Of a DNA stretch of 64,000 nucleotides, positions 1 through 64,000 are shown in pieces. A program made the translations under genes and the position numbers. The notes under the pieces are model-generated. The model had not been told where the DNA came from and did no database searches. It was given only the letters and a program-made list of their open reading frames with translations. Every line of letters starts with the position of its first letter. Positions within the stretch are counted from its first letter, which is position 1. The DNA comes from Bdellovibrionota bacterium (lineage in GTDB: Bacteria > Bdellovibrionota > Bdellovibrionia > Bdellovibrionales > Bdellovibrionaceae): NCBI GenBank assembly GCA_963170155.1, contig CAUJGP010000021.1, forward strand, positions 1-64,000, in the 5' to 3' direction.

Positions 1-1928
1 AAAAGAGTTTCTTCTTTGGGAGGGAAGACGCGAGTGCTGCGGGAATAAGTGTAGGCCAACCACCCACTCCAATCATGACCCTCATATTTAAACAGAGTTT
101 CCGCACCATAGGCTTTGCCTGAACCAGAGTTGTTATAGTTCTCAAGACTCAAGACTCCGTCGCGTGTGACTAGGGTGTTTGAGGGAGTCACGAGTTTTGA
201 AAAATGGCGGTGAAAAACAGTGAAGTTCCACTGCCACCCATGACTGGCCCCTTCGCGAAAATCTTTATCAAAGCCAAGCGCAAAATGCTCAGCATGAGGA
301 GCTTTGATATCAGGGTTGCCAAAATCCTCAGAGAGCTCTTGGGGTTCGGGCTCTTGAACATATTGGCCCCAAGCGGTTCTTAAATCCAAACTTTCACTCC
401 ATTTTTGTTTTACTTCAAATCGGGGTGTGACCAAATTTTCCTTTGTTCCTTGGAACTGATCCCACCTTAACCCTGGAACAAAAGTCCATGAGTTGTACGT
501 CAGATCATTTTTCCAAAAAACCCCAAGGGCATTCAATTGCCCCTTGATGTTGGCATCAACTGTTTCGGCGCTGCCGATGGGATTCAAGATGCCTCCTTCG
601 TTGGAAATTTTGGGAATTTTGGTTTTTACTTTTGAGCTACGGTAAAGATTATCAAATCCCACTTGTGTGGACCAGAAAGGCTGGAGTTTCTGAGTCCAAT
701 CACCGCGCACGGATAAAACATGGCTTTGTAAATTAAAATAATTGGTGCCGAAAACAGTTTCGATAACATCACTGCCGTAGGCAAGGGAGAGTGAGCTTTG
801 TCGTTCTTCATCCCACTTTCTGTTCCATTGGGGGATGATGCGGTAAAATCGTGTGAGGTTGCTGAATTTTCCCCGAACGGAGGGATCTTCATCAAAGGGT
901 TGTTTGAATAAAAAACCCAAGGTGTCTTGAGAAGCGATAAAAACGGTTTTTAGTTGGTCTCTTTCATTGAAACGTTTTTTATGGATTACGGTTAAATCTG
1001 AAAATTCTGGAGCCACGGTTAAATTGAAATTACTGTTGTTTTCAAGAGCTTTCCCTAAAACAAACCCGATGTAACTCACTCTCCCGCCCACAAGAATCGA
1101 GCTGTCTTCATCCAGTTGGCTTTCAAACATTCCACCGGATTTGAGAGAATCAATGAAGAAGAACCCTTTTTTCTTTCGCGGCAACTTTTCTTGCGAATCC
1201 GTTTTCAGAGAAATAATTCCTCCCAAAGCTCGGGAGTAATAGGCTCCGAATCCCGCCGAGAGATAGTCCACTTGTTCCAGGGCTTCAGGCATCACCACCG
1301 AAGACAATCCGCCAAAGTGAAAAACGAGAGGGATACGATGCCCATCTACATCGTAAGAAGTGTCTTTAGCAGCGGATCCCTGCACCACAACCTGCGAAGA
1401 AAAGCCTTGCACTCGATTGATTCCTGGAAGGTTTTGAACCGCTTTGACCGGATCGCCGTTAGCCCCTGGCATATTTAAAAATTCTTTTTGGGTCAGTGTT
1501 TTTTGGCTTCCGTCTCTTTTCTTTTTGTCTCCCACAACGGTGGTTTCAAAACTATTGTAAGAGATTTTCTCCAGGTACAATGTTCTCAAAGGATTGGTGT
1601 CAGCAAGCGTTTGGCGTTCTTGACGTTCGAGTTTTTGATATCCGGTTAAATTTACGACGAGAGTGAAGTCTCCCGCGATCACTCCATCAAACTGAAACTG
1701 CCCCTGTGAATCGGTGATGGCTTTCAATTTTTGCGGAAGTAAGAACACATTGACGTTTGAGAGTGGAATCTTTGTACCCTTTTCAAGCAGGAGGCCTTGA
1801 ATACCTACGATGGATTCTGGAGGTGTCAAAGGAAGAAGAGAGTTTGGCGCTTCGGGAGAAGCCCCATAAGGTCTTTGGAGAAAGAAAAAAATCCATAGGA
1901 AAAAAATAAAATAATTTTTATTGATCAT
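1..1928 (-). CDS. TonB-dependent outer-membrane receptor, C-terminal part beyond the window
   Basis: I read one open frame from an ATG at 1928 to the left edge of the window with no stop, about 642 residues. It begins with a signal peptide (hydrophobic run ending near PYGAS), followed by a carboxypeptidase-regulatory-like beta-sandwich domain (residues about 40-110, around GIQGLLLEKG and DSQGQFQFDG). Next comes a plug domain with VVVQGSAAKDTSYDVDGHR and ALGGIISLKT, then aromatic-rich beta-barrel strands. The family imports metal chelates, cobalamin or large organic nutrients across the outer membrane using TonB energy; the substrate cannot be told here. It starts one base after the tonB stop, so it is the last visible gene of exbB-exbD-tonB-receptor. 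The C-terminal barrel strands and stop lie outside the window. Confidence 0.9.
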   Translation of the reverse strand, partial: MINKNYFIFFLWIFFFLQRPYGASPEAPNSLLPLTPPESIVGIQGLLLEKGTKIPLSNVNVFLLPQKLKAITDSQGQFQFDGVIAGDFTLVVNLTGYQKLERQERQTLADTNPLRTLYLEKISYNSFETTVVGDKKKRDGSQKTLTQKEFLNMPGANGDPVKAVQNLPGINRVQGFSSQVVVQGSAAKDTSYDVDGHRIPLVFHFGGLSSVVMPEALEQVDYLSAGFGAYYSRALGGIISLKTDSQEKLPRKKKGFFFIDSLKSGGMFESQLDEDSSILVGGRVSYIGFVLGKALENNSNFNLTVAPEFSDLTVIHKKRFNERDQLKTVFIASQDTLGFLFKQPFDEDPSVRGKFSNLTRFYRIIPQWNRKWDEERQSSLSLAYGSDVIETVFGTNYFNLQSHVLSVRGDWTQKLQPFWSTQVGFDNLYRSSKVKTKIPKISNEGGILNPIGSAETVDANIKGQLNALGVFWKNDLTYNSWTFVPGLRWDQFQGTKENLVTPRFEVKQKWSESLDLRTAWGQYVQEPEPQELSEDFGNPDIKAPHAEHFALGFDKDFREGASHGWQWNFTVFHRHFSKLVTPSNTLVTRDGVLSLENYNNSGSGKAYGAETLFKYEGHDWSGWLAYTYSRSTRVFPPKEETL

Positions 1929-1929
1929 G

Positions 1930-2643
1930 CTAACGAGTCTCCAAAACGAAACGATATGTGTATCTGATTTTAACGGCAACGGCATTCTGATCCAAGAGTG
2001 CGGGTTTGAACTTTACACCCTTCACGGCTTCTACCGCGGCTTCATCCAAACCATACCCAGGGCCGGAAATCAAAGTGACACTTCGAACTTTTCCTTCGGC
2101 ATCAATGAGCAGCTCCATAATGACAGGCCCTTCCACATTGGCTTCGCGGGCTTTGGGGGGATAAGGAATGCGGACGTCAGAAATCAGAACCGGCATGTTG
2201 GTCACTAAAAATTCATCCGTAGGATTTGGCAGTGAGGTTGCGTCTTCTTCATTGAGTTTTTCATCATCTTGTTCTTTGGAGAGGGTGTTCCCTTCTTTGA
2301 GAGTCACAGTGTTGGCAGCATTTGTCGGTGAGGAGGCCGTGAGAGCATTGCGATTAAGGCCGTAAACGGCTCGTGCTTTTGGTCCTTCTATTTTTTTTGC
2401 AATAGGCTGAACGATCGGTTGGTCATCCATAGGGCGACTCAGTGTTTGAGGTTCTTTTTGCTGAATAACGGTAAATTCAATTTTTTTTACCTTTACTTTA
2501 TCTCCTTGAAGAGTGGTCATTAAAGCAAAAAAAATCACTAAAATAAAATGAATGGATGCTGAAATCACAAAAGGTTTTCGTGACCACTCTGCAATCAGAA
2601 TCGTATTCACATGAAGATCCATAAGCTTTTCATTCTTTACCAT
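1930..2643 (-). CDS. tonB: TonB energy-transducer protein
   Basis: This 237-residue protein has one N-terminal membrane helix (residues about 25-45), a long charged and proline-containing periplasmic spacer, and a C-terminal TonB domain (about 160-237) with the typical YPPKAREANVEGPVIMELL and GYGLDEAAVEAVKGVKFKPA pattern. It transmits energy from the ExbB-ExbD proton channel to outer-membrane receptors. Its start overlaps the exbD end by 14 bases. An alternative ATG at 2622 (MDLHVNT) lies just after the exbD stop; neither has a clear, well spaced ribosome-binding site, so the start is uncertain. The receptor gene follows with a single-base gap, which argues for a dedicated uptake system. Confidence 0.9.
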   Translation of the reverse strand: MVKNEKLMDLHVNTILIAEWSRKPFVISASIHFILVIFFALMTTLQGDKVKVKKIEFTVIQQKEPQTLSRPMDDQPIVQPIAKKIEGPKARAVYGLNRNALTASSPTNAANTVTLKEGNTLSKEQDDEKLNEEDATSLPNPTDEFLVTNMPVLISDVRIPYPPKAREANVEGPVIMELLIDAEGKVRSVTLISGPGYGLDEAAVEAVKGVKFKPALLDQNAVAVKIRYTYRFVLETR

Positions 2644-3064
2644 CCTCTGGTATTTTTTCTATTTGAAGGGCGAATTTTTCTAAACCCGCGCTTTTAATCA
2701 AATCGATGATTTTAACCACTTTGCCGTAGTTCAATTCAACATCAGCGCTGATAATGGCTTGAGTATCTTTGTTGTCCTGTAGATTTTTTTTAATTTCTTC
2801 CATCAGTTGTGTTTCGGAGGTCACAATTCCATTGAGCAAAATTTGCTCTTGTTTATTGATGGCCACTCCTAAAGTGTTCACTCGCGGCCCATCAGCACTT
2901 TTTGTTTGAGGAAGATGAATATCCAATAAATCTTTCATAAGAATGGGAGTCGTCACCATAAAAATCACCAGAAGAACCAAAACCACATCCACAAAGGGTG
3001 TGATATTGATGGAAGAGACTAAAGCTCCGTCATCTGTCTCTGACAGATTTTCAGTTCCGGCCAT
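2630..3064 (-). CDS. exbD: ExbD/TolR-family proton-channel subunit
   Basis: A 144-residue protein with one N-terminal transmembrane helix containing the family signature INITPFVDVVLVLLVIFMV (residues about 19-37). The aspartate in PFVD is the conserved proton-pathway residue. The rest is a periplasmic domain. It pairs with ExbB to energise TonB. A well spaced AAAGGA site precedes the ATG, the gene overlaps the exbB end by 14 bases, and its own end overlaps the tonB start. TolR is the main alternative, but the adjacent tonB and receptor favour ExbD. Confidence 0.92.
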   Translation of the reverse strand: MAGTENLSETDDGALVSSINITPFVDVVLVLLVIFMVTTPILMKDLLDIHLPQTKSADGPRVNTLGVAINKQEQILLNGIVTSETQLMEEIKKNLQDNKDTQAIISADVELNYGKVVKIIDLIKSAGLEKFALQIEKIPEDGKE

Positions 3065-3698
3065 GGGAGGTTCCTTTCAATTCGGAAATATACAAGTCAC
3101 GCAAGGTTTCCGCTTTGATCACCAAGTCTTTGATGGATTTTGTAAAAATATTGAAAGCGATCACAGCAGGAATAGCGACGAAAAGGCCAAAGGCTGTTGC
3201 AAATAAAGCCTGAGAGATTCCACTCATTACAGAAGCTGTTCCAGATTGCGCTCCGAGATAGGCGAACGAGCGAATGATCCCAAGAACTGTTCCAAAGAGC
3301 CCAATAAAAGGAGCGTTGGAGCCAAGGGTGGCCAGAACAGCAAGACCCTGATCAAGCTTCATTTTTTCTTCTTTAATGTATCCAGAAAGGGCGGCGTTAA
3401 TGGCTTCGGTGTTTTGATGGGCTGAGACCAGAGCGTTCGCGGCACCTCTGAGCAATGGAATTTTTTCTTCACTCTTTTCCTCTGTAGGGATTTCGTTTTT
3501 CAAAGTGATGAGTTCTTGTTTTTTAATTTTACTTTTTAACTCCATGAAGGGAGCATTTTTTCTCTGCCATTGGATGATTCGATAGCGATCGATAATAATG
3601 CTGATGGACCAAATAGAGAGGCCAAATAAAAGTAATAAAATAATTTTTTCGGCAATATCTGTGGCATAAATCAGAAAATCCATTGTTTGTTTCTCCAA
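3051..3698 (-). CDS. exbB: ExbB/TolQ-family proton-channel subunit
   Basis: A 215-residue inner-membrane protein of the MotA/TolQ/ExbB family. A first helix lies at residues about 15-35, followed by a cytoplasmic loop. The conserved core GLAVLATLGSNAPFIGLFGTV with two further helices lies at about 118-190. It forms the pentameric channel that, with ExbD, powers TonB. It is the first gene of the four-gene minus-strand operon; GGAG sits 10 bases before the ATG. The roughly 115 bases upstream are AT-rich and hold an imperfect GCTAG...CTAGC inverted repeat around 3768-3785 that could be promoter-associated, but I see no clear Fur box. Confidence 0.92.
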   Translation of the reverse strand: MEKQTMDFLIYATDIAEKIILLLLFGLSIWSISIIIDRYRIIQWQRKNAPFMELKSKIKKQELITLKNEIPTEEKSEEKIPLLRGAANALVSAHQNTEAINAALSGYIKEEKMKLDQGLAVLATLGSNAPFIGLFGTVLGIIRSFAYLGAQSGTASVMSGISQALFATAFGLFVAIPAVIAFNIFTKSIKDLVIKAETLRDLYISELKGTSHGRN

Positions 3699-3813
3699 AG
3701 AAATAGAAATTGTTTGAATACTTTAAAAAGTAACAATTTTTCCTGGGGTTATACAAGTATTTATAATGCTAGTTATAAGCTAGCTGTGAGGAGCAATTGA
3801 TATTGGGAGAATT

Positions 3814-4602
3814 TCAATGAAGTTCAAGATCTGTGATGATACTCACAACACCTTTATTCCTTAATATGTGTGCCATATCTTGATCATTCACCGTCCATGC
3901 GGCCACAGGAATTTTTCGTTCAGAGAGTCGTTTCATTAAGGAGGGTGTAATCATTTTTTTATCCAAATTAAGCATATTGGCGTGGGCAAAACCCCCTAGC
4001 CAAAATTGGCGAAGGTAGATTCTACTATCAGGGTCGGAGTCATCATTGGTTGCTAAGAGAGCTCTTGGAACTTCCGGTAAATTTTTCCAGAGAGTGCGCA
4101 AAGTTATGGGGTTAAAGCTTGAAAAAATAATGCGATGGTGGACGTTGAGTTTTTTTACAACTTCGATCACTTTTAAAGCGACCCTTTGGTCTTTGATGGA
4201 TCGATTTTTAATTTCGATGTTAATAAAACGAGGAACGTCTTTATCCGTTAAGACGTCTTCAAGACTGGGGGCGTTAGCATAGGTCTTGAGTTCTTGTTGA
4301 GTGAGATCGCTGATTTTTTCCGGTCGCTGAGCTAAGCGCATCAAATCAGTGTCATGGAAAACAACAGGCACAGCATCAACGCTGAGTTGAACATCCAGCT
4401 CAATCATGGAATACCCACGACGAGCGGCTTCTCTAAAGGCTTCTAAAGTATTTTCTTGTAAACCTTCGCCGCAGTATCCCCGATGAATTTGATAGGGGGG
4501 AAGTTGAAAGCTGGTTGTAGGCCAGGAATCAGGTCGCCAGTTATGGAAAAACCTTACGAACAAATAAAGCAATATTAATACAGATAAAAAAATAAAACTC
4601 AT
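3814..4602 (-). CDS. Glycerophosphodiester phosphodiesterase, membrane-anchored
   Basis: A 262-residue GDPD-family TIM-barrel enzyme. After an N-terminal membrane helix (residues 3-18) it shows HRG (residues 40-42), EN (50-51), the metal-binding IELDVQLS with E68 and D70, and HD (83-84), all expected for the GDPD active site. The later NIEIKN and the C-terminal AAWTVND also match the family. These enzymes release glycerol-3-phosphate from deacylated phospholipids. Its ATG overlaps the stop of the upstream gene in TAATG, so the two are probably translationally coupled. The uncleaved N-terminal helix suggests an inner-membrane anchor; its topology is not resolved. Confidence 0.9.
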   Translation of the reverse strand: MSFIFLSVLILLYLFVRFFHNWRPDSWPTTSFQLPPYQIHRGYCGEGLQENTLEAFREAARRGYSMIELDVQLSVDAVPVVFHDTDLMRLAQRPEKISDLTQQELKTYANAPSLEDVLTDKDVPRFINIEIKNRSIKDQRVALKVIEVVKKLNVHHRIIFSSFNPITLRTLWKNLPEVPRALLATNDDSDPDSRIYLRQFWLGGFAHANMLNLDKKMITPSLMKRLSERKIPVAAWTVNDQDMAHILRNKGVVSIITDLELH

Positions 4603-5993
4603 TATTCAGCTTTTTTATTAGGAGCTTTAGGAAGGCTGTTTTGATAATCTGAGATAGAATTATTTAACGTGTTTTCAGCGTGATATTTTTGTATTTCTTC
4701 TTCCACTTCTTTTTTAGCATGCATTTGAGTGATTCCTTTCACCTTTAAACGGTCTTTTTGGGCGCTTAAAAAGAGTCCATTTTTGGGGGTGTAGAGAATA
4801 TATTTATTATTCGCAGGAAGATAAACGTAAATATCAAAAGTGACAGGTGTGTCTGTTGCGAGATCATTGAGATCGATATTCAACATTTCTTGTTCTTCAG
4901 ATTCTTTTACTAAAATATTGGTTTTCCTCACTGGAAAGAAGGCTAGAACCACTTCGCTACCATCATGGATGGATTTTTTTAAAAACTCTGCTTTTTCCAA
5001 AGCCCAACTTTCAAAATTAACCGATCGAATATGAATCTCCATGGGTTTGTTGTTGTTGAGCAAAGCACCCTCTTGTTGAAGCACTTCAACCAGTTTATTC
5101 TGTATCGCAAGAAGAAGTTCCGTATCTATTTTACGGTTTTTACCCATGGCGGCGACGAGAAAGCCTCGAAATGTCGTTGCATCGACTTTGAAGCAAATGC
5201 AATCTTGTGCAATTTCTATTTTTTCAATCGGCAGAGAAGACGATGACGGTTTAACGGAGCTGTCCAGGATATTTTCTATTTTATTTTTAAAATCAGGTGA
5301 TGATTTAGGTAAAGGCTCTTGTTTTTCAGAGGAATCAATGTTCGTAAGATAGGGATAGTCTTTCTCTTTTTTTGTAGAAGAGGAAAGATGTTGTTTTTTA
5401 ACTCTACTTTCATGTTCAGCAAGGATTTCTACATTGGAAAAACCATTCTTTTTTGCTGTGGATGCCAATGCGGTTTCAGTTTCAGAAGTGGGAGTTGTTT
5501 CATCCGGAGCTTCAAGAAATTGAATGATGCTGTCTTGAATTTTTTTTCTCTCTTCAGGATTTTGGAGAGGATTCACCGTATTTTTTTTATTGGATGCCGT
5601 GGCTTGTTTAGCTTCTTTCTCGATCCGTAGAACCAGTCTTTCTATGGCGGGTCCGCTGACGGGTGGAAGGACCTGATAGGGGACGGCGATTTCCTGTAGC
5701 AGTGCCATATTGGAAGCATTGGCGAGGTCTATGTATGAAATAAATTGAAGTTCAGGGAATGGTTTAAAGAGCTGTGGAAATTGCTTCACTTTTTTTTCTG
5801 GGTGATTAGCGCATAAAAAAAAGTAATCCACTTTATTTTCAAAAAAAATTTGAACAGAATCTATCAAGCGCGTAGCTGATAAGACTGACCAATCGCGAGA
5901 TAAAAGAAATTGTTCTGCAGATTGCAAAGAGAGGGGATTTGATTTGAGAATCAAAATAGTTTTAGGCGATCCTTTTTTTATCTCATTACTCAT
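4602..5993 (-). CDS. Pseudo-receiver signalling protein of unknown function
   Basis: A 463-residue soluble protein. Residues about 12-125 have the alternating strand/helix pattern of a response-regulator receiver (TILILKSNPL at the start). At the phospho-acceptor position the sequence is DYFFLCANHP, so the usual aspartate is missing. A long low-complexity Ser/Thr/Glu/Lys linker follows (about 125-240). The C-terminal part (about 250-440) includes VTFDIYVYLPANNKYILYT, which resembles the small domain found ahead of some HD-GYP proteins. I do not recognise the whole protein. A GAAGGA site precedes the ATG and the gene is coupled to the GDPD gene downstream. Confidence 0.75.
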   Translation of the reverse strand: MSNEIKKGSPKTILILKSNPLSLQSAEQFLLSRDWSVLSATRLIDSVQIFFENKVDYFFLCANHPEKKVKQFPQLFKPFPELQFISYIDLANASNMALLQEIAVPYQVLPPVSGPAIERLVLRIEKEAKQATASNKKNTVNPLQNPEERKKIQDSIIQFLEAPDETTPTSETETALASTAKKNGFSNVEILAEHESRVKKQHLSSSTKKEKDYPYLTNIDSSEKQEPLPKSSPDFKNKIENILDSSVKPSSSSLPIEKIEIAQDCICFKVDATTFRGFLVAAMGKNRKIDTELLLAIQNKLVEVLQQEGALLNNNKPMEIHIRSVNFESWALEKAEFLKKSIHDGSEVVLAFFPVRKTNILVKESEEQEMLNIDLNDLATDTPVTFDIYVYLPANNKYILYTPKNGLFLSAQKDRLKVKGITQMHAKKEVEEEIQKYHAENTLNNSISDYQNSLPKAPNKKAE

Positions 5994-6165
5994 TTAGAGA
6001 TCCTTCTCCATTCATCAGTCCGTAGGCACGGTTCCGCTGTGTGGGTATTGAGGATACTGTGAGTTTTATGCGAAGGCATAGAACCCCTTACCTTTCATAC
6101 CTCTCGACTCATTATGAGCTTAAAGAGTGGTCTTGACAAGAGGGACAAAGGGCTGAGGAATCTCT
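5994..6165. other. Intergenic region with possible minus-strand promoter and paired ends
   Basis: This 172-base stretch separates two minus-strand genes. On the minus strand TTGTCA is followed 18 bases later by ATAATG, a possible promoter for the downstream gene pair. The two outer ends (AGAGATCC near 5996 and GGAATCTCT near 6156) can pair with one bulge, and a short hairpin TATGC-CTTC-GCATA lies inside. This could be an untranslated structured leader or a small RNA such as 6S, but I could not match it to any named RNA family. Confidence 0.25.
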
Positions 6166-6798
6166 TTACGAAAGATCGTCCTCTAAAAGCGATAAAAGAT
6201 CCAATTGTTTTGGTTGTTTGATAATTTGTGGAAATCGCAGTTCCATTTTTCCACTCAGAATTTGTAGGTTAGAAAGGGGAAGAGTGAGAGAGGCCCCTGA
6301 AATTTTTTTGATGAGATTTAAAAAAAGATGACCGCAGTAAGTGGCATCTTCCTCAGCACGATGAAAGTCGGTGGTGGGAATATTTAAATACTGGACCAAT
6401 GTCCCCAGTTTATAGTTAGGGAGTCCAGGAATAATTTTTCGAGAGATGGCTAAAGTATCCAGAACAAGACCCTTTGGAGCTTTGGATTCAAATTTTTTAA
6501 TGGAAGCTGTAAGGAATTGAGCATCAAAGTTCGCGTTGTGTGCAACCATGATATCATCGCTACAAAAATCAGCAAAAGGATCAAGGAGATCTTCAATGAC
6601 AGGCTTACCTTTAACCATTTCATCAGTAATGCCATTAACTTGACTTGCTCCAGGAGGGATTGATCTCTTGGGATCGATCAAAGTAGAAAACACAGAGTCA
6701 ACAACTCCATCCACAAAGCGAACAGCACCAATCTCGATGATAGAATCATTTCCAGGTATGGTTCCCGTTGTTTCAACGTCAAAGGCAATAAAGCGCAT
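6166..6798 (-). CDS. DnaQ-like DEDDh 3'-5' exonuclease
   Basis: A 210-residue exonuclease domain protein. It shows Exo I FDVETTG (D7 and E9), Exo II AHNANFDAQF near residue 90, and Exo III HRAEEDATY near residue 145, i.e. the DEDDh set is intact. The family trims 3' ends of DNA or RNA; stand-alone versions resemble the epsilon proofreading subunit of DNA polymerase III or the PolC exonuclease domain. No polymerase gene is next to it, so assignment as dnaQ is not secure. GGGG lies 7 bases before the ATG. Confidence 0.88.
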   Translation of the reverse strand: MRFIAFDVETTGTIPGNDSIIEIGAVRFVDGVVDSVFSTLIDPKRSIPPGASQVNGITDEMVKGKPVIEDLLDPFADFCSDDIMVAHNANFDAQFLTASIKKFESKAPKGLVLDTLAISRKIIPGLPNYKLGTLVQYLNIPTTDFHRAEEDATYCGHLFLNLIKKISGASLTLPLSNLQILSGKMELRFPQIIKQPKQLDLLSLLEDDLS

Positions 6799-6926
6799 AT
6801 TTCAACCCCTTTTTTCTTTGATATCGAAATCTTCTTTGGATGACAAAACATTTATCCGTATCATGAGTCCTTTATCTGTGCGCAATAAAATAAAGAGTAG
6901 AAGATGATGCAAGGTGAAATCTGCTT

Positions 6927-7280
6927 ATGTCTGGCGCAAGTCTGTTGTTTGAAGATGGATGCAAGTTTATTATCAATAATATGAGAGTCATGAAATTTTT
7001 AGTGGAAGCACAAGAGATCAGAGGTCAATGTTTAGAGGGAGAGACTTTATTAAGTCTTGCTCTTCGCTTAAAACTGCCTCTGCATCACAGTTGTGGAGGA
7101 ATGGGAACCTGTGGCACTTGCAGAGTTGTTGTTCGAGAAGGTTTGGAGCAATTGCCATCACCTGGTGAGGTTGAACAAGAGATGATCCAAGACCGTGGCT
7201 TCTCTAAGATCGAACGACTGGCTTGCCAGTTAGAACCCATCGAGGGGTTGATTGTTGAAATTCCCACCTCTTCCTTTTAA
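6927..7280 (+). CDS. 2Fe-2S ferredoxin (plant/adrenodoxin fold)
   Basis: A small electron carrier with the cluster motif SCGGMGTCGTC (Cys-x5-Cys-x2-Cys) and a fourth cysteine in ERLACQ, so all four iron ligands are present. Counting from the first ATG gives 117 residues. The fold itself begins at MKFLVEAQ, so starts at 6981 or 6990 are possible. I keep 6927 because AAGGTG precedes it, although the spacing is long. The gene stands alone between two minus-strand genes and its redox partner is unknown. Confidence 0.88.
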   Translation: MSGASLLFEDGCKFIINNMRVMKFLVEAQEIRGQCLEGETLLSLALRLKLPLHHSCGGMGTCGTCRVVVREGLEQLPSPGEVEQEMIQDRGFSKIERLACQLEPIEGLIVEIPTSSF

Positions 7281-7309
7281 TGAGATCAATGAAGGGTTTT
7301 TCATAAGCT

Positions 7310-7717
7310 TCATGATTTTTGCTGTCGAAGAATATCTCTAATCTCTGCAAGAAGTACCTCTTCTTTAGTGGGAGGAACAACAACAGAAGGAGCGGCTTCT
7401 TCCTTTTTTTTCAATCGATTGATCAGTTTGATCATTGCAAATATGACAAAAGAAAGGATCAAAAAATCAAGTGTGACTTGAATAAAACTCCCATATTTGA
7501 GTGTCACTTGAGGTTCAGTGCCTTCAGCGGCTTTTAAGACATAGGAGAAGTTTGTAAAATCCATGCCACCGATTAAAATACCGAGTGGAGGCATGATGAC
7601 ATCTGAAACCAGGGATGAAACGATCTTTCCAAAGGCTCCACCAATAATGATACCCACAGCCATATCGATCGCATTGCCTTTGATGGCAAAATTTTTAAAT
7701 TCTTGAATGAGACCCAT
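7310..7717 (-). CDS. mscL: Large-conductance mechanosensitive channel MscL
   Basis: A 135-residue MscL with the expected order: amphipathic N-terminus [17 protein letters not shown]1 with the pore-lining [18 protein letters not shown], a periplasmic loop, TM2 around [15 protein letters not shown], and the cytoplasmic charged helix with KKKEE and the C-terminal bundle. The channel opens on hypo-osmotic shock to release solutes. I chose the ATG at 7717, because GGAG is 8 bases before it; another ATG two codons upstream is only 2 bases from that site. The adjacent trehalose locus fits an osmotic-stress neighbourhood. Confidence 0.95.
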
Positions 7718-7843
7718 AATCATAACTCCTTTTTTCCAACATACGACTAACAGCCATCGAAGGCTGGCGAGGCGGTACTTTCTTATGATTGAGTTAAAAA
7801 TTCAAATTAAAAAATAAAAATGAGCTTATGGGAGCTTATTTTT

Positions 7844-8587
7844 CTAAAAGAAAGATAAAATAGTCTCCAAAACTTTACTCACTTCGGATTGTCGTTGGAG
7901 GTAATATTGAGCTTGAGATGTGTTCTTTTTTCCAACCCGTACGCTCAACAAAGCGGGGCTTTTTAATTTAAAGACATCTTCATCCGTATCATCATCACCA
8001 ACATAAAAGATTTTTTTAATCTTTTTAACCCTTTTTAATTCAAGAAGGGCTGTTCCTTTGTGGGGTGAATGGGCAGGAATGATATTGTAAACACACTTTC
8101 CATGAATAATTCGAGGAGATGGTTTCAATTGCTCAATGGTATCGGCTATTTTTTTGGCAGATATTTTTTTATTTTTTGAATCTCTGAAATGGATTGAGAG
8201 AGAGTATTTTTTATTTTCTATAAAAACACCTGGACCCAGGTGGTGTCTTTTTAATTGCCGAAGCCATTGTTGACAAAGTTTTTTAGCTTTCATTTGTTTG
8301 GATTTCCAGCGATGGATGCCTTCCAGGCCATGATTGCCAACCAAATCAATATCTGGAATATCAATTCTTTTTTTTAAATCATCAACTCCTCGGCCTGAAA
8401 TGATAGCGACAGGGGCAAGGCAAGAAAGTCGCATTAAGAAAGCGTGGTTGCGACGGGAGAGTGTAGCCTTATCGGCATTTTTGCTTATTTTAGCTAGCGT
8501 GCCGTCAAAATCAAAGGCAAAGAGTGTGTTTTTTTTGGAAAGTTGCTGAATATGTTTCAAGAATTTTTTTTCAAATAAATAATGCAT
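7844..8587 (-). CDS. otsB: Trehalose-6-phosphate phosphatase
   Basis: A 247-residue HAD-superfamily phosphatase. The nucleophile motif FDFDGTLA (D26, D28) is near the N-terminus, followed by IISGRG, the trehalose-phosphatase signature GNHGLEG, and the acidic motif VGDDDTDEDVF. It dephosphorylates trehalose-6-phosphate to trehalose. The ATG at 8587 comes one base after the otsA stop (TAA-A-ATG), so the two are co-translated. A longer in-frame start would lie inside otsA and lacks homology, so I reject it. Confidence 0.93.
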   Translation of the reverse strand: MHYLFEKKFLKHIQQLSKKNTLFAFDFDGTLAKISKNADKATLSRRNHAFLMRLSCLAPVAIISGRGVDDLKKRIDIPDIDLVGNHGLEGIHRWKSKQMKAKKLCQQWLRQLKRHHLGPGVFIENKKYSLSIHFRDSKNKKISAKKIADTIEQLKPSPRIIHGKCVYNIIPAHSPHKGTALLELKRVKKIKKIFYVGDDDTDEDVFKLKSPALLSVRVGKKNTSQAQYYLQRQSEVSKVLETILSFF

Positions 8588-8588
8588 T

Positions 8589-10823
8589 TTAGAAAAAACC
8601 TTTATGATCAGCGCTTGGTTCTCCAAACAAACGAGTCCGTTGGCGGAGTCTCGCCGCATCGATGAGCATCTTACCGGCCCAGCGATAAACATTAAACTCT
8701 TGTATGAGCCCTCTCATACTGCGAATACGGTTTCTTTGATCTTCAGGTTTCATTTCCAGGGCTAATTTTAAAGCGGCGGCACATTCATCAATGTTGTAGG
8801 GATTTACTATAATGGCTTCTGCAAGTTCTCTGGCGGCTCCTGTAAATTGACTTAAAATTAAGACACCTTGCTCATCATCTCTGGCCGCAACAAATTCTTT
8901 CGCAACTAAATTCATCCCATCATGGAGACTGCTGACAAAACAAAGATTGGAGCCCCTAAAATACTCATAAACCTGATGGGGTTCGTGATGTTCAATTTTT
9001 AAAAGAATGGGTTGGTAATTTTCATTACCGTATTTTTTGTTAATTTTCGAACAAAGGGATTTAACATCGGCTTCAAAGTGCTGATATTGATCAATAGACG
9101 AGCGAGAGGGTGCCGCAATTTGAATAAAGGTGAATTTTCCAACCCATTGGGGATCCAACTCTAAGAGACGTTCCACAGCGAGGAATCTTTCTAAAATCCC
9201 TTTTGTGTAATCCAATCGATCCACTCCGATCCCAATAAGGCGATCAGGAGGAAGATTATTCATGGATCTAATTATTTTATGGCATTCTCGTACCGATTTT
9301 TGTTGAGCCAGCCATTTTACCGGATATTCGATGGAAATAGGATAACGATTAATCGCAGTGAGATGACCATTGTGACAAATCGTAGAGGTTTCTCGGTCAA
9401 TGCGGCTTTCGATAAAACGATCAATGGTATCTATAAAATTATTGCAATGGAATCGTGTGTGGAAACCAATAATACTGCTTCCGAGCAAGCCTTCTAAAAG
9501 CTCTTCTCGCCATGGGCAAACACTGAAAACTTCAGGATTCGGAAAAGGAATGTGCCAAAATGTGATAACAGTGGCTTTGGGTAGTTTCTCTCGGATCATT
9601 TTGGGGAGTAATGCAAAATGAAAATCCTGGATGAGAAGAACGGGATTTTCTGTTTTTGCTTCTTCAACCACAGCCTCTGCAAATTTTTTATTGACGTTGA
9701 TATACTGTTGCCAATCTTTGGATTTAAAAATGGGCCGTACATGGGCAATGTGGCAAAGAGGCCAAAGTCCCTCATTGGCAAATCCATAATAATAGCCGTC
9801 TTCTTCTTCTTTCGTGAGCCAAACTCTTCTCAATTGATAACTAGGATTATCGGGAGGAACCTGAACATGATCAAATTTATCCACAACATCTTTATCAGCA
9901 CTTCCACTTCCATGGGCAATCCATGTTCCAGAGCAAGCTCTCATAATGGGTTCTAAAGCGGTTACTAAACCGCTGGCGGGAAAGCGAACTTCTATTTGAT
10001 CATTATTTCTAACGTGAATATAAGGTTCTCTGTTGGAAACAATTAAAATTTCATCACCTGTGAGTTCACCCTGTAGGATTTCTTTGAGAGCCTTAGGGCT
10101 CCAACTGATCTGGTTCTCATCTTTGACGCGTCTTTCTGTTTCTAAATCGCGAACTAAAGTTCTTAAGTCTTTAATAAAAGGGCGAAGTTCCGGGGTTGCA
10201 TGACGAGAGGAGGGGCGTATGAGGCCTTCACCCTTTAAAATAGAGCGTAATCCTTTGACCAAACCCAACCAACTGAGTTGAGCAACGATCACCGTTGTCA
10301 GAGAGATGATGGCTGCCAAGCCTAAAAACAAAGAGACTAAATATTTTTTAGTGTCTTCGCTTCGTCGTTGGATAAAAGCGATGTCATGCACCAATATCAG
10401 TTGTCCCAAGAGTTTATCATCATCATCAATGATCGGATAAAATGTCAGGTGCACTTGGCCTCTGGGGTCTTCAGAAATTCGACTCATGGGTGTTCGGGTT
10501 TGATTGATGGGTTCACAAGGAATATTGGGTGGGAGAGTTAGTGTCTTATAAATTAATTTATTTTGTATGTCGCAATAAGCTAAAGCATAGAGTCTTTCAT
10601 CTTGAATGATTCGATTGAATAATTTTTGTAGATTCGTTTGCGTTGGATTCTTGAGTGCTTCGACAATGGAATCATGAACAGCGTTTGTGATCAACTTTGA
10701 TCGTATTTCTAAATCCCTATTGAACCATTTAAAGGTCAGAGAGTCTACAAGAGGCACAACGCCATAGGCAATTAGGCCCAATACAATAGCTAATGGAACA
10801 ATAAATCTCAGTGATAATCTCAT
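8589..10823 (-). CDS. otsA: Membrane-anchored trehalose-6-phosphate synthase (GT20)
   Basis: A 744-residue fusion. Residues about 7-27 and 165-190 are membrane helices flanking a periplasmic segment of about 135 residues, which resembles a sensor domain (LYALAYCDIQNKLIYKTL, LTFYPIIDDDDKLLGQLIL). From about residue 255 a complete GT20 synthase follows: ILIVSNREPY, the phosphate-binding GLVTALEP, FWHIPFPNPEVF, and GVDRLDYTKGI, with DGMNLVAKEF near the end. The enzyme transfers glucose from UDP-glucose to glucose-6-phosphate. E. coli OtsA has about 470 residues, so roughly 250 are extra. It is translationally coupled to otsB and divergent from a GH15 gene. A related enzyme such as glucosylglycerol-phosphate synthase is the main alternative, but otsB next door favours trehalose. 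Confidence 0.88.
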   Translation of the reverse strand: MRLSLRFIVPLAIVLGLIAYGVVPLVDSLTFKWFNRDLEIRSKLITNAVHDSIVEALKNPTQTNLQKLFNRIIQDERLYALAYCDIQNKLIYKTLTLPPNIPCEPINQTRTPMSRISEDPRGQVHLTFYPIIDDDDKLLGQLILVHDIAFIQRRSEDTKKYLVSLFLGLAAIISLTTVIVAQLSWLGLVKGLRSILKGEGLIRPSSRHATPELRPFIKDLRTLVRDLETERRVKDENQISWSPKALKEILQGELTGDEILIVSNREPYIHVRNNDQIEVRFPASGLVTALEPIMRACSGTWIAHGSGSADKDVVDKFDHVQVPPDNPSYQLRRVWLTKEEEDGYYYGFANEGLWPLCHIAHVRPIFKSKDWQQYINVNKKFAEAVVEEAKTENPVLLIQDFHFALLPKMIREKLPKATVITFWHIPFPNPEVFSVCPWREELLEGLLGSSIIGFHTRFHCNNFIDTIDRFIESRIDRETSTICHNGHLTAINRYPISIEYPVKWLAQQKSVRECHKIIRSMNNLPPDRLIGIGVDRLDYTKGILERFLAVERLLELDPQWVGKFTFIQIAAPSRSSIDQYQHFEADVKSLCSKINKKYGNENYQPILLKIEHHEPHQVYEYFRGSNLCFVSSLHDGMNLVAKEFVAARDDEQGVLILSQFTGAARELAEAIIVNPYNIDECAAALKLALEMKPEDQRNRIRSMRGLIQEFNVYRWAGKMLIDAARLRQRTRLFGEPSADHKGFF

Positions 10824-10831
10824 GGCTCGAC

Positions 10832-10858
10832 TTTACTTTGTAATCGCTTGAAAGTAAA
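10832..10858. promoter_or_regulatory. Inverted repeat between otsA and GH15 gene
   Basis: TTTACTTT and AAAGTAAA form perfect 8-base arms separated by 11 bases in the 73-base intergenic region between the divergent otsA and GH15 genes. Such placement suggests an operator controlling one or both genes. A TTGAAA-N17-TATCGA promoter for the GH15 gene would overlap the right arm. Function is inferred from position and symmetry only. Confidence 0.4.
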
Positions 10859-10896
10859 CTTTTATAAGTCTATCGAATTTTTAAGGAATTATAACC

Positions 10897-12672
10897 ATGT
10901 ATACATCAGGATTAATCGGTAATTGTCAGGTGGCGGCAATTGTTTCTGAAAAGGGCTCTATAGATTGGCTGTGTATGCCACGGCCTGATAGCGAACCTAT
11001 TTTTGGTCGTTTGCTCGATGCCGAAGGCGGTCATTTTTCAATTGAAACAGCAGGTCCTTCTCAAGGAAAGCAATTTTATTTACCAAACACTGTCGTGCTT
11101 GTAACAGTGGTGACTTTTGATGACGGGAGCGCTTTTCAAATCACTGATTTTTGTCCACGCTTTTATCAACATGGCCGAGTGTACAGACCCAGCGCTCTTT
11201 TCAGAAAAATTGAACCTATCAAAGGAAGCCCCACTGTAACGATCAAGTGCAAACCGATCAAAGGATGGAGTAAAGAGCCTGTTCCCATTGTTCGGGGTAA
11301 TAGCCACCTTCGATATGAAATCAGAAATGATCAATTACGTTTAGTCACGAATATGCCTTTGACTTATTTGTGCGACGAAGTCTCTTTTACATTAAAAGAA
11401 ACAATTTATTTTGGATTAACTTGGAGTTTTGGGATCGAAGATGATTTGATACAAGTGACCAATCATTTTTTAGAACAGACAATTCAATACTGGAATGGGT
11501 GGGTGAAGCATTGTTCTATTCCCACTTTGTATCAAAAAGAAACCATATTATCATCTATGATTTTAAAACTTCATTGCTATGAAGACACAGGTGCTATTTT
11601 AGCGGCCTTTACAACCAGCTTACCAGAAGAGGTTACAGGTTCGCGCAATTGGGATTATCGGTACTGTTGGCTGCGTGATGCTTATTTTGTTTTGTCGGCC
11701 TTTCAAAATATAGGTCACTACGAAGAAATGGAAGGATTTCTTAAATTTCTTTTGAACATAGCTGAGAGGCACGAAAGTAGTTTGGAAAAATTAAGTCCTG
11801 TTTATAAAATTGATCTTTCTCTTCCTCTGCCAGAAAAAATCCATGAGAATTGGCGTGGTTATTTAAACTCCCGGCCTGTGCGAAGTCATAATCAGGCGGC
11901 AGAACACATTCAAAATGATGTGTATGGAGAAATGATTTTAGCCTTGGCCCCTATTTACTTTGATGAGCGCTTTCATCATTTGCGTACAAAAGACCATGAT
12001 CAGCTGCTTGAAACTCTCGGGCGTCTTTGTATTAAAAATATTTCTCAACCTGATGCGGGCCTTTGGGAGCTGCGCAATGGTTGGCAAGAACATAGTTTTT
12101 CAAACTTGATGTGTTGGGCTGGTTTGGATCGGCTTTCCAGAATTAAAGAACGTGGTTATTTACAGAACTTCAAAATTGATTTAAAAAAATCGCAACGAGT
12201 GGCTGAAATGGCCATTCATGCCGCTGTCAAAGAAGGAATTCTTCGAAACGGTCCTCGTGATGACTCTTTAGATGCGGCTCTTTTAGAGCTAACGACATTG
12301 AGGTTTCCAGATTTTGAGCTTAACAAAAAAACAATTCTTAAAATCAGAGAAGAACTAAATTTGGATGCCGTTGAGAAGACAGGAAGCTTTCTCTATAGGT
12401 ATAAAAGAAAAGATGATTTTGGCGACCCTCAATCTGCTTTTTTAATTTGTTCTTTTTGGTTGGTGCAATCGCTTTCTCGTATTGGAGCTCTGGATGATGC
12501 TAAAAAAGTGATGGCAGACGCGATGACTGCCGCTAACAGCCTGGGACTTTTTTCTGAACATTATAATCCGCATATAAAACTTCAATCTGGAAACTTTCCC
12601 CAGGCTTATTCTCATGTGGGGCAAATCAATGCGGCTTTTGCTGTGAGCCCCAAGTGGAGTGAAATCCTTTGA
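10897..12672 (+). CDS. Glycoside hydrolase family 15 (trehalase/glucoamylase-like)
   Basis: A 591-residue GH15 protein. The N-terminal domain starts LIGNCQVAAIVSEKGSIDWLCMPR, the typical GH15 opening. The (alpha/alpha)6-barrel contains GSRNWDYRYCWLRDAYF, a W-R-G-Y loop, ENDVYGE-like HIQNDVYGE and the C-terminal FPQAYSHVGQINAA. Members hydrolyse alpha-glucosidic bonds; in mycobacteria a GH15 enzyme is a trehalase. Next to otsA/otsB, trehalose turnover is the most likely role, but glucoamylase activity cannot be excluded. No signal peptide is visible, so it is cytoplasmic. It is transcribed divergently from otsA. Confidence 0.88.
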   Translation: MYTSGLIGNCQVAAIVSEKGSIDWLCMPRPDSEPIFGRLLDAEGGHFSIETAGPSQGKQFYLPNTVVLVTVVTFDDGSAFQITDFCPRFYQHGRVYRPSALFRKIEPIKGSPTVTIKCKPIKGWSKEPVPIVRGNSHLRYEIRNDQLRLVTNMPLTYLCDEVSFTLKETIYFGLTWSFGIEDDLIQVTNHFLEQTIQYWNGWVKHCSIPTLYQKETILSSMILKLHCYEDTGAILAAFTTSLPEEVTGSRNWDYRYCWLRDAYFVLSAFQNIGHYEEMEGFLKFLLNIAERHESSLEKLSPVYKIDLSLPLPEKIHENWRGYLNSRPVRSHNQAAEHIQNDVYGEMILALAPIYFDERFHHLRTKDHDQLLETLGRLCIKNISQPDAGLWELRNGWQEHSFSNLMCWAGLDRLSRIKERGYLQNFKIDLKKSQRVAEMAIHAAVKEGILRNGPRDDSLDAALLELTTLRFPDFELNKKTILKIREELNLDAVEKTGSFLYRYKRKDDFGDPQSAFLICSFWLVQSLSRIGALDDAKKVMADAMTAANSLGLFSEHYNPHIKLQSGNFPQAYSHVGQINAAFAVSPKWSEIL

Positions 12673-12719
12673 GGTTTGGGATTCCGACGCCTTGAATCTG
12701 GATTTTTTTCAAATAGAAA

Positions 12720-13979
12720 CTACAGAAACCAAAAGCAAAGAGCCGCCATCAGTGTTGGCGGCACAGCACTTAAGAATAAATAAACAGGGCTAATGCCCTC
12801 TTTGCCAAAAGAAGGGCTGAGAATTCCAAAACCAGCAGGGTTAGGGGCATTGGCAATCACAGTGAGTCCACCACCCGTTACGCTTCCTGCAACTAAGGCG
12901 TATTTAGCGGTATCACTGAGAGTGGGAACAAGAGAACCCAGATAAGTAAGTGCGGCATTGTCTGTTACAGCTGTGAGAGCGATGCTTCCTAAATAGAGAG
13001 GGACGACGTCCAATTGAGATAACAGGGGCTCTAACCACCAACGTTGAGGGCTTCCTAAAACTACCAATCCGCTCAGAAAAAATCCAACAAGTAAACTTTC
13101 ACGCAGCTTAATTTCGTTTTGATACTCTTTAGTTACTGTGACCAAGCCTAGAAAGAAGAGAAAAAATCCCACAAAGACCACGGTGTGATGGGATGTCAGC
13201 ACAATGGCGGCGAGAAAGAAGAGGTGGGTTGCGGAGACCCAAAAAGGCATCGATGTATTGTTTTTCGAATTTGATTTGATTTTAAGTTGTATGAGTTCTT
13301 TTTTAAAAAGAAAAGCAACCAGGCTCGTTGTACCGATAACAGCGATCATGGCTTTCCAACCAAAGTGGGTGAGCATATATTGTAAGTCCCAATTCCATTT
13401 TCCTGCGACCATCAAAACGGGAGGGGCTGCATAAGGAGTTAAAGTACCGCCAATAGAAATATTCACAAAAAGCAGTCCTAAGGTCGCATACATGAATTTA
13501 AGTGAGAGATTATTTTTGTAAAACCGATCCAATAAAATGAGAGCGGTGACAGTCATGGCTGCGGGCTCTGTGATAAAACTGCCCAGCAAGGGGCCGAGGA
13601 TCAGGCAAGTCAAATAAAATGGAATTTGTCCGGGAAGGGGAATGAGTTTAGAGCTAAAATGAATCAGCCCAAACGCCGTATTCAGAATAGGGCGGGTAGA
13701 GCATACGGCCATAATGACAAAGACAAAAAAAGGTTCGGTAAAATTTTGTTTTTCGAGATATTCAATGGCTTCTTTTGAACCATGAAGAATACTAAAATAG
13801 CTCAGAAAAATCAAAGCCCACAAGCCAAACACCACTTCAATTTCACCCATGAGGTGGAAAAAATTTTCTCCCACAGAGCCGTTAGGATAAGAGTGGGCCA
13901 GGCGTTGAAAAATTTTGACAGAGAAGGTGTGAAGAATAGCAAGTCCAAAACAAAGAGTCGCAAACATTTCAACTGACAT
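12720..13979 (-). CDS. Putative Na+/H+ antiporter, polytopic membrane protein
   Basis: A 419-residue inner-membrane protein with about ten to eleven hydrophobic helices. It contains STRPILNTAFGLIHF, GSFITEPAAMTVTALILLDRFY and DNAALTYLGSLVPTLSD, with a Gly-rich NAPNPAGFG near the C-terminus. Paired half-helix motifs of this kind (EPAA and DNAAL) are typical of the ion-transporter superfamily. The sequence resembles the Pfam family of putative Na+/H+ antiporters related to NhaD. Substrate and direction are inferred. It is a single gene with no obvious operon partner. Confidence 0.65.
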   Translation of the reverse strand: MSVEMFATLCFGLAILHTFSVKIFQRLAHSYPNGSVGENFFHLMGEIEVVFGLWALIFLSYFSILHGSKEAIEYLEKQNFTEPFFVFVIMAVCSTRPILNTAFGLIHFSSKLIPLPGQIPFYLTCLILGPLLGSFITEPAAMTVTALILLDRFYKNNLSLKFMYATLGLLFVNISIGGTLTPYAAPPVLMVAGKWNWDLQYMLTHFGWKAMIAVIGTTSLVAFLFKKELIQLKIKSNSKNNTSMPFWVSATHLFFLAAIVLTSHHTVVFVGFFLFFLGLVTVTKEYQNEIKLRESLLVGFFLSGLVVLGSPQRWWLEPLLSQLDVVPLYLGSIALTAVTDNAALTYLGSLVPTLSDTAKYALVAGSVTGGGLTVIANAPNPAGFGILSPSFGKEGISPVYLFLSAVPPTLMAALCFWFL

Positions 13980-14109
13980 AGAATAAGCCCTTCTCCTTGG
14001 TCTTACAGTTTAGTTTTTTGGTATCATAACATTGCAAAACTCAACAAAGTATAATGCAAAAGAGTTCATTTTTACAGGTTTTGTAAAGTGATGCTGACTT
14101 AAAACCCTT

Positions 14110-14148
14110 GGGCCGCTGTTTCCTTCAAGTGACAGCGCCCTGATTTTT
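14110..14148 (+). terminator. Hairpin with T-run on the plus strand
   Basis: GGGCCGCTGT (14110-14119) pairs with ACAGCGCCC (14132-14140) with one bulged base, followed on the plus strand by GATTTTTTG. On the minus strand it lies about 30 bases after the dps stop and has a weaker T-tract (GGGTTTTAAG), so it may act as the dps terminator or in both directions. There is no plus-strand gene just upstream that explains the T-run. Confidence 0.5.
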
Positions 14149-14171
14149 TGTAAGTGTAGCCACCGATAAAT

Positions 14172-14645
14172 TTATTTTTCGGCTAATAAAGATCTTAACA
14201 TCCAAGCCGTCTTTTCATGGACTTGCAGTCTTTGGGTTAGCAAGTCTAAACTTGCTTCATCAGAGCCGGCCTCTGCCAGCGGAAAAATACTTCGAATGGT
14301 TTTAGCAACGGCTTCATGGCCATCCAACAATTGTTTGATCATGTTATTCGCAGAAAGAGTTTCCTCCGCTTCTGCAATTGAAGATAAGCTCGAATATTTC
14401 TTATAGGAGCCAGGAGCGTAAAACCCTAAGGATCGGATTCGTTCGGCAATAAGATCAAGGGCATTCCACAGTTCCGTGTATTGATCCATAAACATTTGAT
14501 GAAGGGTGTTAAACATAGGTCCTTCAACATTCCAATGAAAGTTATGGGTCTTAAGATAAAGAATATAACTGTCAGCGAGTAGTCGAGAAAGACCATCCGC
14601 TGTTTTTTTTCGATCCCCTTCTGAAATTCCGATTTGAATTTGCAT
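14172..14645 (-). CDS. dps: Dps-family ferritin-like DNA-protection protein
   Basis: A 157-residue Dps. The inter-subunit ferroxidase ligands are visible: [15 protein letters not shown] (two histidines) and [19 protein letters not shown] (Asp and Glu). The four-helix ferritin pattern continues to [13 protein letters not shown] at the C-terminus, also typical of Dps. It stores iron and protects DNA against peroxide. I chose the ATG at 14645 because GGAGG is 8 bases before it; a TTG five codons upstream overlaps that site. A perfect 11-base inverted repeat lies 38-70 bases upstream. Confidence 0.93.
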
Positions 14646-14682
14646 AGAGCTGTCCTCCAATATCTTATGATTGTTGGGAGCG

Positions 14683-14715
14683 TATTTGAAAAATTCTATT
14701 TTAGTTTTTCAAATA
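14683..14715. promoter_or_regulatory. Perfect 11-base inverted repeat upstream of dps
   Basis: TATTTGAAAAA (14683-14693) and TTTTTCAAATA (14705-14715) are perfect reverse complements separated by 11 bases, 38 bases before the dps ATG. It could be an operator, or a hairpin in the dps leader RNA. It does not match the textbook PerR, Fur or OxyR site. Confidence 0.45.
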
Positions 14716-14870
14716 GACTGTTAGAAGAATTTACCTTTCAAGCAGTCTCTCAAAACCCTTAGAGGCCGGCAATTAAAAAAATATTTTTACTGAGATAATT
14801 TGTATTTTTAAAAAAGGGCTGAGCCTAATTGAGTCTTTCCTATAATATTTGAAGTGAAATGCTGAAGTGT

Positions 14871-14951
14871 TCTAGGGTGCCTCCTTTGAAAAGGAATTTT
14901 GCGACAGCGATAATTGCACCAAGAGATTCTGGTTTGAAAAAAACTTCAAAC
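14871..14951 (+). ncRNA. Candidate structured leader RNA upstream of the CNNM gene
   Basis: Downstream of TATAAT (14841-14846) the RNA could form GGTGC (14876-14880) paired with GCACC (14916-14920) around an inner CCTTT-GAA-AAGG hairpin, followed by GTTTGAA/TTCAAAC (14932-14938 with 14945-14951). The segments CTAGGGTGCC and GCACCAAGAGA recall the 5' half of the ykkC (guanidine-I type) riboswitch. I do not see the conserved 3' half with AAAGCCCGGGAGA, so this is at best a distant or partial member. Confidence 0.25.
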
Positions 14952-15171
14952 GATTAAAGTCGAGTTTATTGGACATAGGTTCTTATTGAGTATCAAATGT
15001 TGTGCCGTGCATTTCAGGATCACTCGATTCGCCTATTTTTCGCCTACTTTTTAATCTTATTTTATTGATATTTAATAGTAAAAAACTTGAGAAAGAAGAT
15101 AACAACCCGCATTTAAGTGGAAATCGTGACATCTCTTTTAAATATTGTGTAGGATTGAACTTGGAGTTTCA

Positions 15172-16227
15172 ATGGTAGAGTTAGTTGTTATTCTTGTGTG
15201 TTTATTTTTCAATGCTATTTTATCATGTGTCGAGATGGCTTTCGTTACAGTCTCCCGACCACACCTAAAAAAATTAGCGACAGAAGGTGATGTCTTAGCC
15301 AAAAAGGTATTGCTTTTAAAAGCAAATCCTGAACGAGTGCTTTCGGTGTTGCAAATTGGCATTACATTGGTAGGTGCTATTTCAGCTGCTGTTGGGGGAG
15401 CGGGCGCAGAAGAAGTCTTAAGTCCTTTTTACGAAGCTCGGTTGGGCGTGAATGAAGATGTTGCAGAAGGTTTAGCGATTCTCTCTGTGGTTGTGCCCAT
15501 TGCTTTTTTATCTGTGGTGATAGGAGAACTCGTTCCCAAAACTCTGGCCTTGAAGTTTCCAATGAGATTTGCCAAGTTTGGAGGGACTTTCCTGCATTTT
15601 CTAGATAAGGTCTTTGCGCCCTTTGTATTTTTATTGGAATTTTCAACAAAAATTATCATTTCTTTATTTATTAAAAAGTTAGGTAGTGAATCCATGGCTG
15701 AAATATCAGGAACGATTGATATTGATAATTTAACGGATACGAATAAACAGTATGTTTTGAACTTGATTGACGTGGACAAACGCAAGGTGAAAGACATCCT
15801 TTTGCCTTGGGATATGGCCATCAAAATCAGCAAGGATGCAAGGCCGGTGGATGTTCTGGAGATCATTAAAAAATCTGGGCATACACGGATTCCGGTGCTC
15901 GAAGGGGATGTACCCATAGGAATTCTTCATTCTAAAGAGTTTATCTCCGAAAGCGAAATTTCTAAAATTGATTGGTTGCAGCTGGTTCGTCCAATTCTTT
16001 TTATTAACTTTGAAGAACCCATTCTCAATGCATTAAAGGTCTTACAGAACAACCGCAATCACATGGCTGTAATTGTCAAAGATAAAGAACCCATTGGTAT
16101 TGTCACAATGGAAGATATTTTTGAAGAAGTGGTGGGTGAGATTTATGATGAAGATGACAACCCTCGAGTGTTGTTGTCATCGAATGCTCGAATTCGTACC
16201 ATGAATTTACCAATAAAAAAACTTTAA
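15172..16227 (+). CDS. CNNM/CorC (HlyC)-family membrane protein with CBS domains
   Basis: A 351-residue protein. Residues about 1-170 form the DUF21/CNNM transmembrane domain: EMAFVTVSRPHLKKLA, then VLSVLQIGITLVGAISAAVGG and IGELVPKTLALKFP, all characteristic. A pair of CBS domains follows (about 205-325, e.g. ILLPWDMAIKISKDA, IGIVTMEDIFEEVVGEIYDE). CNNM/CorC proteins are linked to Mg2+ or Co2+ efflux. The usual C-terminal CorC/HlyC domain is missing: the protein ends about 20 residues after the second CBS domain. The ATG at 15172 has TTGGAG in front; an upstream TTG start is less likely. Confidence 0.88.
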   Translation: MVELVVILVCLFFNAILSCVEMAFVTVSRPHLKKLATEGDVLAKKVLLLKANPERVLSVLQIGITLVGAISAAVGGAGAEEVLSPFYEARLGVNEDVAEGLAILSVVVPIAFLSVVIGELVPKTLALKFPMRFAKFGGTFLHFLDKVFAPFVFLLEFSTKIIISLFIKKLGSESMAEISGTIDIDNLTDTNKQYVLNLIDVDKRKVKDILLPWDMAIKISKDARPVDVLEIIKKSGHTRIPVLEGDVPIGILHSKEFISESEISKIDWLQLVRPILFINFEEPILNALKVLQNNRNHMAVIVKDKEPIGIVTMEDIFEEVVGEIYDEDDNPRVLLSSNARIRTMNLPIKKL

Positions 16228-16293
16228 TGGATTCATAACATTAAGTAAGAACTCCACAACAGTGATTCCTATCAATATTCCTGCGATGAGGCT

Positions 16294-18234
16294 TCAATGA
16301 GTCAAAGAAAATTCAATTTTTAAATGATCTTGTCCTTGTGGAGCTATGGATTGGATCAAAGTGGGAAGCCCAAGTAATTGATCAGGAAATAATTGCACTG
16401 ACTCTTGACCATCTTTTTCCAACGCTAAAGTTGAAATCAAATTAACAGGAATTCTACTGAGAGTGCTATTGATCCCCGGAATAACCACGCTTTTGATAGC
16501 ACCTGTGGGTGAGAGTTTATTTAAAATTTGATTCCACCAAGAATTTCTTTTGTCTTTGGAGGATGGAGTTGTTTGAGAGGTTTTTAACACGGCTTGAACC
16601 TCTGCTTCAGACATGAGATCGCCTGCATCAATGCGGTGAAGGTTGAGTGAAAATCGATTCTTGTTGATGTAATCGAGACTGAGTAAAACAGTTCCTTTAA
16701 TGGCTTGTTTATCAGGTAAAAACCAATGTTTGGATTCTGATAAATCCAAATCCATCAATCCTGTTGATTTCACATAAACCCTGTTTTTAACGTTGGGTAA
16801 TTTTTCTTTGGTGACATCTTCCGCCGACATGAACTCTAATTTAGGGTTTTCCAGCAAAGTGAATTTGATATCGTATCCTCTCAAGTTGAGGTTTTCTAAT
16901 ATGCCATTTTTATGATTGATTTGAAAGTACCGGCTGATGAAATCAGAGCCGATGAGCAATGAAAGATCTGATGTGCTTTGGTTGACTAGCTCATTTAAGG
17001 CGCCTCCCTTTTCTTCTGAAGTCACTAGTTTTAAACCCGATAAATCATAATTTTTGCGTTGCTCTGTACTTTCAATGAAACCGTTTAAGAAGACGAGAAG
17101 TGATTGTTTCTTTGTCATTTGCATGCGTTGCATTTTAAGTCCTGCGACAATCTGAGGTTGGTTTTTATGATTTGAATCCTGCATAAAAAGTTCCGGAATA
17201 GCCATTCCGAATTCCGTATATTGATTTGAAATATCTGTCGAAATATTACCAAAGGCTTCTTTGAATTTACTTTCTTCAATCAGTTTATCGATGTGGATTT
17301 TAGCGTCCATAAGATTATTTTTAATGAATTGTTGTACGGCGGTATTAAGGGCTCTTTTGTTTTGTTCCATTTCTTTCAATTCTTGCTTATTGAGCTTTCT
17401 TTTTGTTGTTTTAGGGGTGCTTGTCAGTTTTTCCCAAGAAATATTTTTAATGTTCATACTTAAATCGGTAGATTCTAGGTTGGTTTTCATAGTGTCAAAA
17501 CTTAAGAGGATCTTTTCATTTCTATCAAATTGAATTGATAAGGTTGAGTCAATAATGAGTGGATTTTTTAAACCGATGGTGGTCGTAATTTCATCAGCTC
17601 CAATGGAGCCCCATGAAATTTCTTTTGCTCTTGAGTTTTTGAGCGTGGGCAAGATCAACCCAGAATTCATTTTAATTTTAATGTTTTTAATACTGGCTCG
17701 AACGCCGAAGGCAATAGAACCATCGGCTTTCTGTTCGAGGGGGTTCAGCGCTATGTCAGAGACCTCAAAACTATAGTTCAAATCACTTATTTTTATTTGA
17801 GGAGAGATGGTGTGGATGGGTGATTCGATCAAATTGATCAAAAAAAGTTTAGCTACGATGAAGTAGGGTTTTAAATCTTGAGAGACCATTTCTTCCAAAT
17901 CAGAGATTTGGTAGGTTCCCAAGTCAAAGTTTTGCGCTTCCCATTGCCCTTCATCCACGTTCATTCCTTTAAGCATGGAAGGAAGTTTTTTGTTGATTTT
18001 CTTTAAGCCTTCTGGGGAAATCCGCATGATCACAGCATTTTTCAAGGGATGTTTTTTTAAATCTTTAAGGGAATCCAAAAATTTTATGGTAGGTTGAAAT
18101 TCTCCGAAAGAGCTGATGGTCGCTGGTCGCCCTCTCGTTAAAGTTGCTTTTTCGGCTAATAAAACAGAGGGAGTGCTTATGAAGATGAGCGAAACAAGGT
18201 GTAAAGGAAGCTTCTTTAAAATTATTCCGTTCAT
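16294..18234 (-). CDS. Large exported protein, possibly BPI/TULIP-like
   Basis: A 646-residue protein with a signal peptide ending near SVLLAEK and a good AAGGAG site. I do not recognise a family by motif. It is rich in amphipathic beta-strands. The opening AVIMRISPEGLKKINKKLPS and the later helix-rich FIKNNLMDAKIHIDKLI resemble the first tubular domain of BPI-type lipid-binding proteins. A second similar half starts near residue 400 (LSLLIGSDFISRYFQINHKNG). This reading is a structural guess. It is a single gene, convergent with the CNNM gene, and lies upstream of a 306-base AT-rich gap. Confidence 0.6.
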   Translation of the reverse strand: MNGIILKKLPLHLVSLIFISTPSVLLAEKATLTRGRPATISSFGEFQPTIKFLDSLKDLKKHPLKNAVIMRISPEGLKKINKKLPSMLKGMNVDEGQWEAQNFDLGTYQISDLEEMVSQDLKPYFIVAKLFLINLIESPIHTISPQIKISDLNYSFEVSDIALNPLEQKADGSIAFGVRASIKNIKIKMNSGLILPTLKNSRAKEISWGSIGADEITTTIGLKNPLIIDSTLSIQFDRNEKILLSFDTMKTNLESTDLSMNIKNISWEKLTSTPKTTKRKLNKQELKEMEQNKRALNTAVQQFIKNNLMDAKIHIDKLIEESKFKEAFGNISTDISNQYTEFGMAIPELFMQDSNHKNQPQIVAGLKMQRMQMTKKQSLLVFLNGFIESTEQRKNYDLSGLKLVTSEEKGGALNELVNQSTSDLSLLIGSDFISRYFQINHKNGILENLNLRGYDIKFTLLENPKLEFMSAEDVTKEKLPNVKNRVYVKSTGLMDLDLSESKHWFLPDKQAIKGTVLLSLDYINKNRFSLNLHRIDAGDLMSEAEVQAVLKTSQTTPSSKDKRNSWWNQILNKLSPTGAIKSVVIPGINSTLSRIPVNLISTLALEKDGQESVQLFPDQLLGLPTLIQSIAPQGQDHLKIEFSLTH

Positions 18235-18540
18235 AAAAAACTCCTTAAATTAAATCATTAACGTTATAAGATTGAAAATTTTGTTTCACGGCAATAATAT
18301 AACTAATTATTATTTAATAACTGGGGCATCGTAACAATAAATTGCTCATTTAAATAGATGTTATTTTTCTGACAAATGACCTAAAATGTCACTTTGAAGA
18401 TTTATCAAGGTTATTTCTTAGTACGATACCAATAAAAATCATAACAAAAAAATTTTTCATCAAAACTTTATAGAACACAGTCCAATGAATGAGTGAATGA
18501 GTGAATGAGTGAATGAAATCTTAATGGATCGCAATGACGG
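18235..18540. other. 306-base AT-rich intergenic region
   Basis: Very AT-rich spacer between the start of the large exported protein and the end of mutM (both minus strand). It probably contains the promoter of the former, although I cannot fix -35/-10 boxes. The only clear structure is a short GAATGAGT tandem repeat at its mutM side. Confidence 0.5.
18487..18516. repeat. Short tandem repeat, GAATGAGT x 3.75
   Basis: Three full copies and one partial copy of the 8-base unit GAATGAGT lie just beyond the mutM stop codon. Copies are identical. It lies in non-coding DNA and is a candidate for length variation by slippage; no gene is affected. Confidence 0.8.
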
Positions 18541-19368
18541 TTATTTTTGGCATTGGGGACAATAATAAGTGCCTCTGCCAGCGAGAGTGATTTTGATAAC
18601 TTTTGTTTTATGATGTTTTGAGTGGCATATTCGGCAGTATTTTTGATAAAAAACCATCAGGTTTTTAAGTCCTTCTCCCTTAGCTCCATTTGCATCTCTA
18701 TATCCCCCGCCGAAGGTCGTTCCATTTGTTTCGATAGCTTCTTTTACGACTAAGGCCATAGCCGCTTTGATTTTGATAATATCTCGAGCTTCAAGCTCTC
18801 CAGCACGACGCATGGGCAGAATACCAGAGCGCGCACAAATTTCGGAGGCCATGTAGTTGCCAATGCCAGGAAAGGCCTTTTGATCCAGAAGAAATGACTT
18901 GATGATTCTTTTCGGAGATTTAAAAAATAACTCAGCAATATGATTTTCATCAAAATGGGGAGATGTAATGTCAATATCAAATGAAGATTGTTTTTTCTTG
19001 AAATTGCTGTTGTTCAAAATATAAAAGTGGCCAAACCGACGGGGATCAATGTAACTGAGGTATTTCAACGATTTTTGTGTTTGATCAATAAATTCAATAT
19101 GTTTATGTTTATCCTGGATAGGCTGTTGGTTTATACGCCAGGAGCCACTCATTCCCAAGTGGGAAAGGATTACCCCATCAGGCTGCAATTCAAAGATTAA
19201 CCATTTCGCATGCCGCTTGATTTGGGTAATGCAAAATCCTGTGGGGTCAAAATCTAATTGTTTAATAAGACGTGATGCGAGTGGAGAAAAAAAGCAAGTA
19301 TCGACTTTAAAAGGGAGCGCAGACGCTAATTGATATCGTATGGTTTCAACTTCAGGCAGTTCAGGCAT
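18541..19368 (-). CDS. mutM: Formamidopyrimidine-DNA glycosylase
   Basis: A 275-residue Fpg. It opens with PELPEVETIR, where Pro2 and Glu3 are catalytic after Met removal. It continues with HAKWLIFEL holding the conserved Lys, the H2TH region PGIGNYMASEICARSGILP, the loop TTFGGGYRDANG, and a zinc finger CRIC...YYCPQC. The enzyme removes oxidised purines such as 8-oxoguanine and cleaves the abasic site. The zinc finger loop is about five residues longer than in E. coli (KHHKTKVIKITLAG), but the Arg in GRGTYYC is kept. GAGGTG precedes the ATG. Confidence 0.96.
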   Translation of the reverse strand: MPELPEVETIRYQLASALPFKVDTCFFSPLASRLIKQLDFDPTGFCITQIKRHAKWLIFELQPDGVILSHLGMSGSWRINQQPIQDKHKHIEFIDQTQKSLKYLSYIDPRRFGHFYILNNSNFKKKQSSFDIDITSPHFDENHIAELFFKSPKRIIKSFLLDQKAFPGIGNYMASEICARSGILPMRRAGELEARDIIKIKAAMALVVKEAIETNGTTFGGGYRDANGAKGEGLKNLMVFYQKYCRICHSKHHKTKVIKITLAGRGTYYCPQCQK

Positions 19369-19729
19369 GAGTTCTTCACCTCTTTTAAGAGTGAGTTCTT
19401 ATTTGATAAAATCTTATAAGTCATCTTCTGGAATCAATAAAATCAGATTTTCCTAAAAGTCATAGGTTGCATGTTGATATTTTATAGTTAATCTTAATGT
19501 TTATTAGCATGGAAGTAGAAAAATGCATTCCACGCATTATGAAAGGAAAAGGAATCAGCGATCCTTAAATGGCGCTGTAGGGTTCTGAGGAACAAGAGCT
19601 TTTTTCGTTTGGGGAAACCTTAAAGAGCTTCTAAGAGTTTTTATTTAAATCACCGAGCCGCTAACGCAATGAAGAATGACCCCTCTTTGAAAGCATTTTA
19701 AAGTAAAGCTTGAATAAAAGGAGTTGTTC
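19369..19729. other. 361-base intergenic region between mutM and the GST gene
   Basis: Divergent spacer carrying presumed promoters of mutM and the GST gene. I see a small hairpin GTTC-TGAG-GAAC followed by a short T-run near 19580-19610, and a 19-codon reading frame near 19510 without a ribosome-binding site. Neither is strong enough to call as a gene or terminator. Confidence 0.4.
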
Positions 19730-20329
19730 ATGAAATCACAACTTGTGCTTTATACCAATCCTAGATCTCGTGGAAATATTGCTATTTGGATGCTTGAAGA
19801 GTTGGGTATGCCCTACGAACGCAAAGAAATAGAGTTCAAAGACCTTAAAAATGAATCTTATTTGAAAATAAATCCTATGGGTAAAGTTCCTACACTTGTT
19901 CATAACGATCACATTGTAACGGAGGTTGCCGCCATCTGCACTTATTTGGCGGAAAGTTTCCCTGAAAAAAAATTAGGTCCCACAGCCCAGAACAGGGCAT
20001 CCTACTATCGTTGGTTGTTTTTTGCAGCGGGTCCTTTGGAAGCGGCCATCACAAATAAAAGTTTGGGGGTGTCGATCTCCAAGGAACAACAATCTTTTGT
20101 TGGTTATGGAAACTATGATTTAACGATTGGCACTTTGGCTTCAGTGCTTTCTCAGGCTCCTTATATTGCTGGCGACCAATTTACTGCAGCGGATGTTTAT
20201 GTTGGTTCTCAAGTTGGTTTTGCCCTCACATTTAAAACGCTTCCGGATCTCCCAGAATTTAGAACTTATTGGGAAAGACTTTGTCAGCGTGAAGCTTACA
20301 AACGGGCTCGTCCATTAGGATTTGGCTGA
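19730..20329 (+). CDS. Glutathione S-transferase
   Basis: A 199-residue GST. The thioredoxin-fold N-domain has LYTNPRSRGNIAIWMLEELG and the glutathione-binding MGKVPTLVHNDHIVTEVAAICTYLAE, where the cis-Pro (VPT) and the E-V/S position are typical. The C-terminal helical domain contains YIAGDQFTAADVYVGSQ, the conserved N-capping motif. It conjugates glutathione to electrophiles. AAAAGGAG lies 6 bases before the ATG at 19730. Substrate is unknown, and the gene stands alone. Confidence 0.92.
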   Translation: MKSQLVLYTNPRSRGNIAIWMLEELGMPYERKEIEFKDLKNESYLKINPMGKVPTLVHNDHIVTEVAAICTYLAESFPEKKLGPTAQNRASYYRWLFFAAGPLEAAITNKSLGVSISKEQQSFVGYGNYDLTIGTLASVLSQAPYIAGDQFTAADVYVGSQVGFALTFKTLPDLPEFRTYWERLCQREAYKRARPLGFG

Positions 20330-20408
20330 TAGAACACCATTGGATTGTTGAATGAGAGTGACGTTGGTGCCAAAAAATCAAAAATAGACTCGTGTTCTTG
20401 CTCGAGAG

Positions 20409-21098
20409 CTACTTTTTTTTGACTCGGTACATTTGCACCCAGGAATTGCTGATATTCTTCAATAAGTTTGCTTCAGAGGCCCAATTTGGAGTGAGATGTC
20501 CGAAGACAGGTGATTGTGGATAGAAAAAATTCGTAACGTGTTGGTAAGAGTTGGGAATCTTTTTATTTTGGAGGACTTCTTTGGCGAGCTGGTAGGCTTC
20601 GCCGTAAAGATCTTTATAATCAAGCGATCCTAATTGCAAATAGGGCTCGCTTTTTTCAGGACATAAAAAGAACGTAGCAAATATATTTTCTTTATTCCCA
20701 CTCATTTTAGGAGAGAATGAAGTTCTGAATTGGTATTTTTTAAATACAGTGTCGTAGGCGTTCTTTTTTATTCTTGAGGCAATCCCCCAAGCAATTTTTT
20801 CAAAAATGTTTTCCTTAAATAAATCAATGGAAGAGCAGTCAGGATGTTTGAGGCAGCCTGTTGAAAGACCTTCTGAAAAAATCAAACGCGCTAAAACATC
20901 GTGATCTGCAAGGTGATATTTCAAGGCCAATGCCCGTGCATTGTCCTCATAATTTTTTGTTTTAGTGGTCATATCAAGAGTTCCCAAGCAGCGAGGTGTC
21001 TCAGCCTTTGTTGATTCGTGGAGGCTCATTTGCTGAGAATAAAGCCGTGGAATCATAAGAATTAAAAATAGGCTTGTAATTATATTTTTTTTGATCAT
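20409..21098 (-). CDS. SleB/CwlJ-like cell-wall hydrolase, exported
   Basis: A 229-residue protein with a signal peptide (cut near RLYSQQ). The region from about residue 60 has the Hydrolase_2 (SleB) layout: ARLIFSEGLS with the catalytic-type glutamate, then IAWGIASRIKKNAYDTVFKKYQFRTSFSP. After a variable stretch come YQLAKEVLQNKKI and TNFFYPQS...PNWA. The family acts on peptidoglycan. Identification rests on pattern similarity; the sequence is divergent. GGG lies 5 bases before the ATG. It converges with the GST gene. Confidence 0.6.
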   Translation of the reverse strand: MIKKNIITSLFLILMIPRLYSQQMSLHESTKAETPRCLGTLDMTTKTKNYEDNARALALKYHLADHDVLARLIFSEGLSTGCLKHPDCSSIDLFKENIFEKIAWGIASRIKKNAYDTVFKKYQFRTSFSPKMSGNKENIFATFFLCPEKSEPYLQLGSLDYKDLYGEAYQLAKEVLQNKKIPNSYQHVTNFFYPQSPVFGHLTPNWASEANLLKNISNSWVQMYRVKKK

Positions 21099-21218
21099 TT
21101 AGCCCTTTCAAGAAACGCTCTGAGTGAAAAACTCCAAGGGATCACTCTTATTACCGTCAATTTTTTCAATGGCGCAACACCAGCTCAATCGGAACTGAAA
21201 GCTGGATCGTGTTTACAA

Positions 21219-21731
21219 TTATTTCTTAACTTCGAGCTTATCGAGGGCTTTGAAAACGTCTTTACTTTGTTCCGTGGTAGAAGCGTTTTCGTCCATCCAA
21301 GCAATTTTGTTTTTATGAACTAAGAACGCCTCTCGTTTGGCGAATCCAAAGGGAGTGGGAACTTGAAAGTTCGCTACGATTTTTTTATCGTTGTCAGCGA
21401 TGAGATCAAATGGAATGGTGTATTTATTAGCGAATTGTTTTTGATCCTCGACCTTATCTGTTGAAACTCCAATGATGTAAACACCTCGTTTTTGCAAATT
21501 TTGAAATTCATCTCGCAGGCTTTTCGCTTGGTTCGTGCAGCCGGGAGTGTCCGCTTTCGGGTAAAAATAAACCAAAGTAAATTTATTTTTATTATAAACT
21601 TCGCTGAAATTTATGATTTTTCCTTCGTGGTTTACACCTGTTGCTTTTGGGGCCTCATCCCCTATATTTAAGGCAAGAGCCAAGCTTGAACATCCCATGA
21701 GAATAAAGATTAAAAATTTTAGATTGTGCAT
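21219..21731 (-). CDS. Exported peroxiredoxin, BCP/PrxQ type
   Basis: A 170-residue peroxiredoxin with a signal peptide (ends near LALALN) and then IGDEAPKATGVNHEGKIINFS. The active site is YFYPKADTPGCTNQAKSLRD, with the peroxidatic Cys after TPG. BCP proteins often have a resolving Cys five residues later (CTxxAC); here it is Lys, so it looks 1-Cys. Late strands (FLVHKNKIAW) fit the fold. The signal peptide places it in the periplasm, where it would reduce peroxides with an unknown donor. AAAGAGG precedes the ATG. Confidence 0.88.
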   Translation of the reverse strand: MHNLKFLIFILMGCSSLALALNIGDEAPKATGVNHEGKIINFSEVYNKNKFTLVYFYPKADTPGCTNQAKSLRDEFQNLQKRGVYIIGVSTDKVEDQKQFANKYTIPFDLIADNDKKIVANFQVPTPFGFAKREAFLVHKNKIAWMDENASTTEQSKDVFKALDKLEVKK

Positions 21732-21954
21732 TATAACCTCTTTGTTTTAAATCAAGGTCAATGATACATGAAATAATCGGCTTCATCAAGGCTTCGTAGT
21801 TTTTGCGGCACGTTCATGAAGCTACTTCTTATGAAGAAAACTTAAACGTCATCAGCCCATTCAATTTTTGATACCATGAAAGCGCTTTGAGGAGAAAAAT
21901 TCTTCTATAAAAAGTTAGATGGGTCGTATTTTTCTAGATCTATCCCTCTTCGCA

Positions 21955-23448
21955 TTAAAAATCATTGGGATGCAAAAGGTTTGGTTTTTTAGCAGACCAT
22001 TGTAACGCTTTTTCTAACTCAAAAGCGAGCGCAAATAATTGATCGTCGTATCCCATTCGAGTTGCAAATTGCACTCCAATGGGAACTTCTGAGGGTGTCC
22101 AATAAGCGGGAATGGACATGGCCGGGTGTCCACTCATATTAAATATAAAGGTGTTAGGATTATTTTCAATGGAGTGATTCCCCATTCGATGTAAAAGAGA
22201 AACCAATATTGATGAGGGTAAATACTCTGAGATCCGCACGGTTAGTTTTTCAAAGAAGTTAAGGTTCAATAACCCCAAGGGTGGTGGTTCAAAGGCAAGT
22301 GTGGGTGAACAGAAAAAATCATAGTGACTAAAAAATTGTTCCCATTGAATGGTGGTTTGCCTCATATTATGGATGGCGGCCTCAAGATGTGAAGCTCGCA
22401 ACTTTTCTCCCATGACTTTTAAAAACCAGGTTACATATTCAATATGACCTAAGCGGGCTGTCGTTTGTATGAGTTTTTCGTTGCGTGCGACTTCTCCTGC
22501 AACGCTCGCTGCAAGAATGACATAAAAACTAAAAAGCAATTCTTCTTTGTTCAAAGAAGGTTTTGCTTCAATAACGGTTAAGCCAAGGCTTTCACAAACT
22601 TTTAAAGTTTGATCAAGAGCTCGAAGGCATTCTGGAGAAATGTTTTTCCCAAATAAAGACTCTCGTGTAAAAGCTACGGTTTTTCCAGCGATAGAAAGAG
22701 TCTCGCTTTGTATGAAGTTATTGGGAGTTCGAACCGGGCCATAGGCAGCTCCTAACCCTAGGCCTTGAGTTAAGTCCAAGGCAAGAGCTGAATCCCGCAC
22801 ACTCCGGGTTACGACGTGACCGCTGGATAAACTGAGCCAACCTTCATTTCTATGGGGCCCGAGAGGTTGTAAACCTCGGCTGGGTTTAAAACCAAAGAGC
22901 CCACAAGCGGAAGAAGGAATTCGAATGGAGCCGCCCCCATCATCAGCGTAGGCGATGGGAACCATTCGAGCAGCGACGGCCGCTGCACTTCCACCACTCG
23001 ATCCGCCTGAAGTTAAATTTAAGTTCCAAGGATTACGGCAAGCTCCCCACAGGGCGGGCTCTGTGACAGGTTGAATTCCAAATTCAGGGACATTGGTTTT
23101 GCCGAGAGTAACGAGTCCAGCATTTCTATAGCGGGTAAAAATCTCAGAGTCTGCAGGAGCATTATGATTTTTAGTGAGTACGGAACCACAAGATGTAGGA
23201 AATCCAGCGATCTCTACATTTAAATCTTTTACTAAAAAAGGAACTCCTGCCAATGGTTGAGAGTTTTTTACTTTTTTAACTTCTTCTTTTCCATATTCAT
23301 ACATCTTATAGATAACAGCATTGATCTTTGGATTGAATTTTTCAATTTGTGCAATAGCGGATTCTAGTACTTCAACAGGAGACACCTGTCCTGTTTTTAT
23401 CAACTCAGCTAAACCCATGGCATCATAATCAGTGTATTCTTTGAACAT
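21955..23448 (-). CDS. Amidase signature-family enzyme
   Basis: A 497-residue amidase. The Ser-cisSer-Lys triad is visible: Lys in VPFLVKDL (about residue 72), the glycine/serine-rich block [21 protein letters not shown], and the nucleophile in [26 protein letters not shown]. It is similar to GatA and to 6-aminohexanoate-cyclic-dimer hydrolases. There is no gatB or gatC next to it, so a role in tRNA amidation is not supported. It hydrolyses carboxamides of unknown identity, in the cytoplasm (no signal peptide). AGGAAGG precedes the ATG. Confidence 0.92.
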
Positions 23449-23659
23449 CTCTATACCTTCCTTGTGCGCGTTTTTAGCGGAAAATAAATATTAAATCTTT
23501 AGTACTAAAGAATACAATAATGAGTTGGTCATCATGAAAACTTATTGTGTCATATCCGTTGATTAAGGAAAAAAGCGATTAGATTTTTTATAAAATTGAG
23601 TCAGGCTAGGGAAAAAGCTTATTTTTAGCACAGATAAAAAAGAGGGGACATAAAACCAC

Positions 23660-23687
23660 AAGAGGGAAGACTTTCATCTTCCCTCTT
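23660..23687 (-). terminator. Terminator hairpin after the OmpA-family gene
   Basis: AAGAGGGAAGA and TCTTCCCTCTT form a perfect 11-base-pair stem with a 6-base loop, about 45 bases after the stop of the OmpA-family gene on the minus strand. The T-tract is modest (GTGGTTTTATG), so it may be a weak intrinsic terminator. Confidence 0.65.
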
Positions 23688-23731
23688 TAAAAATTAATCT
23701 CGATTATCGAAATAAGAGCAAAAAGCTTCCG

Positions 23732-24784
23732 TTATTTTAAAATTTTCTCAACAATTTGAGCATCTTTTACATCATGCAGATCAATTTCAATACGGCGATC
23801 AGAGCTTAAGAGGCGTTGAGAGGGAGCTTTTCCTTCACCTTTGATTTGGATGAGGGAAGCAGGAATGCCAACTTCACTGATGAAGAAATTTCTAACAGAT
23901 TGAGCTCTTTTTTCAGAGAGTTCTTGGTTCATCGCGTCCTCTCCTGAAATATCAGCAAATCCACGAATCGTTAATTGAGAAAATTGATTGGAGTTTTCTT
24001 TAAGATTTTTTCCCAATTCATAAAGATATTCTTTATCGTCATCTGTTAAGTGATCATCACCCACTTCGAAAGTCGCTAATTTTTCATCTGTTCCTTTTTT
24101 CGCTTCGATAGAAACAGTGACACCATCGTCTACAACAGCTGTTGTTTTTTTAGGTTGGGCTGGAACTGCAGCCGCAACAGTCGTGGCATTTGCTGATCGA
24201 GTCGCACCAAAACCAATATGCAATTCCAATTGAGCCATGCTGACAGGAGCACCACCATTGTTTAATTGCATTTGGGCTTTGCCTCCGGCACGTAAGGCCA
24301 TGCTATCAGTAGGATTAAATTCCTTCAAAAGTTGTAATCCTCCAAAGACAGCATCTCTTTGCGTGGAACCAAAGGCTTTCCCTTGATTGATATAATCGTT
24401 CAGTACAACTCCGGCTTGCCAGCCACCAGTGAAAAGAGAACGAGCCGCGACTTCAGCCATAGCACCGCCAGCATTGTTTTCTCGTTGGGTGTTGTTGGAA
24501 CTGTAGTTGTGAGAGGTTGTACCAACTCCAAGATCAAAAATAATATCCGATGAGTTCATCAAATAAGAACCGAGTATTTTAGCGTGGCTGGGAGTTCCTT
24601 TAACAGGGGCATCGTGTCCGTTGGTGGAGTAGCCCATTCCTGCACCTAAATAAAATCCCCAGTTTTGATTGGGAACTAACACTGTCGGTGAAGTGGATTG
24701 AGTTCTACTTTCATTTTCAGCAGCGTGAAGATTTGGTGATAAAGCCAAAGCAATAAGCATAGAAAAAATAGATTTTTTTATCAT
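23732..24784 (-). CDS. OmpA-family outer-membrane protein
   Basis: A 350-residue protein with a signal peptide (cut near NLHAAE), an N-terminal beta-barrel-like domain of about 170 residues (WGFYLGAGMGYST, ELHIGFGATRS), an Ala/Val/Pro linker, and an OmpA/MotB C-terminal domain. The last holds LTIRGFADISGEDAMNQELSEKRAQSVRNF and SSDRRIEI, the peptidoglycan-binding pattern. It likely ties the outer membrane to peptidoglycan. GGAG precedes the ATG by 8 bases. It is monocistronic, with its own hairpin terminator. Confidence 0.9.
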   Translation of the reverse strand: MIKKSIFSMLIALALSPNLHAAENESRTQSTSPTVLVPNQNWGFYLGAGMGYSTNGHDAPVKGTPSHAKILGSYLMNSSDIIFDLGVGTTSHNYSSNNTQRENNAGGAMAEVAARSLFTGGWQAGVVLNDYINQGKAFGSTQRDAVFGGLQLLKEFNPTDSMALRAGGKAQMQLNNGGAPVSMAQLELHIGFGATRSANATTVAAAVPAQPKKTTAVVDDGVTVSIEAKKGTDEKLATFEVGDDHLTDDDKEYLYELGKNLKENSNQFSQLTIRGFADISGEDAMNQELSEKRAQSVRNFFISEVGIPASLIQIKGEGKAPSQRLLSSDRRIEIDLHDVKDAQIVEKILK

Positions 24785-24944
24785 GATTGATCTCCTTTGT
24801 TTTGGGAGACTACCTAAATCAAAATGAGAGGAAGGTCACTCAATCTGATAAAAAACAAAAAAATATAACAAATCAAGTCAGACTTTGACCCAAAGGTAAT
24901 TTAAAAAATGAGAAAAAGTAGATTTCAAGCGAAAATTCATTGTG

Positions 24945-24950
24945 TATAAT
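24945..24950 (+). promoter_or_regulatory. -10 box upstream of the small lipoprotein gene
   Basis: A consensus TATAAT lies 50 bases before the small lipoprotein ATG. The -35 region at the usual spacing (about ATTTCA) matches poorly. The hexamer is exact, but the promoter assignment is an inference. Confidence 0.4.
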
Positions 24951-25000
24951 ATGATTCAGTATAAATTTTCAGCACATTTTCTTAACGATAGGAGAGAGAT

Positions 25001-25138
25001 ATGAAGAAAAAAATATGTTTAATGACCCTCTTTTTTTTGCTGTCAGCATGTGCATCGTCTCGTGTTCTGGTTAAAAAAGATACCTGCAAGGATCTCTTTG
25101 ATGGCCTTATTATGGAATGCGAAACTGTGAAAAAATAA
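25001..25138 (+). CDS. Small lipoprotein, 45 residues
   Basis: A short frame preceded by GGAGAGAG. It encodes MKKK, a hydrophobic stretch and the lipobox LLSAC (Cys17), then only 28 residues with two further cysteines (DTCKDLF, MECET). This is the pattern of a small lipid-anchored periplasmic protein; entericidin-like proteins are comparable in size, but I see no sequence match to a family. A strong terminator follows immediately and a TATAAT precedes it, so it is its own transcription unit. Confidence 0.75.
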   Translation: MKKKICLMTLFFLLSACASSRVLVKKDTCKDLFDGLIMECETVKK

Positions 25139-25170
25139 AGAAAGGGTGGTTCGCCACCCTTTCTTTATTT
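25139..25170 (+). terminator. Intrinsic terminator of the small lipoprotein gene
   Basis: AGAAAGGGTGG (25139-25149) and CCACCCTTTCT (25154-25164) form a perfect 11-base-pair stem with a TTCG tetraloop, followed by TTATTT. It starts immediately after the stop codon, a textbook intrinsic terminator. Confidence 0.92.
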
Positions 25171-25415
25171 GATGAGTTAACTTACATAAAGAAAGATATC
25201 GCTACGAGAATGAACTTTTGGATTTTCGATTGTCATAATATTGGTGGATGCCATAACAGTTAAATAAAAGTTACTTTTTTTGTTGTTTAAAATGTAAAAT
25301 GTTATCTGTTTATTTTTGAAAAAGAGTGTTAAAGATCACGTCAATCGGATTTATTGATATGAAGAGATCCGTTTTTATTAAGGGGCTGAATAACAGGGGT
25401 AGAAGGTTATAAATA

Positions 25416-26144
25416 ATGTTAAAGAGCTCCGAACAGTTCCTTCGTTGTCCAATGCAAAGAAAATTAGAAAAACCACTCAAGGTCAGTGGTGTGATTTCTC
25501 GAAAAAAAGTTGAAAGATGGATTATTTTTTCATTTGTAACGACCTTATTTGTCTCTTGCGGTTCAAAAGAAGCCTTTCGAAAAAATCATTCAGCTCAAAA
25601 AATGTGTCGATCCTCTCAAAATTTATGGGGAGGGCCGTATCCAGTCACTTTGCATCGGCATGCTTCATTTCCCGAGGAGTACATTCCTGCTTTGGAGAGG
25701 GCCATGGCAGAGTGGGGAAGAGCCATGAATACAAATCTATTTCAGCTCAGCCCAGAAGTCTCGACCTCTCATCAAGACCCATTCAAACCTGATGGACAAT
25801 TTATTATTTATTGGTATAGGGAGTGGCCAGATCACTTAGCTGAGTTAGAACAAGGGCGCACGAGTCTCCACACACATGATAATCAAATTCTGGAAGCGGA
25901 TATTTTTATCAATGCTTCGAAGAAACAGTTCGATTATTTCATTGATGATCCCCAAAATCAGAACCAAGTCCATTTGGAGAGTCTTCTTATCCACGAGCTT
26001 GGCCATGTCCTTGGGCTTGTGCACTCTCATTCCCATACAAGTATTATGAGTACGCATTTAAAAGCCAATGAAGTGCGCAATAGAGTTTCCTTAGAAGACT
26101 CAAACAGTCTTGAGTGTGAGGATAAGACTTTAGCAGAGATTTAG
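25416..26144 (+). CDS. Matrixin-like zinc metalloprotease, probable lipoprotein
   Basis: A 242-residue protein with the metzincin zinc site HELGHVLGLVHSH (HExxHxxGxxH, near residue 194), followed by the Met-turn-like SIMS. The N-terminal stretch is long and basic, followed by a hydrophobic segment and a lipobox-like LFVSC (Cys near residue 49), so it may be lipid-anchored. If so, an internal start is possible (for example ATG at 25452). Matrixins are secreted peptidases. It is the first gene of a run of exported hydrolase-like genes. AGAAGG precedes the first ATG. Confidence 0.8.
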   Translation: MLKSSEQFLRCPMQRKLEKPLKVSGVISRKKVERWIIFSFVTTLFVSCGSKEAFRKNHSAQKMCRSSQNLWGGPYPVTLHRHASFPEEYIPALERAMAEWGRAMNTNLFQLSPEVSTSHQDPFKPDGQFIIYWYREWPDHLAELEQGRTSLHTHDNQILEADIFINASKKQFDYFIDDPQNQNQVHLESLLIHELGHVLGLVHSHSHTSIMSTHLKANEVRNRVSLEDSNSLECEDKTLAEI

Positions 26145-26287
26145 TTCCCTTCAGGGTATCAAAATGACGAGGTTCTTTAGTTGAACCTGCGTTTAATACA
26201 ATGGATCTTACGAAGAATTATTGACAATGATGGTTTCTCTTGAAATAGGCCTTCACTTTCAGGAATAATGAAAATGAGGAGGCTTTA

Positions 26288-27358
26288 TTGTTGTTAATTT
26301 TAAGAACTTTTATGTATATCCTCTTCTCCGCATTATGGTTGGTCTTTGGTATAATTGAGAAGGGGGTTGCATCTACAGAAAATTGCTCTGCTAAAGAAAA
26401 ATTAAAAATATCGGAAGAAAAAGCTTTTTTTGCTTCTCAAAAACCGTATGTTCGAGAAATTACAAAATCCCTTCAACAAAAATTGGATCAATCGAAAGCG
26501 CAGGTTGTTTTACTTGCAAATGCGGCAAAAGATATTCAAGGGAATCACTATGAAGTTCCTGCTACGTTTCATGATGAAAGCACCCACAAATACATGCATA
26601 CCGGACTTGCTTACAAAGATCCCCAATCTCAACAGTGGAAGGTTATTCACCTTTTAAATCATCGACGGTGTGGCAAGTTAACGAATCAATCCTATGTTTC
26701 AAAAGGAAAGCTCGACACTTTCTTTTCTCAATCTCACCATAAAATGGATTTACTCTATCAAATTCCATCCATAGAGCTTCAGAAAAAACTGTTAGATGTC
26801 ATTACAACCTCTCCTGAATCTCTTCATCTCAAAGATTATAATGCAATCTCTAATCCGGAGGCTCTCCGTACGCAAAATTCGAATCATTTTATTTTAAACC
26901 TGATAGCTACGGCTCAAAAAAAATCTGAGTCTTGTCAACAAGCTATTTCTGAAGCTCGAGTCAAAGGGGAGTTTCAGAGAATAAAAAAAGTGATGACACC
27001 TCGTCTAGAGGCACAACTTTGTTACAAGGCTCAAAACTTCACCCCTTCCATTGCAGTAGGGGTCATAGGGCAAAGTATGGGCTTAGCTCTATTGCCCCAG
27101 CTAAGGCCCGAAGTGTCTACAAAAGATCATTCTTACAAGAACCAGCAGTCGTCTCGTTATCCATTTGTTTCGGCAGCGTCTGTCTTTGATTATTTGAGTA
27201 AAACTGATTCGGGAGCTAAGTTAGCTCCACCTCAAGAAATTTGTCCGGCGTCGCTGACTTGTAATTGGACTCGGTCTCAAATTTTCGAAAAGTATATTGA
27301 AAATCGATCAGGTTCCACAGGTGGGTCGTTGCCACCATCAAAGAGCGAAAATCAATAA
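26288..27358 (+). CDS. Exported protein, DUF2145-like
   Basis: A 356-residue protein with an N-terminal signal-like hydrophobic stretch. Its first part contains YMHTGLAYKD...WKVIHLLNHRRCG and later YNAISNPEALRTQNSNHFIL. I think this is the DUF2145 pattern (conserved His in a HTGxA motif and the QNSN segment), and the layout recalls NlpC/P60-like permuted peptidases. No function is established. A TTG start is chosen because GAGGAGG is 5-6 bases upstream; an ATG at 26312 is the alternative. It lies between the matrixin-like and cysteine-peptidase-like genes. Confidence 0.65.
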   Translation: MLLILRTFMYILFSALWLVFGIIEKGVASTENCSAKEKLKISEEKAFFASQKPYVREITKSLQQKLDQSKAQVVLLANAAKDIQGNHYEVPATFHDESTHKYMHTGLAYKDPQSQQWKVIHLLNHRRCGKLTNQSYVSKGKLDTFFSQSHHKMDLLYQIPSIELQKKLLDVITTSPESLHLKDYNAISNPEALRTQNSNHFILNLIATAQKKSESCQQAISEARVKGEFQRIKKVMTPRLEAQLCYKAQNFTPSIAVGVIGQSMGLALLPQLRPEVSTKDHSYKNQQSSRYPFVSAASVFDYLSKTDSGAKLAPPQEICPASLTCNWTRSQIFEKYIENRSGSTGGSLPPSKSENQ

Positions 27359-27550
27359 AAACAGGATTAAACTATTGTAATTGAGCACTTTCGCTCGAAA
27401 TCACAAAGAGCCTTATAAACATACATCGCTGGGTACCAAGTACAAAAGTTCGACAGAGCCCTTTTGTTTTGGATTTGATAACACTGTGAAAGAACAAGTC
27501 TTTTTAATCCCCAAGCAGTGACTCAATATGGTACAGTCCTTGAATATCCC

Positions 27551-28498
27551 ATGGATATGGACATGGCTATTCGATATTGGATTTTCATTTTTCTCCTCGG
27601 TTCGTTAGTGTTAAGCTCCTGTCACCCTGTTCCGTTTCAGAAAACGGCTTCTGACAAAAAAACTCTTATTCCATCAGAAAAAATTCAAACGTTATCTGTT
27701 GCTAAAAAAATTGATGGCTTGCAATTGAAAACATTGGGACCTAATTGTTGGAATGGAGCTCTCGTGAAGGCGGGCTTGATTCATTCCGTTCGTTTTGTTT
27801 CCAAAGGCGAGTATTGGTTTTGGATGAATTCTCCTTACTGCCGGAAGTTAAATTCGTCTGAGAAGCCTCAACGAGGAGATCTGGGGTCTTTATTTTGGCC
27901 AGATCGAGGACATTATCATAGTTTTGTTTTTTTGGATTCTAAATGGGTCTTCTCTAAAAATAGTCCCGATCCAAAATACAGATATGAGGTTCAGCGATTC
28001 GAAGACATGTTTTATATGCATTATAAAAATAAAGCTCAAAAATGTTGGCAAGATTTTCAGAGCCGTTCTCAAGAAAATTGTGAATTTGATGTTCAATTTC
28101 ATCAGTGTCGTCCTGTCGAAGAAGGTTTTTACAAGACAGATTCAAAGGTGGTGGCATGGGATGCTAAAATCAAGTTATTAGAAGAGAAAGTTTTTTTATG
28201 GGTGTCAGGTAAGGCGAATACTCGTTTGGAGACCTTTGAGAGAACGATAGGGGATCTCTATGATATTTGGAGAGAGGTTCAAATAGAATCAAAGAATGAA
28301 TTCAGTAAAACCAGAAAATTTAAACTTGAAGCTTTGGAGTTTCGGTTGATAGGGCTAATGCTTTCTGATGTTGAAATTGCTCAATCTTCCAAAAAATTAA
28401 ATCCCATATTAAATCAGATTTACAAATTACAGCTGTCCAAATCACCTCAACTTTCCCTGTCCTCCCAGAAAAATTCAAAGCTTTTTGAAAAGTATTGA
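27551..28498 (+). CDS. Lipoprotein with possible NlpC/P60-like cysteine-peptidase fold
   Basis: A lipoprotein of about 315 residues: hydrophobic helix and lipobox LVLSSC near residue 25. After a spacer comes GPNCWNGALVKAG (candidate catalytic Cys), then QRGDLGSLFW and DRGHYHSFVFLDSKWVFSKNS, with a His at the spacing seen in papain-like NlpC/P60 enzymes. The C-terminal half is helical and charged. This is a suggestion from motif spacing. No Shine-Dalgarno site is clear. Possible starts are GTG at 27518, ATG at 27551 and ATG at 27563; the last gives the most standard signal peptide. Confidence 0.6.
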   Translation: MDMDMAIRYWIFIFLLGSLVLSSCHPVPFQKTASDKKTLIPSEKIQTLSVAKKIDGLQLKTLGPNCWNGALVKAGLIHSVRFVSKGEYWFWMNSPYCRKLNSSEKPQRGDLGSLFWPDRGHYHSFVFLDSKWVFSKNSPDPKYRYEVQRFEDMFYMHYKNKAQKCWQDFQSRSQENCEFDVQFHQCRPVEEGFYKTDSKVVAWDAKIKLLEEKVFLWVSGKANTRLETFERTIGDLYDIWREVQIESKNEFSKTRKFKLEALEFRLIGLMLSDVEIAQSSKKLNPILNQIYKLQLSKSPQLSLSSQKNSKLFEKY

Positions 28499-28500
28499 AA

Positions 28501-29079
28501 CTATAATTTTAATCGAGGGTCTGTTAACTTTACTTGTGGTTGGTTCTTGTTTTTTTCTTTGAAAGTAAGCAAATGAGAATAAGGGTTCAGGTCCACGAGA
28601 TCCCTGAATTGAATCCAATCGATCAGGCTAAATAAACTCATGGAGATGAAATTCCAATCTTGAAAAGATCCCCTTAAGGTCTCTTCATTCAGAAATCTAA
28701 GAGTGTTTTGAATGCGCTCTTGGTGGCTAATAGCAATTGGTGTATTGTCTGGGAGTGTAAGTTGAGATCGAAATGAGAGTAATTTTTGCACCAAGCTATC
28801 GGATAGATCGCTGATTGCGGTGAGTAAATTCTCTTGTTTGAGTGTTAGTGGTTCATGATGCTTTCTCTTGCAAAGCTCATTAAAAATCACTCGAGAGTCC
28901 CAAATTATTTCTTCATCCAAATAAAGGATTGGAATTTTTAGCAGAGGAGAGAGTTTGAGCAGCTCCTCTCGTTCTTGAGGGTTAAAAATATCCACTCTTC
29001 TAAATTCATGGGATGTTGGTGGCAGTAAAAGTCTGATGCGACGAACAAAGGGGGATGTTTGTGAGCCATAGAGTACCAT
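28501..29079 (-). CDS. Glutathione S-transferase-like protein
   Basis: A 192-residue protein whose N-terminus MVLYGSQTSPFVRRIRLLL and LLKIPILYLDEEIIWDSRVIF match a thioredoxin-fold GST N-domain (S-P-F-V-R-R and the IP cis-Pro), with a helical C-terminal part. The active-site Ser is present in QTSPF. The ATG at 29079 has AAGGAG 7 bases before it; a longer frame upstream is unsupported. It runs opposite to its neighbours in the exported-hydrolase region. Confidence 0.82.
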   Translation of the reverse strand: MVLYGSQTSPFVRRIRLLLPPTSHEFRRVDIFNPQEREELLKLSPLLKIPILYLDEEIIWDSRVIFNELCKRKHHEPLTLKQENLLTAISDLSDSLVQKLLSFRSQLTLPDNTPIAISHQERIQNTLRFLNEETLRGSFQDWNFISMSLFSLIDWIQFRDLVDLNPYSHLLTFKEKNKNQPQVKLTDPRLKL

Positions 29080-29258
29080 GCAAATCTCCTTTTTAAAATC
29101 AAGAGTGATTGGGCGCGCTGTTGTTACCGTTGAAATGTAAGCTTTAAGTGAGTATCTTGGCAATTTGTCTCTTTAAATAAATTTATACTTTTTATTTACT
29201 CTCAAGCGGCTTCTTGGATAAGATCTTACGTTGTTATTGCAGCGTAAGAGGTTCTTTT

Positions 29259-30218
29259 ATGAAAAAAAAGATGATATTTATTTTTTTAGTTTTATGTTCA
29301 TTAGTTATTTTCTGGAGCATTTTGGATCAATCTGAAAATCAGGATCATTCGGTAGCGCCAAAACAATCTCAGTCAAAAAATTCGCATCAAACTCTTCAAG
29401 CGAATCAACCCATCGATGAGGCTGCATTTATGGCAGAAGATCAAATTCGTGCTCTAGAGTCTTTGGATGTTTCTCCAAAAGAACTTCCGACGAATCATCA
29501 TAAACATAAGCTTCAAAAAGGTTTGGTGGCTCAAAAGGAGCAGCGGCCATCGCATGCCGTGCCCTTTAAAAATTATAATGGGATGGCGATTGCTTATGGT
29601 GATATTCTACTTGGCTACCTGCAAGAGGACCTTCCTTCTGGGTTTACATCCATCCCTGTTGTTGACTATTGGCCAAGCTCTACGATTCCTTATCACATTC
29701 AGCCGAATGTTTCTCATCCGGAACGAGTTTTACAAGCTCTGGCCTACCTTAGTGAAAAAACGATTTTAGAATTCGTACCTGTCGAAAATGAACGGCAAGA
29801 TGCCATTGTTTTTGAACATATTGACAAGCATTGTCTTTCTTATGTAGGGCGCATCTCGGGAACTCAACCCATTTTTATTTCACCGGGGTGCAAGACTGAG
29901 CATATTGTTCATGAGGTTTTACATGCGATTGGCTTTTTACATGAGCACTCTCGTCCTGATCGAGATAACTATATTCAGATTCATTGGAGTCATATTCAGG
30001 GTGAGTATCATTCTCAATTTGAAATTATGCCTGATATTTTGATCAAAGAATGGTTGAAATTTCCTTATGATGTTCATTCAATCATGCATTATGAATCTCA
30101 GGTTTTTGGTCGTAATAAAAACACCCCGTCTTTGACAAAAAAAGACGGAGGCTTGATTCCAGAGCCTTACGGTTTGAGCACCATGGACGTAGAAAAAATT
30201 CATTCTTTATTTAGGTAA
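29259..30218 (+). CDS. Astacin-family (M12A) zinc metalloprotease, exported
   Basis: A 319-residue secreted or membrane-anchored protease. It starts with KKK and a hydrophobic helix, followed by a propeptide-like stretch of about 100 residues. The catalytic domain has HEVLHAIGFLHEHSRPDRDN (HExxHxxGxxHEHxRxDRD), the full astacin signature, and the Met-turn SIMHYES about 45 residues later, with the Tyr that is a zinc ligand in astacins. The C-terminal STMDVEKIHSLF is typical of the family (LSxxDxxxINxLY). AAGAGG lies 7 bases before the ATG. Confidence 0.92.
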   Translation: MKKKMIFIFLVLCSLVIFWSILDQSENQDHSVAPKQSQSKNSHQTLQANQPIDEAAFMAEDQIRALESLDVSPKELPTNHHKHKLQKGLVAQKEQRPSHAVPFKNYNGMAIAYGDILLGYLQEDLPSGFTSIPVVDYWPSSTIPYHIQPNVSHPERVLQALAYLSEKTILEFVPVENERQDAIVFEHIDKHCLSYVGRISGTQPIFISPGCKTEHIVHEVLHAIGFLHEHSRPDRDNYIQIHWSHIQGEYHSQFEIMPDILIKEWLKFPYDVHSIMHYESQVFGRNKNTPSLTKKDGGLIPEPYGLSTMDVEKIHSLFR

Positions 30219-30320
30219 TGGGTTGGTGTCGCGAAATTAAAAATGAGTTCAACGACACCAGCATTTTTATAGATACAAAGAGAGTTGCTGTCGCACGAGA
30301 AAGGCAAAAGATTGAGTGCT

Positions 30321-30890
30321 TTACCGCATTCGTTTCAAGTGATTTTGAACCGCTTCTAACAGCGAAGGGGAAAATAAATCAGGTTTGGTTTTGTGGTGAG
30401 GACTGCTTTCTGAATAAGGGAATCCGGCTCCTCCTTCAATGCCGTAGCTGAAAATAGAGAGAGCTTTAGCGCACTCAATGTCTCTCCAGGTGTCTCCCGC
30501 TAAAAAGGATTGTTTAAGATCTATTGCAAAACGAGAGCTTAGTTTTTCAATCATGCCTGTTTTAGGTTTTCTGCAAATGCAATCAGTATTCCAAGGAGGG
30601 ATTTTTCCTTCAACAGAATGAGGACAGAATTCAATGGCGTCAATTTTAGCTTCATAATAGGCAAGGTCTGATTGCATTTTAGCATGGATTTTAGAGAGTT
30701 CTTCTAGGCTCAAAAGGCCCTTTGCAATCATGGGTTGATTGGTAATAACTAAAACAAGGAAGCCACTATCATTGAGGAGTTTAATGGCTTCTCCAACGTG
30801 GGGACGAAGTTTAAAATCCGAGAACTGATGGAGGTAATCCACGTACTCACAAATGACACCATCACGGTCTAGGAAAGCAGCTGGTTTCAT
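30321..30890 (-). CDS. gmhB: D,D-heptose 1,7-bisphosphate phosphatase-like HAD protein
   Basis: A 189-residue HAD phosphatase of the GmhB/HisB-N type: FLDRDGVI (nucleophile Asp) near residue 7, VITNQPMIAKG, a zinc loop CPHSVEG...CICRKPKTGM and AGDTWRDIECA. GmhB removes the 7-phosphate of heptose bisphosphate on the way to the ADP-heptose of lipopolysaccharide. The substrate is inferred from the family; a histidinol-phosphatase role is less likely without his genes. GAGG precedes the ATG. Confidence 0.85.
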   Translation of the reverse strand: MKPAAFLDRDGVICEYVDYLHQFSDFKLRPHVGEAIKLLNDSGFLVLVITNQPMIAKGLLSLEELSKIHAKMQSDLAYYEAKIDAIEFCPHSVEGKIPPWNTDCICRKPKTGMIEKLSSRFAIDLKQSFLAGDTWRDIECAKALSIFSYGIEGGAGFPYSESSPHHKTKPDLFSPSLLEAVQNHLKRMR

Positions 30891-31077
30891 GAAGCCTCAT
30901 CGAAATTCGTTTAAAAAATTAAAAAAGACTCTATTCTTGTCTTTGATGATTTGTCAAAGCAAGGCGCTAGAGGAGGTTGGGCCTGAAGGAGCTTCTTGTA
31001 AAAAAGTTTACAATAGATCGTTATTTTGGATACTTTCAAATATATTCGGTCACCAAGACATAGGTCGAGGCCGATAA
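30889..31077 (+). CDS. Possible small exported protein, 62 residues
   Basis: A short frame whose ATG overlaps the start codon of gmhB on the other strand. It begins MKPHRNSFKKLKKTLFLSLM, a plausible signal peptide (basic then hydrophobic), followed by EEVGPEGASCKKVYNRS. A weak AGGAAAG lies about 11 bases upstream. I recognise no family. It may be a chance frame. Confidence 0.3.
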   Translation: MKPHRNSFKKLKKTLFLSLMICQSKALEEVGPEGASCKKVYNRSLFWILSNIFGHQDIGRGR

Positions 31078-31229
31078 GCGAAGTTGTTAACGCAGAGGGA
31101 GGCGTTCTTCTTGAAAGCTCGATTTTGGGCTAGCTCTTGAAAAAAATACGACAAGATTCAAGCAAAAATTGTCGAAGTTTGATACAGTAAATAAAAAGGT
31201 GTATAGTGCCTTTTTATAAGGAGGGAGCC
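30891..31229. other. 339-base region upstream of flgM
   Basis: Apart from the doubtful small frame at 30889-31077, the region contains a short hairpin AACGC...GCGTT around 31089-31106 and a good sigma-70-type promoter at 31179-31207 leading to flgM. I see no RNA gene. Confidence 0.5.
31179..31207 (+). promoter_or_regulatory. Sigma-70-type promoter of the flgM operon
   Basis: TTGATA (31179-31184) and TATAGT (31202-31207) are separated by 17 bases, a near-consensus arrangement. Transcription would begin near 31214, giving a leader of about 16 bases to the flgM ATG at 31230. This rules against the GTG at 31206 as start, because it lies inside the -10 box. Confidence 0.65.
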
Positions 31230-31541
31230 ATGAAGGTTCAAAACTCGCCAGTCAATGTATCTGGTCTTGATGCGACTCGTATCGATAAGGTTGATTTAAA
31301 AAGCAAGAATCAAACTCGAGAATCAGCTCTTTCTGAAGAAATGGCATCGGCAGCTAAGGTTGATTTATCTCAACGGGCTCAAGATATGAAGAAAATTAAA
31401 GAGCTTGCGGTGTCAGCTCCTGAAGTCAATGCTGAGCGAGTGGCTCATTTTCAAAAACTGATTGATGAAGGTAAGTATAAAGTAGATGCAAAGGCCGTTG
31501 CGGATCGAATGGTCGATGAGCATTTATTATTAGGTGAATAA
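31230..31541 (+). CDS. flgM: Anti-sigma-28 factor FlgM
   Basis: A 103-residue protein. The C-terminal half (AKVDLSQRAQDMKKIKELAVSAPEVNAERVAHFQKLI, shortened here) matches FlgM: a disordered N-terminus and two helices, with VNAERVAHFQKLIDEGKY the most conserved piece. FlgM holds the flagellar sigma factor FliA inactive until the hook is finished and FlgM is exported. GGAGG lies 7 bases before the ATG. It is the first gene of a cluster with flgN, flgK and flgL. Confidence 0.9.
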   Translation: MKVQNSPVNVSGLDATRIDKVDLKSKNQTRESALSEEMASAAKVDLSQRAQDMKKIKELAVSAPEVNAERVAHFQKLIDEGKYKVDAKAVADRMVDEHLLLGE

Positions 31542-31595
31542 ATTCTCGGTGTAGTCAAAATTAATAAGGATGAGGAATAACAAGGAGATTCAAGG

Positions 31596-32123
31596 ATGAT
31601 GGCACAAGAGGGAACGTTCGATAGAATTTACTTAAAACTCGAGGCTAACCTCGAAGAAATCACTAAACTTTACAGACAAATGGTCGATTTGCTTAGAAAA
31701 GAAAAAGAAATTCTTATCAAAGCTGAGATTGATAAGGTTGAGGAAAGCAATAAACAAAAAGAAATGATTCTTGCTAGGTTAAAAAGTTTAGATGCCCTTC
31801 GCGTGAAGTATGCGTCGGATTTATCCATGCATTTGGCTTTGGACCACACTCAACCTCGTTTACTTGAGATTGCTCGAGAGCTGGGTGGCGCAAGGGCTGA
31901 TAAATTGAGAAGCATTCATGCTGCTTTAGAAATTCTTATGAAAAAAATTCCAGAATTAAATAAAGAGAACGAACAGTACGTGCGCACCGCTCTCACTCAT
32001 GTGAAGGGTGCTATCGATAATGTGAAAGGTGTCTTAGTGGGGCCTTCGACAACTTATAGGCGAGAGGGTTCTAAAGAAAGAGGATCCGAGGTCGCGGGGA
32101 GTCTCATCAGTCGAGAAGCTTAA
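31596..32123 (+). CDS. flgN: FlgN-family flagellar export chaperone
   Basis: A 175-residue, almost fully helical protein with the FlgN layout: LEANLEEITKLYRQMVDLLRKEKEILIK, then KVEESNKQKEMILARLKSLDA and long coiled helices to about residue 150. FlgN binds FlgK and FlgL to prevent premature aggregation before export. It lies between flgM and flgK. AAGGAG is 8 bases upstream of the ATG. Confidence 0.88.
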   Translation: MMAQEGTFDRIYLKLEANLEEITKLYRQMVDLLRKEKEILIKAEIDKVEESNKQKEMILARLKSLDALRVKYASDLSMHLALDHTQPRLLEIARELGGARADKLRSIHAALEILMKKIPELNKENEQYVRTALTHVKGAIDNVKGVLVGPSTTYRREGSKERGSEVAGSLISREA

Positions 32124-32208
32124 GGGTCGATTGATTTTATATCTGTTCGTGTTTGTGTAGAGATGTGACGGTCGTTAAGATTAAGTAGCATAGAGAAGAG
32201 GAGACAGG

Positions 32209-33618
32209 ATGTCCAAAATTTCTCTGATGATGAACACAGGTGCTCGTTCAATGATGAATAATCAGACGGCTTTGAGCACCGTTGGTCATAACATCGCTAA
32301 TAAATCTACTGAGGGATTTTCTCGTCAGAGAGTTGAGATTCAATCCAATGTTCCTATAACATCAGGACGTTTACAAATCGGAACTGGAGCAAAAGCGGCC
32401 CAAGTTACGCGCATCAACAATCCCTACCTAGAGAAGCAAATTCAAAAAGAAGGGGCACAGGGAGGTTTCTTAGAGGCTCGTTCTGAGGCAATGGAGCGCG
32501 TCCAGCAGGTTTATAATGAACAAATGAACAAAGGCCTGAGTCAGTATATGGGAGAATTCTTTAATGCCTTCAGAGAGCTGGCGAATTACCCTGAGAACAC
32601 AGCGACTCGAACTCATGTGCGTGAAACAGGGCAAGTGCTTGCTAATGATTTTCAGCGCGTTCATAAAGATTTAACAGAAGTTCAAGGGGATCTCGATATG
32701 CAGATTTCCACTCATGTTGAAGAAATCAATCAGATCGTTAAGGAGATTGCTAGTCTGAATGAAAAAATCTCCTCCATTGAGATCCAAGGTATTCCTTCTA
32801 ACGATGAAAGGGACCGCAGGGATTTACTTCTCAAAAAGTTAAATGAGAAAATTGATATCAGTTGGGCTGAAAATGAAACTGGGCAGTTGAGTATTACCGC
32901 TGCTAGAAATGCCGTCTTGGTTTCAGGCTTTAGCAGTCAAGAGCTGGTAACGAAGCCTTCTGGTGAGGGTGATCGCTTGGATGTTTATTTTAAGACACCT
33001 TCAGGTCAGTTAACACCGATTACAGGTACGATTAAAGGTGGTAAATTGGGGGCTTTGGTAGAAGTTAGAGATCAAACTATTGAAGAGTTTAAATCCAATG
33101 TCGATCAGTTGGCTCATACCTTTGCTTCAGAGGTTAACAAAGTTCATCAACAAGGAATCGATTTACTAGGGCGACCGGGCGGCGTTTTTTTTACAGAACC
33201 GAAAAATGTCAAAAACGCTGCCGCTGAGCTATCAATTTCGACGGCCCTTTTGCGTGATGCCAACCGTGTGGTGGCTTCGATGAGAGAAAAGGGTGTGGCG
33301 GACAATACGGTGGCAAATGTTATCGCCAATCTCCAAGATCAACCCTTATTGGCCGAAGGCGCCTCCACTTTGGATGATTTCTATCGTTCTTCAGTAGGGC
33401 GAGTGGGGGTTTTAGCTCAGCGAGCTCAAAAGGAATCTGAGGCTCAGAAAAATATTTTATCTCAACTGACCAATTTGCGTGAAAGCATCAGTGGCGTAAG
33501 TCTCGATGAGGAGGCTACAAAAATGATTGAGTATCAAAAAGGATTTGATGCTTCGGCACGTTTGATCCGAACAGCGGATGAAATGTTTGATACGGTTTTG
33601 AATTTAAAACGATTATAA
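32209..33618 (+). CDS. flgK: Flagellar hook-associated protein 1
   Basis: A 469-residue FlgK. It starts with the flagellar-rod N-terminal segment SLMMNTGARSMMNNQTALST and GHNIANKSTEGFSRQRVEI, the family signature for rod/hook axial proteins. The C-terminal EATKMIEYQKGFDASARLIRT is the conserved Flg_bb_C motif. FlgK joins hook and filament. GGAG is 6 bases before the ATG. It follows flgN, its likely chaperone, with about 85 bases between. Confidence 0.95.
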   Translation: MSKISLMMNTGARSMMNNQTALSTVGHNIANKSTEGFSRQRVEIQSNVPITSGRLQIGTGAKAAQVTRINNPYLEKQIQKEGAQGGFLEARSEAMERVQQVYNEQMNKGLSQYMGEFFNAFRELANYPENTATRTHVRETGQVLANDFQRVHKDLTEVQGDLDMQISTHVEEINQIVKEIASLNEKISSIEIQGIPSNDERDRRDLLLKKLNEKIDISWAENETGQLSITAARNAVLVSGFSSQELVTKPSGEGDRLDVYFKTPSGQLTPITGTIKGGKLGALVEVRDQTIEEFKSNVDQLAHTFASEVNKVHQQGIDLLGRPGGVFFTEPKNVKNAAAELSISTALLRDANRVVASMREKGVADNTVANVIANLQDQPLLAEGASTLDDFYRSSVGRVGVLAQRAQKESEAQKNILSQLTNLRESISGVSLDEEATKMIEYQKGFDASARLIRTADEMFDTVLNLKRL

Positions 33619-33641
33619 ATAATAATTATGGGTGAGTTTTC

Positions 33642-34736
33642 ATGAGAATTGCGGATAAAATGGCTCTTCAGCAGGTGCAAAACAGTCTGAGTAAGAATCG
33701 GTCTGAGATGCACCATTTACAGGAGCAAAGCTCAACTCAAAGAAGAATTAACAAGCCATCCGATGACCCTTTAGGGGCCACAAGGGTCTTGAACGCAAAA
33801 ACAGAAGAGAAGACTCAAAAACAATTCATTAAATCACTTCAGTTTGCGACAGATTTTTTAAATTTTACTGATCAGTCTTTGGGAGAGGTTGGTGAAATCG
33901 TTGTACGGGCAAAGGAGTTGGCTATTAATCAGGCTAACGAAGCTTCTGCCAATGAAAATACCCGACTTGTTGTTGCCACAGAGGTAGAGCAATTGCTCAA
34001 TCAAGCTGTGCAAGTGGCTAATCGAAAATTGGGCGATCGATATATTTTTGCAGGCTACCGCACAAATCAAATTCCATTTACTAAACAAGGAGAGTACAAG
34101 GGCGATGATGGCGAAATAAAAATTCAGGTTAATAAGGACGCCTACATCACGATGAACTTGCCCGGGAATAAAGTATTTTTGGGCGAGAATGGTGGAGAAA
34201 ACCCCCTTGAAGGAATTGACGTTCCTCGTAATGTCGATCAACTCCAGCAGTTGAAACAATGGGAGAAGCAAGAGCAGGAGAGACAAGCCGATTTGATTCC
34301 ACTAGCTCAAGTTTACAGCAAAAACTCTCAACAAAGAATGATGGCTTCTGTTGGAGGGCCTAAAGAGCAGGATGGTTCCAGTCTGTATAGAGAAGCTCAT
34401 GGTGCCAATGTTTTCGAAGTTTTACAGAATTTGGTGATATCTTTAAAAACAGACAATCGGTCTGGTATTCAAGAAAGTCTGGATCAACTTGATTTAGTCT
34501 TTACACAAGTCACGACATCTCGTGCTCAAGTGGGCTCTCGTGTCATGGCCCTCAATAATACGTTTGAAGCTCTTCAAAAAGGCATTGTCGATATGAAGAC
34601 GACAGCATCTCAGTTGGAAGATGCTGATGTTTTCCAGCTTGTGAGTGACATAAATAGAGCTGATACGGCACTAAAGGCTACTCTAGAAACATCTGGTCGA
34701 TTGATTCAACCAAGTCTCCTTGACTTTATTAAATAG
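33642..34736 (+). CDS. flgL: Flagellar hook-associated protein 3
   Basis: A 364-residue FlgL/HAP3. Its N-terminus RIADKMALQQVQNSLSKN and INKPSDDPLGATRVLN match the flagellin/FlgL coiled-coil domain; the C-terminal EDADVFQLVSDINRADTALKATLETSGR completes the D0/D1 fold (shown in part). It sits between FlgK and the filament. The gene begins 24 bases after flgK, so they are co-transcribed. GGTGAG precedes the ATG. Confidence 0.95.
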   Translation: MRIADKMALQQVQNSLSKNRSEMHHLQEQSSTQRRINKPSDDPLGATRVLNAKTEEKTQKQFIKSLQFATDFLNFTDQSLGEVGEIVVRAKELAINQANEASANENTRLVVATEVEQLLNQAVQVANRKLGDRYIFAGYRTNQIPFTKQGEYKGDDGEIKIQVNKDAYITMNLPGNKVFLGENGGENPLEGIDVPRNVDQLQQLKQWEKQEQERQADLIPLAQVYSKNSQQRMMASVGGPKEQDGSSLYREAHGANVFEVLQNLVISLKTDNRSGIQESLDQLDLVFTQVTTSRAQVGSRVMALNNTFEALQKGIVDMKTTASQLEDADVFQLVSDINRADTALKATLETSGRLIQPSLLDFIK

Positions 34737-34746
34737 AAATATTAGC

Positions 34747-34773
34747 TACAGTTCCACTAAAAGTTACCGATAG
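34747..34773 (+). promoter_or_regulatory. Candidate sigma-28 (FliA) promoter upstream of csrA
   Basis: TACAGTTC (34747-34754), an 11-base spacer and ACCGATAG (34766-34773) match the FliA consensus TAAAGTTT-N11-GCCGATAA at 6 of 8 positions in each half, with exact spacing. It lies about 57 bases before the csrA ATG. Not verified. Confidence 0.5.
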
Positions 34774-34829
34774 GAATTTGTCATCCTTAGGGAATCGAAG
34801 ACTTTGACCTGGATGTTGAAGGAGTAAAC

Positions 34830-35066
34830 ATGCTAGTTTTAACGCGGAAGCTGGGAGAGAGTATTGCGATTGATGATCACATTAAGATTCGCGTGGTCCA
34901 AATCAAAGGTAAACAAGTAAGGCTTGGAATAGAAGCTCCCAAAGATACCAAAATTCATCGAGAAGAAGTTTATATGGCCATTCAAGAGCAGAATCAGGAA
35001 GCCGCTAGCTCCAGTTCTGATCGAACTCGGTCTATTTCTAAAATGTTCAAAAAGGAAGAGCTCTAA
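34830..35066 (+). CDS. csrA: Carbon storage regulator CsrA
   Basis: A 78-residue RNA-binding protein. MLVLTRKLGESIAIDDHIKIRVV, GKQVRLGIEAPKDTKIHREE are the two most conserved CsrA blocks (beta1, then Arg in KQVRLGIEAP and R-E-E at the end). It blocks or stabilises target mRNAs. GAAGGAG is 7 bases before the ATG. Next to fliW, it fits the known CsrA-FliW-flagellin partner switch; the C-terminal tail is rich in Ser and Arg. Confidence 0.96.
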   Translation: MLVLTRKLGESIAIDDHIKIRVVQIKGKQVRLGIEAPKDTKIHREEVYMAIQEQNQEAASSSSDRTRSISKMFKKEEL

Positions 35067-35327
35067 ACTTTAGAGATCTGTCATCACACGTATTTTGATT
35101 TTTATATATTGTGAAGACCTCTCATAGAGGCGTGTTCATTTACTTTTTATCTTTAGTTATTTTTATTATAGCCTTCATAATGATGCATTGAATAACCCTT
35201 TTGACTTAGAATTATCTTGTTTCCTTAGCAATTTAAGTTCACATTTTAATAAGAATGACGACTTTGCTGTACTATAGGTAAGACCAAGGATGAGTGCCAA
35301 TACAGCGCGTTTTAAAGAGGAGGGGCT

Positions 35328-35861
35328 GTGATTATCGCTACGACACGATTTGGAAAAATTCAGATCGCGCAAGATGATATCATTCATTTTTCAGAGGGAA
35401 TCCTTGGTTTTAATGATTTGCGACGTTTTGTTGTTTTGGATGATCACAACGATGAGATTTTCGCTTGGTTACAAAGTTGTGAAATGCCCGACGTGGCTTT
35501 CCCTGTCTTAGAGCCTGAGATCTTTGCGGAGAATTATGCTCCAGTTTTGACTAAGATGGATTGTGAGTCCCTTAAATTAGAGGTGGGCCAGCGTCCCCGA
35601 GCCATCGCTATTATAACAATTCCTGATGATCCTACTCAAATGACTGCCAATTTAAAGGCTCCTATTTTAATAAATTTAAAACTTAAGATAGCACGGCAGT
35701 GTGTTTTACAAGATAATAGCTTGCAAATCCGAGAGCCTATTTTTACTAAACTTCAGAGACGTGTTGTTCAAAATCCGTCTGTTTCTATCAAAAGCCAGTC
35801 TCCCGTGGCAGCTATGGGAGTGGTCATTAAGCCCCCTTCCAATACGGAACTTGGTATTTAA
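35328..35861 (+). CDS. fliW: Flagellar assembly factor FliW
   Basis: A 177-residue FliW. Conserved pieces are TTRFGKIQIAQDDIIHFSEGILGF and RRFVVLDDHNDE, followed by FAWLQSCEMPDVAFPVLEP, typical of the family. FliW sequesters CsrA and competes with flagellin for it. The start is GTG with GGAGGGG in front. It lies about 260 bases after csrA and may have a separate promoter. A hairpin terminator follows. Confidence 0.93.
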   Translation: MIIATTRFGKIQIAQDDIIHFSEGILGFNDLRRFVVLDDHNDEIFAWLQSCEMPDVAFPVLEPEIFAENYAPVLTKMDCESLKLEVGQRPRAIAIITIPDDPTQMTANLKAPILINLKLKIARQCVLQDNSLQIREPIFTKLQRRVVQNPSVSIKSQSPVAAMGVVIKPPSNTELGI

Positions 35862-35866
35862 GTTTT

Positions 35867-35893
35867 AAGGGGTTCCTTTTCATGGGTCCCCTT
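35867..35893 (+). terminator. Terminator hairpin after fliW
   Basis: AAGGGG (35867-35872) pairs with CCCCTT (35888-35893), with inner CC/GG pairs, 6 bases after the fliW stop, followed by CTTTGAATTTT. It is a likely intrinsic terminator with a weak T-tract. Confidence 0.6.
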
Positions 35894-36036
35894 CTTTGAA
35901 TTTTAAAATGAATCCCATCAATGAATGTATAAAAGTATTTTTATTTATATGTCTGTATGCTTATCTAGGTCACTATAACGCAATTGCTTGAGCATGTTTT
36001 TTCTTACGCTGCCTGTTTCATAGGTGCTACAATGAC

Positions 36037-36052
36037 TTAATAACGTTATTAA
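36037..36052. promoter_or_regulatory. Perfect 16-base palindrome
   Basis: TTAATAACGTTATTAA is its own reverse complement and lies about 115 bases before the methyltransferase ATG. It is a possible dimeric-repressor operator; there is no regulator gene nearby to support this. Confidence 0.3.
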
Positions 36053-36168
36053 AACTCATCATTAAACACTATGTAAATGGACTGTATTTATCTAATGACA
36101 TTCATTTAAAATGAAAATGAGCAGAAGGTGTGTCTTTTCAGAAATATTAATTTTTTGAAAGGTTTTTA

Positions 36169-37047
36169 ATGATTTCTTTATCTTTAATTAAGGTTGCTCT
36201 TCAAGAGTATTTCTCATCGTCGCAAATCCTGAGAAGACCAGAGCCGCGTTTAGTTATGGACGATGACGATCAAGTTATTCAATTTGATTCCGAAGGAGAG
36301 CCTTCTGGAAACTTGGTTTCATCTTATCTTTACATTTCTTTTCGCGTGACCGAACTCATCAATGAATCATCATTAGTCTTAGACTTAGGGAGCGGGTCGG
36401 GTCAATTATTAAGCCGAATTGCTCGTTACAACCCTCAAACAAATTTTATTGGATTAGAGTTGTCACCTCAAATGATTGCTTTTGCTAATGAAAGAATCCA
36501 AAGGCAACAGATTTCAAATATGGAAATGCGACATCAAGATATGTCTTTACTCGATGGTTTCTCGGATAAAAGTGTGGATGCGATCATATCTTCTTTGGCT
36601 ATTCATCATTTACCTGATTTAAAAACTCTGGAAGTTTGTTTTAAAAATATAGCGCGTGTTCTTAAAGACGATGGATCTATTTTTTTAATGGATTTTAATT
36701 TATTAAAAAGAGAAGAGAGCATAGAGTATTTTATAAATTGTGAAAGTAAGAGCCCAAGAAGGTCTTTAAGAGATTATTCATATTCGCTGAGAGCAGCTTT
36801 TCCACTTGCGAGTATGAAGGAGCTTGTGACACGTTATTTGCCCAAAGACACCTGTGTTTACACTCCTTTCGGATGTCCCTTTTTTATCATGATTTTAAGA
36901 AAAGGGCGTAAAACGGAACCTTTGACTCAAGACAAAATAAAGCAGTTTAAGGAAGCTTTTAAAGGAATGAGTCCTAAAAATAAATCCACCTTTAGAGAGA
37001 TCAATCTTTCTTTTGCTCTTAACGGAGTTAGAAAGATTGCACTTTAG
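36169..37047 (+). CDS. Class I SAM-dependent methyltransferase
   Basis: A 292-residue methyltransferase. The SAM-binding LVLDLGSGSGQLLSRIARY lies near residue 75, followed by GLELSPQMIAFANERI (acidic end of strand 2) and VDAIISSLAIHHLPDL, the usual motif-IV/V region. The substrate is unknown; the sequence resembles small-molecule or quinone-type methyltransferases and lacks the NPPY or DPPY motif of DNA methylases. GAAAGG is 6 bases upstream. Its stop overlaps that of the convergent membrane gene by 4 bases. Confidence 0.85.
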   Translation: MISLSLIKVALQEYFSSSQILRRPEPRLVMDDDDQVIQFDSEGEPSGNLVSSYLYISFRVTELINESSLVLDLGSGSGQLLSRIARYNPQTNFIGLELSPQMIAFANERIQRQQISNMEMRHQDMSLLDGFSDKSVDAIISSLAIHHLPDLKTLEVCFKNIARVLKDDGSIFLMDFNLLKREESIEYFINCESKSPRRSLRDYSYSLRAAFPLASMKELVTRYLPKDTCVYTPFGCPFFIMILRKGRKTEPLTQDKIKQFKEAFKGMSPKNKSTFREINLSFALNGVRKIAL

Positions 37048-37658
37048 AAACGATTAAAATCGTGAGGAGAAGACGCATCTGATTCAAATTCTGCAATACG
37101 GGCACTTTCCATAGCGGCGGATATTCTCGTATAGTATTCTTTAGCTAAATGAATGTCTTGGCCACCCATCGCCATTAACACTTTTTCAGCTTGAGTCATT
37201 TGCTCTCGATTATCCCCTTGGACTGATAAGAGGTAACCCCCGGAACTTAAATAGCGACCATAACGTTTACTGATGGAAAAAGGCGTGCCAATTCCCACAA
37301 GAGCTCCTGCGCCCGCACCAAAGAAGCTTCCGCAAATCATTCCTGCGAGCAGTAGAAATCCTTTTTCTAATCCCGTGTATTCAAAAGAAATGGGAATAAA
37401 AATGATGTTAAAGACAATCAATAGCGCAAGGATAAATCCAATAATGATTCCAATGATAGCTCCTATAACTGCACCTTTTACGATTTGATTTTTTTGCTCT
37501 GATACAAAATCTTTAGAGCCTTGTTGAGTGGGGGTTAAAATTCGGAAGTTTTGTTCATCAAACCCCAATTTTCTCAAAGATCGAATAGCCGTCTTAACCT
37601 CATTTTTATTTTGAAATAGAGCAAATGCAGCGATGTCATCAGTTGTATCCATAATCAT
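37044..37658 (-). CDS. Membrane protein with glycine-zipper helices, stress-protein-like N-terminus
   Basis: A 204-residue protein. The N-terminal DIAAFALFQNKNEVKTAIRSLRKLGF resembles the general-stress-protein 17M-like fold, followed by two Gly-rich membrane helices (VIGAIIGIIIGFILALLIVF and FFGAGAGALVGIG), then a short soluble tail. The function is unknown; similar proteins are annotated as DUF1269-like or low-temperature-induced. I take the ATG at 37658 over a TTG four codons upstream. It is convergent with, and overlaps, the methyltransferase gene. Confidence 0.65.
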   Translation of the reverse strand: MIMDTTDDIAAFALFQNKNEVKTAIRSLRKLGFDEQNFRILTPTQQGSKDFVSEQKNQIVKGAVIGAIIGIIIGFILALLIVFNIIFIPISFEYTGLEKGFLLLAGMICGSFFGAGAGALVGIGTPFSISKRYGRYLSSGGYLLSVQGDNREQMTQAEKVLMAMGGQDIHLAKEYYTRISAAMESARIAEFESDASSPHDFNRF

Positions 37659-37892
37659 TTTACACACCAAAAAAATGAATGATTGAAAAAACCAGCTTTT
37701 TAGCCATGAATGAGTTTGTGGTCATGGGCCATTCTTGCATTGAGTGATGGATTGTTTTTTTCATATAAGCACCTTCCTAAGACGTGTTGTTGAAAGTAAT
37801 AAAAGACAGTTCATTCATAAACCCAAGCGAATACATTCTTAATTGGAGCTCTGGAAGAGATAAATCTTTACCCCGAGTGAATTCCCTCGTTT

Positions 37893-38153
37893 TTAAAAAG
37901 TGAATTGAAGTGGTAGATTGTTGGAAAAAGACTTACGATGCGCCTTTTCTTGGTTAGCGCAGTGATTGCAGCAATAAGTCATATTATCGATCTCAATGCT
38001 ATGGCCTATGATTTTTGAATTGCAGTGGGTACAAACAGGAGCGAGTTTATGAATAGCACATTCGAAACAATCAAATAAAAACTCTTTGTTCTTTAAGCGA
38101 ATTACAAAGGTTTTATCGTAGTTATTACCACAGTTATCGCAAACCCCAACCAT
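37893..38153 (-). CDS. Small zinc-ribbon protein
   Basis: An 86-residue protein with several CxxC motifs: CDNCGNNYDK, CFECAIHKLAPVCTHC and YCCNHCANQEKAH, enough for two zinc sites. Similar Cys-rich small proteins are annotated as prokaryotic metallothionein-like or LIM-like. The function is unknown. The ATG at 38153 has GGAGGTCTT directly in front, a strong ribosome site; a longer frame upstream is not needed. Confidence 0.75.
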   Translation of the reverse strand: MVGVCDNCGNNYDKTFVIRLKNKEFLFDCFECAIHKLAPVCTHCNSKIIGHSIEIDNMTYCCNHCANQEKAHRKSFSNNLPLQFTF

Positions 38154-38196
38154 AAGACCTCCTATCTCTTTTATAACTCGTGTTTTTAACACTTAA

Positions 38197-38385
38197 CTAA
38201 TAAGCATAAAGGATGCCAATTTTTGGATTTGGATCATTGAGTTGATTTTTATCATTGTGGAACTCAAGATCCATCGTCATTTTTTTCGAGGGTCGCTCCA
38301 ATATGATGTGAAGTCCGCTTGCATTTGATCTGAGGGTGAGCCTTTCATTTTTACTTATTAAGAGTAAATAATCATAAGAAATCAA
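38197..38385 (-). CDS. Doubtful small frame, 62 residues
   Basis: An open frame starting at TTG without a visible ribosome-binding site. The translation has strand-like alternation (YDYLLLISKNERLTLRSN) and no recognised domain. It could be a real short gene upstream of the zinc-ribbon gene or chance. Confidence 0.25.
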   Translation of the reverse strand: MISYDYLLLISKNERLTLRSNASGLHIILERPSKKMTMDLEFHNDKNQLNDPNPKIGILYAY

Positions 38386-38433
38386 TGCAAAGATAAGTTA
38401 AAAATGTTTTGTAAAGTTCTTTAAATCCCCATA

Positions 38434-38469
38434 AAACGAGGAAATAATCCCTGTTTGAGGGACTCGTTT
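38434..38469 (+). other. Hairpin upstream of the EEP-family gene
   Basis: AAACGAG (38434-38440) pairs with CTCGTTT (38463-38469), with an inner TCCC/GGGA stem. A related 9-mer ATAAACGAG recurs at 38553-38561, just before the gene. It may be an RNA structure or regulatory repeat. There is no T-run. Confidence 0.3.
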
Positions 38470-38607
38470 ATAAACCATGGCTGCTCTTTGTAGACGATGG
38501 GAGAGCATGATATTAACGAATTCTTAACTTTTTGCTAGTATTACTAGACTCGATAAACGAGAGAAAAATGACGAATATATCCTTGGGAAGCCTTTCTCGG
38601 GGGTTAT

Positions 38608-39417
38608 ATGAACAAGAGAATTGTATTGGGGTTTTGTCTGTTTTTTTGGAGTTCTTTTAGTTTGGCTGGTAAGTACTTGATTCCACCCATGGAGCAATCG
38701 CTCCTATTTTTTGAATCTGGATTATTAAAAGAAAAGTTAAAAAATGAATTTTCTATTTTGGTTTGGAATGTTCATAAAGGAAAAGATGGGCAAGCTTGGG
38801 TTGAAGACATGAAGAGCTTGGCGCATCATTCGGATATCGTACTTTTGCAAGAGGCTATGAATGATGACCTCATGTCACGAATGTATTTGAACGATCTCAA
38901 TCATTTTGATTGGCATATGGCTAAGAGTTTTACTTATATGAAAACCGGAGTTTCAACGGGAGTTGCGAATGCAAGCTCTTTTCTGATTGATCAAAGTATG
39001 CTTCATCGAACCTTGGATCGAGAACCCTTGGTGAAGACACCTAAAACGGTGATGCTGAGTTACTTAACTATGGAAAATGGAAAGCCCCTTGCCGTTCTTA
39101 ATATCCATGGTTTAAATGTGACGACAAATGCGGCCTTTTTCAGGCAAATTGATGGTACTTTAAATTTGATCGAAAACTTTTCAGGACCTGTTATTTATGC
39201 GGGAGACTTCAATACAAACAATAAAGCAAAGCTCGAGGGATTAGATCTTAGGATGTCGAATTATGGCTTAAAAAGAATTGAGTATTCAAATGACCCACGC
39301 AAAAAAAAATTAGATTGGATTTATGTCAGAGGATGTACCGTTGAATCCAGTGAGGTTTTATATCAATATAAAACCTCTGACCATAAACCATTAATTGCCA
39401 AAATGAGTTGTCGGTAG
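38608..39417 (+). CDS. Exported endonuclease/exonuclease/phosphatase-family protein
   Basis: A 269-residue protein of the DNase I/sphingomyelinase fold with a signal peptide (ends near FSLAGK). Motifs are FSILVWNVHKG, IVLLQEAMND (catalytic Glu), YAGDFNTNNK and TSDHKPLIAK (His at the end), all active-site pieces. It could cleave nucleic acids or phospholipids outside the cytoplasm. GGGGG precedes the ATG. It is convergent with an M14 carboxypeptidase across a shared terminator. Confidence 0.88.
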   Translation: MNKRIVLGFCLFFWSSFSLAGKYLIPPMEQSLLFFESGLLKEKLKNEFSILVWNVHKGKDGQAWVEDMKSLAHHSDIVLLQEAMNDDLMSRMYLNDLNHFDWHMAKSFTYMKTGVSTGVANASSFLIDQSMLHRTLDREPLVKTPKTVMLSYLTMENGKPLAVLNIHGLNVTTNAAFFRQIDGTLNLIENFSGPVIYAGDFNTNNKAKLEGLDLRMSNYGLKRIEYSNDPRKKKLDWIYVRGCTVESSEVLYQYKTSDHKPLIAKMSCR

Positions 39418-39468
39418 ATTTTCATTATAGAATATAGGTCAAACAATCTTGAGTTCGACCAACTCTTT

Positions 39469-39505
39469 GCTACTACCTTAATTTTATTGATATCAAGGTA
39501 GTAGC
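39469..39505. terminator. Bidirectional terminator between the EEP and M14 genes
   Basis: GCTACTACCTT (39469-39479) and AAGGTAGTAGC (39495-39505) form a perfect 11-base-pair stem around a 15-base AT-rich loop, between two convergent stops. T-tracts are poor on both sides, so efficiency is uncertain. Confidence 0.6.
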
Positions 39506-39527
39506 CTTCGAGCTTGTAAAAGCGGAA

Positions 39528-40790
39528 TTAAAAACTGAGTAACCCAGAGTTAAACTCTAAGACTCGATATGGATTATCTGCGTATTCCATCATGTAAAGG
39601 AACGGCTCCCAATTTTTCTGAACGACAGTTGGAATAATATGGGGACCAGGATAAAAGCCAGCTCCTCCCAAAGTATTCGTTGGATCAAGTTCAAAAGTGA
39701 AAGCAAAAATATGTTGAGCTCCGTAGGCCCAATCAGCAGTATCACCACTGGCTTTGTAAAGCTCTGATGCCTGCATAGGGGTATATTTATTCCATTGACT
39801 CATTGTCTCTGCCATTTTCTTAAAGACATTAAGATCTTTGATGTCTGAAATGGGATTATAATTATGTCCCCATGGGTACAGAATGAGTTCTGAGTATGTA
39901 TGAAATGAAAGCAATAAATTAATGTTATTTTGCTTTTCGACAAAAGTTTTTAGGGCTTGAGTTTCAGGTTCGCTGAAAGGTGCTGGACCCATATATGTAT
40001 CATGCCGAGGACTATTGCTGGATCCACCGGTACCCCATTGATATCCATAATTTCTATTGAGATCTACACCATAGCTTCCATCTTTGTTTTGTCGGCGGTT
40101 TTTTCTCCACATTTTGTATCGGCCAGTAGCGATATCAAACTCTGCGCCATCAGGATTCGCCATGGGAATAATATGGATCTCTCGGGTTTCCATAAGGCGA
40201 ACAACACGAGCATCTCCGGAGCGATAGGCTTCAATAAATTTTTGAGTGAGACGTAAAGGGACATCAATGGAAAGATGTTCACGGGCGTGATGTCCACCAA
40301 CAAAAAGAGTGGCTGGTTTTTGGTTACTATTTGCTAAGTCCGTGGAAATCCTGAGGTGCCAAAGCTCGCGGCCTTCCACACTTTTACCAATAGAGTCTAA
40401 GGCAACAATATCAGGATTCTCTTCAGCAAGCTTTGTGAGGGCCTCTTGCATTTCAGAGTAATTATGATAGATGCCATCTTCTGGTGGAAAATCAGAGAGA
40501 CTCAGAAGTGGTGATGATGCAATCAGAAGATTTCTTTTTTTCAGTTGTTCAACATTCTCTTGGGAGCCATAAGAAATAACATAATCGTCTTTGATAACTT
40601 CTATAGGTATCCCTAAGTCTTCAATCTCAGTTCTTTCATATTTATTTGTTGCTTTAATTTTCAGCCAATAAGAAAGCTCATCTTGCTGGGCTGAATGAGA
40701 ACTATGGGCTAAAGCACCCATATGCACGAAAAGCACCAAGCTGAGGCTGGCAACAGCTAGGTTTCGTATTTTCATAATTAATTTATACAT
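39528..40790 (-). CDS. Zinc carboxypeptidase, M14 family, exported
   Basis: A 420-residue protein with a signal peptide ending near GALAHS and a prodomain-like segment. The M14 domain includes GGHHAREHLS (zinc ligands in HAREH), IPMANPDGAEFD, KNRRQN...GVDLNRNYGYQWG, SFHTYSELILYPWG (third zinc ligand) and FTFELDP (catalytic Glu). It would trim C-terminal residues from peptides outside the cytoplasm. It is similar to carboxypeptidase T or A. AAAGGA is 6 bases before the ATG. Confidence 0.94.
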   Translation of the reverse strand: MYKLIMKIRNLAVASLSLVLFVHMGALAHSSHSAQQDELSYWLKIKATNKYERTEIEDLGIPIEVIKDDYVISYGSQENVEQLKKRNLLIASSPLLSLSDFPPEDGIYHNYSEMQEALTKLAEENPDIVALDSIGKSVEGRELWHLRISTDLANSNQKPATLFVGGHHAREHLSIDVPLRLTQKFIEAYRSGDARVVRLMETREIHIIPMANPDGAEFDIATGRYKMWRKNRRQNKDGSYGVDLNRNYGYQWGTGGSSNSPRHDTYMGPAPFSEPETQALKTFVEKQNNINLLLSFHTYSELILYPWGHNYNPISDIKDLNVFKKMAETMSQWNKYTPMQASELYKASGDTADWAYGAQHIFAFTFELDPTNTLGGAGFYPGPHIIPTVVQKNWEPFLYMMEYADNPYRVLEFNSGLLSF

Positions 40791-41196
40791 TTAAAATCCT
40801 TTCCCTGGAGGTTTGTGGCAAGGCTAGGACAAAAGTCCCACTTTGGCACCAATAAAATGACTAAATAATGCTTAGTGACTTTAAATTATGCAGAAGAACC
40901 TAAAAATCAATTTTTTCCTTGATTTCATGGTCTTGAGCTTGCGTTTCTAGAGTAAAGTAGTTTCCAATAATATAAGGTGTGAATCGTATTTCTTATTGAA
41001 CTTCATAATTAGCGACTAAATATAAATTAATTAGTTGTTGTCGTGAAATGGGTTTTCGGTGCCGCCAGATTGAAAACAGGGGTGATTGTTGATTAAAAAG
41101 TGACTCATTTTGATAGAAATATCACTTTTATACAGTCCCATGAAAAAATAATAACTGAAACTGGAAGTCTTGATTAAAGAAAGATAAACTGTTGAT
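40791..41196. other. 406-base intergenic region between M14 and PBP genes
   Basis: Divergent AT-rich spacer that should hold the promoters of both genes. A short GGAC-AAAA-GTCC hairpin lies near 40828-40839. I see no RNA gene or protein-coding frame. Confidence 0.4.
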
Positions 41197-42522
41197 ATGA
41201 GAAGTATTCTTACGAGTCTTTTATTAAAGAAGAGAAAATGGCGTGTTGCCTCCATTGGTTTTGTACTTTTGCTCCTTTACATCTTTGGAGTCAATGCTGG
41301 GATTCCCAAAACTTTGGGAACAGGTAATCAAACTTCATGGTTGGGCATTGATAATAAACCCGTCACCAGCCGAGAGCGTAGAAAGTTAATCAATCAAGCT
41401 TTATCCCAATCTCTTTTAAAAAATATCTACACACCCGTTGTTAATCCTTTGAATTTGAGCTCAGGAAGTGAAAACCTCAAAGTTCTTTATACTTTCGACC
41501 ATGAATTACAGAAAGAGTTAGAAAGTTTATTGCGTCAGTATGGTTCCGATTATGCCTCGGTGGTTGCCATGGATCCTTCAACAGGAAAAATACTGGCTAT
41601 GGCCAGCTATGAAGGGAACATGCCTTCCAGTGAGAATTGGGCACTTAAAGCGAGCTTTCCTGCTGCGAGTGTTTTTAAGATCATAACGGCTTCGGCAGCG
41701 ATAGAAAAATACAAAGTTTCCCCAGGCATGGAGATGGGTTATACAGGAGGAAATTATAACCTTTATAAACGTGATTTATTTAATGATAATGAAAAATGGG
41801 CTCGTTCCATCACTTTCAGAGAAGCTTTTGCCCGGTCTATTAATATTTTCTTTGGAAAGTTAGCATTGAAGTTCATGCACGGTGATGATTTAATGAATTA
41901 TGCTCAAAAATTTTATTTCAACAAGGATTTCATGACGGATATGCCGGTAGAATTGAGTAAAGCTCTTCTTTCTTCTGCGGACCCATTTCATGTTGCTGAG
42001 GTTGCGTCGGGCTTTAATAACTTGAATACTTTGAGCCCTGTTCATGGAGCTTTGATTGCTTCGGCTATTGTGAATGATGGTGAAATGAAATCCCCTTATG
42101 TTGTGGAATCATTGATGAAGGCCGACGGAACTCCTGTTTATAGGTCAATGATTCTTTCTCTTGAGAGCCCAATCACGATTACCACCGCAAAAACATTGCG
42201 GGATCTGATGAATGAAACTGTCGAGCACGGAACCTCTCGCAAGTCATTTCGAGAATTAGCCCGTGCGAAGCATTTTTCCATGGTGGAGGCGGGGGGAAAA
42301 ACAGGCTCTCTCAATGGGACTCACCCCAAAGGAAAAACAGATTGGTTTGTTGGATATGCGAGACTAGGAACGCGGATGCTTGCCTTATCTGTTGTCACAG
42401 TCAATAAAACTTACTGGAAAGTGAAGTCTTCTTATATTGCTCAAAGATTGATTCGAAAGCACTTTAAGGATGAAGTGGTTTTAAGTTCTGTCCATGCAGA
42501 GAATCACGAACCGTCTTTTTAA
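41197..42522 (+). CDS. Penicillin-binding transpeptidase
   Basis: A 441-residue D,D-transpeptidase with one N-terminal membrane helix (about 15-35). Active-site motifs are SVFK (SxxK, within FPAASVFKIITASAAI), SIN (SxN, within RSINIFFGK) and KTG (GGKTGSLNG). There is no glycosyltransferase domain. It resembles the catalytic half of class B PBPs, without the usual long N-terminal pedestal, and crosslinks peptidoglycan. The FHA gene that follows starts 51 bases later and may be in the same operon. Confidence 0.88.
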   Translation: MRSILTSLLLKKRKWRVASIGFVLLLLYIFGVNAGIPKTLGTGNQTSWLGIDNKPVTSRERRKLINQALSQSLLKNIYTPVVNPLNLSSGSENLKVLYTFDHELQKELESLLRQYGSDYASVVAMDPSTGKILAMASYEGNMPSSENWALKASFPAASVFKIITASAAIEKYKVSPGMEMGYTGGNYNLYKRDLFNDNEKWARSITFREAFARSINIFFGKLALKFMHGDDLMNYAQKFYFNKDFMTDMPVELSKALLSSADPFHVAEVASGFNNLNTLSPVHGALIASAIVNDGEMKSPYVVESLMKADGTPVYRSMILSLESPITITTAKTLRDLMNETVEHGTSRKSFRELARAKHFSMVEAGGKTGSLNGTHPKGKTDWFVGYARLGTRMLALSVVTVNKTYWKVKSSYIAQRLIRKHFKDEVVLSSVHAENHEPSF

Positions 42523-42573
42523 AAGTTAAGGGGATATTCCAGAACGATATTTGATGAGTAATGGGGAAATAAT

Positions 42574-42909
42574 ATGCTCAGTTTATTCAAGAAAAAGCCT
42601 TACTTTTTCATCAGGCTTAATGATGATGCAGGGGTTCCGCCTATTCCTGTATATGATAAAAAGATCATTATAGGTCGGGGTATGAATCATGTTTTATCTA
42701 TTCCGGATAATAGTATCAGTCGTAATCATGTTCAGGTTGAATTCAGAGATGGGGTTTTGTTAATTACTGATTTAGCGACTTCTAACGGTACTAAGATTGA
42801 TGGTGAAATCATTCCAGGAAGTATGCCTGTTCCTTATCATCCCTCTCAGATTGTGGTTTTGGGTCAATCTCAAGTTTCGATTCAATTTGAAGTCTTAAAA
42901 TCAGCCTGA
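42574..42909 (+). CDS. FHA-domain protein
   Basis: A 111-residue protein that is essentially one forkhead-associated domain: IIIGRGMNH, IPDNSISRNHVQVEF, DLATSNGTKIDGE show the G-R, S-x-x-H and N-G residues that bind phosphothreonine. There is no second domain. GGGGAAATA precedes the ATG. It lies just after a PBP gene; in other bacteria FHA proteins link cell-wall synthesis to Ser/Thr kinases, but no kinase is in this window. Confidence 0.9.
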   Translation: MLSLFKKKPYFFIRLNDDAGVPPIPVYDKKIIIGRGMNHVLSIPDNSISRNHVQVEFRDGVLLITDLATSNGTKIDGEIIPGSMPVPYHPSQIVVLGQSQVSIQFEVLKSA

Positions 42910-42948
42910 CGATTCTGGCCACTTGTTTTCATCAAGAGGGTGAAGAGG

Positions 42949-44070
42949 TTAAGGGGCCAGAAGGCGTTCAATTTCTATTTTTTTACTCATAGTATCTTCA
43001 TACCCAGCTTCCATTAATTTTTGGCAAAACACGGGATCAAACAAAAGATAACTGATCATTTCTTTTGAATCCTCACTGGGTCCTAAGCCTCGCAGGAGAT
43101 AGCGAATAAATCGGGGGAGCTTGTGAGCATGTTCATAGGCGAGTTGGCCAATATCAATGCTCGGGTGAATCCATGAATATTCGACAGTCTTAAAATTCAG
43201 GGGACCGTGTAACTCTTGAGGAACCTTCATCATAAAATCATTTATTTTTTTGAGACGATCTAAATCCAATTCAATACTATCCAATAAAACGGCATTCAGA
43301 AGGGTATTAATGACGCGAGCGAGGGTGGGAGGCGATGGTTTATTTTTCTTGGGAGCCACGACATCGGTTCGTCTACGGACGCCGATCACTAAAATTCGGT
43401 TTGCTCCCAAATGAATGGCTGGGCTTAAAGGGGCATGATTGCGTAAACAACCATCACCATAATGTCGCCCATCAATTTCAATAGGGGGAAATAGAAGCGG
43501 AATCGCGGATGAAGCCATGATGTGTTCTGTATTTATTACAGTTTTTTCCGAGAAGCGTCGAGAACGCACCCAAGTTTTTAAGTCTTCACTGCCTTGAATA
43601 AAAGTGGCAGCCATTGAGGAGTGATAATCAACGGCTGTGATAGCTAGGGCCTTTAAGACACCAGCTTGGATATGCGTTTGGATTTTTGAAAGATTTAAAT
43701 TGTTTTGTAAAAGAGCTCTTAATGGAGATGTATCAAGCAGAGCCGGGCCAGGGGAAAATCCTGTGAGCCCTCCAAGAGGAAGGTCTCTCATCCATTTAAA
43801 ACCAATTTTTCCAAGAGAGAGGGGGTCTGATCGAAAAACCTGGTCGGCATCAATGGTTCCCCAAAGATTAGCAAGGTTTTCAGTAGCTTGCAGAAAGTTA
43901 TCAGCTTGAGAAGCTAAAAATGCAGCATTAATGGCTCCGGCACTGGCACCTGTAAAAATATCAAAAGGGTGTTTTTTTCCTAGGCGAGCGGTAATTTCAG
44001 AAATGGCACTTAGGGCACCGGCTTGATAAGCGCCTCTGGCACCTCCACCAGATAGTACGAGAGCTTTCAT
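42949..44070 (-). CDS. Patatin-like phospholipase
   Basis: A 373-residue patatin-fold protein. The oxyanion motif LSGGGARGAYQAGAL is followed by the nucleophile GASAGAINAA (GxSxG) and the catalytic aspartate in GDGCLRNHAP. Similar to the RssA/NTE type; it hydrolyses phospholipids or other acyl esters. The ATG at 44070 has AAAGG upstream; a longer frame begins 56 codons earlier but the additional part does not look like patatin. It converges with the FHA gene. Confidence 0.88.
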   Translation of the reverse strand: MKALVLSGGGARGAYQAGALSAISEITARLGKKHPFDIFTGASAGAINAAFLASQADNFLQATENLANLWGTIDADQVFRSDPLSLGKIGFKWMRDLPLGGLTGFSPGPALLDTSPLRALLQNNLNLSKIQTHIQAGVLKALAITAVDYHSSMAATFIQGSEDLKTWVRSRRFSEKTVINTEHIMASSAIPLLFPPIEIDGRHYGDGCLRNHAPLSPAIHLGANRILVIGVRRRTDVVAPKKNKPSPPTLARVINTLLNAVLLDSIELDLDRLKKINDFMMKVPQELHGPLNFKTVEYSWIHPSIDIGQLAYEHAHKLPRFIRYLLRGLGPSEDSKEMISYLLFDPVFCQKLMEAGYEDTMSKKIEIERLLAP

Positions 44071-44304
44071 TAAAGACCTTTCTTTTGCAACGAGCGTGGG
44101 AGCAAGAAGACACCATAATGATTTTTGGAATCCTTTTGGCTCCGAAAAGGAGAGAAAATAATTCTGACCTTTATGTTTATAATTGTACTCTATGGTCCAA
44201 AGAAAAAAAGGAAAATTCTTCCTATTTACTTTATTCACAAAGTCGACTAGGTTCCGGCCTTAGGCCAGATCAGGCCTAAAAAATATTCAAAAATGGGGGG
44301 AATA

Positions 44305-45234
44305 ATGAACGCCGGAGAATCCGTAAAACAACAAACACAAATAAAGAAGAAAGAAGGTTATCAACACATGTTTAAGCTTCCAATCGTTGCATTTACAGTC
44401 ATGGCACAATCCATGTTGGCCGTAGCACAATCGTCAACATCCACATCAACAGCTGCAGGGACTAGCACTACAACAGTAGAAACAACCGCACCGACACAAA
44501 ATAAATTTAGTTTTCTTTATGCAACAGCTGCAACCAATAGTTTTTCTAAAGCAAGAGAAGAAGGTGGCGCTCATACCGTGAATGCCATGAGCCTTGGTTA
44601 CAAATACAGTGATGATTGGAGATTTGCTTTAACGATGACCAACGACTATATGTTGCCTGCAAGAGGTCAAGAAGATAAGAATGCTACTTACCGAGACGTG
44701 ACAGTATCTGCGGGAACGACTTATGGAAGCATTTTAGGAACAGAAAAAACTCCCGTTAAGTACAAAATGTATCTTCCTTCCACGCAGTCTTCTCAAGATA
44801 TCAAGCAAGCTTTTGCAGTGGGTGCAGAAGTGAGTTTGGGTTATGATTTAACGGATAAACTCTCTGCAACCGCATTGTTGATTCCTTTGATTTATGTTCG
44901 TAATGGAGCGGATCAATTAAGACATATCCTTGAGAGTGAAATTCGTTATTCTTATACACCTGCATTTTCAAACTTTATTGGATTTCAACATGATGTAAAA
45001 GGGATGTCATCAGCGCAGTCTTTGGATAAAACAGCTGAGTATGCCGCGTTGCTTGCTGGGGTAGCTTATTCTCCTAGTAAAATCATTGATCTACAAGTCT
45101 CTGTTGCAAGAGAACGACACTTGTCTGTTTCTCACGGAAAAAATGCATCTGTAGAGCAAGATCCTAACAGCCAGTTTAGCTTTTTAGATGATCGAGAGAT
45201 TTCTTATATCGCTGAAGCTGTTGTTAGATTTTAA
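44305..45234 (+). CDS. Probable outer-membrane beta-barrel protein, Ser/Thr-rich N-terminus
   Basis: A protein of about 309 residues with strand-rich, aromatic-ended sequence (FSFLYATAATNSF, EISYIAEAVVRF at the very end) typical of an outer-membrane barrel. The signal peptide is MFKLPIVAFTVMAQSMLAVAQ-like (shown in part), preceded by 21 mostly polar residues. I keep the ATG at 44305 because GGGGGG is 4 bases upstream; an ATG at 44368 gives a standard signal peptide but lacks a good ribosome site. A Ser/Thr-rich linker follows the signal peptide. Its function is unknown. Confidence 0.6.
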   Translation: MNAGESVKQQTQIKKKEGYQHMFKLPIVAFTVMAQSMLAVAQSSTSTSTAAGTSTTTVETTAPTQNKFSFLYATAATNSFSKAREEGGAHTVNAMSLGYKYSDDWRFALTMTNDYMLPARGQEDKNATYRDVTVSAGTTYGSILGTEKTPVKYKMYLPSTQSSQDIKQAFAVGAEVSLGYDLTDKLSATALLIPLIYVRNGADQLRHILESEIRYSYTPAFSNFIGFQHDVKGMSSAQSLDKTAEYAALLAGVAYSPSKIIDLQVSVARERHLSVSHGKNASVEQDPNSQFSFLDDREISYIAEAVVRF

Positions 45235-45276
45235 GTTATAAAATAGACAATACAATAATAGATGAGAACTCTTTAA

Positions 45277-45337
45277 CAAGCGCACCTTTCATCCCAACTC
45301 ATTGTTAGTTGGGATGAAAGGTGCGCTTGTTTTATTT
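45277..45337. terminator. Very stable bidirectional terminator hairpin
   Basis: A perfect 23-base-pair stem (left arm 45277-45299, right arm 45307-45329) with a 7-base loop, extendable by two A-T pairs. On the plus strand TTTTATTT follows. It lies between the convergent stops of the barrel protein and the M23 lipoprotein. Confidence 0.9.
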
Positions 45338-45983
45338 AATGGTTTCCTTGAGGAAGAAATGCGATGGGATCGAGAGCTTTTTTGCCACGACGAAGCTCAA
45401 AGTGGAGATGAGTCCCTGTCGCTCGACCTGTTTTTCCCATTTTACCCACTAAATCACCCTTTTTAATGTAGGAGCCTTGTTTAACAAGAATTTTATCGAG
45501 GTGTCCGTAGAAGCTAGCCCACTCTCCTTCGTGTTCAATAATAACAAATCGACCATAACCTCGAAATCCAGAGCCAGCATAAATCACATGACCATTATTG
45601 GCAGAGAAAATAGGTGTTCCTTTTTTGGAAGCCAGATCCAGACCTAAGTGGGGGCGCGGTCGAGCATGTGGCATAAACCCTCGAGTCAATCGTGCTTTAT
45701 CAACGGGCCAATCAAATTCAAATTTGAAATTAAGAGGGGTGATTAATCCGAGGGGGTTATTCTCAGCATCATCAGCTTCTTCAATGGGTGCGATATTGGG
45801 AAAAGGTGCAAATTGAAGGTTAGGGCTGGAGAGAGAGGGTGTTTTAATACTGGAACAACCTACAGAAAAAAGCAAAAAAACCCATCCAATGGAGAGTGTC
45901 GTTAGACTGATGGTGGGTTGAGTGGGTTTTTGAAAACTCCGACAATACAAACGCTTTAAAAGTAAAAAACATTTCAAGTCCAT
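45336..45983 (-). CDS. M23-family (LytM) peptidoglycan endopeptidase lipoprotein
   Basis: A 215-residue protein with a late hydrophobic segment and lipobox FSVGC (Cys near residue 43). The M23 domain has PHLGLDLASKKGTPIFSANNG (HxxxD), then GHLDKILVKQGSYIKKGDLVGKMG and THLHFEL (HxH), so both zinc motifs are intact. It cleaves peptidoglycan crosslinks or activates amidases (EnvC/NlpD type). The ATG at 45983 has AGAGGTG 6 bases upstream, better than the GTG at 45992. It follows glyA by 25 bases. Confidence 0.9.
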   Translation of the reverse strand: MDLKCFLLLKRLYCRSFQKPTQPTISLTTLSIGWVFLLFSVGCSSIKTPSLSSPNLQFAPFPNIAPIEEADDAENNPLGLITPLNFKFEFDWPVDKARLTRGFMPHARPRPHLGLDLASKKGTPIFSANNGHVIYAGSGFRGYGRFVIIEHEGEWASFYGHLDKILVKQGSYIKKGDLVGKMGKTGRATGTHLHFELRRGKKALDPIAFLPQGNH

Positions 45984-46008
45984 GATCTTCACCTCTTAGA
46001 TATTCAGT

Positions 46009-47265
46009 TTATCGGAGGTTTCCGTAAATAGGAAAAGACCGACACAATTCCTGGACCTGAGTCTGGATTTTAGCCAATAAACTTTGGTTATTAGGTTCTT
46101 CAAGGACGCTGGTAATCCATTGAGCGATGAGCGCCATTTCTTTTTCTTTCATACCTCTGGTGGTTAGCGCTGGTGTGCCTAATCGAATTCCGCTAGTCAC
46201 AAAAGGACTTCGTTTTTCATGAGGAACGGTATTTTTATTGACCGTAATCCCTGCATGATCGAGAGCGATTTCAGCGTCTTTTCCGGTGACTTCACGCGAA
46301 CTGAGATCAAGCAATAGGAGGTGGTTGTCAGTGCCGCCCGTAACCAGGTCAAAACCATGATTTAACAGGGCTATAGAAAGAGCTTGAGCATTTTTGATCA
46401 CTTGGTCGATGTAATCTTTGAAATCAGGTTTCAGCGCCTCACCAAAAGCAACCGCTTTAGCAGCAACAATATGTTCTAAGGGCCCACCTTGAATTCCGGG
46501 AAAAATACGGGAATTGATTTTTTTTATGCGGTCCTGATTGGCTAAGATCAATCCCCCTCGAGGGCCACGCAATGTTTTATGTGTTGTTGAAGTGATATAG
46601 TCTGCAAAGGGAATGGGCGAGGGGTGATGCCCAGTTGCAACTAATCCTGCAAAGTGAGCCATATCAACAAGAAGACTGGCACCCACCTCTTGGGCAATAG
46701 AATGGAAGGCAGCAAAGTCAAGTTGTCGAGGATAGGCGCTATAGCCTGCGATTATTAATTTAGGTTTGGTTTCTTTTGCAATATCGCGAATGGCATCATA
46801 GTTAATTCGACCTGTGGTCGAGTCTAGTTTGTAGCTGGCTGCTTTATAAAGAAGGCCACTGAAGTTGACAGGTGAACCATGAGTTAAATGTCCGCCGTGA
46901 GAAAGGTCCATTCCCAGAATGGTATCACCAGGTTCACAGGCGGCCATGTACACACCCATATTGGCTTGGCTTCCGGAGTGAGGCTGGACATTGGCCGCTT
47001 CAACTCCAAAAAGTTTTTTCGCGCGTTCAATGGCTAGAGTCTCTATTCCATCAACAAACTGGCATCCACCATAGTAACGTTTTTGAGGATAGCCTTCGGC
47101 ATATTTATTAGTAAGGATGGAACCTTGGGCTTCCATCACGGCGAGAGAGGTATAGTTTTCAGAAGCAATCATCTCAAGGCCATTTTGTTGTCGTTCTAAT
47201 TCTTTAGAAACAAGAGATGCTATTTCAGGGTCATTTTGCTTGAGTGAGAGGTTTTCGAGAGGCAT
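46009..47265 (-). CDS. glyA: Serine hydroxymethyltransferase
   Basis: A 418-residue protein, the normal length of GlyA. Motifs include [29 protein letters not shown], the PLP lysine in [17 protein letters not shown] and [27 protein letters not shown] (shown in pieces). It converts serine and tetrahydrofolate to glycine and methylene-THF. I take the ATG at 47265 because GGAG is 6 bases before it; an ATG two codons upstream is too close to that site. It begins 11 bases after the rpiB stop. Confidence 0.97.
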
Positions 47266-47276
47266 TTTCATCTCCT

Positions 47277-47720
47277 TCAAAGGGGTTTGTGGATTTTTTC
47301 AACTCGGGCTGTATGCCGTCCTCCTGCAAAGGGAGTTTCTAAAAAGGTTTTTACACATTCGATGGCCGTTGAGGGTGAAATAAGTCTCCCGCCTAAGCAC
47401 AAAACATTGGCGTTATTATGCTCTCGAGAAAGGCGAGAGCTGTCTTCACTCCAGGCAAGAGCGGCACGAATATGAGGATACTTATTGGCTCGAATAGCCA
47501 TGCCTTGGCCTGAACCGCAAATTAAAATTCCTTGGGGATCATTAGAGAGAGATTTCTCGACCTTAGCGCATAAAAGATCCGCAAAATCGGGATAGTCGAC
47601 GGGAGAAGTTGAATTTTGAGGACCAAGATCAGTCCAATCAATTTCTGGGAAATGCGCTTTAATTTGTTCTTTGAGCTCCCAGCCCCCGTGGTCTGCAGCA
47701 ATCATTAAGTGTTTTTTCAT
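47277..47720 (-). CDS. rpiB: Ribose-5-phosphate isomerase B
   Basis: A 147-residue RpiB. It has [28 protein letters not shown], and the loop [17 protein letters not shown] with the catalytic Cys, and ends with HTARVEKI. It interconverts ribose-5-phosphate and ribulose-5-phosphate. The ATG at 47720 (AGGGTAG upstream) gives the normal length; a TTG eight codons earlier is unlikely. It is directly ahead of glyA, a pairing seen in other bacteria. Confidence 0.95.
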
Positions 47721-47821
47721 TGCTTCTACCCTAGTAGAGGCCAATTTAAAAATCTATACGCAACGCCTCTGCTGAGTTCTTGCTCATAAATTTTGCGAAT
47801 ATTGGGTCACTTTTTGAATCT

Positions 47822-48418
47822 TTAACGTATGAACTTTGAATTTAAGGAAGAAAGAGCTTTGCGGTATCCTTGATAATATCCCCACCCACTTGTCAGGCTG
47901 AGAATAGTGCTTACCCATAAAGCAAAATATCCCCATTGATGAAGGGGGATAGAGAGGGGGAAGGAATCCCATGCCTGGGGTCCGAGAATCAGAAAGGGGA
48001 TGGCCCCCATTTGAAGTGCTGTTTTCCATTTTCCTGCAGGTTTGGCATCGATGACAATTTGATCTGCAGCTGCTACGGATCGAAGTCCGCCAATAAGAGT
48101 GTCTCGAGTTATGATTAGGATCACCATATAAGGGTCAACAAGTTGTTGAATCACAAGCATAATAAGAATGGCAGAGACTAAAATTTTGTCAGCAACAGGG
48201 TCCATAAATTTACCCATATTAGAGGTAGCATTATATTTTCGGGCAAAATAACCGTCATAGTAATCTGTGATACTTGCTATTATAAAAATCACGCAAGCGA
48301 TGATTTTAGAAGGAAGCCCGGGATTATTTAAGAGAACTAAAATTGGAATAACGAAAAAAATTCGACTCAGAGTAATCCACATAGGGAGTCTTTTTTGCCA
48401 ATTTTTTGAGGTATTCAT
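47822..48418 (-). CDS. pgsA: CDP-diacylglycerol-glycerol-3-phosphate 3-phosphatidyltransferase
   Basis: A 198-residue CDP-alcohol phosphotransferase: DYYDGYFARKYNAT followed by GKFMDPVADK gives the signature DGxxARx8Gx3Dx3D. Around it are about four to six membrane helices. It makes phosphatidylglycerol-phosphate from CDP-DAG. TTAGGA is before the ATG. The family contains related enzymes, but the short length and full motif fit PgsA best. It starts the minus-strand set pgsA-rpiB-glyA-M23. Confidence 0.9.
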   Translation of the reverse strand: MNTSKNWQKRLPMWITLSRIFFVIPILVLLNNPGLPSKIIACVIFIIASITDYYDGYFARKYNATSNMGKFMDPVADKILVSAILIMLVIQQLVDPYMVILIITRDTLIGGLRSVAAADQIVIDAKPAGKWKTALQMGAIPFLILGPQAWDSFPLSIPLHQWGYFALWVSTILSLTSGWGYYQGYRKALSSLNSKFIR

Positions 48419-48655
48419 AAGGATTCCTAACTCTATTCCGCTCTAAATTTAGAAGCCGCTTAAAAACTTTCTGATAGTCTCTTAACACCAACAGACTGTA
48501 ATCTCAATGCCCTTCATAATATAAGGAAGAAAGTTTGTTTGAAGCGCTGTTGTTTCATTTTTAATTTTGGTATTTTACTTTAAATCTCTTGATTTCGCTC
48601 GTAATTTCACCAATCATTTTGAGTGGGTATTGACTGATAGCACCCAGGGAGGTCG

Positions 48656-49390
48656 ATGGTGAGAGAAGAAGTTGATCGTCGAAAGTATCCTCGCCTTCTT
48701 TTGGCTCATCCGGATAATCTTTATATCAAGCTCGAAGGGTTATTGTTTTTGTGGCCTAAGGGTGGAAAATCCCAGGTCTTGGATTTAAGTTATTCAGGAT
48801 TAGCAGTGAGCAGTCAGGGATTTTTAGATTTTGTTAAATTAGGAGACTACATTGAGGCTCATCTGCTTCTTCCGGGCGATGAGCAATTTCAAGTGCCTGT
48901 TTCTGTGCGAGTGGTTCGTAAGACAGCACAAATTTTAGGTTTTAAGATTGACTCTACTAATCCTGAAGGGCGCATTAAAATTGATCAGGTGATGAAAGAT
49001 CATATCGTTTCTACGCATATGCGTAAGCTTTCACCTCAATTGCTCCATAATCGACTACAATGTGATGTATGGTTTCATGGCCCTTTTGATACGAACTTCT
49101 TTCTATGGAAGCAAGGAGATCATGTCGTTAAAGCTTATATTGAGTATGATAACTCAGTGCTTGTCTTTGAAGAGGATTCCTTTAGGGTAGCTCGATCAGC
49201 GAGTACCTCTGATGAGTCTCACGGTTATGGTGGCCCTTTTTTCATAAAAAATTTTGCAGAGCAAAAACTTTCTTTGGGCCATGGTTGGATTGATCGCCTT
49301 AAAAGATTAGTCGCTCAGATTCCTCAGGGGGGAGAAGATACGCAAAGAGTTTCTGATCTTCTTGAAAAAAAGAAAGTGGCCATAAAATAG
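48656..49390 (+). CDS. PilZ-domain protein
   Basis: A 244-residue protein. The N-terminal domain has VDRRKYPRLLL (RxxxR) and VLDLSYSGLAV (DxSxxG), the two c-di-GMP-binding motifs of PilZ, followed by strands to about residue 115. The rest (LSPQLLHNRLQCDVWFHGPF onwards) is an unrecognised domain. It probably senses c-di-GMP. AGGGAGG is upstream of the ATG at 48656. Confidence 0.85.
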   Translation: MVREEVDRRKYPRLLLAHPDNLYIKLEGLLFLWPKGGKSQVLDLSYSGLAVSSQGFLDFVKLGDYIEAHLLLPGDEQFQVPVSVRVVRKTAQILGFKIDSTNPEGRIKIDQVMKDHIVSTHMRKLSPQLLHNRLQCDVWFHGPFDTNFFLWKQGDHVVKAYIEYDNSVLVFEEDSFRVARSASTSDESHGYGGPFFIKNFAEQKLSLGHGWIDRLKRLVAQIPQGGEDTQRVSDLLEKKKVAIK

Positions 49391-49539
49391 TTTCATCAGT
49401 ACTTTCAGGGTTTGTTTTAGGATCAATATCGTTTATCTTAATCCCCGCTCTTTTTCTCGCGCCAATCGCTGAGCTGTTTTATCATTGGATGTAGAGTGTA
49501 TGGTTGTGGTATTGCTGAGAAGAGCAAAAGGGAGGTGCT

Positions 49540-49974
49540 ATGTCATTTCGATTTTCACGACCCGTTCATCTTTATGAAACTGATCTTATGGGTGTGGTTC
49601 ATCACTCTAACTATATTCGTTACATGGAAGAGGCACGATTTGCTTGGCTTCGCGAAATTGGACTCATTCATTTGCATGGAGCCGAATCAAATTGTGTCTT
49701 TGCAGTATTAGATATTCACGTGGAATATAAATCTCCTTTGCGCTGGGGAGATACATTTGTGGTTGAACTTGATGTTGTTTCTATGAGAAGCCGATTTCGT
49801 TTTGATGCTACAATTCGTGCTTTGCGTGATGAGGGACAACCAGTGGTGTTGCGGGGTACTGTGACACTTGTTTGTGTCAATAATAAGTTACAGCCCATTA
49901 AGCCACCGGCTGAGTTGGTGAAGTTTTTTGTTCACGAAGCTGAAAAGAAGAAGGAGATCCTTAATGAATCGTAA
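49540..49974 (+). CDS. YbgC/4HBT-family acyl-CoA thioesterase
   Basis: A 144-residue hot-dog-fold enzyme: VHLYETDLMGVVHHSNYIRYMEEAR contains the active-site Asp (ETD) and the conserved HxxNY. The remainder (LDIHVEYKSPLRWGD) matches the family. It hydrolyses acyl-CoA thioesters. GGGAGG lies before the ATG. Its end overlaps the glpX start by 11 bases, so the two genes are translationally linked. It is not in a tol-pal cluster. Confidence 0.9.
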   Translation: MSFRFSRPVHLYETDLMGVVHHSNYIRYMEEARFAWLREIGLIHLHGAESNCVFAVLDIHVEYKSPLRWGDTFVVELDVVSMRSRFRFDATIRALRDEGQPVVLRGTVTLVCVNNKLQPIKPPAELVKFFVHEAEKKKEILNES

Positions 49975-50926
49975 TTTAGCTCTAGAGTTTGTTCGTATCA
50001 CAGAGGCTGCAGCTTTATCCTGTGCTCATTTGATTGGTCGGGGAGATGAAAAAGCTGCGGATAAAGCAGCAGTCGATGCGATGAGAAAGGCTTTTGATAG
50101 TGTTCATATTGATGGGACCGTTGTGATTGGTGAGGGTGAACGCGATGAGGCTCCAATGCTCTACATTGGTGAAAAGGTAGGTCATCCCTCTGATGTCGCC
50201 CCCAAAGTCGACATTGCTTTGGACCCCTTAGAGGGCACAACGATTTGTGCAAATGGAGGCGTGGGTGCGATTTCTGTGATTGCCGTGGCTGAAAAGGGAG
50301 GCTTTTTACATGCTCCTGATACTTATATGGATAAGATTTCTTGTGGCCCAGGCGCCAAGGGCGTGATTGATTTGGATCAGAGCCCCACAGAAAATATTCA
50401 TCGTGTCGCAGAGGCTCTTGGAAAACGGGTTCGAGACATGATGGTAGTTATTTTAGAGAGACCAAGACATCAAGATTTAATTCAAGAGGTTCGAAAAACA
50501 GGAGCGCGTATTCAACTCATTGGTGATGGTGATGTTTCAGCTGCTGTTGCGGCGGCCTGGCCAGATACAGGGATTGATTTGCTTATTGGTATAGGAGGCG
50601 CTCCAGAAGGAGTGATTTCAGCGGCAGCGATGAGATGTCTGGGCGGCGATTTTCAAGGGCGCTTGAAGTTTCGGAATGAAGAAGAGAAAACACGAGCCAC
50701 AAAAATGGGATTGCTGGATCTCAATAAAAAATTTCAACTCGAAGAACTCGCTTTTGGGTCAGTCATGTTTTGTGCCACAGGTGTTACGGATGGGCCTTTG
50801 TTGAAGGGCATTCGTTTACTCCCTGGCGATCAAGCAACAACCCAATCCATTGTGATGAGGTCTAAAACTGGAACAGTACGGACAGTGCAAGCTCATCATA
50901 ATTTAAGGATTAAATCTCATTTGTAG
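49964..50926 (+). CDS. glpX: Class II fructose-1,6-bisphosphatase
   Basis: A 320-residue GlpX. The active-site pieces are VVIGEGERDEAPMLYIGE and ALDPLEGTTICANGG (metal-binding DPLEGT), then GDGDVSAAVAAAWP and GIGGAPEGVISAAAMRCLGG (shown in part). It removes the 1-phosphate of fructose-1,6-bisphosphate in gluconeogenesis. AAGGAG precedes the ATG at 49964 by 7 bases. It overlaps the end of the upstream thioesterase and is followed by a zinc-binding gene 15 bases later. Confidence 0.96.
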   Translation: MNRNLALEFVRITEAAALSCAHLIGRGDEKAADKAAVDAMRKAFDSVHIDGTVVIGEGERDEAPMLYIGEKVGHPSDVAPKVDIALDPLEGTTICANGGVGAISVIAVAEKGGFLHAPDTYMDKISCGPGAKGVIDLDQSPTENIHRVAEALGKRVRDMMVVILERPRHQDLIQEVRKTGARIQLIGDGDVSAAVAAAWPDTGIDLLIGIGGAPEGVISAAAMRCLGGDFQGRLKFRNEEEKTRATKMGLLDLNKKFQLEELAFGSVMFCATGVTDGPLLKGIRLLPGDQATTQSIVMRSKTGTVRTVQAHHNLRIKSHL

Positions 50927-50941
50927 TAAGGAGAGGAGTCT

Positions 50942-51238
50942 GTGGCGGGAATTTGTTTTTCATGTGGATTTGGTTTTAATTTTACTTCTGAAGTGGGTCG
51001 GCGAGAAGAGTGTCCAAAGTGTCGCGCGGATATTCATGTTTGCAAGAATTGTTCTTTTTACGATCGAAATCTTTATAATGAGTGCCGCGAGCCACAGGCA
51101 GATGTGGTTAAAGAAAAAGATCGATCCAACTTTTGTGATTACTTTCAATTAAGTACGAACGGAACGTCATCAGGTCCAACGCAAGCTGATTTAAAAGCTC
51201 AGGCAGAGGCTTTGTTTAAAAATTTTGGGAAAAAATAA
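50942..51238 (+). CDS. Small zinc-finger protein
   Basis: A 98-residue protein starting at GTG after AAGGAGAGG. It has Cys pairs CFSCGFGF, CPKCRADIHVCKNC and a Cys-Asp-Tyr near residue 65 (NFCDYF), consistent with one or two zinc sites. I recognise it only as a conserved small Cys-rich protein. The tight position after glpX suggests co-transcription. Confidence 0.75.
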   Translation: MAGICFSCGFGFNFTSEVGRREECPKCRADIHVCKNCSFYDRNLYNECREPQADVVKEKDRSNFCDYFQLSTNGTSSGPTQADLKAQAEALFKNFGKK

Positions 51239-51384
51239 GAGCTTGTCTTGTTTGGCGGAGATGATTCATAATTCAATCAGAATAAGGGACATTGAGTGTT
51301 CTTAAACTTTATGGAGCTGGACGATCTGAATGCGGTAAGGCCTAAGAAAGTGCATTAAGGTCATAATTAATAAGGAGAGATTGA

Positions 51385-51816
51385 GTGGCAAGCGCAAAAA
51401 CGGTGGAAGTCTTTAACTGTGATGTTGAACAATTTTTTAAAATTATTTCTGATTACGAAAAATATCCTGAATTTTTAAAAGAAGTTGCGCAGACCAAAAT
51501 TCTTCAAACCTCAGGAAATAAAAAATTGGTTGAGTTTGAGGTTTCCGTTATAAAAACATTTAAGTATAATTTATGGCTTTCAGAAACTCCTCCCACTGAG
51601 GTGAGTTGGGAGTTGGAATCAGGTGATATGTTTAAAACCTCTGTAGGATCATGGAATTTACAAGAAGAGGCCGGCAAGTGCCGTGCCACTTATTTTTTAG
51701 ATGCGACTTTCAATTTGTTTGTTCCGGGACCCATTGCCAAGGCTCTTGTGAACGTGAATTTGCCAGCAATGATGAGTTCCTATCATAAGAGGGTTAAGGA
51801 GCTTTATGGAAAGTAA
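51385..51816 (+). CDS. START/SRPBCC-fold protein (Coq10/RatA-like)
   Basis: A 143-residue protein of the polyketide-cyclase/Coq10 type: NCDVEQFFKIISDYEKYPEFLKEV is the conserved opening helix and WELESGDMFKTSVGSW and MMSSYHKRVKELYG fit the helix-grip fold. Members bind ubiquinone or lipids; RatA is a ribosome-associated relative. It starts with GTG after AAGGAGAG. A gene with unknown function follows 12 bases downstream. Confidence 0.82.
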   Translation: MASAKTVEVFNCDVEQFFKIISDYEKYPEFLKEVAQTKILQTSGNKKLVEFEVSVIKTFKYNLWLSETPPTEVSWELESGDMFKTSVGSWNLQEEAGKCRATYFLDATFNLFVPGPIAKALVNVNLPAMMSSYHKRVKELYGK

Positions 51817-51828
51817 GTCAGGTGCAGC

Positions 51829-52215
51829 ATGGTAGGAAAAAAAGATCATAAAAAATCAGCGGAGGCTCAAGAGGAGACATCGGAAGAGTCTAAGGGCCTT
51901 TTTGGGGAAGCCTTAAGAAAAGTTTTTACCGCTGGAGTGGGCGCAGCGTTTATGACAGAGGAAAATATTCGTTCTTATTTGGCGGAACTGAAGCTACCCA
52001 AAGAATTTCTTAATTTACTCCTGAACCAAGCGAATCGATCAAAAGAAGAGCTGATGCAACGGGTAGGCAAGGAAATCATGCAAATCGTGAATAAAATTGA
52101 TTTTGTTAATGAGTTTTCAAAGTTTGCAGAAACTCATCGTTTTCGAATCACGGCAGATATTGAGATCACGCGCAAAGATTCCAAAATGGGAGAGACAAAA
52201 TCATCACGATCGTGA
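51829..52215 (+). CDS. Conserved helical protein of unknown function
   Basis: A 128-residue protein with charged ends and a helical middle (GLFGEALRKVFTAGVGAAFM, LAELKLPKEFLNLLLNQANRS). The last part, FAETHRFRITADIEITRKD, is strand-like. It recalls phasin- or apolipoprotein-like helical proteins but I cannot assign it. CAGGTG precedes the ATG. It is the gene before a nitroreductase and lies in the glpX run. Confidence 0.65.
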   Translation: MVGKKDHKKSAEAQEETSEESKGLFGEALRKVFTAGVGAAFMTEENIRSYLAELKLPKEFLNLLLNQANRSKEELMQRVGKEIMQIVNKIDFVNEFSKFAETHRFRITADIEITRKDSKMGETKSSRS

Positions 52216-52234
52216 ATTGATCGGCGAGGATCGA

Positions 52235-52831
52235 ATGGATAAAAACAGTTTTTATCAATTATTAAAAGCAAGACGTTCTATACGAAAATATAAAAGTGAC
52301 CCTGTCCCTCGTGAGGTTGTTGAGCGTTTACTTGAAGCAGCGATGGAGGCTCCTTCGGGTAAAAATCGTCAAAATTGGAAGTTCATTGTCGTGACAGGAG
52401 AGAAGCGTGATCAATACCTTCAGTATTCCCAGAAGGCTTGGGAAAAACTTAAGGATATCTTAAAAGTCAGACTCAAGCCGTCTTTGTATGATTTCACCGA
52501 AAGATTTTTTTACACTCTTGGACAAGCACCCGTACTGATTTTTTGTTATGCGGTTAAAAGCCCGGAAGAAAAAGATTTAACCTCTATCGGCAGTGTTTAT
52601 ATGGCTGTTGAAAATCTAAATTTGGCGGCTTTTGCAGAAGGGTTGGGCTGTTGCACTATGGGCGCCCCTCTTGAAATGAAAGAGGATGTGAATCAGTTTC
52701 TTGGAGTCACTGACTGGAAAGAGTTCCAATCCCAACAGCTCGAACTTCTTTGCTTAGTTACAATTGGGTATCCTGATCATCAGCCCCCCAAAGCGCCACG
52801 GCAAACAGAAGGTCGAGTCACTTGGCTGTAG
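52235..52831 (+). CDS. Nitroreductase-family FMN oxidoreductase
   Basis: A 198-residue nitroreductase: FYQLLKARRSIRKYKSDPVP (FMN-binding Arg and Ser), EAAMEAPSGKNRQNWKFIVV (SGxNxQ motif), and a late AFAEGLGCCTMGAP. These enzymes reduce nitro groups or quinones with NAD(P)H. I take the ATG at 52235, preceded by GAGG, as start; upstream in-frame sequence lies in another gene and reads differently. The substrate is unknown. Confidence 0.9.
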   Translation: MDKNSFYQLLKARRSIRKYKSDPVPREVVERLLEAAMEAPSGKNRQNWKFIVVTGEKRDQYLQYSQKAWEKLKDILKVRLKPSLYDFTERFFYTLGQAPVLIFCYAVKSPEEKDLTSIGSVYMAVENLNLAAFAEGLGCCTMGAPLEMKEDVNQFLGVTDWKEFQSQQLELLCLVTIGYPDHQPPKAPRQTEGRVTWL

Positions 52832-53125
52832 ATGTTTTGCTGTCGTGAAAGCGGAAAAAAAATCTCAATAAATAAAGAATATAGATCTCAGCTCTTAAAA
52901 ATAAGGAGTCCTATATTTAAATTGAGGTTAGATATTCCGGAAAGTGGTGTTTTAATTGCTTTTTAAATGAGTCGAATATTTTTTTAAACATGAGAATAAT
53001 TCAATGTGACGATAGTCAGGTCTTGTTTTAAGCGAGCTTCAGCTATACATACCCTGGTAGAAATGGTAAAATTAAAAGATGTGGATAGCAGGATGAGCTG
53101 TAGCCAGTGAGGATATTTTTTTAAA

Positions 53126-53908
53126 ATGAGGCGAGAGTCCAATTCTTTTCAGAGAGATGGGGTTATTCATAAATATTATTTTTCCAAAAATAGTATTTTA
53201 GTGATTTTTTATTTTCTCTTTTTAAGCTCTCCGTGGATTTATGCGCAATCTTCTTTGAGTTTGGAAAAACGTATTGAAGGGTTTCAGCAGCATCAAAAAG
53301 AGCAACAAAGTTTTACTCATGAGAGAGAAAAACTAAGAGATGAATATTTAAAAGAGCAAGCGGCGCAAAAAAAAGAAAAAGAGCGGGCTTATAATGAATA
53401 TTTAAAAAGCTTGGCAAAAAAACAGAAGAAAGTGGATCCAGAAAGCACGCCAGCTTATGAAGAGTATTTGTTAGAGAAATGGAGATGGAAAAATAATCCA
53501 GAAAAAAAAACCTCTCAAGAAGCCCTTGTTAAGCAAAAGAAAAAAATTCGTTCTAGTGAAAAATCCAAAAAATTTGAGATGGATGAGTATTCCTTAAATT
53601 CTTCAGAAGAAAACAGAGTGCCTTACAACAAACGAAGGTCTTTTCATGGTGACAATGCAAAGCCTGGTGGATTTACGGGTGCAACTCCAAGTGGTGCTGA
53701 CAGCGGAGGGCGAGCCCCTTATGTGCCTCCTCCTCCCCCTCCTCCGTCTTTTGATAATGATCTTCCAGAGTTTGAAGAGAATAATGATATACCGCCCCCG
53801 CCCCCTCCTGACTTTGGGCCGGGAGGAATGGGTGAGCCTTTTGGAGGAGAGCCAGCTCCATTTATGCCGCCCCCACCGCCTCCACCTCCTCTCAATAATG
53901 AGTTTTAA
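53126..53908 (+). CDS. Exported polyproline protein with coiled-coil
   Basis: A 260-residue protein. A signal peptide with a long n-region ends near WIYAQS. Residues about 45-165 are Lys/Glu/Gln-rich and predicted coiled-coil (KEQQSFTHEREKLRDEYLKE and relatives). The C-terminal 75 residues are Gly/Pro-rich with three runs of 7, 6 and 8 prolines separated by acidic stretches (DNDLPEFEENNDI). I do not recognise the protein. The pattern resembles formin FH1 or Listeria ActA proline repeats, but similarity of low-complexity sequence proves nothing. It stands alone. Confidence 0.75.
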   Translation: MRRESNSFQRDGVIHKYYFSKNSILVIFYFLFLSSPWIYAQSSLSLEKRIEGFQQHQKEQQSFTHEREKLRDEYLKEQAAQKKEKERAYNEYLKSLAKKQKKVDPESTPAYEEYLLEKWRWKNNPEKKTSQEALVKQKKKIRSSEKSKKFEMDEYSLNSSEENRVPYNKRRSFHGDNAKPGGFTGATPSGADSGGRAPYVPPPPPPPSFDNDLPEFEENNDIPPPPPPDFGPGGMGEPFGGEPAPFMPPPPPPPPLNNEF

Positions 53909-54074
53909 AAAGAAGACCGTATTATTTTGTTTCACCAATAAAATCGGTCAGAGACATCATTTAAAATAGTATTTGGTTTTATTCGAACAATAAGATTCCG
54001 TTTTTTTTACTTTTATGTGATGAACGATGCCAAACAGGTTATTCAAACCATCAAAAAATTAGGTATTAAATCAA

Positions 54075-55142
54075 ATGGAAGATCAGGCTTCACTGAGGCA
54101 ATTACTGGATAAGCGTATTGTTTTTTTAGATGGTGCCATTGGTACAATGGTACAAACTTTTAAATTAACAGAAGAGGATTTTCGCGGAGAGCGCTTCAAA
54201 GAACATGGTAAGGATTTGAAGGGTAATTATGATTTACTTTGTCTTACGAGACCTGATCTTATTAAAGATATACATAAAATGTATTTAGAATCAGGAGCTG
54301 ATATCATTGAAACTAACAGTTTTAATGGAACGGCGATTTCTCAAGCTGATTATGGGATGCAAGATGCTGTTCATGAGATAAACGTAGCCGCCGCACGGCT
54401 AGCGAAACAAGCGGTCTTAGAATATCAAAAAACAAATCCTCGTCCTTGTTTCGTGGCAGGAGCCCTCGGTCCTACAAATAAAACATTATCGCTTTCTCCC
54501 AAGGCGACAGATCCTGGTTTTCGAGAGATTTCTTTTGATGAAATGGTCGAGGATTATTACAATCAAGTCGCAGCCCTCGTTGAAGGAGGCGTTGACTTAT
54601 TGCTACCCGAGACGAGCTTTGACACGCTCAATATGAAAGCTTGTATTTATGCCATCAAGAAGTTCGAAGAGGAAACAGGGGTTCGCAAGGATTTGTTTCT
54701 GTCGATGACGATAACAGATTTATCTGGGAGAAGTCTATCAGGTCAAACTGTAGAGGCATTTTGGAATAGTATTCGTCATGCAAAGCCACTTTTAGTTGGT
54801 ATGAATTGTGGGTTAGGCTCCAAAGAGATGCGTCCATTTTTGGAGGAATTTTCGCGCATTGCGGATTGTTATTTAGCATGTTACCCCAGTGCAGGTTTGC
54901 CGAATCCTTTAAATCCCATAAGATATGATGAAACTCCCGAGAGGTTCACAAACACCTTGAAGGATTACGCCGAGGCTGGTTGGTTGAATTTAGCGGGAGG
55001 CTGCTGTGGAACAACACCAGCTCATATCAAAGCGATTGTTGAGACTCTTTCTCCTATTGCAAAAAGAAAAATTCCAAAGATAGAATTAACAACTCGTCTC
55101 TCGGGGCTGGAGCCCTTTAACGTTCAATCAGAAGATGTTTAA
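54075..55142 (+). CDS. Homocysteine-binding module of methionine synthase, stand-alone
   Basis: A 355-residue protein equal to the N-terminal Hcy domain of cobalamin-dependent MetH: FLDGAIGTMVQTF, ADIIETNSFNGTAISQADYG, the zinc ligands in GMNCGLGS and LAGGCCGTTPAHI. It ends in TTRLSGLEPFNVQSEDV, which in full MetH is the linker to the folate domain. The folate, cobalamin and activation modules are absent and downstream sequence shows no sign of a frameshifted continuation, so the rest must be another gene. A hairpin terminator follows. Confidence 0.88.
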   Translation: MEDQASLRQLLDKRIVFLDGAIGTMVQTFKLTEEDFRGERFKEHGKDLKGNYDLLCLTRPDLIKDIHKMYLESGADIIETNSFNGTAISQADYGMQDAVHEINVAAARLAKQAVLEYQKTNPRPCFVAGALGPTNKTLSLSPKATDPGFREISFDEMVEDYYNQVAALVEGGVDLLLPETSFDTLNMKACIYAIKKFEEETGVRKDLFLSMTITDLSGRSLSGQTVEAFWNSIRHAKPLLVGMNCGLGSKEMRPFLEEFSRIADCYLACYPSAGLPNPLNPIRYDETPERFTNTLKDYAEAGWLNLAGGCCGTTPAHIKAIVETLSPIAKRKIPKIELTTRLSGLEPFNVQSEDV

Positions 55143-55168
55143 AAATTTTTGAGGCTTGGAAAAAGAAC

Positions 55169-55200
55169 GAATTAGCGCATATTTTTTAAGACGCTAATTC
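55169..55200. terminator. Bidirectional terminator hairpin
   Basis: GAATTAGCG (55169-55177) and CGCTAATTC (55192-55200) form a perfect 9-base-pair stem with a 14-base loop containing TTTTTT, between the convergent MetH-like and SDR genes. T-tracts after the stem are poor. Confidence 0.55.
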
Positions 55201-55201
55201 C

Positions 55202-55978
55202 TTAGGTGAGGGTCAGAGTTTGCCCATTGACAGCACTTCCAAGAGGGCTGCAGAGATAGAGGAGTGTTCCTGCCACGGCTTCAGAATTCACTAACTTTGC
55301 ATAGGGATGATGGGTTTTGAGTTTTTCTAGAGCCTGTTTAACAGAACTGCTTTCAGGGGAATGATGGAGAGCATACTCTTCAGTCGGTCCAATGGAGAGG
55401 ACATTCGCGGTGGTGGATTGATCTACTAATTCGCAACTCAAGCTTTTGACAAAAGAGCTCAGGCCTCCTCTGAGCAGTGAGTGAGTGGTGTCGTTGGCGG
55501 AACCAGAAAGAAAGGGTTCAGGAACGAGAAAGATAAGTCGTCCTCGTTTTCTGTTTTTTAAATAGTTCACCACTTGATGGGCTAAATAAAAACTAGGTTT
55601 TAATTCTGTCGTAATGAGTTCTTCGAAGAGATCGAGGGATTTTTCGCCCTTCACGGGAGCTGCTGCTGTTCCAAAAAGAGCGTCAATGTAGATATCGATG
55701 CTTCCAAAAGTTTGGGCGGATTGGCTAAGAGCTTCCTGACAGGCTTTGGGTGATGAAAAATCACATCGAATGGCTGAGGCACGACCAAATTTTTCATGAA
55801 TCTCTCTTTGGTCATTGATCACATTGGCCATCCTCTGACAAGTTTCTTGGTTCTTATCGATGAAAACCACATCAGAGCCACTTTGTGTGAACAGGCTTGC
55901 AATATTTTGAGTGAGATTTGTCAGAGGGCCAGCAATTACAGTGGTGCGTTCTCGCAGCGTCAGTGAGGGTTCACTCAT
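55202..55978 (-). CDS. SDR-fold protein with degenerate catalytic residues
   Basis: A 258-residue short-chain dehydrogenase/reductase-like protein (TTVIAGPLTNLTQNIASLFT, SDVVFIDKN, GSIDIYIDALFG). The usual TGxxxGIG is AGPLTNLTQ and the YxxxK catalytic motif reads HSLLR, so Tyr and Lys are both missing. It is probably non-catalytic as a dehydrogenase or uses different chemistry. It starts 4 bases after the thiolase stop, so they are one operon. A longer in-frame start inside the thiolase gene is rejected. Enoyl-[acp] reductase-like SDRs also diverge here, so the function stays open. Confidence 0.7.
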   Translation of the reverse strand: MSEPSLTLRERTTVIAGPLTNLTQNIASLFTQSGSDVVFIDKNQETCQRMANVINDQREIHEKFGRASAIRCDFSSPKACQEALSQSAQTFGSIDIYIDALFGTAAAPVKGEKSLDLFEELITTELKPSFYLAHQVVNYLKNRKRGRLIFLVPEPFLSGSANDTTHSLLRGGLSSFVKSLSCELVDQSTTANVLSIGPTEEYALHHSPESSSVKQALEKLKTHHPYAKLVNSEAVAGTLLYLCSPLGSAVNGQTLTLT

Positions 55979-55982
55979 AGAT

Positions 55983-57167
55983 TTATGGCATCCTTTCAAT
56001 GATGATGGCGATTCCTTGTCCTCCACCGATACACGCGCTACCCAGGGCGTACTTTCCTTGTCGTCGTTGGAGTTCGTACACAAGATGATTCATAATTCGT
56101 GTTCCGCTCGCACCGAGGGGATGTCCAAGGGCAATGGCGCCTCCGTTAACGTTGGTACGATCCATGGGAAGCTCTAATTCTTTTTGCACAGCTAAGAATT
56201 GAGCGGCAAAAGCTTCATTGACTTCAATTAAATCCATTTTATTGAGATCCAATTGAGCTTTTTGCAAAACTTTTCTAATGGCTGGAGCGGGGCCTATGCC
56301 CATGATTTTAGGATCGCATCCAACAGAAACATAGCTAACGATGCGGGCCAGAGGCTTGAGTCCAAGGGCTTTGGCTTTGGATTCTGTTGTAAGGATGGAG
56401 CACGCGGCTCCGTCCACAATGCCAGAGGCTGTAGCTGCTGTGACCAGGCCGTCTTTTTTAAAGAGGGGCTTAAGGGCTTTCATTTTTTCCAAGGAGGTTT
56501 CTGGTTTAGGGTGTTCGTCTTTATCAAAGGTAATAGGGCCTTTTTTGGTTTCTAAAGAAAGGGGCGTGATCTCTGTAGAAAATAATTTTTGTTTAAAAGC
56601 GTGTTCATAACGCTGTTGGGATTGAAAAGAATAAGCATCAGCCTGATCTCGTGTGATTTTATATTTTTCACCCAAATTTTCTGCGGTTATAGCCATTGGC
56701 ATTTGAGCGTAAGAGTCTGTTAATGCGGCTGTCAGAAGATCTTCCAGCTCTCCGTTGCCCAAGCGTATTCCGCCAAAACGAACGCTGCGGACCACATAAG
56801 GCACAAGAGACATTTGTTCTACGCCGCCCGCCAGCACCATGGAGGCTTCTCCTGTCGTGAGCATTTGAGCAGCATTGATCCACGATTGAAAGCCACTTCC
56901 ACAGAGGCGGTTGACCGCATAAGCAGGTGTTGCAAGAGGCAATCCTAGTTTTAAACCCACATGACGAGGAAGATAGGCCCCATCACTGCTAGAAGGGACA
57001 ACGTTCCCAATGACGACATGATCGATTTCTTCTGGCTTTAAATCAATTTGATTGAGACAGCCGCGTGCTGCGTGAACGGTTAGATCTGTTCCTGAGATAT
57101 CTTTAAGACTACCACCATAGCTTCCAAAAGCCGTTCTTTGACCAGCAACACAAACTATATTTTCCAT
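55983..57167 (-). CDS. Acetyl-CoA acetyltransferase (thiolase)
   Basis: A 394-residue thiolase with both catalytic Cys and the His: NRLCGSGFQSW (nucleophile near residue 88), GHPLGASGTRIM, and SACIGGGQGIAI. It opens with VCVAGQRTAFGSYGG. It condenses two acetyl-CoA or cleaves acetoacetyl-CoA, feeding fatty-acid or polyhydroxyalkanoate metabolism. GAGGTG is before the ATG. It is followed by a degenerate SDR, reminiscent of phaA-phaB order, but the partner lacks reductase residues. Confidence 0.93.
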   Translation of the reverse strand: MENIVCVAGQRTAFGSYGGSLKDISGTDLTVHAARGCLNQIDLKPEEIDHVVIGNVVPSSSDGAYLPRHVGLKLGLPLATPAYAVNRLCGSGFQSWINAAQMLTTGEASMVLAGGVEQMSLVPYVVRSVRFGGIRLGNGELEDLLTAALTDSYAQMPMAITAENLGEKYKITRDQADAYSFQSQQRYEHAFKQKLFSTEITPLSLETKKGPITFDKDEHPKPETSLEKMKALKPLFKKDGLVTAATASGIVDGAACSILTTESKAKALGLKPLARIVSYVSVGCDPKIMGIGPAPAIRKVLQKAQLDLNKMDLIEVNEAFAAQFLAVQKELELPMDRTNVNGGAIALGHPLGASGTRIMNHLVYELQRRQGKYALGSACIGGGQGIAIIIERMP

Positions 57168-57297
57168 CGATGCACCTCGCTGATTGATAGGATTGAAGAT
57201 TCCGATGGAAAAAGTTTGCCTTTAATGGAGAAGAGATTCTATAAAAATCTCCGTTTGGGTCCATTTTTATAAAACTTTGTCAAAGCGAGTCGTAGCT

Positions 57298-58569
57298 ATG
57301 AATTATTTAGTGATTGGTCAGGGTGGTCGAGAACACGCCATCATCAAGGCTCTGAAGCAGTCTCCGAATGTTACAAATTTGCACGCGATTCCCGGGAATC
57401 CTGGGATTGCTGAGCTTGTGACTTGTCACTCTTTGGATTGGAAAAATTTTGAAACTATAGAACAGTTTTGTCGTTTTCATCAAATACAAGTGGTAGTGAT
57501 CGGGCCCGAAGATCCTTTTGTCATGGGGCTCAGCGATTATTTGCGTGAAAAAGGATTTCTCGTCGTAGGACCATCAAAAGCTGCCGCTCAATTGGAGGGC
57601 AGTAAAGTTTTTGCTAAACAATTTATGCAAGAGTTTGGAGTGGCAACGGCGAAGGCGGTAGTTGTGCAATCGGTGGACGAGGCGCTTTTGCAGTCCCAAG
57701 AATTCACTCCCCCTTACGTGTTGAAGGCGGATGGCCTTGCTGCGGGAAAGGGAGTTGTTTTATGCAAAACACGAGATGAATTGCGTGAGGCTTCTCAGCA
57801 ATTTTTTGAACAAAAATTATTTGGTGCTGCCAGTGAAAAAGCTTTATTGGAGCAATTTTTGCCTGGTTATGAATTGAGTTTGCTTTTGGTGACCAACGGG
57901 AAAGAGTATCAGTTGTTTCCTGTTGCGCAAGATCACAAATCTTTGCTGGACGGGGATGAAGGCCCTAATACTGGAGGGATGGGAACGATCGCTCCGATGC
58001 TCATGTCTGAGGGCCTGCTTCATGAGATTAAAATAAAAATTATAGAACCCACGTTGCATGGTTTATCAGAAAAAAAGTTATTTTACCGTGGGGTTCTTTT
58101 TCTAGGGCTCATGATCACAAAAGCGGGACCTCAGTTACTGGAGTACAATTGTCGAATGGGTGATCCAGAAACCCAGGTGCTCATGCCTTTGCTTGAGGGT
58201 GATTGGGGTGAGGTTTTTCATCAATTAGCGCGAGGCCAGATTTTACCGATGTCATGGAAATCCATTTATAGTACTTGCGTGGTTTTAGCGGCACCAGGAT
58301 ACCCGAATGCTCCTGAGAAGGGTCTATTGATTGAAGGGGACCCATTGAGTGAAAAGTCTTCAGGGAGTGTTTCGCAATCTTACTTTATTCATGCAGGAAC
58401 AAAGCGGACTTCCACGGGGGAGTGGCAAACAGCAGGAGGGCGAGTTCTTTGTGCCATGGGTGTCGCTGAAACGAAAGAAGCCGCTCGTGCTTTAGCATAT
58501 GAGCAGGCGGGTCTTGTTTCTTGGAGAGGTTTGCAAAAACGATCGGATATTGGTTTGAGAAAATGTTAG
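57298..58569 (+). CDS. purD: Phosphoribosylamine-glycine ligase
   Basis: A 423-residue PurD: MNYLVIGQGGREHAIIKAL (the usual GxGGREHA opening), GPEDPFVMGL, ADGLAAGKGVVLC, and GPNTGGMGTIAP, then GDPETQVLMPLL (ATP-grasp). It carries out the second step of purine synthesis. I use the ATG at 57298 since the family begins here; an upstream TTG adds seven residues. Its end overlaps the start of the AddB-like gene by 7 bases. Confidence 0.95.
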   Translation: MNYLVIGQGGREHAIIKALKQSPNVTNLHAIPGNPGIAELVTCHSLDWKNFETIEQFCRFHQIQVVVIGPEDPFVMGLSDYLREKGFLVVGPSKAAAQLEGSKVFAKQFMQEFGVATAKAVVVQSVDEALLQSQEFTPPYVLKADGLAAGKGVVLCKTRDELREASQQFFEQKLFGAASEKALLEQFLPGYELSLLLVTNGKEYQLFPVAQDHKSLLDGDEGPNTGGMGTIAPMLMSEGLLHEIKIKIIEPTLHGLSEKKLFYRGVLFLGLMITKAGPQLLEYNCRMGDPETQVLMPLLEGDWGEVFHQLARGQILPMSWKSIYSTCVVLAAPGYPNAPEKGLLIEGDPLSEKSSGSVSQSYFIHAGTKRTSTGEWQTAGGRVLCAMGVAETKEAARALAYEQAGLVSWRGLQKRSDIGLRKC

Positions 58570-61346
58570 AATTGATTCCGTACTCTTCATTGGAGGAAAA
58601 GAATAAATTTTTGCAAGCCTGTGATTTTTCTGACAGAACCCTCATTGTTCCGGATCTTGTATCGAAGTTATATTGGCAAGATCAAAGAGAACAAAAAACA
58701 GATTTTATTAATCAAAATCCAATTTTGAGAGCTGAAGATTTTTGGAAAACCCTATTGCAACGGACTCGGACAGATATCAACTTTGTCAGTCCGGCATGGA
58801 TGTCCTCCTATTTAAAACAAATTTTAAAGACGGAGTGGTTGGAGTCGGTGGGCCTTCCTTACGCGAAAACACCGACCCTATTGAAGGCGATGAGGGAGTT
58901 CTTGCCAATTCTCTCTCATCCAGAATCTTGCGAAATCATGGAACATTGGTTTGATGAGGTGCAAGCCGGACAAGGTTCGTGGCGGCGATGGTTTGAATTA
59001 TCCACCTTGGCTTGGAAAAATCTTGTGGCTAAGAACGTTCTTCTTCCTGAATGGTCGGCGAGCTTTTTAATTCAATCGCTGCATTTTGAAAATTTTTGGA
59101 ATCGGAATCTAGTGGTGGATTTGGGACCTGAATTAAGAACTATGGAGGTTGAACTTTTACAAGCGCTTGCATCGAAAAATCACGTTCAGGTGCTAACTCC
59201 TCATTTTCCGTGGATGGATGAGTTTCGTTGGGTTTCTTACCCTTATAAACAATTTTTATCTCGTCATCATACCGTGAAGAAGCTTTTCATTACTGAAGAG
59301 AACGGGGCTAAGAGAGTCGAGAATGTTCCTCGTCAAAAGAATTTTAGGCGGTATTCTTCTATGTTGGGTGAAATTAAAGCGGCAATCAGTCAAATTCATG
59401 ACTGGGTTCGATCTGGAAAGCGACTTTCAGAAATAGCCTTGATTGCTCCGGACATGGAAATCTATTGGCCGGTCTTAAGTGTTCATTTGAAAAAAGAAGG
59501 ATGGGCTTTTGAAAAGCCAGAAAAAATCAAAATAGGAAGTCTGGGGTCTGTCGTGGCCTGGCTTGCCTATCTCAAAAAACAAAAATCCCCAGAATTGTCG
59601 TTTACCGATTTGCAGCTTGCGGAATTCCATCCGCTTCAACGGAGAAGTTTAAATACGGAAGCAAATACAGAAATCAATCCCGAGACAGGTTTGGAAATAA
59701 ATTCGAATTTAATTTCGTACTCTGATCTTCAAAGTCAATGGGTCATGAAACCCTACAAAAATTCGTCGTTGTTTTCCGATGAAAAAAGAGCTGTCACAGC
59801 TTCTATTTTTTTGAATTGGGCTTTTCAAGTTTGGCCTCATACCTCTTTGCTTCCGGTTATGGTTCTTGAGAGTTGTCAGAAATGGCTTCTAGAAGCTGAA
59901 AAACGAGAAGAACTTTTTGAATCCGAGTGGATTGAGTATTTAGAGGAATATTTGAAAACACAAGAAGAGGAGGTTTTTTCGGAAGTTCCTCAGAGCCTGG
60001 GGGTGTATTCTTTAATGAATGGTCTCCCACTACATAGAAATTTTCATTTTGTATTGGGATGTTCCGAGGCTCAATTGAAGTCGTCAAAAGGATTTGTCAA
60101 CGGAGCCGAGGTGCTGAGTTTACAACATCATACAGGCCATTTGTTAGCCCATCCTGATCGTGATTTCAGAGAGTTTCAGTTGCGAGCTCTCGTGGAGACG
60201 GGATGTGAGCAAGTATTTTGTTTTCCTGAAGCCGATTTTAACGGAACTGAGTTAGTTCCCTCTGTTTTTTGGATGAAAGGGCGAGAGCAGGAAATCAGTG
60301 AAAAATCGTTGTCCTTTTCGCATTTTCATGAATTATCCTCATGGACTCCTGGAGAATGGGAGCAAGAGTTATTGCAATTTGAAAGAAAAAAAGAAAAAAA
60401 TTTTTTTATTGCAGAAAGTGGAGATGTAACCGAAGTCGAAGAGAGAGTGCCTCATCACTTTGAATTTTCTCTTTCTCCGGCCTCATTAAAATCCTATGTG
60501 GAGTGTCCTTTTAAATTTTTTGCAGAAAAAGGTTTAAAGTTAATAGATCCTTTGATTGTGGACCTCGATTTAGATGCCCGAACTCAAGGAGCTCTCCAAC
60601 ATAAACTTTTAGAGCTTTTGACCATGGATCCTTTTGATATTGCGGCTAAACGAAATCAGCTTGAGGAACTCATTGAACAAACCCTAGAGACGCAAAAAGA
60701 ATTTTATTATTCTGAAAAAACCAGGGAGTTGATGCAGCGGCAGCTTAAACAACTGGGGAATCAATTTTTGGATCACGAAGAAAATTATCGAAAAGAATTT
60801 CCACGATTTTACACTTTGGTTCGTGAAGCTTGGTTTCAGAGCTCCATAGCCATCAAAGAAAAAAAGATTTCTTTTAGGGGAAAAATAGACCGGGTGGATG
60901 TTTCATCGGATGGTCAAGCTGCCGTTGTTATTGATTATAAAAACGATATTCGCAGCTACAGTCACGCCTCTTCTTGGATTAAAAACTTGGAATTTCAAAT
61001 GCCGGCCTACGTTCAAGCTTTGGAGTCTGGTTCAGTGAGAAAAGAAAAAGGAAAGAACTTTCCACCTTTGTCTGTTGTTGCCGCTCATTACTATAGTTTG
61101 CGGGATCGCCAACGAAAAGGTTTTACTCTGAAAGAGGTTGATCCCGGCGTGGTGAATTCCCTTACGGCGACAGGAACCCTCACTGTCTCTGAAAAGAACC
61201 AGATCCTGGAAGAGTTTCAAACAATTTTAGTTCGAGTGGCTCAAAATATTTTAGAGGGGGATTTCCGAGCGATCCCTCATCCTAAAACAGATTGTCAAGG
61301 TTGCTCTTGGAGAAATTTATGCCGAACAAGCCAACCGAATTTATAA
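58563..61346 (+). CDS. AddB/RecB-like PD-(D/E)XK nuclease subunit
   Basis: A 927-residue protein. The N-terminal two thirds resemble inactivated UvrD-like helicase domains without a Walker A motif. The C-terminal PD-(D/E)XK domain is intact: FSLSPASLKSYVECPFKFFAE, GALQHKLLELL, GKIDRVDVSSDGQAAVVIDYKND (D and DxK), LEFQMPAYVQAL and the iron-sulphur cluster cysteines CQGCSWRNLC, paired with the earlier VECP. This order is that of AddB and of Cas4-type nucleases. It overlaps purD (7 bases) and the AddA-like gene (28 bases). Confidence 0.8.
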   Translation: MLELIPYSSLEEKNKFLQACDFSDRTLIVPDLVSKLYWQDQREQKTDFINQNPILRAEDFWKTLLQRTRTDINFVSPAWMSSYLKQILKTEWLESVGLPYAKTPTLLKAMREFLPILSHPESCEIMEHWFDEVQAGQGSWRRWFELSTLAWKNLVAKNVLLPEWSASFLIQSLHFENFWNRNLVVDLGPELRTMEVELLQALASKNHVQVLTPHFPWMDEFRWVSYPYKQFLSRHHTVKKLFITEENGAKRVENVPRQKNFRRYSSMLGEIKAAISQIHDWVRSGKRLSEIALIAPDMEIYWPVLSVHLKKEGWAFEKPEKIKIGSLGSVVAWLAYLKKQKSPELSFTDLQLAEFHPLQRRSLNTEANTEINPETGLEINSNLISYSDLQSQWVMKPYKNSSLFSDEKRAVTASIFLNWAFQVWPHTSLLPVMVLESCQKWLLEAEKREELFESEWIEYLEEYLKTQEEEVFSEVPQSLGVYSLMNGLPLHRNFHFVLGCSEAQLKSSKGFVNGAEVLSLQHHTGHLLAHPDRDFREFQLRALVETGCEQVFCFPEADFNGTELVPSVFWMKGREQEISEKSLSFSHFHELSSWTPGEWEQELLQFERKKEKNFFIAESGDVTEVEERVPHHFEFSLSPASLKSYVECPFKFFAEKGLKLIDPLIVDLDLDARTQGALQHKLLELLTMDPFDIAAKRNQLEELIEQTLETQKEFYYSEKTRELMQRQLKQLGNQFLDHEENYRKEFPRFYTLVREAWFQSSIAIKEKKISFRGKIDRVDVSSDGQAAVVIDYKNDIRSYSHASSWIKNLEFQMPAYVQALESGSVRKEKGKNFPPLSVVAAHYYSLRDRQRKGFTLKEVDPGVVNSLTATGTLTVSEKNQILEEFQTILVRVAQNILEGDFRAIPHPKTDCQGCSWRNLCRTSQPNL

Positions 61347-63760
61347 ATACGATGGTCACGGCGGGAGCTGGAGCGGGTAAAACTTATGGCTTGATCCATA
61401 AAATCGTGGATTTAGTCAGAGAGTCAGTGGATCGTGATTCAGAGCACTTTCCACGTTTTGTGGTGACCACCTTTACGCGCAAAGCGACCCAAGAGGTTCG
61501 TGAAAGGCTTTTATCAAAAGCGTTGGAGCTCAGGCGAACAGACCCTGTTTTTGGTGAAATATTTTTAAACTTTCTGAAGAGCTCCGGTTTTTTGATGGTC
61601 TCTACCATTCATGGAGTCTTGAATCTTTTTTTGAAGCAATATGGTTCTTTGATAGGACTTAATCCTGATTTCAAAGTGAAACCATCTTCTCCCAGACTTC
61701 TCACTCAAACTCTGCATGAGCTGTTTTTACTTCATCCTACAATGATGACTCTGGTTAAAAAATATGGATGGAAAAATCTGAAGTTTTTTTTGCTCGAGTA
61801 TCATAAGGCTAAGACTTTTAATCCACGGATGGAAGGGCTTCCAGATTCCTATTTTTACGGTTTTTGGGAAAGAAAAATAAAATCAATTTATGAAGCCGCT
61901 TTACACTTGTTACGATATATAGAACCTCTCCTGGCTCAAACAAAAGGTGAGAGCTTGTCAAAGTTTTACGGAGGATTGAATGACATCATTTATTCTTTAA
62001 ATGAAAAAAAAGAGTTGTGGAGTGATTTTGAATCTTTAAAAAAAATCTATCAGAAATTACCCCGCAACTTAGGGCCCCTGAAACAATGGGATGAATCTTA
62101 TAAAAATTTGCGCACGCAAATGATGGATGATCTTGCGGCATTGAATGATGACTTCCTCACAATTAAAGAAAATTTTATTCATCATCATCAGGATGCCCTT
62201 CAGTTGCAAGAGCTTGGGCTTGAATTTTCACAGATGTGGTTTAAAAAGAAACTGGAACTGGGCGAATTAGACATTGAAGATTTGGAGTTGTTGAGTCTTT
62301 ATATTCTTCGTCATTATCCGGAGCAAACTAAAAAATTTTCTGAATCTTGGAATTATTGGTTTATTGATGAATATCAAGACACTAGTCCCATTCAAGTTCA
62401 AATCCTCAATGACATGATAGGAGCTTGCCCTCATTATGTTGTCGGTGATCCCCAACAATCTATTTATTTTTTTAGGGGAGCACGGAGTAAGGTTTTCTAT
62501 GAAAAACTCAATTTATTTAAAAAAACACAGGCCAGAATTGAAGAAAAAAAAATCAATCGGCGCTCTTTTGCTCCCACGTTGTATTTTATCAACGATTTGA
62601 TGGATCAGATTAATAAACACCAATTTTCTCCCATGGATTCTTTGAGCGACAATGAAACCAAGGATTTATTGGCGGGCCATTTTTACTTGACGCCGGATAA
62701 AAATGAAGAGCTGCATTTCAACCAGATCATAAAAGTTTTAATGCAACTATTGGAAGAGGGAGTACCTCCTTCGCAAATCGCGATTTTATGTCGGGAGAAC
62801 AGCGAACTTCAAAGAGTGTACGATAAAATCAGATCAGCGGGTTTGCCAGCTCAAGTCTATTCTAAGGGGCGATTTTTAGAAGATCGTCAGGTTCGAGATG
62901 CGTTGTGCTTATGGCACTTTTTGGTTAATCCCTACGATGATATGAATTTAGTCGAATTATTGAGATCTCCATGGTTTCGTGTTTCAGATCAAATTCTTTT
63001 AGAAGTGAGTTTTCAAAAGAGCGATTATCTTTGGAATCGCATTCAAACTCTGGATTTAGAGCCTTTGCTAAAACTCCGTCAGGGACTTCAGGACTTATCT
63101 CACGAAAGTCATTTTTGGATTTGGCAAAAACTACTGATTGATTCTATGGCGTTTTATGATTGTACTCAACAAGATCCCAGTGGACGTAAAGAGGCCAATC
63201 TTTGGAAACTCATTTCAATCATTCATGAAGAAATTAAAATGGGGACACTTGATTATGCAGATCCTCTGAATCGAGCCTTGTCCCTGGAGAATCAGAATGA
63301 AAACGAGGCTCCGTCCATTCGAGAATCTCACCAGATTCAGCTCATGACTATCCACGGAGCTAAGGGGTTGGAGTTTGAACATGTGATTCTGCCTTTTCTC
63401 AATCATTCACGAAAAAAAGAAAGCACAGGCTTTTTCACGACCGATCTTGAAAGCCAGTATTGGGTTCATTCTTTTATGAATGAATCTAATCGGACGACTC
63501 AGAGTCATTACTTTGCTCGCGAAGTGGCAGAGGCCATGAATTCTCTTTTAGATGACGAATTCGAACGACTTTTTTATGTTGCTATAACAAGAGCTAAAAG
63601 AGGATTATACTTCTTCTGTCCTTCTTCAGAGGACGAGTTTTCTAAAACAGGGTGGGCTCGCCATTTGCAAAGTTTTATCTCAAAGGGATCAGGTCGGTTC
63701 ATTGCAGAATCCGGGCGCTATGAGTTTCAGGTGGAAGATCTTCTCCCCGGAACTCCATGA
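61319..63760 (+). CDS. AddA/UvrD-like superfamily 1 DNA helicase
   Basis: An 813-residue helicase with all SF1A motifs: VTAGAGAGKTYG (I), TTFTRKATQEVRERL (Ia), STIHG, WFIDEYQDTSPIQVQIL (II), VVGDPQQSIYFFRGA (III), a long middle region, LMTIHGAKGLEFEHVI (V) and LFYVAITRAKRGLYFF (VI). Full AddA continues with a RecB-type nuclease domain; here only about 50 residues follow motif VI. Together with the gene upstream it probably makes a DNA-end-processing complex with one nuclease. TTGGAG is before the ATG at 61319. Confidence 0.85.
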   Translation: MPNKPTEFINTMVTAGAGAGKTYGLIHKIVDLVRESVDRDSEHFPRFVVTTFTRKATQEVRERLLSKALELRRTDPVFGEIFLNFLKSSGFLMVSTIHGVLNLFLKQYGSLIGLNPDFKVKPSSPRLLTQTLHELFLLHPTMMTLVKKYGWKNLKFFLLEYHKAKTFNPRMEGLPDSYFYGFWERKIKSIYEAALHLLRYIEPLLAQTKGESLSKFYGGLNDIIYSLNEKKELWSDFESLKKIYQKLPRNLGPLKQWDESYKNLRTQMMDDLAALNDDFLTIKENFIHHHQDALQLQELGLEFSQMWFKKKLELGELDIEDLELLSLYILRHYPEQTKKFSESWNYWFIDEYQDTSPIQVQILNDMIGACPHYVVGDPQQSIYFFRGARSKVFYEKLNLFKKTQARIEEKKINRRSFAPTLYFINDLMDQINKHQFSPMDSLSDNETKDLLAGHFYLTPDKNEELHFNQIIKVLMQLLEEGVPPSQIAILCRENSELQRVYDKIRSAGLPAQVYSKGRFLEDRQVRDALCLWHFLVNPYDDMNLVELLRSPWFRVSDQILLEVSFQKSDYLWNRIQTLDLEPLLKLRQGLQDLSHESHFWIWQKLLIDSMAFYDCTQQDPSGRKEANLWKLISIIHEEIKMGTLDYADPLNRALSLENQNENEAPSIRESHQIQLMTIHGAKGLEFEHVILPFLNHSRKKESTGFFTTDLESQYWVHSFMNESNRTTQSHYFAREVAEAMNSLLDDEFERLFYVAITRAKRGLYFFCPSSEDEFSKTGWARHLQSFISKGSGRFIAESGRYEFQVEDLLPGTP

Positions 63761-63900
63761 TGATGAATCGTCACCTCTTGTTAGATCCATTGAGCCTGCT
63801 AGATCCCTACTTGCAACAATGTCATGATAATCTCGATCTTCGAAGCCTGTCATTCCTTCTTCATCGAAAAAACTGCCTGCGTTTTTATTTTTCTCTTTGA
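63757..63900 (+). CDS. Short overlapping frame, 47 residues, doubtful
   Basis: Its ATG overlaps the helicase stop as ATGA, which is often a sign of translational coupling. The product (MMMNRHLLLDPLSLLDPYLQ and 27 more) has no recognised motif and ends before the window edge. It may be a remnant or a chance frame; it is not a nuclease domain. Confidence 0.25.
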   Translation: MMMNRHLLLDPLSLLDPYLQQCHDNLDLRSLSFLLHRKNCLRFYFSL

Positions 63901-64000
63901 GATTACAAAAACTTTTCCATGTTCTTTTAATGAAGATTTGAAATCAGAGTTCCTTTTTTAGAATATCTTTTTTTTTAAATTAATTAGTTTACTCTTTTTC

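Follow-up and report, generated by a model that had tools for sequence, protein, structure and literature searches.

A putatively exported protein with a polyproline tail in the Bdellovibrio family

Described polyproline systems and the architecture of the protein

Among described polyproline proteins, two kinds lend themselves to comparison with the gene considered here. The first comprises the ligands of EVH1 domains and profilin, such as ActA and the FH1 segment of formins. Like these, the present family carries proline runs with acidic flanks, and the motif FPPPP occurs in 31 of its 58 full-length proteins; the protein studied here, in contrast, lacks FPPPP, and no homology is claimed. No EVH1 or profilin-type reader is known in bacteria, and the binding to such domains raised in the original prediction is therefore not supported. 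The second comparison is with TonB and TolA, whose general resemblance to our protein extends to export (predicted here), a charged helix and a proline-rich segment; in PMC12204202, the proline-rich domain of TonB is described as spanning the periplasm. Unlike TonB and TolA, the present protein lacks their C-terminal domain (no Pfam match at E 0.1), its signal looks cleavable where theirs is retained as an anchor, and it consists of a helix followed by a proline tail that continues to the very C-terminus.

The gene occupies 53126..53908 on the forward strand of the window, i.e., the whole 64,000-nucleotide stretch of DNA that was analyzed; it starts with ATG and encodes a polyproline-tail protein of 260 aa (stop codon counted in the coordinates), and all features below lie on the same strand. 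Its first 40 residues (53126..53245) read as a predicted export signal, in which the hydrophobic stretch ILVIFYFLFL precedes a plausible signal-peptidase-I site with likely cleavage after A40, between IYA and Q. The hydropathy rule used (a hydrophobic ten-mer, then a small-x-small site) is a loose one that was run without a control; 59 of 60 family proteins satisfy it, one of them (G069) with Cys at +1, and export is thus well suggested for the family by its N-terminal sequences. For the window protein, AlphaFold2 (mean pLDDT 72.8, pTM 0.34) models helices at aa 36-102, 109-122 and 125-154, with a disordered tail after them. The mature part of the first helix (aa 41-102, 53246..53431; pLDDT mostly >90) is homologous to proteins of sister families that consist of the head only, and the other two helices make up the head's second helical segment (aa 109-154, 53450..53587). 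Overlapping the latter is a conserved head end (aa 151-171, 53576..53638), where alignments reveal near-invariant E154, R164 and R170, and relatives read ELGL...ERPRxDxxKR. A linker rich in Gly, Ser and Ala (aa 177-200, 53654..53725; pLDDT <50 over 177-196) then leads to three runs of 7 (aa 201-207, 53726..53746), 6 (aa 223-228, 53792..53809) and 8 prolines (aa 248-255, 53867..53890), the second of which is preceded by NNDI and aligns with a run in relatives. The protein closes with LNNEF (53891..53905), whose final aromatic residue is conserved. The mature head is K- and E-rich, with 33 K+R and 25 D+E over aa 41-176, versus 0 K+R and 10 D+E in the tail (aa 201-260).

The original prediction had the three proline runs exactly right, and its signal peptide stays plausible as an export-type N-terminus. 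Its long Lys/Glu-rich coiled coil survives as a K/E-rich helical head, but as three modeled helices and not one continuous coiled coil; likewise, the stretches between the runs are acidic, as it stated, but not acidic alone, for they are also rich in Gly and Phe. EF-P, named there as a requirement for translating long proline runs, is encoded in the window genome, and the inferred predator-like host is borne out by the family to which the genome belongs.

Proline codons within the three runs are a mixture of CCT, CCC, CCG and CCA, so the runs are not a simple DNA repeat. Across the 2.85-Mb window genome, six successive CCN triplets are found at 11 separate places (26 overlapping matches), three of which lie in this gene; among the other translated ORFs at these places, only one has more than one run of at least 6 Pro. 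The proline runs of the gene exceed what chance would produce. At 40.4%, its G+C content equals that of the window (40.0%), and a recent foreign origin is therefore not suggested. It is flanked by a nitroreductase gene on one side and a homocysteine methyltransferase gene on the other; promoter-like sites nearby were at chance level only, and a terminator was not seen.

Beyond the family itself, the absence of a described relative, as originally predicted, held across the libraries searched. NCBIfam and PHROGs returned weak, chance-like hits only, neither a Foldseek structural search nor an hmmsearch of PDB sequences found a match in the PDB, and the domain libraries revealed no outer-membrane or secretion domain. 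A full-text literature search yielded no paper on the gene among the matches listed, although screens that give HD100 tag numbers only could escape it; the main text of PMC12034629 contains no Bd20 or Bd21 tag, and searching for tags near a presumed HD100 position turned up nothing on the gene.

Distribution, the sohB locus and head-only relatives

A phmmer-type search from a single sequence yielded relatives in 18 of the 38 other genomes (19 of 39 including the window's own), and a profile built from 18 sequences matched all 25 family members of that first sample. Extended to the whole family set, the profile matched 61 of 66 genomes, once in each except G056, where the match falls into two pieces. 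Homologues are thus present in close relatives, whose lack would have spoken against the original prediction. Identity between the window protein and other family members is 26-37%, except in a single short fragment and in a few members at 21-24%. These members presumably include Bdellovibrio bacteriovorus HD100, B. bacteriovorus Tiberius and Bdellovibrio exovorus JSS; scans of named genomes gave 20 pattern matches with the window protein and 583 with an 8-sequence alignment, none of them confirmed by tblastn. A second match in G024 (L027) was left out, as on reading it is an unrelated helical protein. In the five genomes without a match (G053, G061, G062, G073 and G074), a search for SohB, an S49 protease, returned a weak S49-protease hit or none. 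Since a true SohB is likewise missing there, these assemblies lack the entire locus, and little can be concluded from the missing gene.

The frame, whose disruption in relatives was another point at issue, is mostly intact. In G056 the gene is broken in two, with a head piece lying beside sohB (L180:4504-4956) and a tail piece beside yciB (L181:4424-5029), about 387 kb apart, with a 20-base string common to both pieces at the break; in G044 a broken copy has its tail replaced by other sequence. These breaks may reflect either rearrangement or misassembly, and with broken copies in two genomes, some strains may be able to do without the gene. Excluding these two, as well as G020, in which a contig end cuts the gene, leaves the 58 full-length proteins counted throughout.

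The locus was surveyed in 59 other family genomes, comprising every matching one but G056. In 57 of the 59, the gene is divergent from and directly beside sohB, and in some of them, G055 among them, the two frames overlap; in G017 the divergent genes are separated by 2.8 kb, and in G071 the contig ends first. On the gene's other side, yciB is the usual neighbor. The window genome departs from this arrangement in that the gene is neither divergent from sohB nor next to yciB. Instead, sohB and yciB are adjacent at L058:5588-7430, with 46 bases between their open frames and the gene missing; this is the ancestral sohB-yciB site, empty of the gene. The gene has moved, or was lost at the sohB site and regained.

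Relatives also occur outside the family. A class-level profile search matched 87 of 143 genomes, 26 of them outside the family, and a phylum-level search matched 86 of 368. The outside matches end at profile positions 124-162 of 235, apart from G038, where the match reaches position 191 and was read through stops, and G105, where one stretch matches positions 172-230 within a 465-aa frame. We read 26 outside loci, drawn from 24 of the 26 outside genomes (G089 and G134 were left out) together with G025 and G029. All 26 encode short charged proteins with an N-terminus that looks export-like by eye, and a proline run longer than three is absent from every one of them. In 22 of the 26, the head protein is divergent beside sohB; in G033 and G034 the neighborhood of sohB showed no such ORF, and at L065, L068 and L199 a head protein is present in genomes without a true SohB. 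In a profile-profile comparison of family and outside sequences (hhalign), the head alone aligns (probability 99.2%, E 1.3e-19).

The uncharacterized head-only proteins of sister families in the order (for example L066, L067, L100, L102, L183 and L185-L198) are the nearest known counterpart on these grounds: they share the homologous head, are mostly divergent from sohB, and, as with the outside-family protein modeled by AlphaFold2, are predicted to form two long helices. In contrast to the window protein, most stop at or soon after the ELGL-like motif, without a linker or tail. Among the genomes searched, the proline tail is confined to the Bdellovibrio family, and with head homology but no tail outside it, the tail looks like an addition, made within the family, to an older helical protein.

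Selection and motif pattern in the tail

Four close pairs, picked from 12 as being unsaturated and from different clusters, and all from genus g7, were used to compare substitutions in tail and head. Pooled, they show 3 non-synonymous changes in 597 sites versus 90 synonymous changes in 198 sites in the tail, and 38 in 1203 versus 133 in 315 in the head; these counts ignore changes in run length, and the window's own genus contributes no close pair. Of all 12 pairs, 11 have a lower pN in the tail than in the head. The exception is the g6 pair G076-G077 (0.034 in the tail versus 0.023 in the head), which was counted against the docking role proposed below. Where close pairs exist, amino-acid substitutions in the tail are strongly selected against. 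A near-constant tail among close relatives points to a real job in the cell envelope.

What is retained across genera is the pattern of runs. Runs of at least 4 Pro occur in every one of the 58 full-length proteins; two or more are present in 51 and three or more in 38, with a reduced set in G017, G070 and G072. Run length ranges from 4 to 12 across genera and is 11, 11 and 12 among HD100-like strains. The runs keep their places in relatives while their lengths vary, an outcome that favors a functional tail, as the original prediction had anticipated for conserved positions. The spacers are rich in D, E, F and G and contain almost no K or R; in 55 of the 58 proteins, no K or R follows the first PPP. 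The C-terminal residue is F or Y in an equal number (55/58), with G011, G015 and G017 lacking an aromatic end.

The runs are mostly preceded by an aliphatic residue or F, often with D or E before that, and [DE][IVLMF]PPPP is found in 51 of the 58 proteins. Frequencies were taken from 25 per-genus representatives (more than one species for g3, g5, g6 and g11), in which I precedes 25 of 63 runs versus 5% of non-Pro tail residues and F is the last residue in 22 of 25, with related sequences treated as independent in both counts. D or E stands at position -2 of only 31 of the 63 runs versus a background of 29%, and the pre-run motif partly reflects tail composition. Overall, what is conserved in the tail is a pattern of short motifs and not a length.

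Elsewhere in the window genome (contig C24, near 154,600), a 473-aa frame at L116:1287-2705 (-) carries EIPPPPPPP, NEIPPPPP, NDIPPPPP and NELPPPPPPPPPP, motifs of the kind present in the tail. By eye, its N-terminus resembles that of a lipoprotein and a membrane stretch lies at its C-terminus; it has no Pfam match.

Possible roles of the protein

The reading that we favor, and to which we give about an even chance, is that the protein is an exported (periplasmic or envelope) adaptor, with its head on an older envelope partner and its tail serving as a flexible, multi-site docking string. The location, partners and role are what we infer. The head would sit on an ancestral partner in the envelope, and the tail would present two or three polyproline-II docking motifs and the C-terminal F motif to one or more putative exported proteins, which would be gathered or tethered by it. 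Only the short register at the [DE][I/F]PPPP end would need to be read, so run length would be free to drift. The frame at L116, with its motifs of the same kind, was counted in favor of this docking string. A narrower proposal, which we regard as tentative and on balance doubtful, is that an exported polyproline-reading system exists in these bacteria, in which the tail motifs and at least one further exported protein are read by a novel putative periplasmic domain. If true, this reader would build an envelope complex specific to Bdellovibrio-type bacteria and would work in the manner of EVH1 or SH3 scaffolds in eukaryotes, while not being homologous to these. More generally, a probably exported protein that is retained across a family of predatory bacteria, has no name in the libraries searched and carries a tail mostly under tighter constraint than the head makes a good candidate for an envelope function peculiar to this lineage. 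As a peptide, the tail could serve directly as bait for a partner, with the head-only proteins of sister families as a natural control.

Other roles seem less probable than docking. A periplasmic spacer or rod, with the head and the proline tail bridging or stiffening the periplasm as the proline-rich part of TonB does, is unlikely. The export signal, the long helix (about 10 nm if straight), a proline-rich tail of about 18.6 nm if fully extended, and the published description of TonB were all counted for it. Yet the single runs of 7, 6 and 8 prolines measure only about 2.2, 1.9 and 2.5 nm, which makes a rod improbable; no TonB_C or other anchor domain was found with Pfam, and the suppression of substitutions in the spacers, alongside such variable run lengths, fits motifs better than length. 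The rigid extension through the periplasm offered in the original prediction is thus not supported, given the short runs, the Gly/Asp-rich spacers between them and a tail modeled as disordered.

Equally unlikely, in our view, is a factor, secreted or on the surface, that makes contact with prey in the attack. Predicted export, and the acquisition of the tail in what is presumably the family of the known Bdellovibrio predators, are consistent with such a factor, but the protein occurs in the presumed epibiotic B. exovorus as it does in periplasm-invading species and hence is not tied to prey entry, and it carries none of the outer-membrane or secretion domains sought.

We are more skeptical still that the protein is a partner, regulator or substrate of the divergently encoded SohB. 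The near-universal pairing of the two genes in the family, its persistence at most outside loci and the joint absence of both from five family genomes all speak for a link. On the other hand, divergent neighbors may have just a promoter region in common, and with the two genes kept apart in the window genome and three outside head proteins in genomes without a true SohB, a link is possible but not required. Finally, low-complexity drift of a functionless tail, to which varying run lengths between genera and, slightly, among HD100-like strains might point, is highly improbable: the substitution pattern, in genus g7 at least, contradicts it, and the mixed proline codons and the retention of runs in all full-length proteins also speak against it.

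Several other frames in the window and its genome deserve mention in their own right. Two of them concern proline: a 625-aa frame at L105:571-2445 (+) on contig C3 has a polyproline segment and a TonB_C score below the cutoff (22.4 vs 24.6 bits), and an export-like frame at L125:1324-2379 (+) on contig C28, of no convincing family, has ten consecutive prolines close to its N-terminus. Within the window, 54075-55142 (+) encodes a stand-alone homocysteine S-methyltransferase domain of 355 aa, as judged among the window's large ORFs; matches to this domain in other genomes lie in an open frame of 1171-1279 aa in 15 of 17, as in full-length MetH. Farther along, 58521-63760 (+) holds adjacent frames for a PD-(D/E)XK nuclease (941 aa) and a UvrD-type helicase (822 aa), an ordinary pair whose arrangement we take to be AddAB-like.
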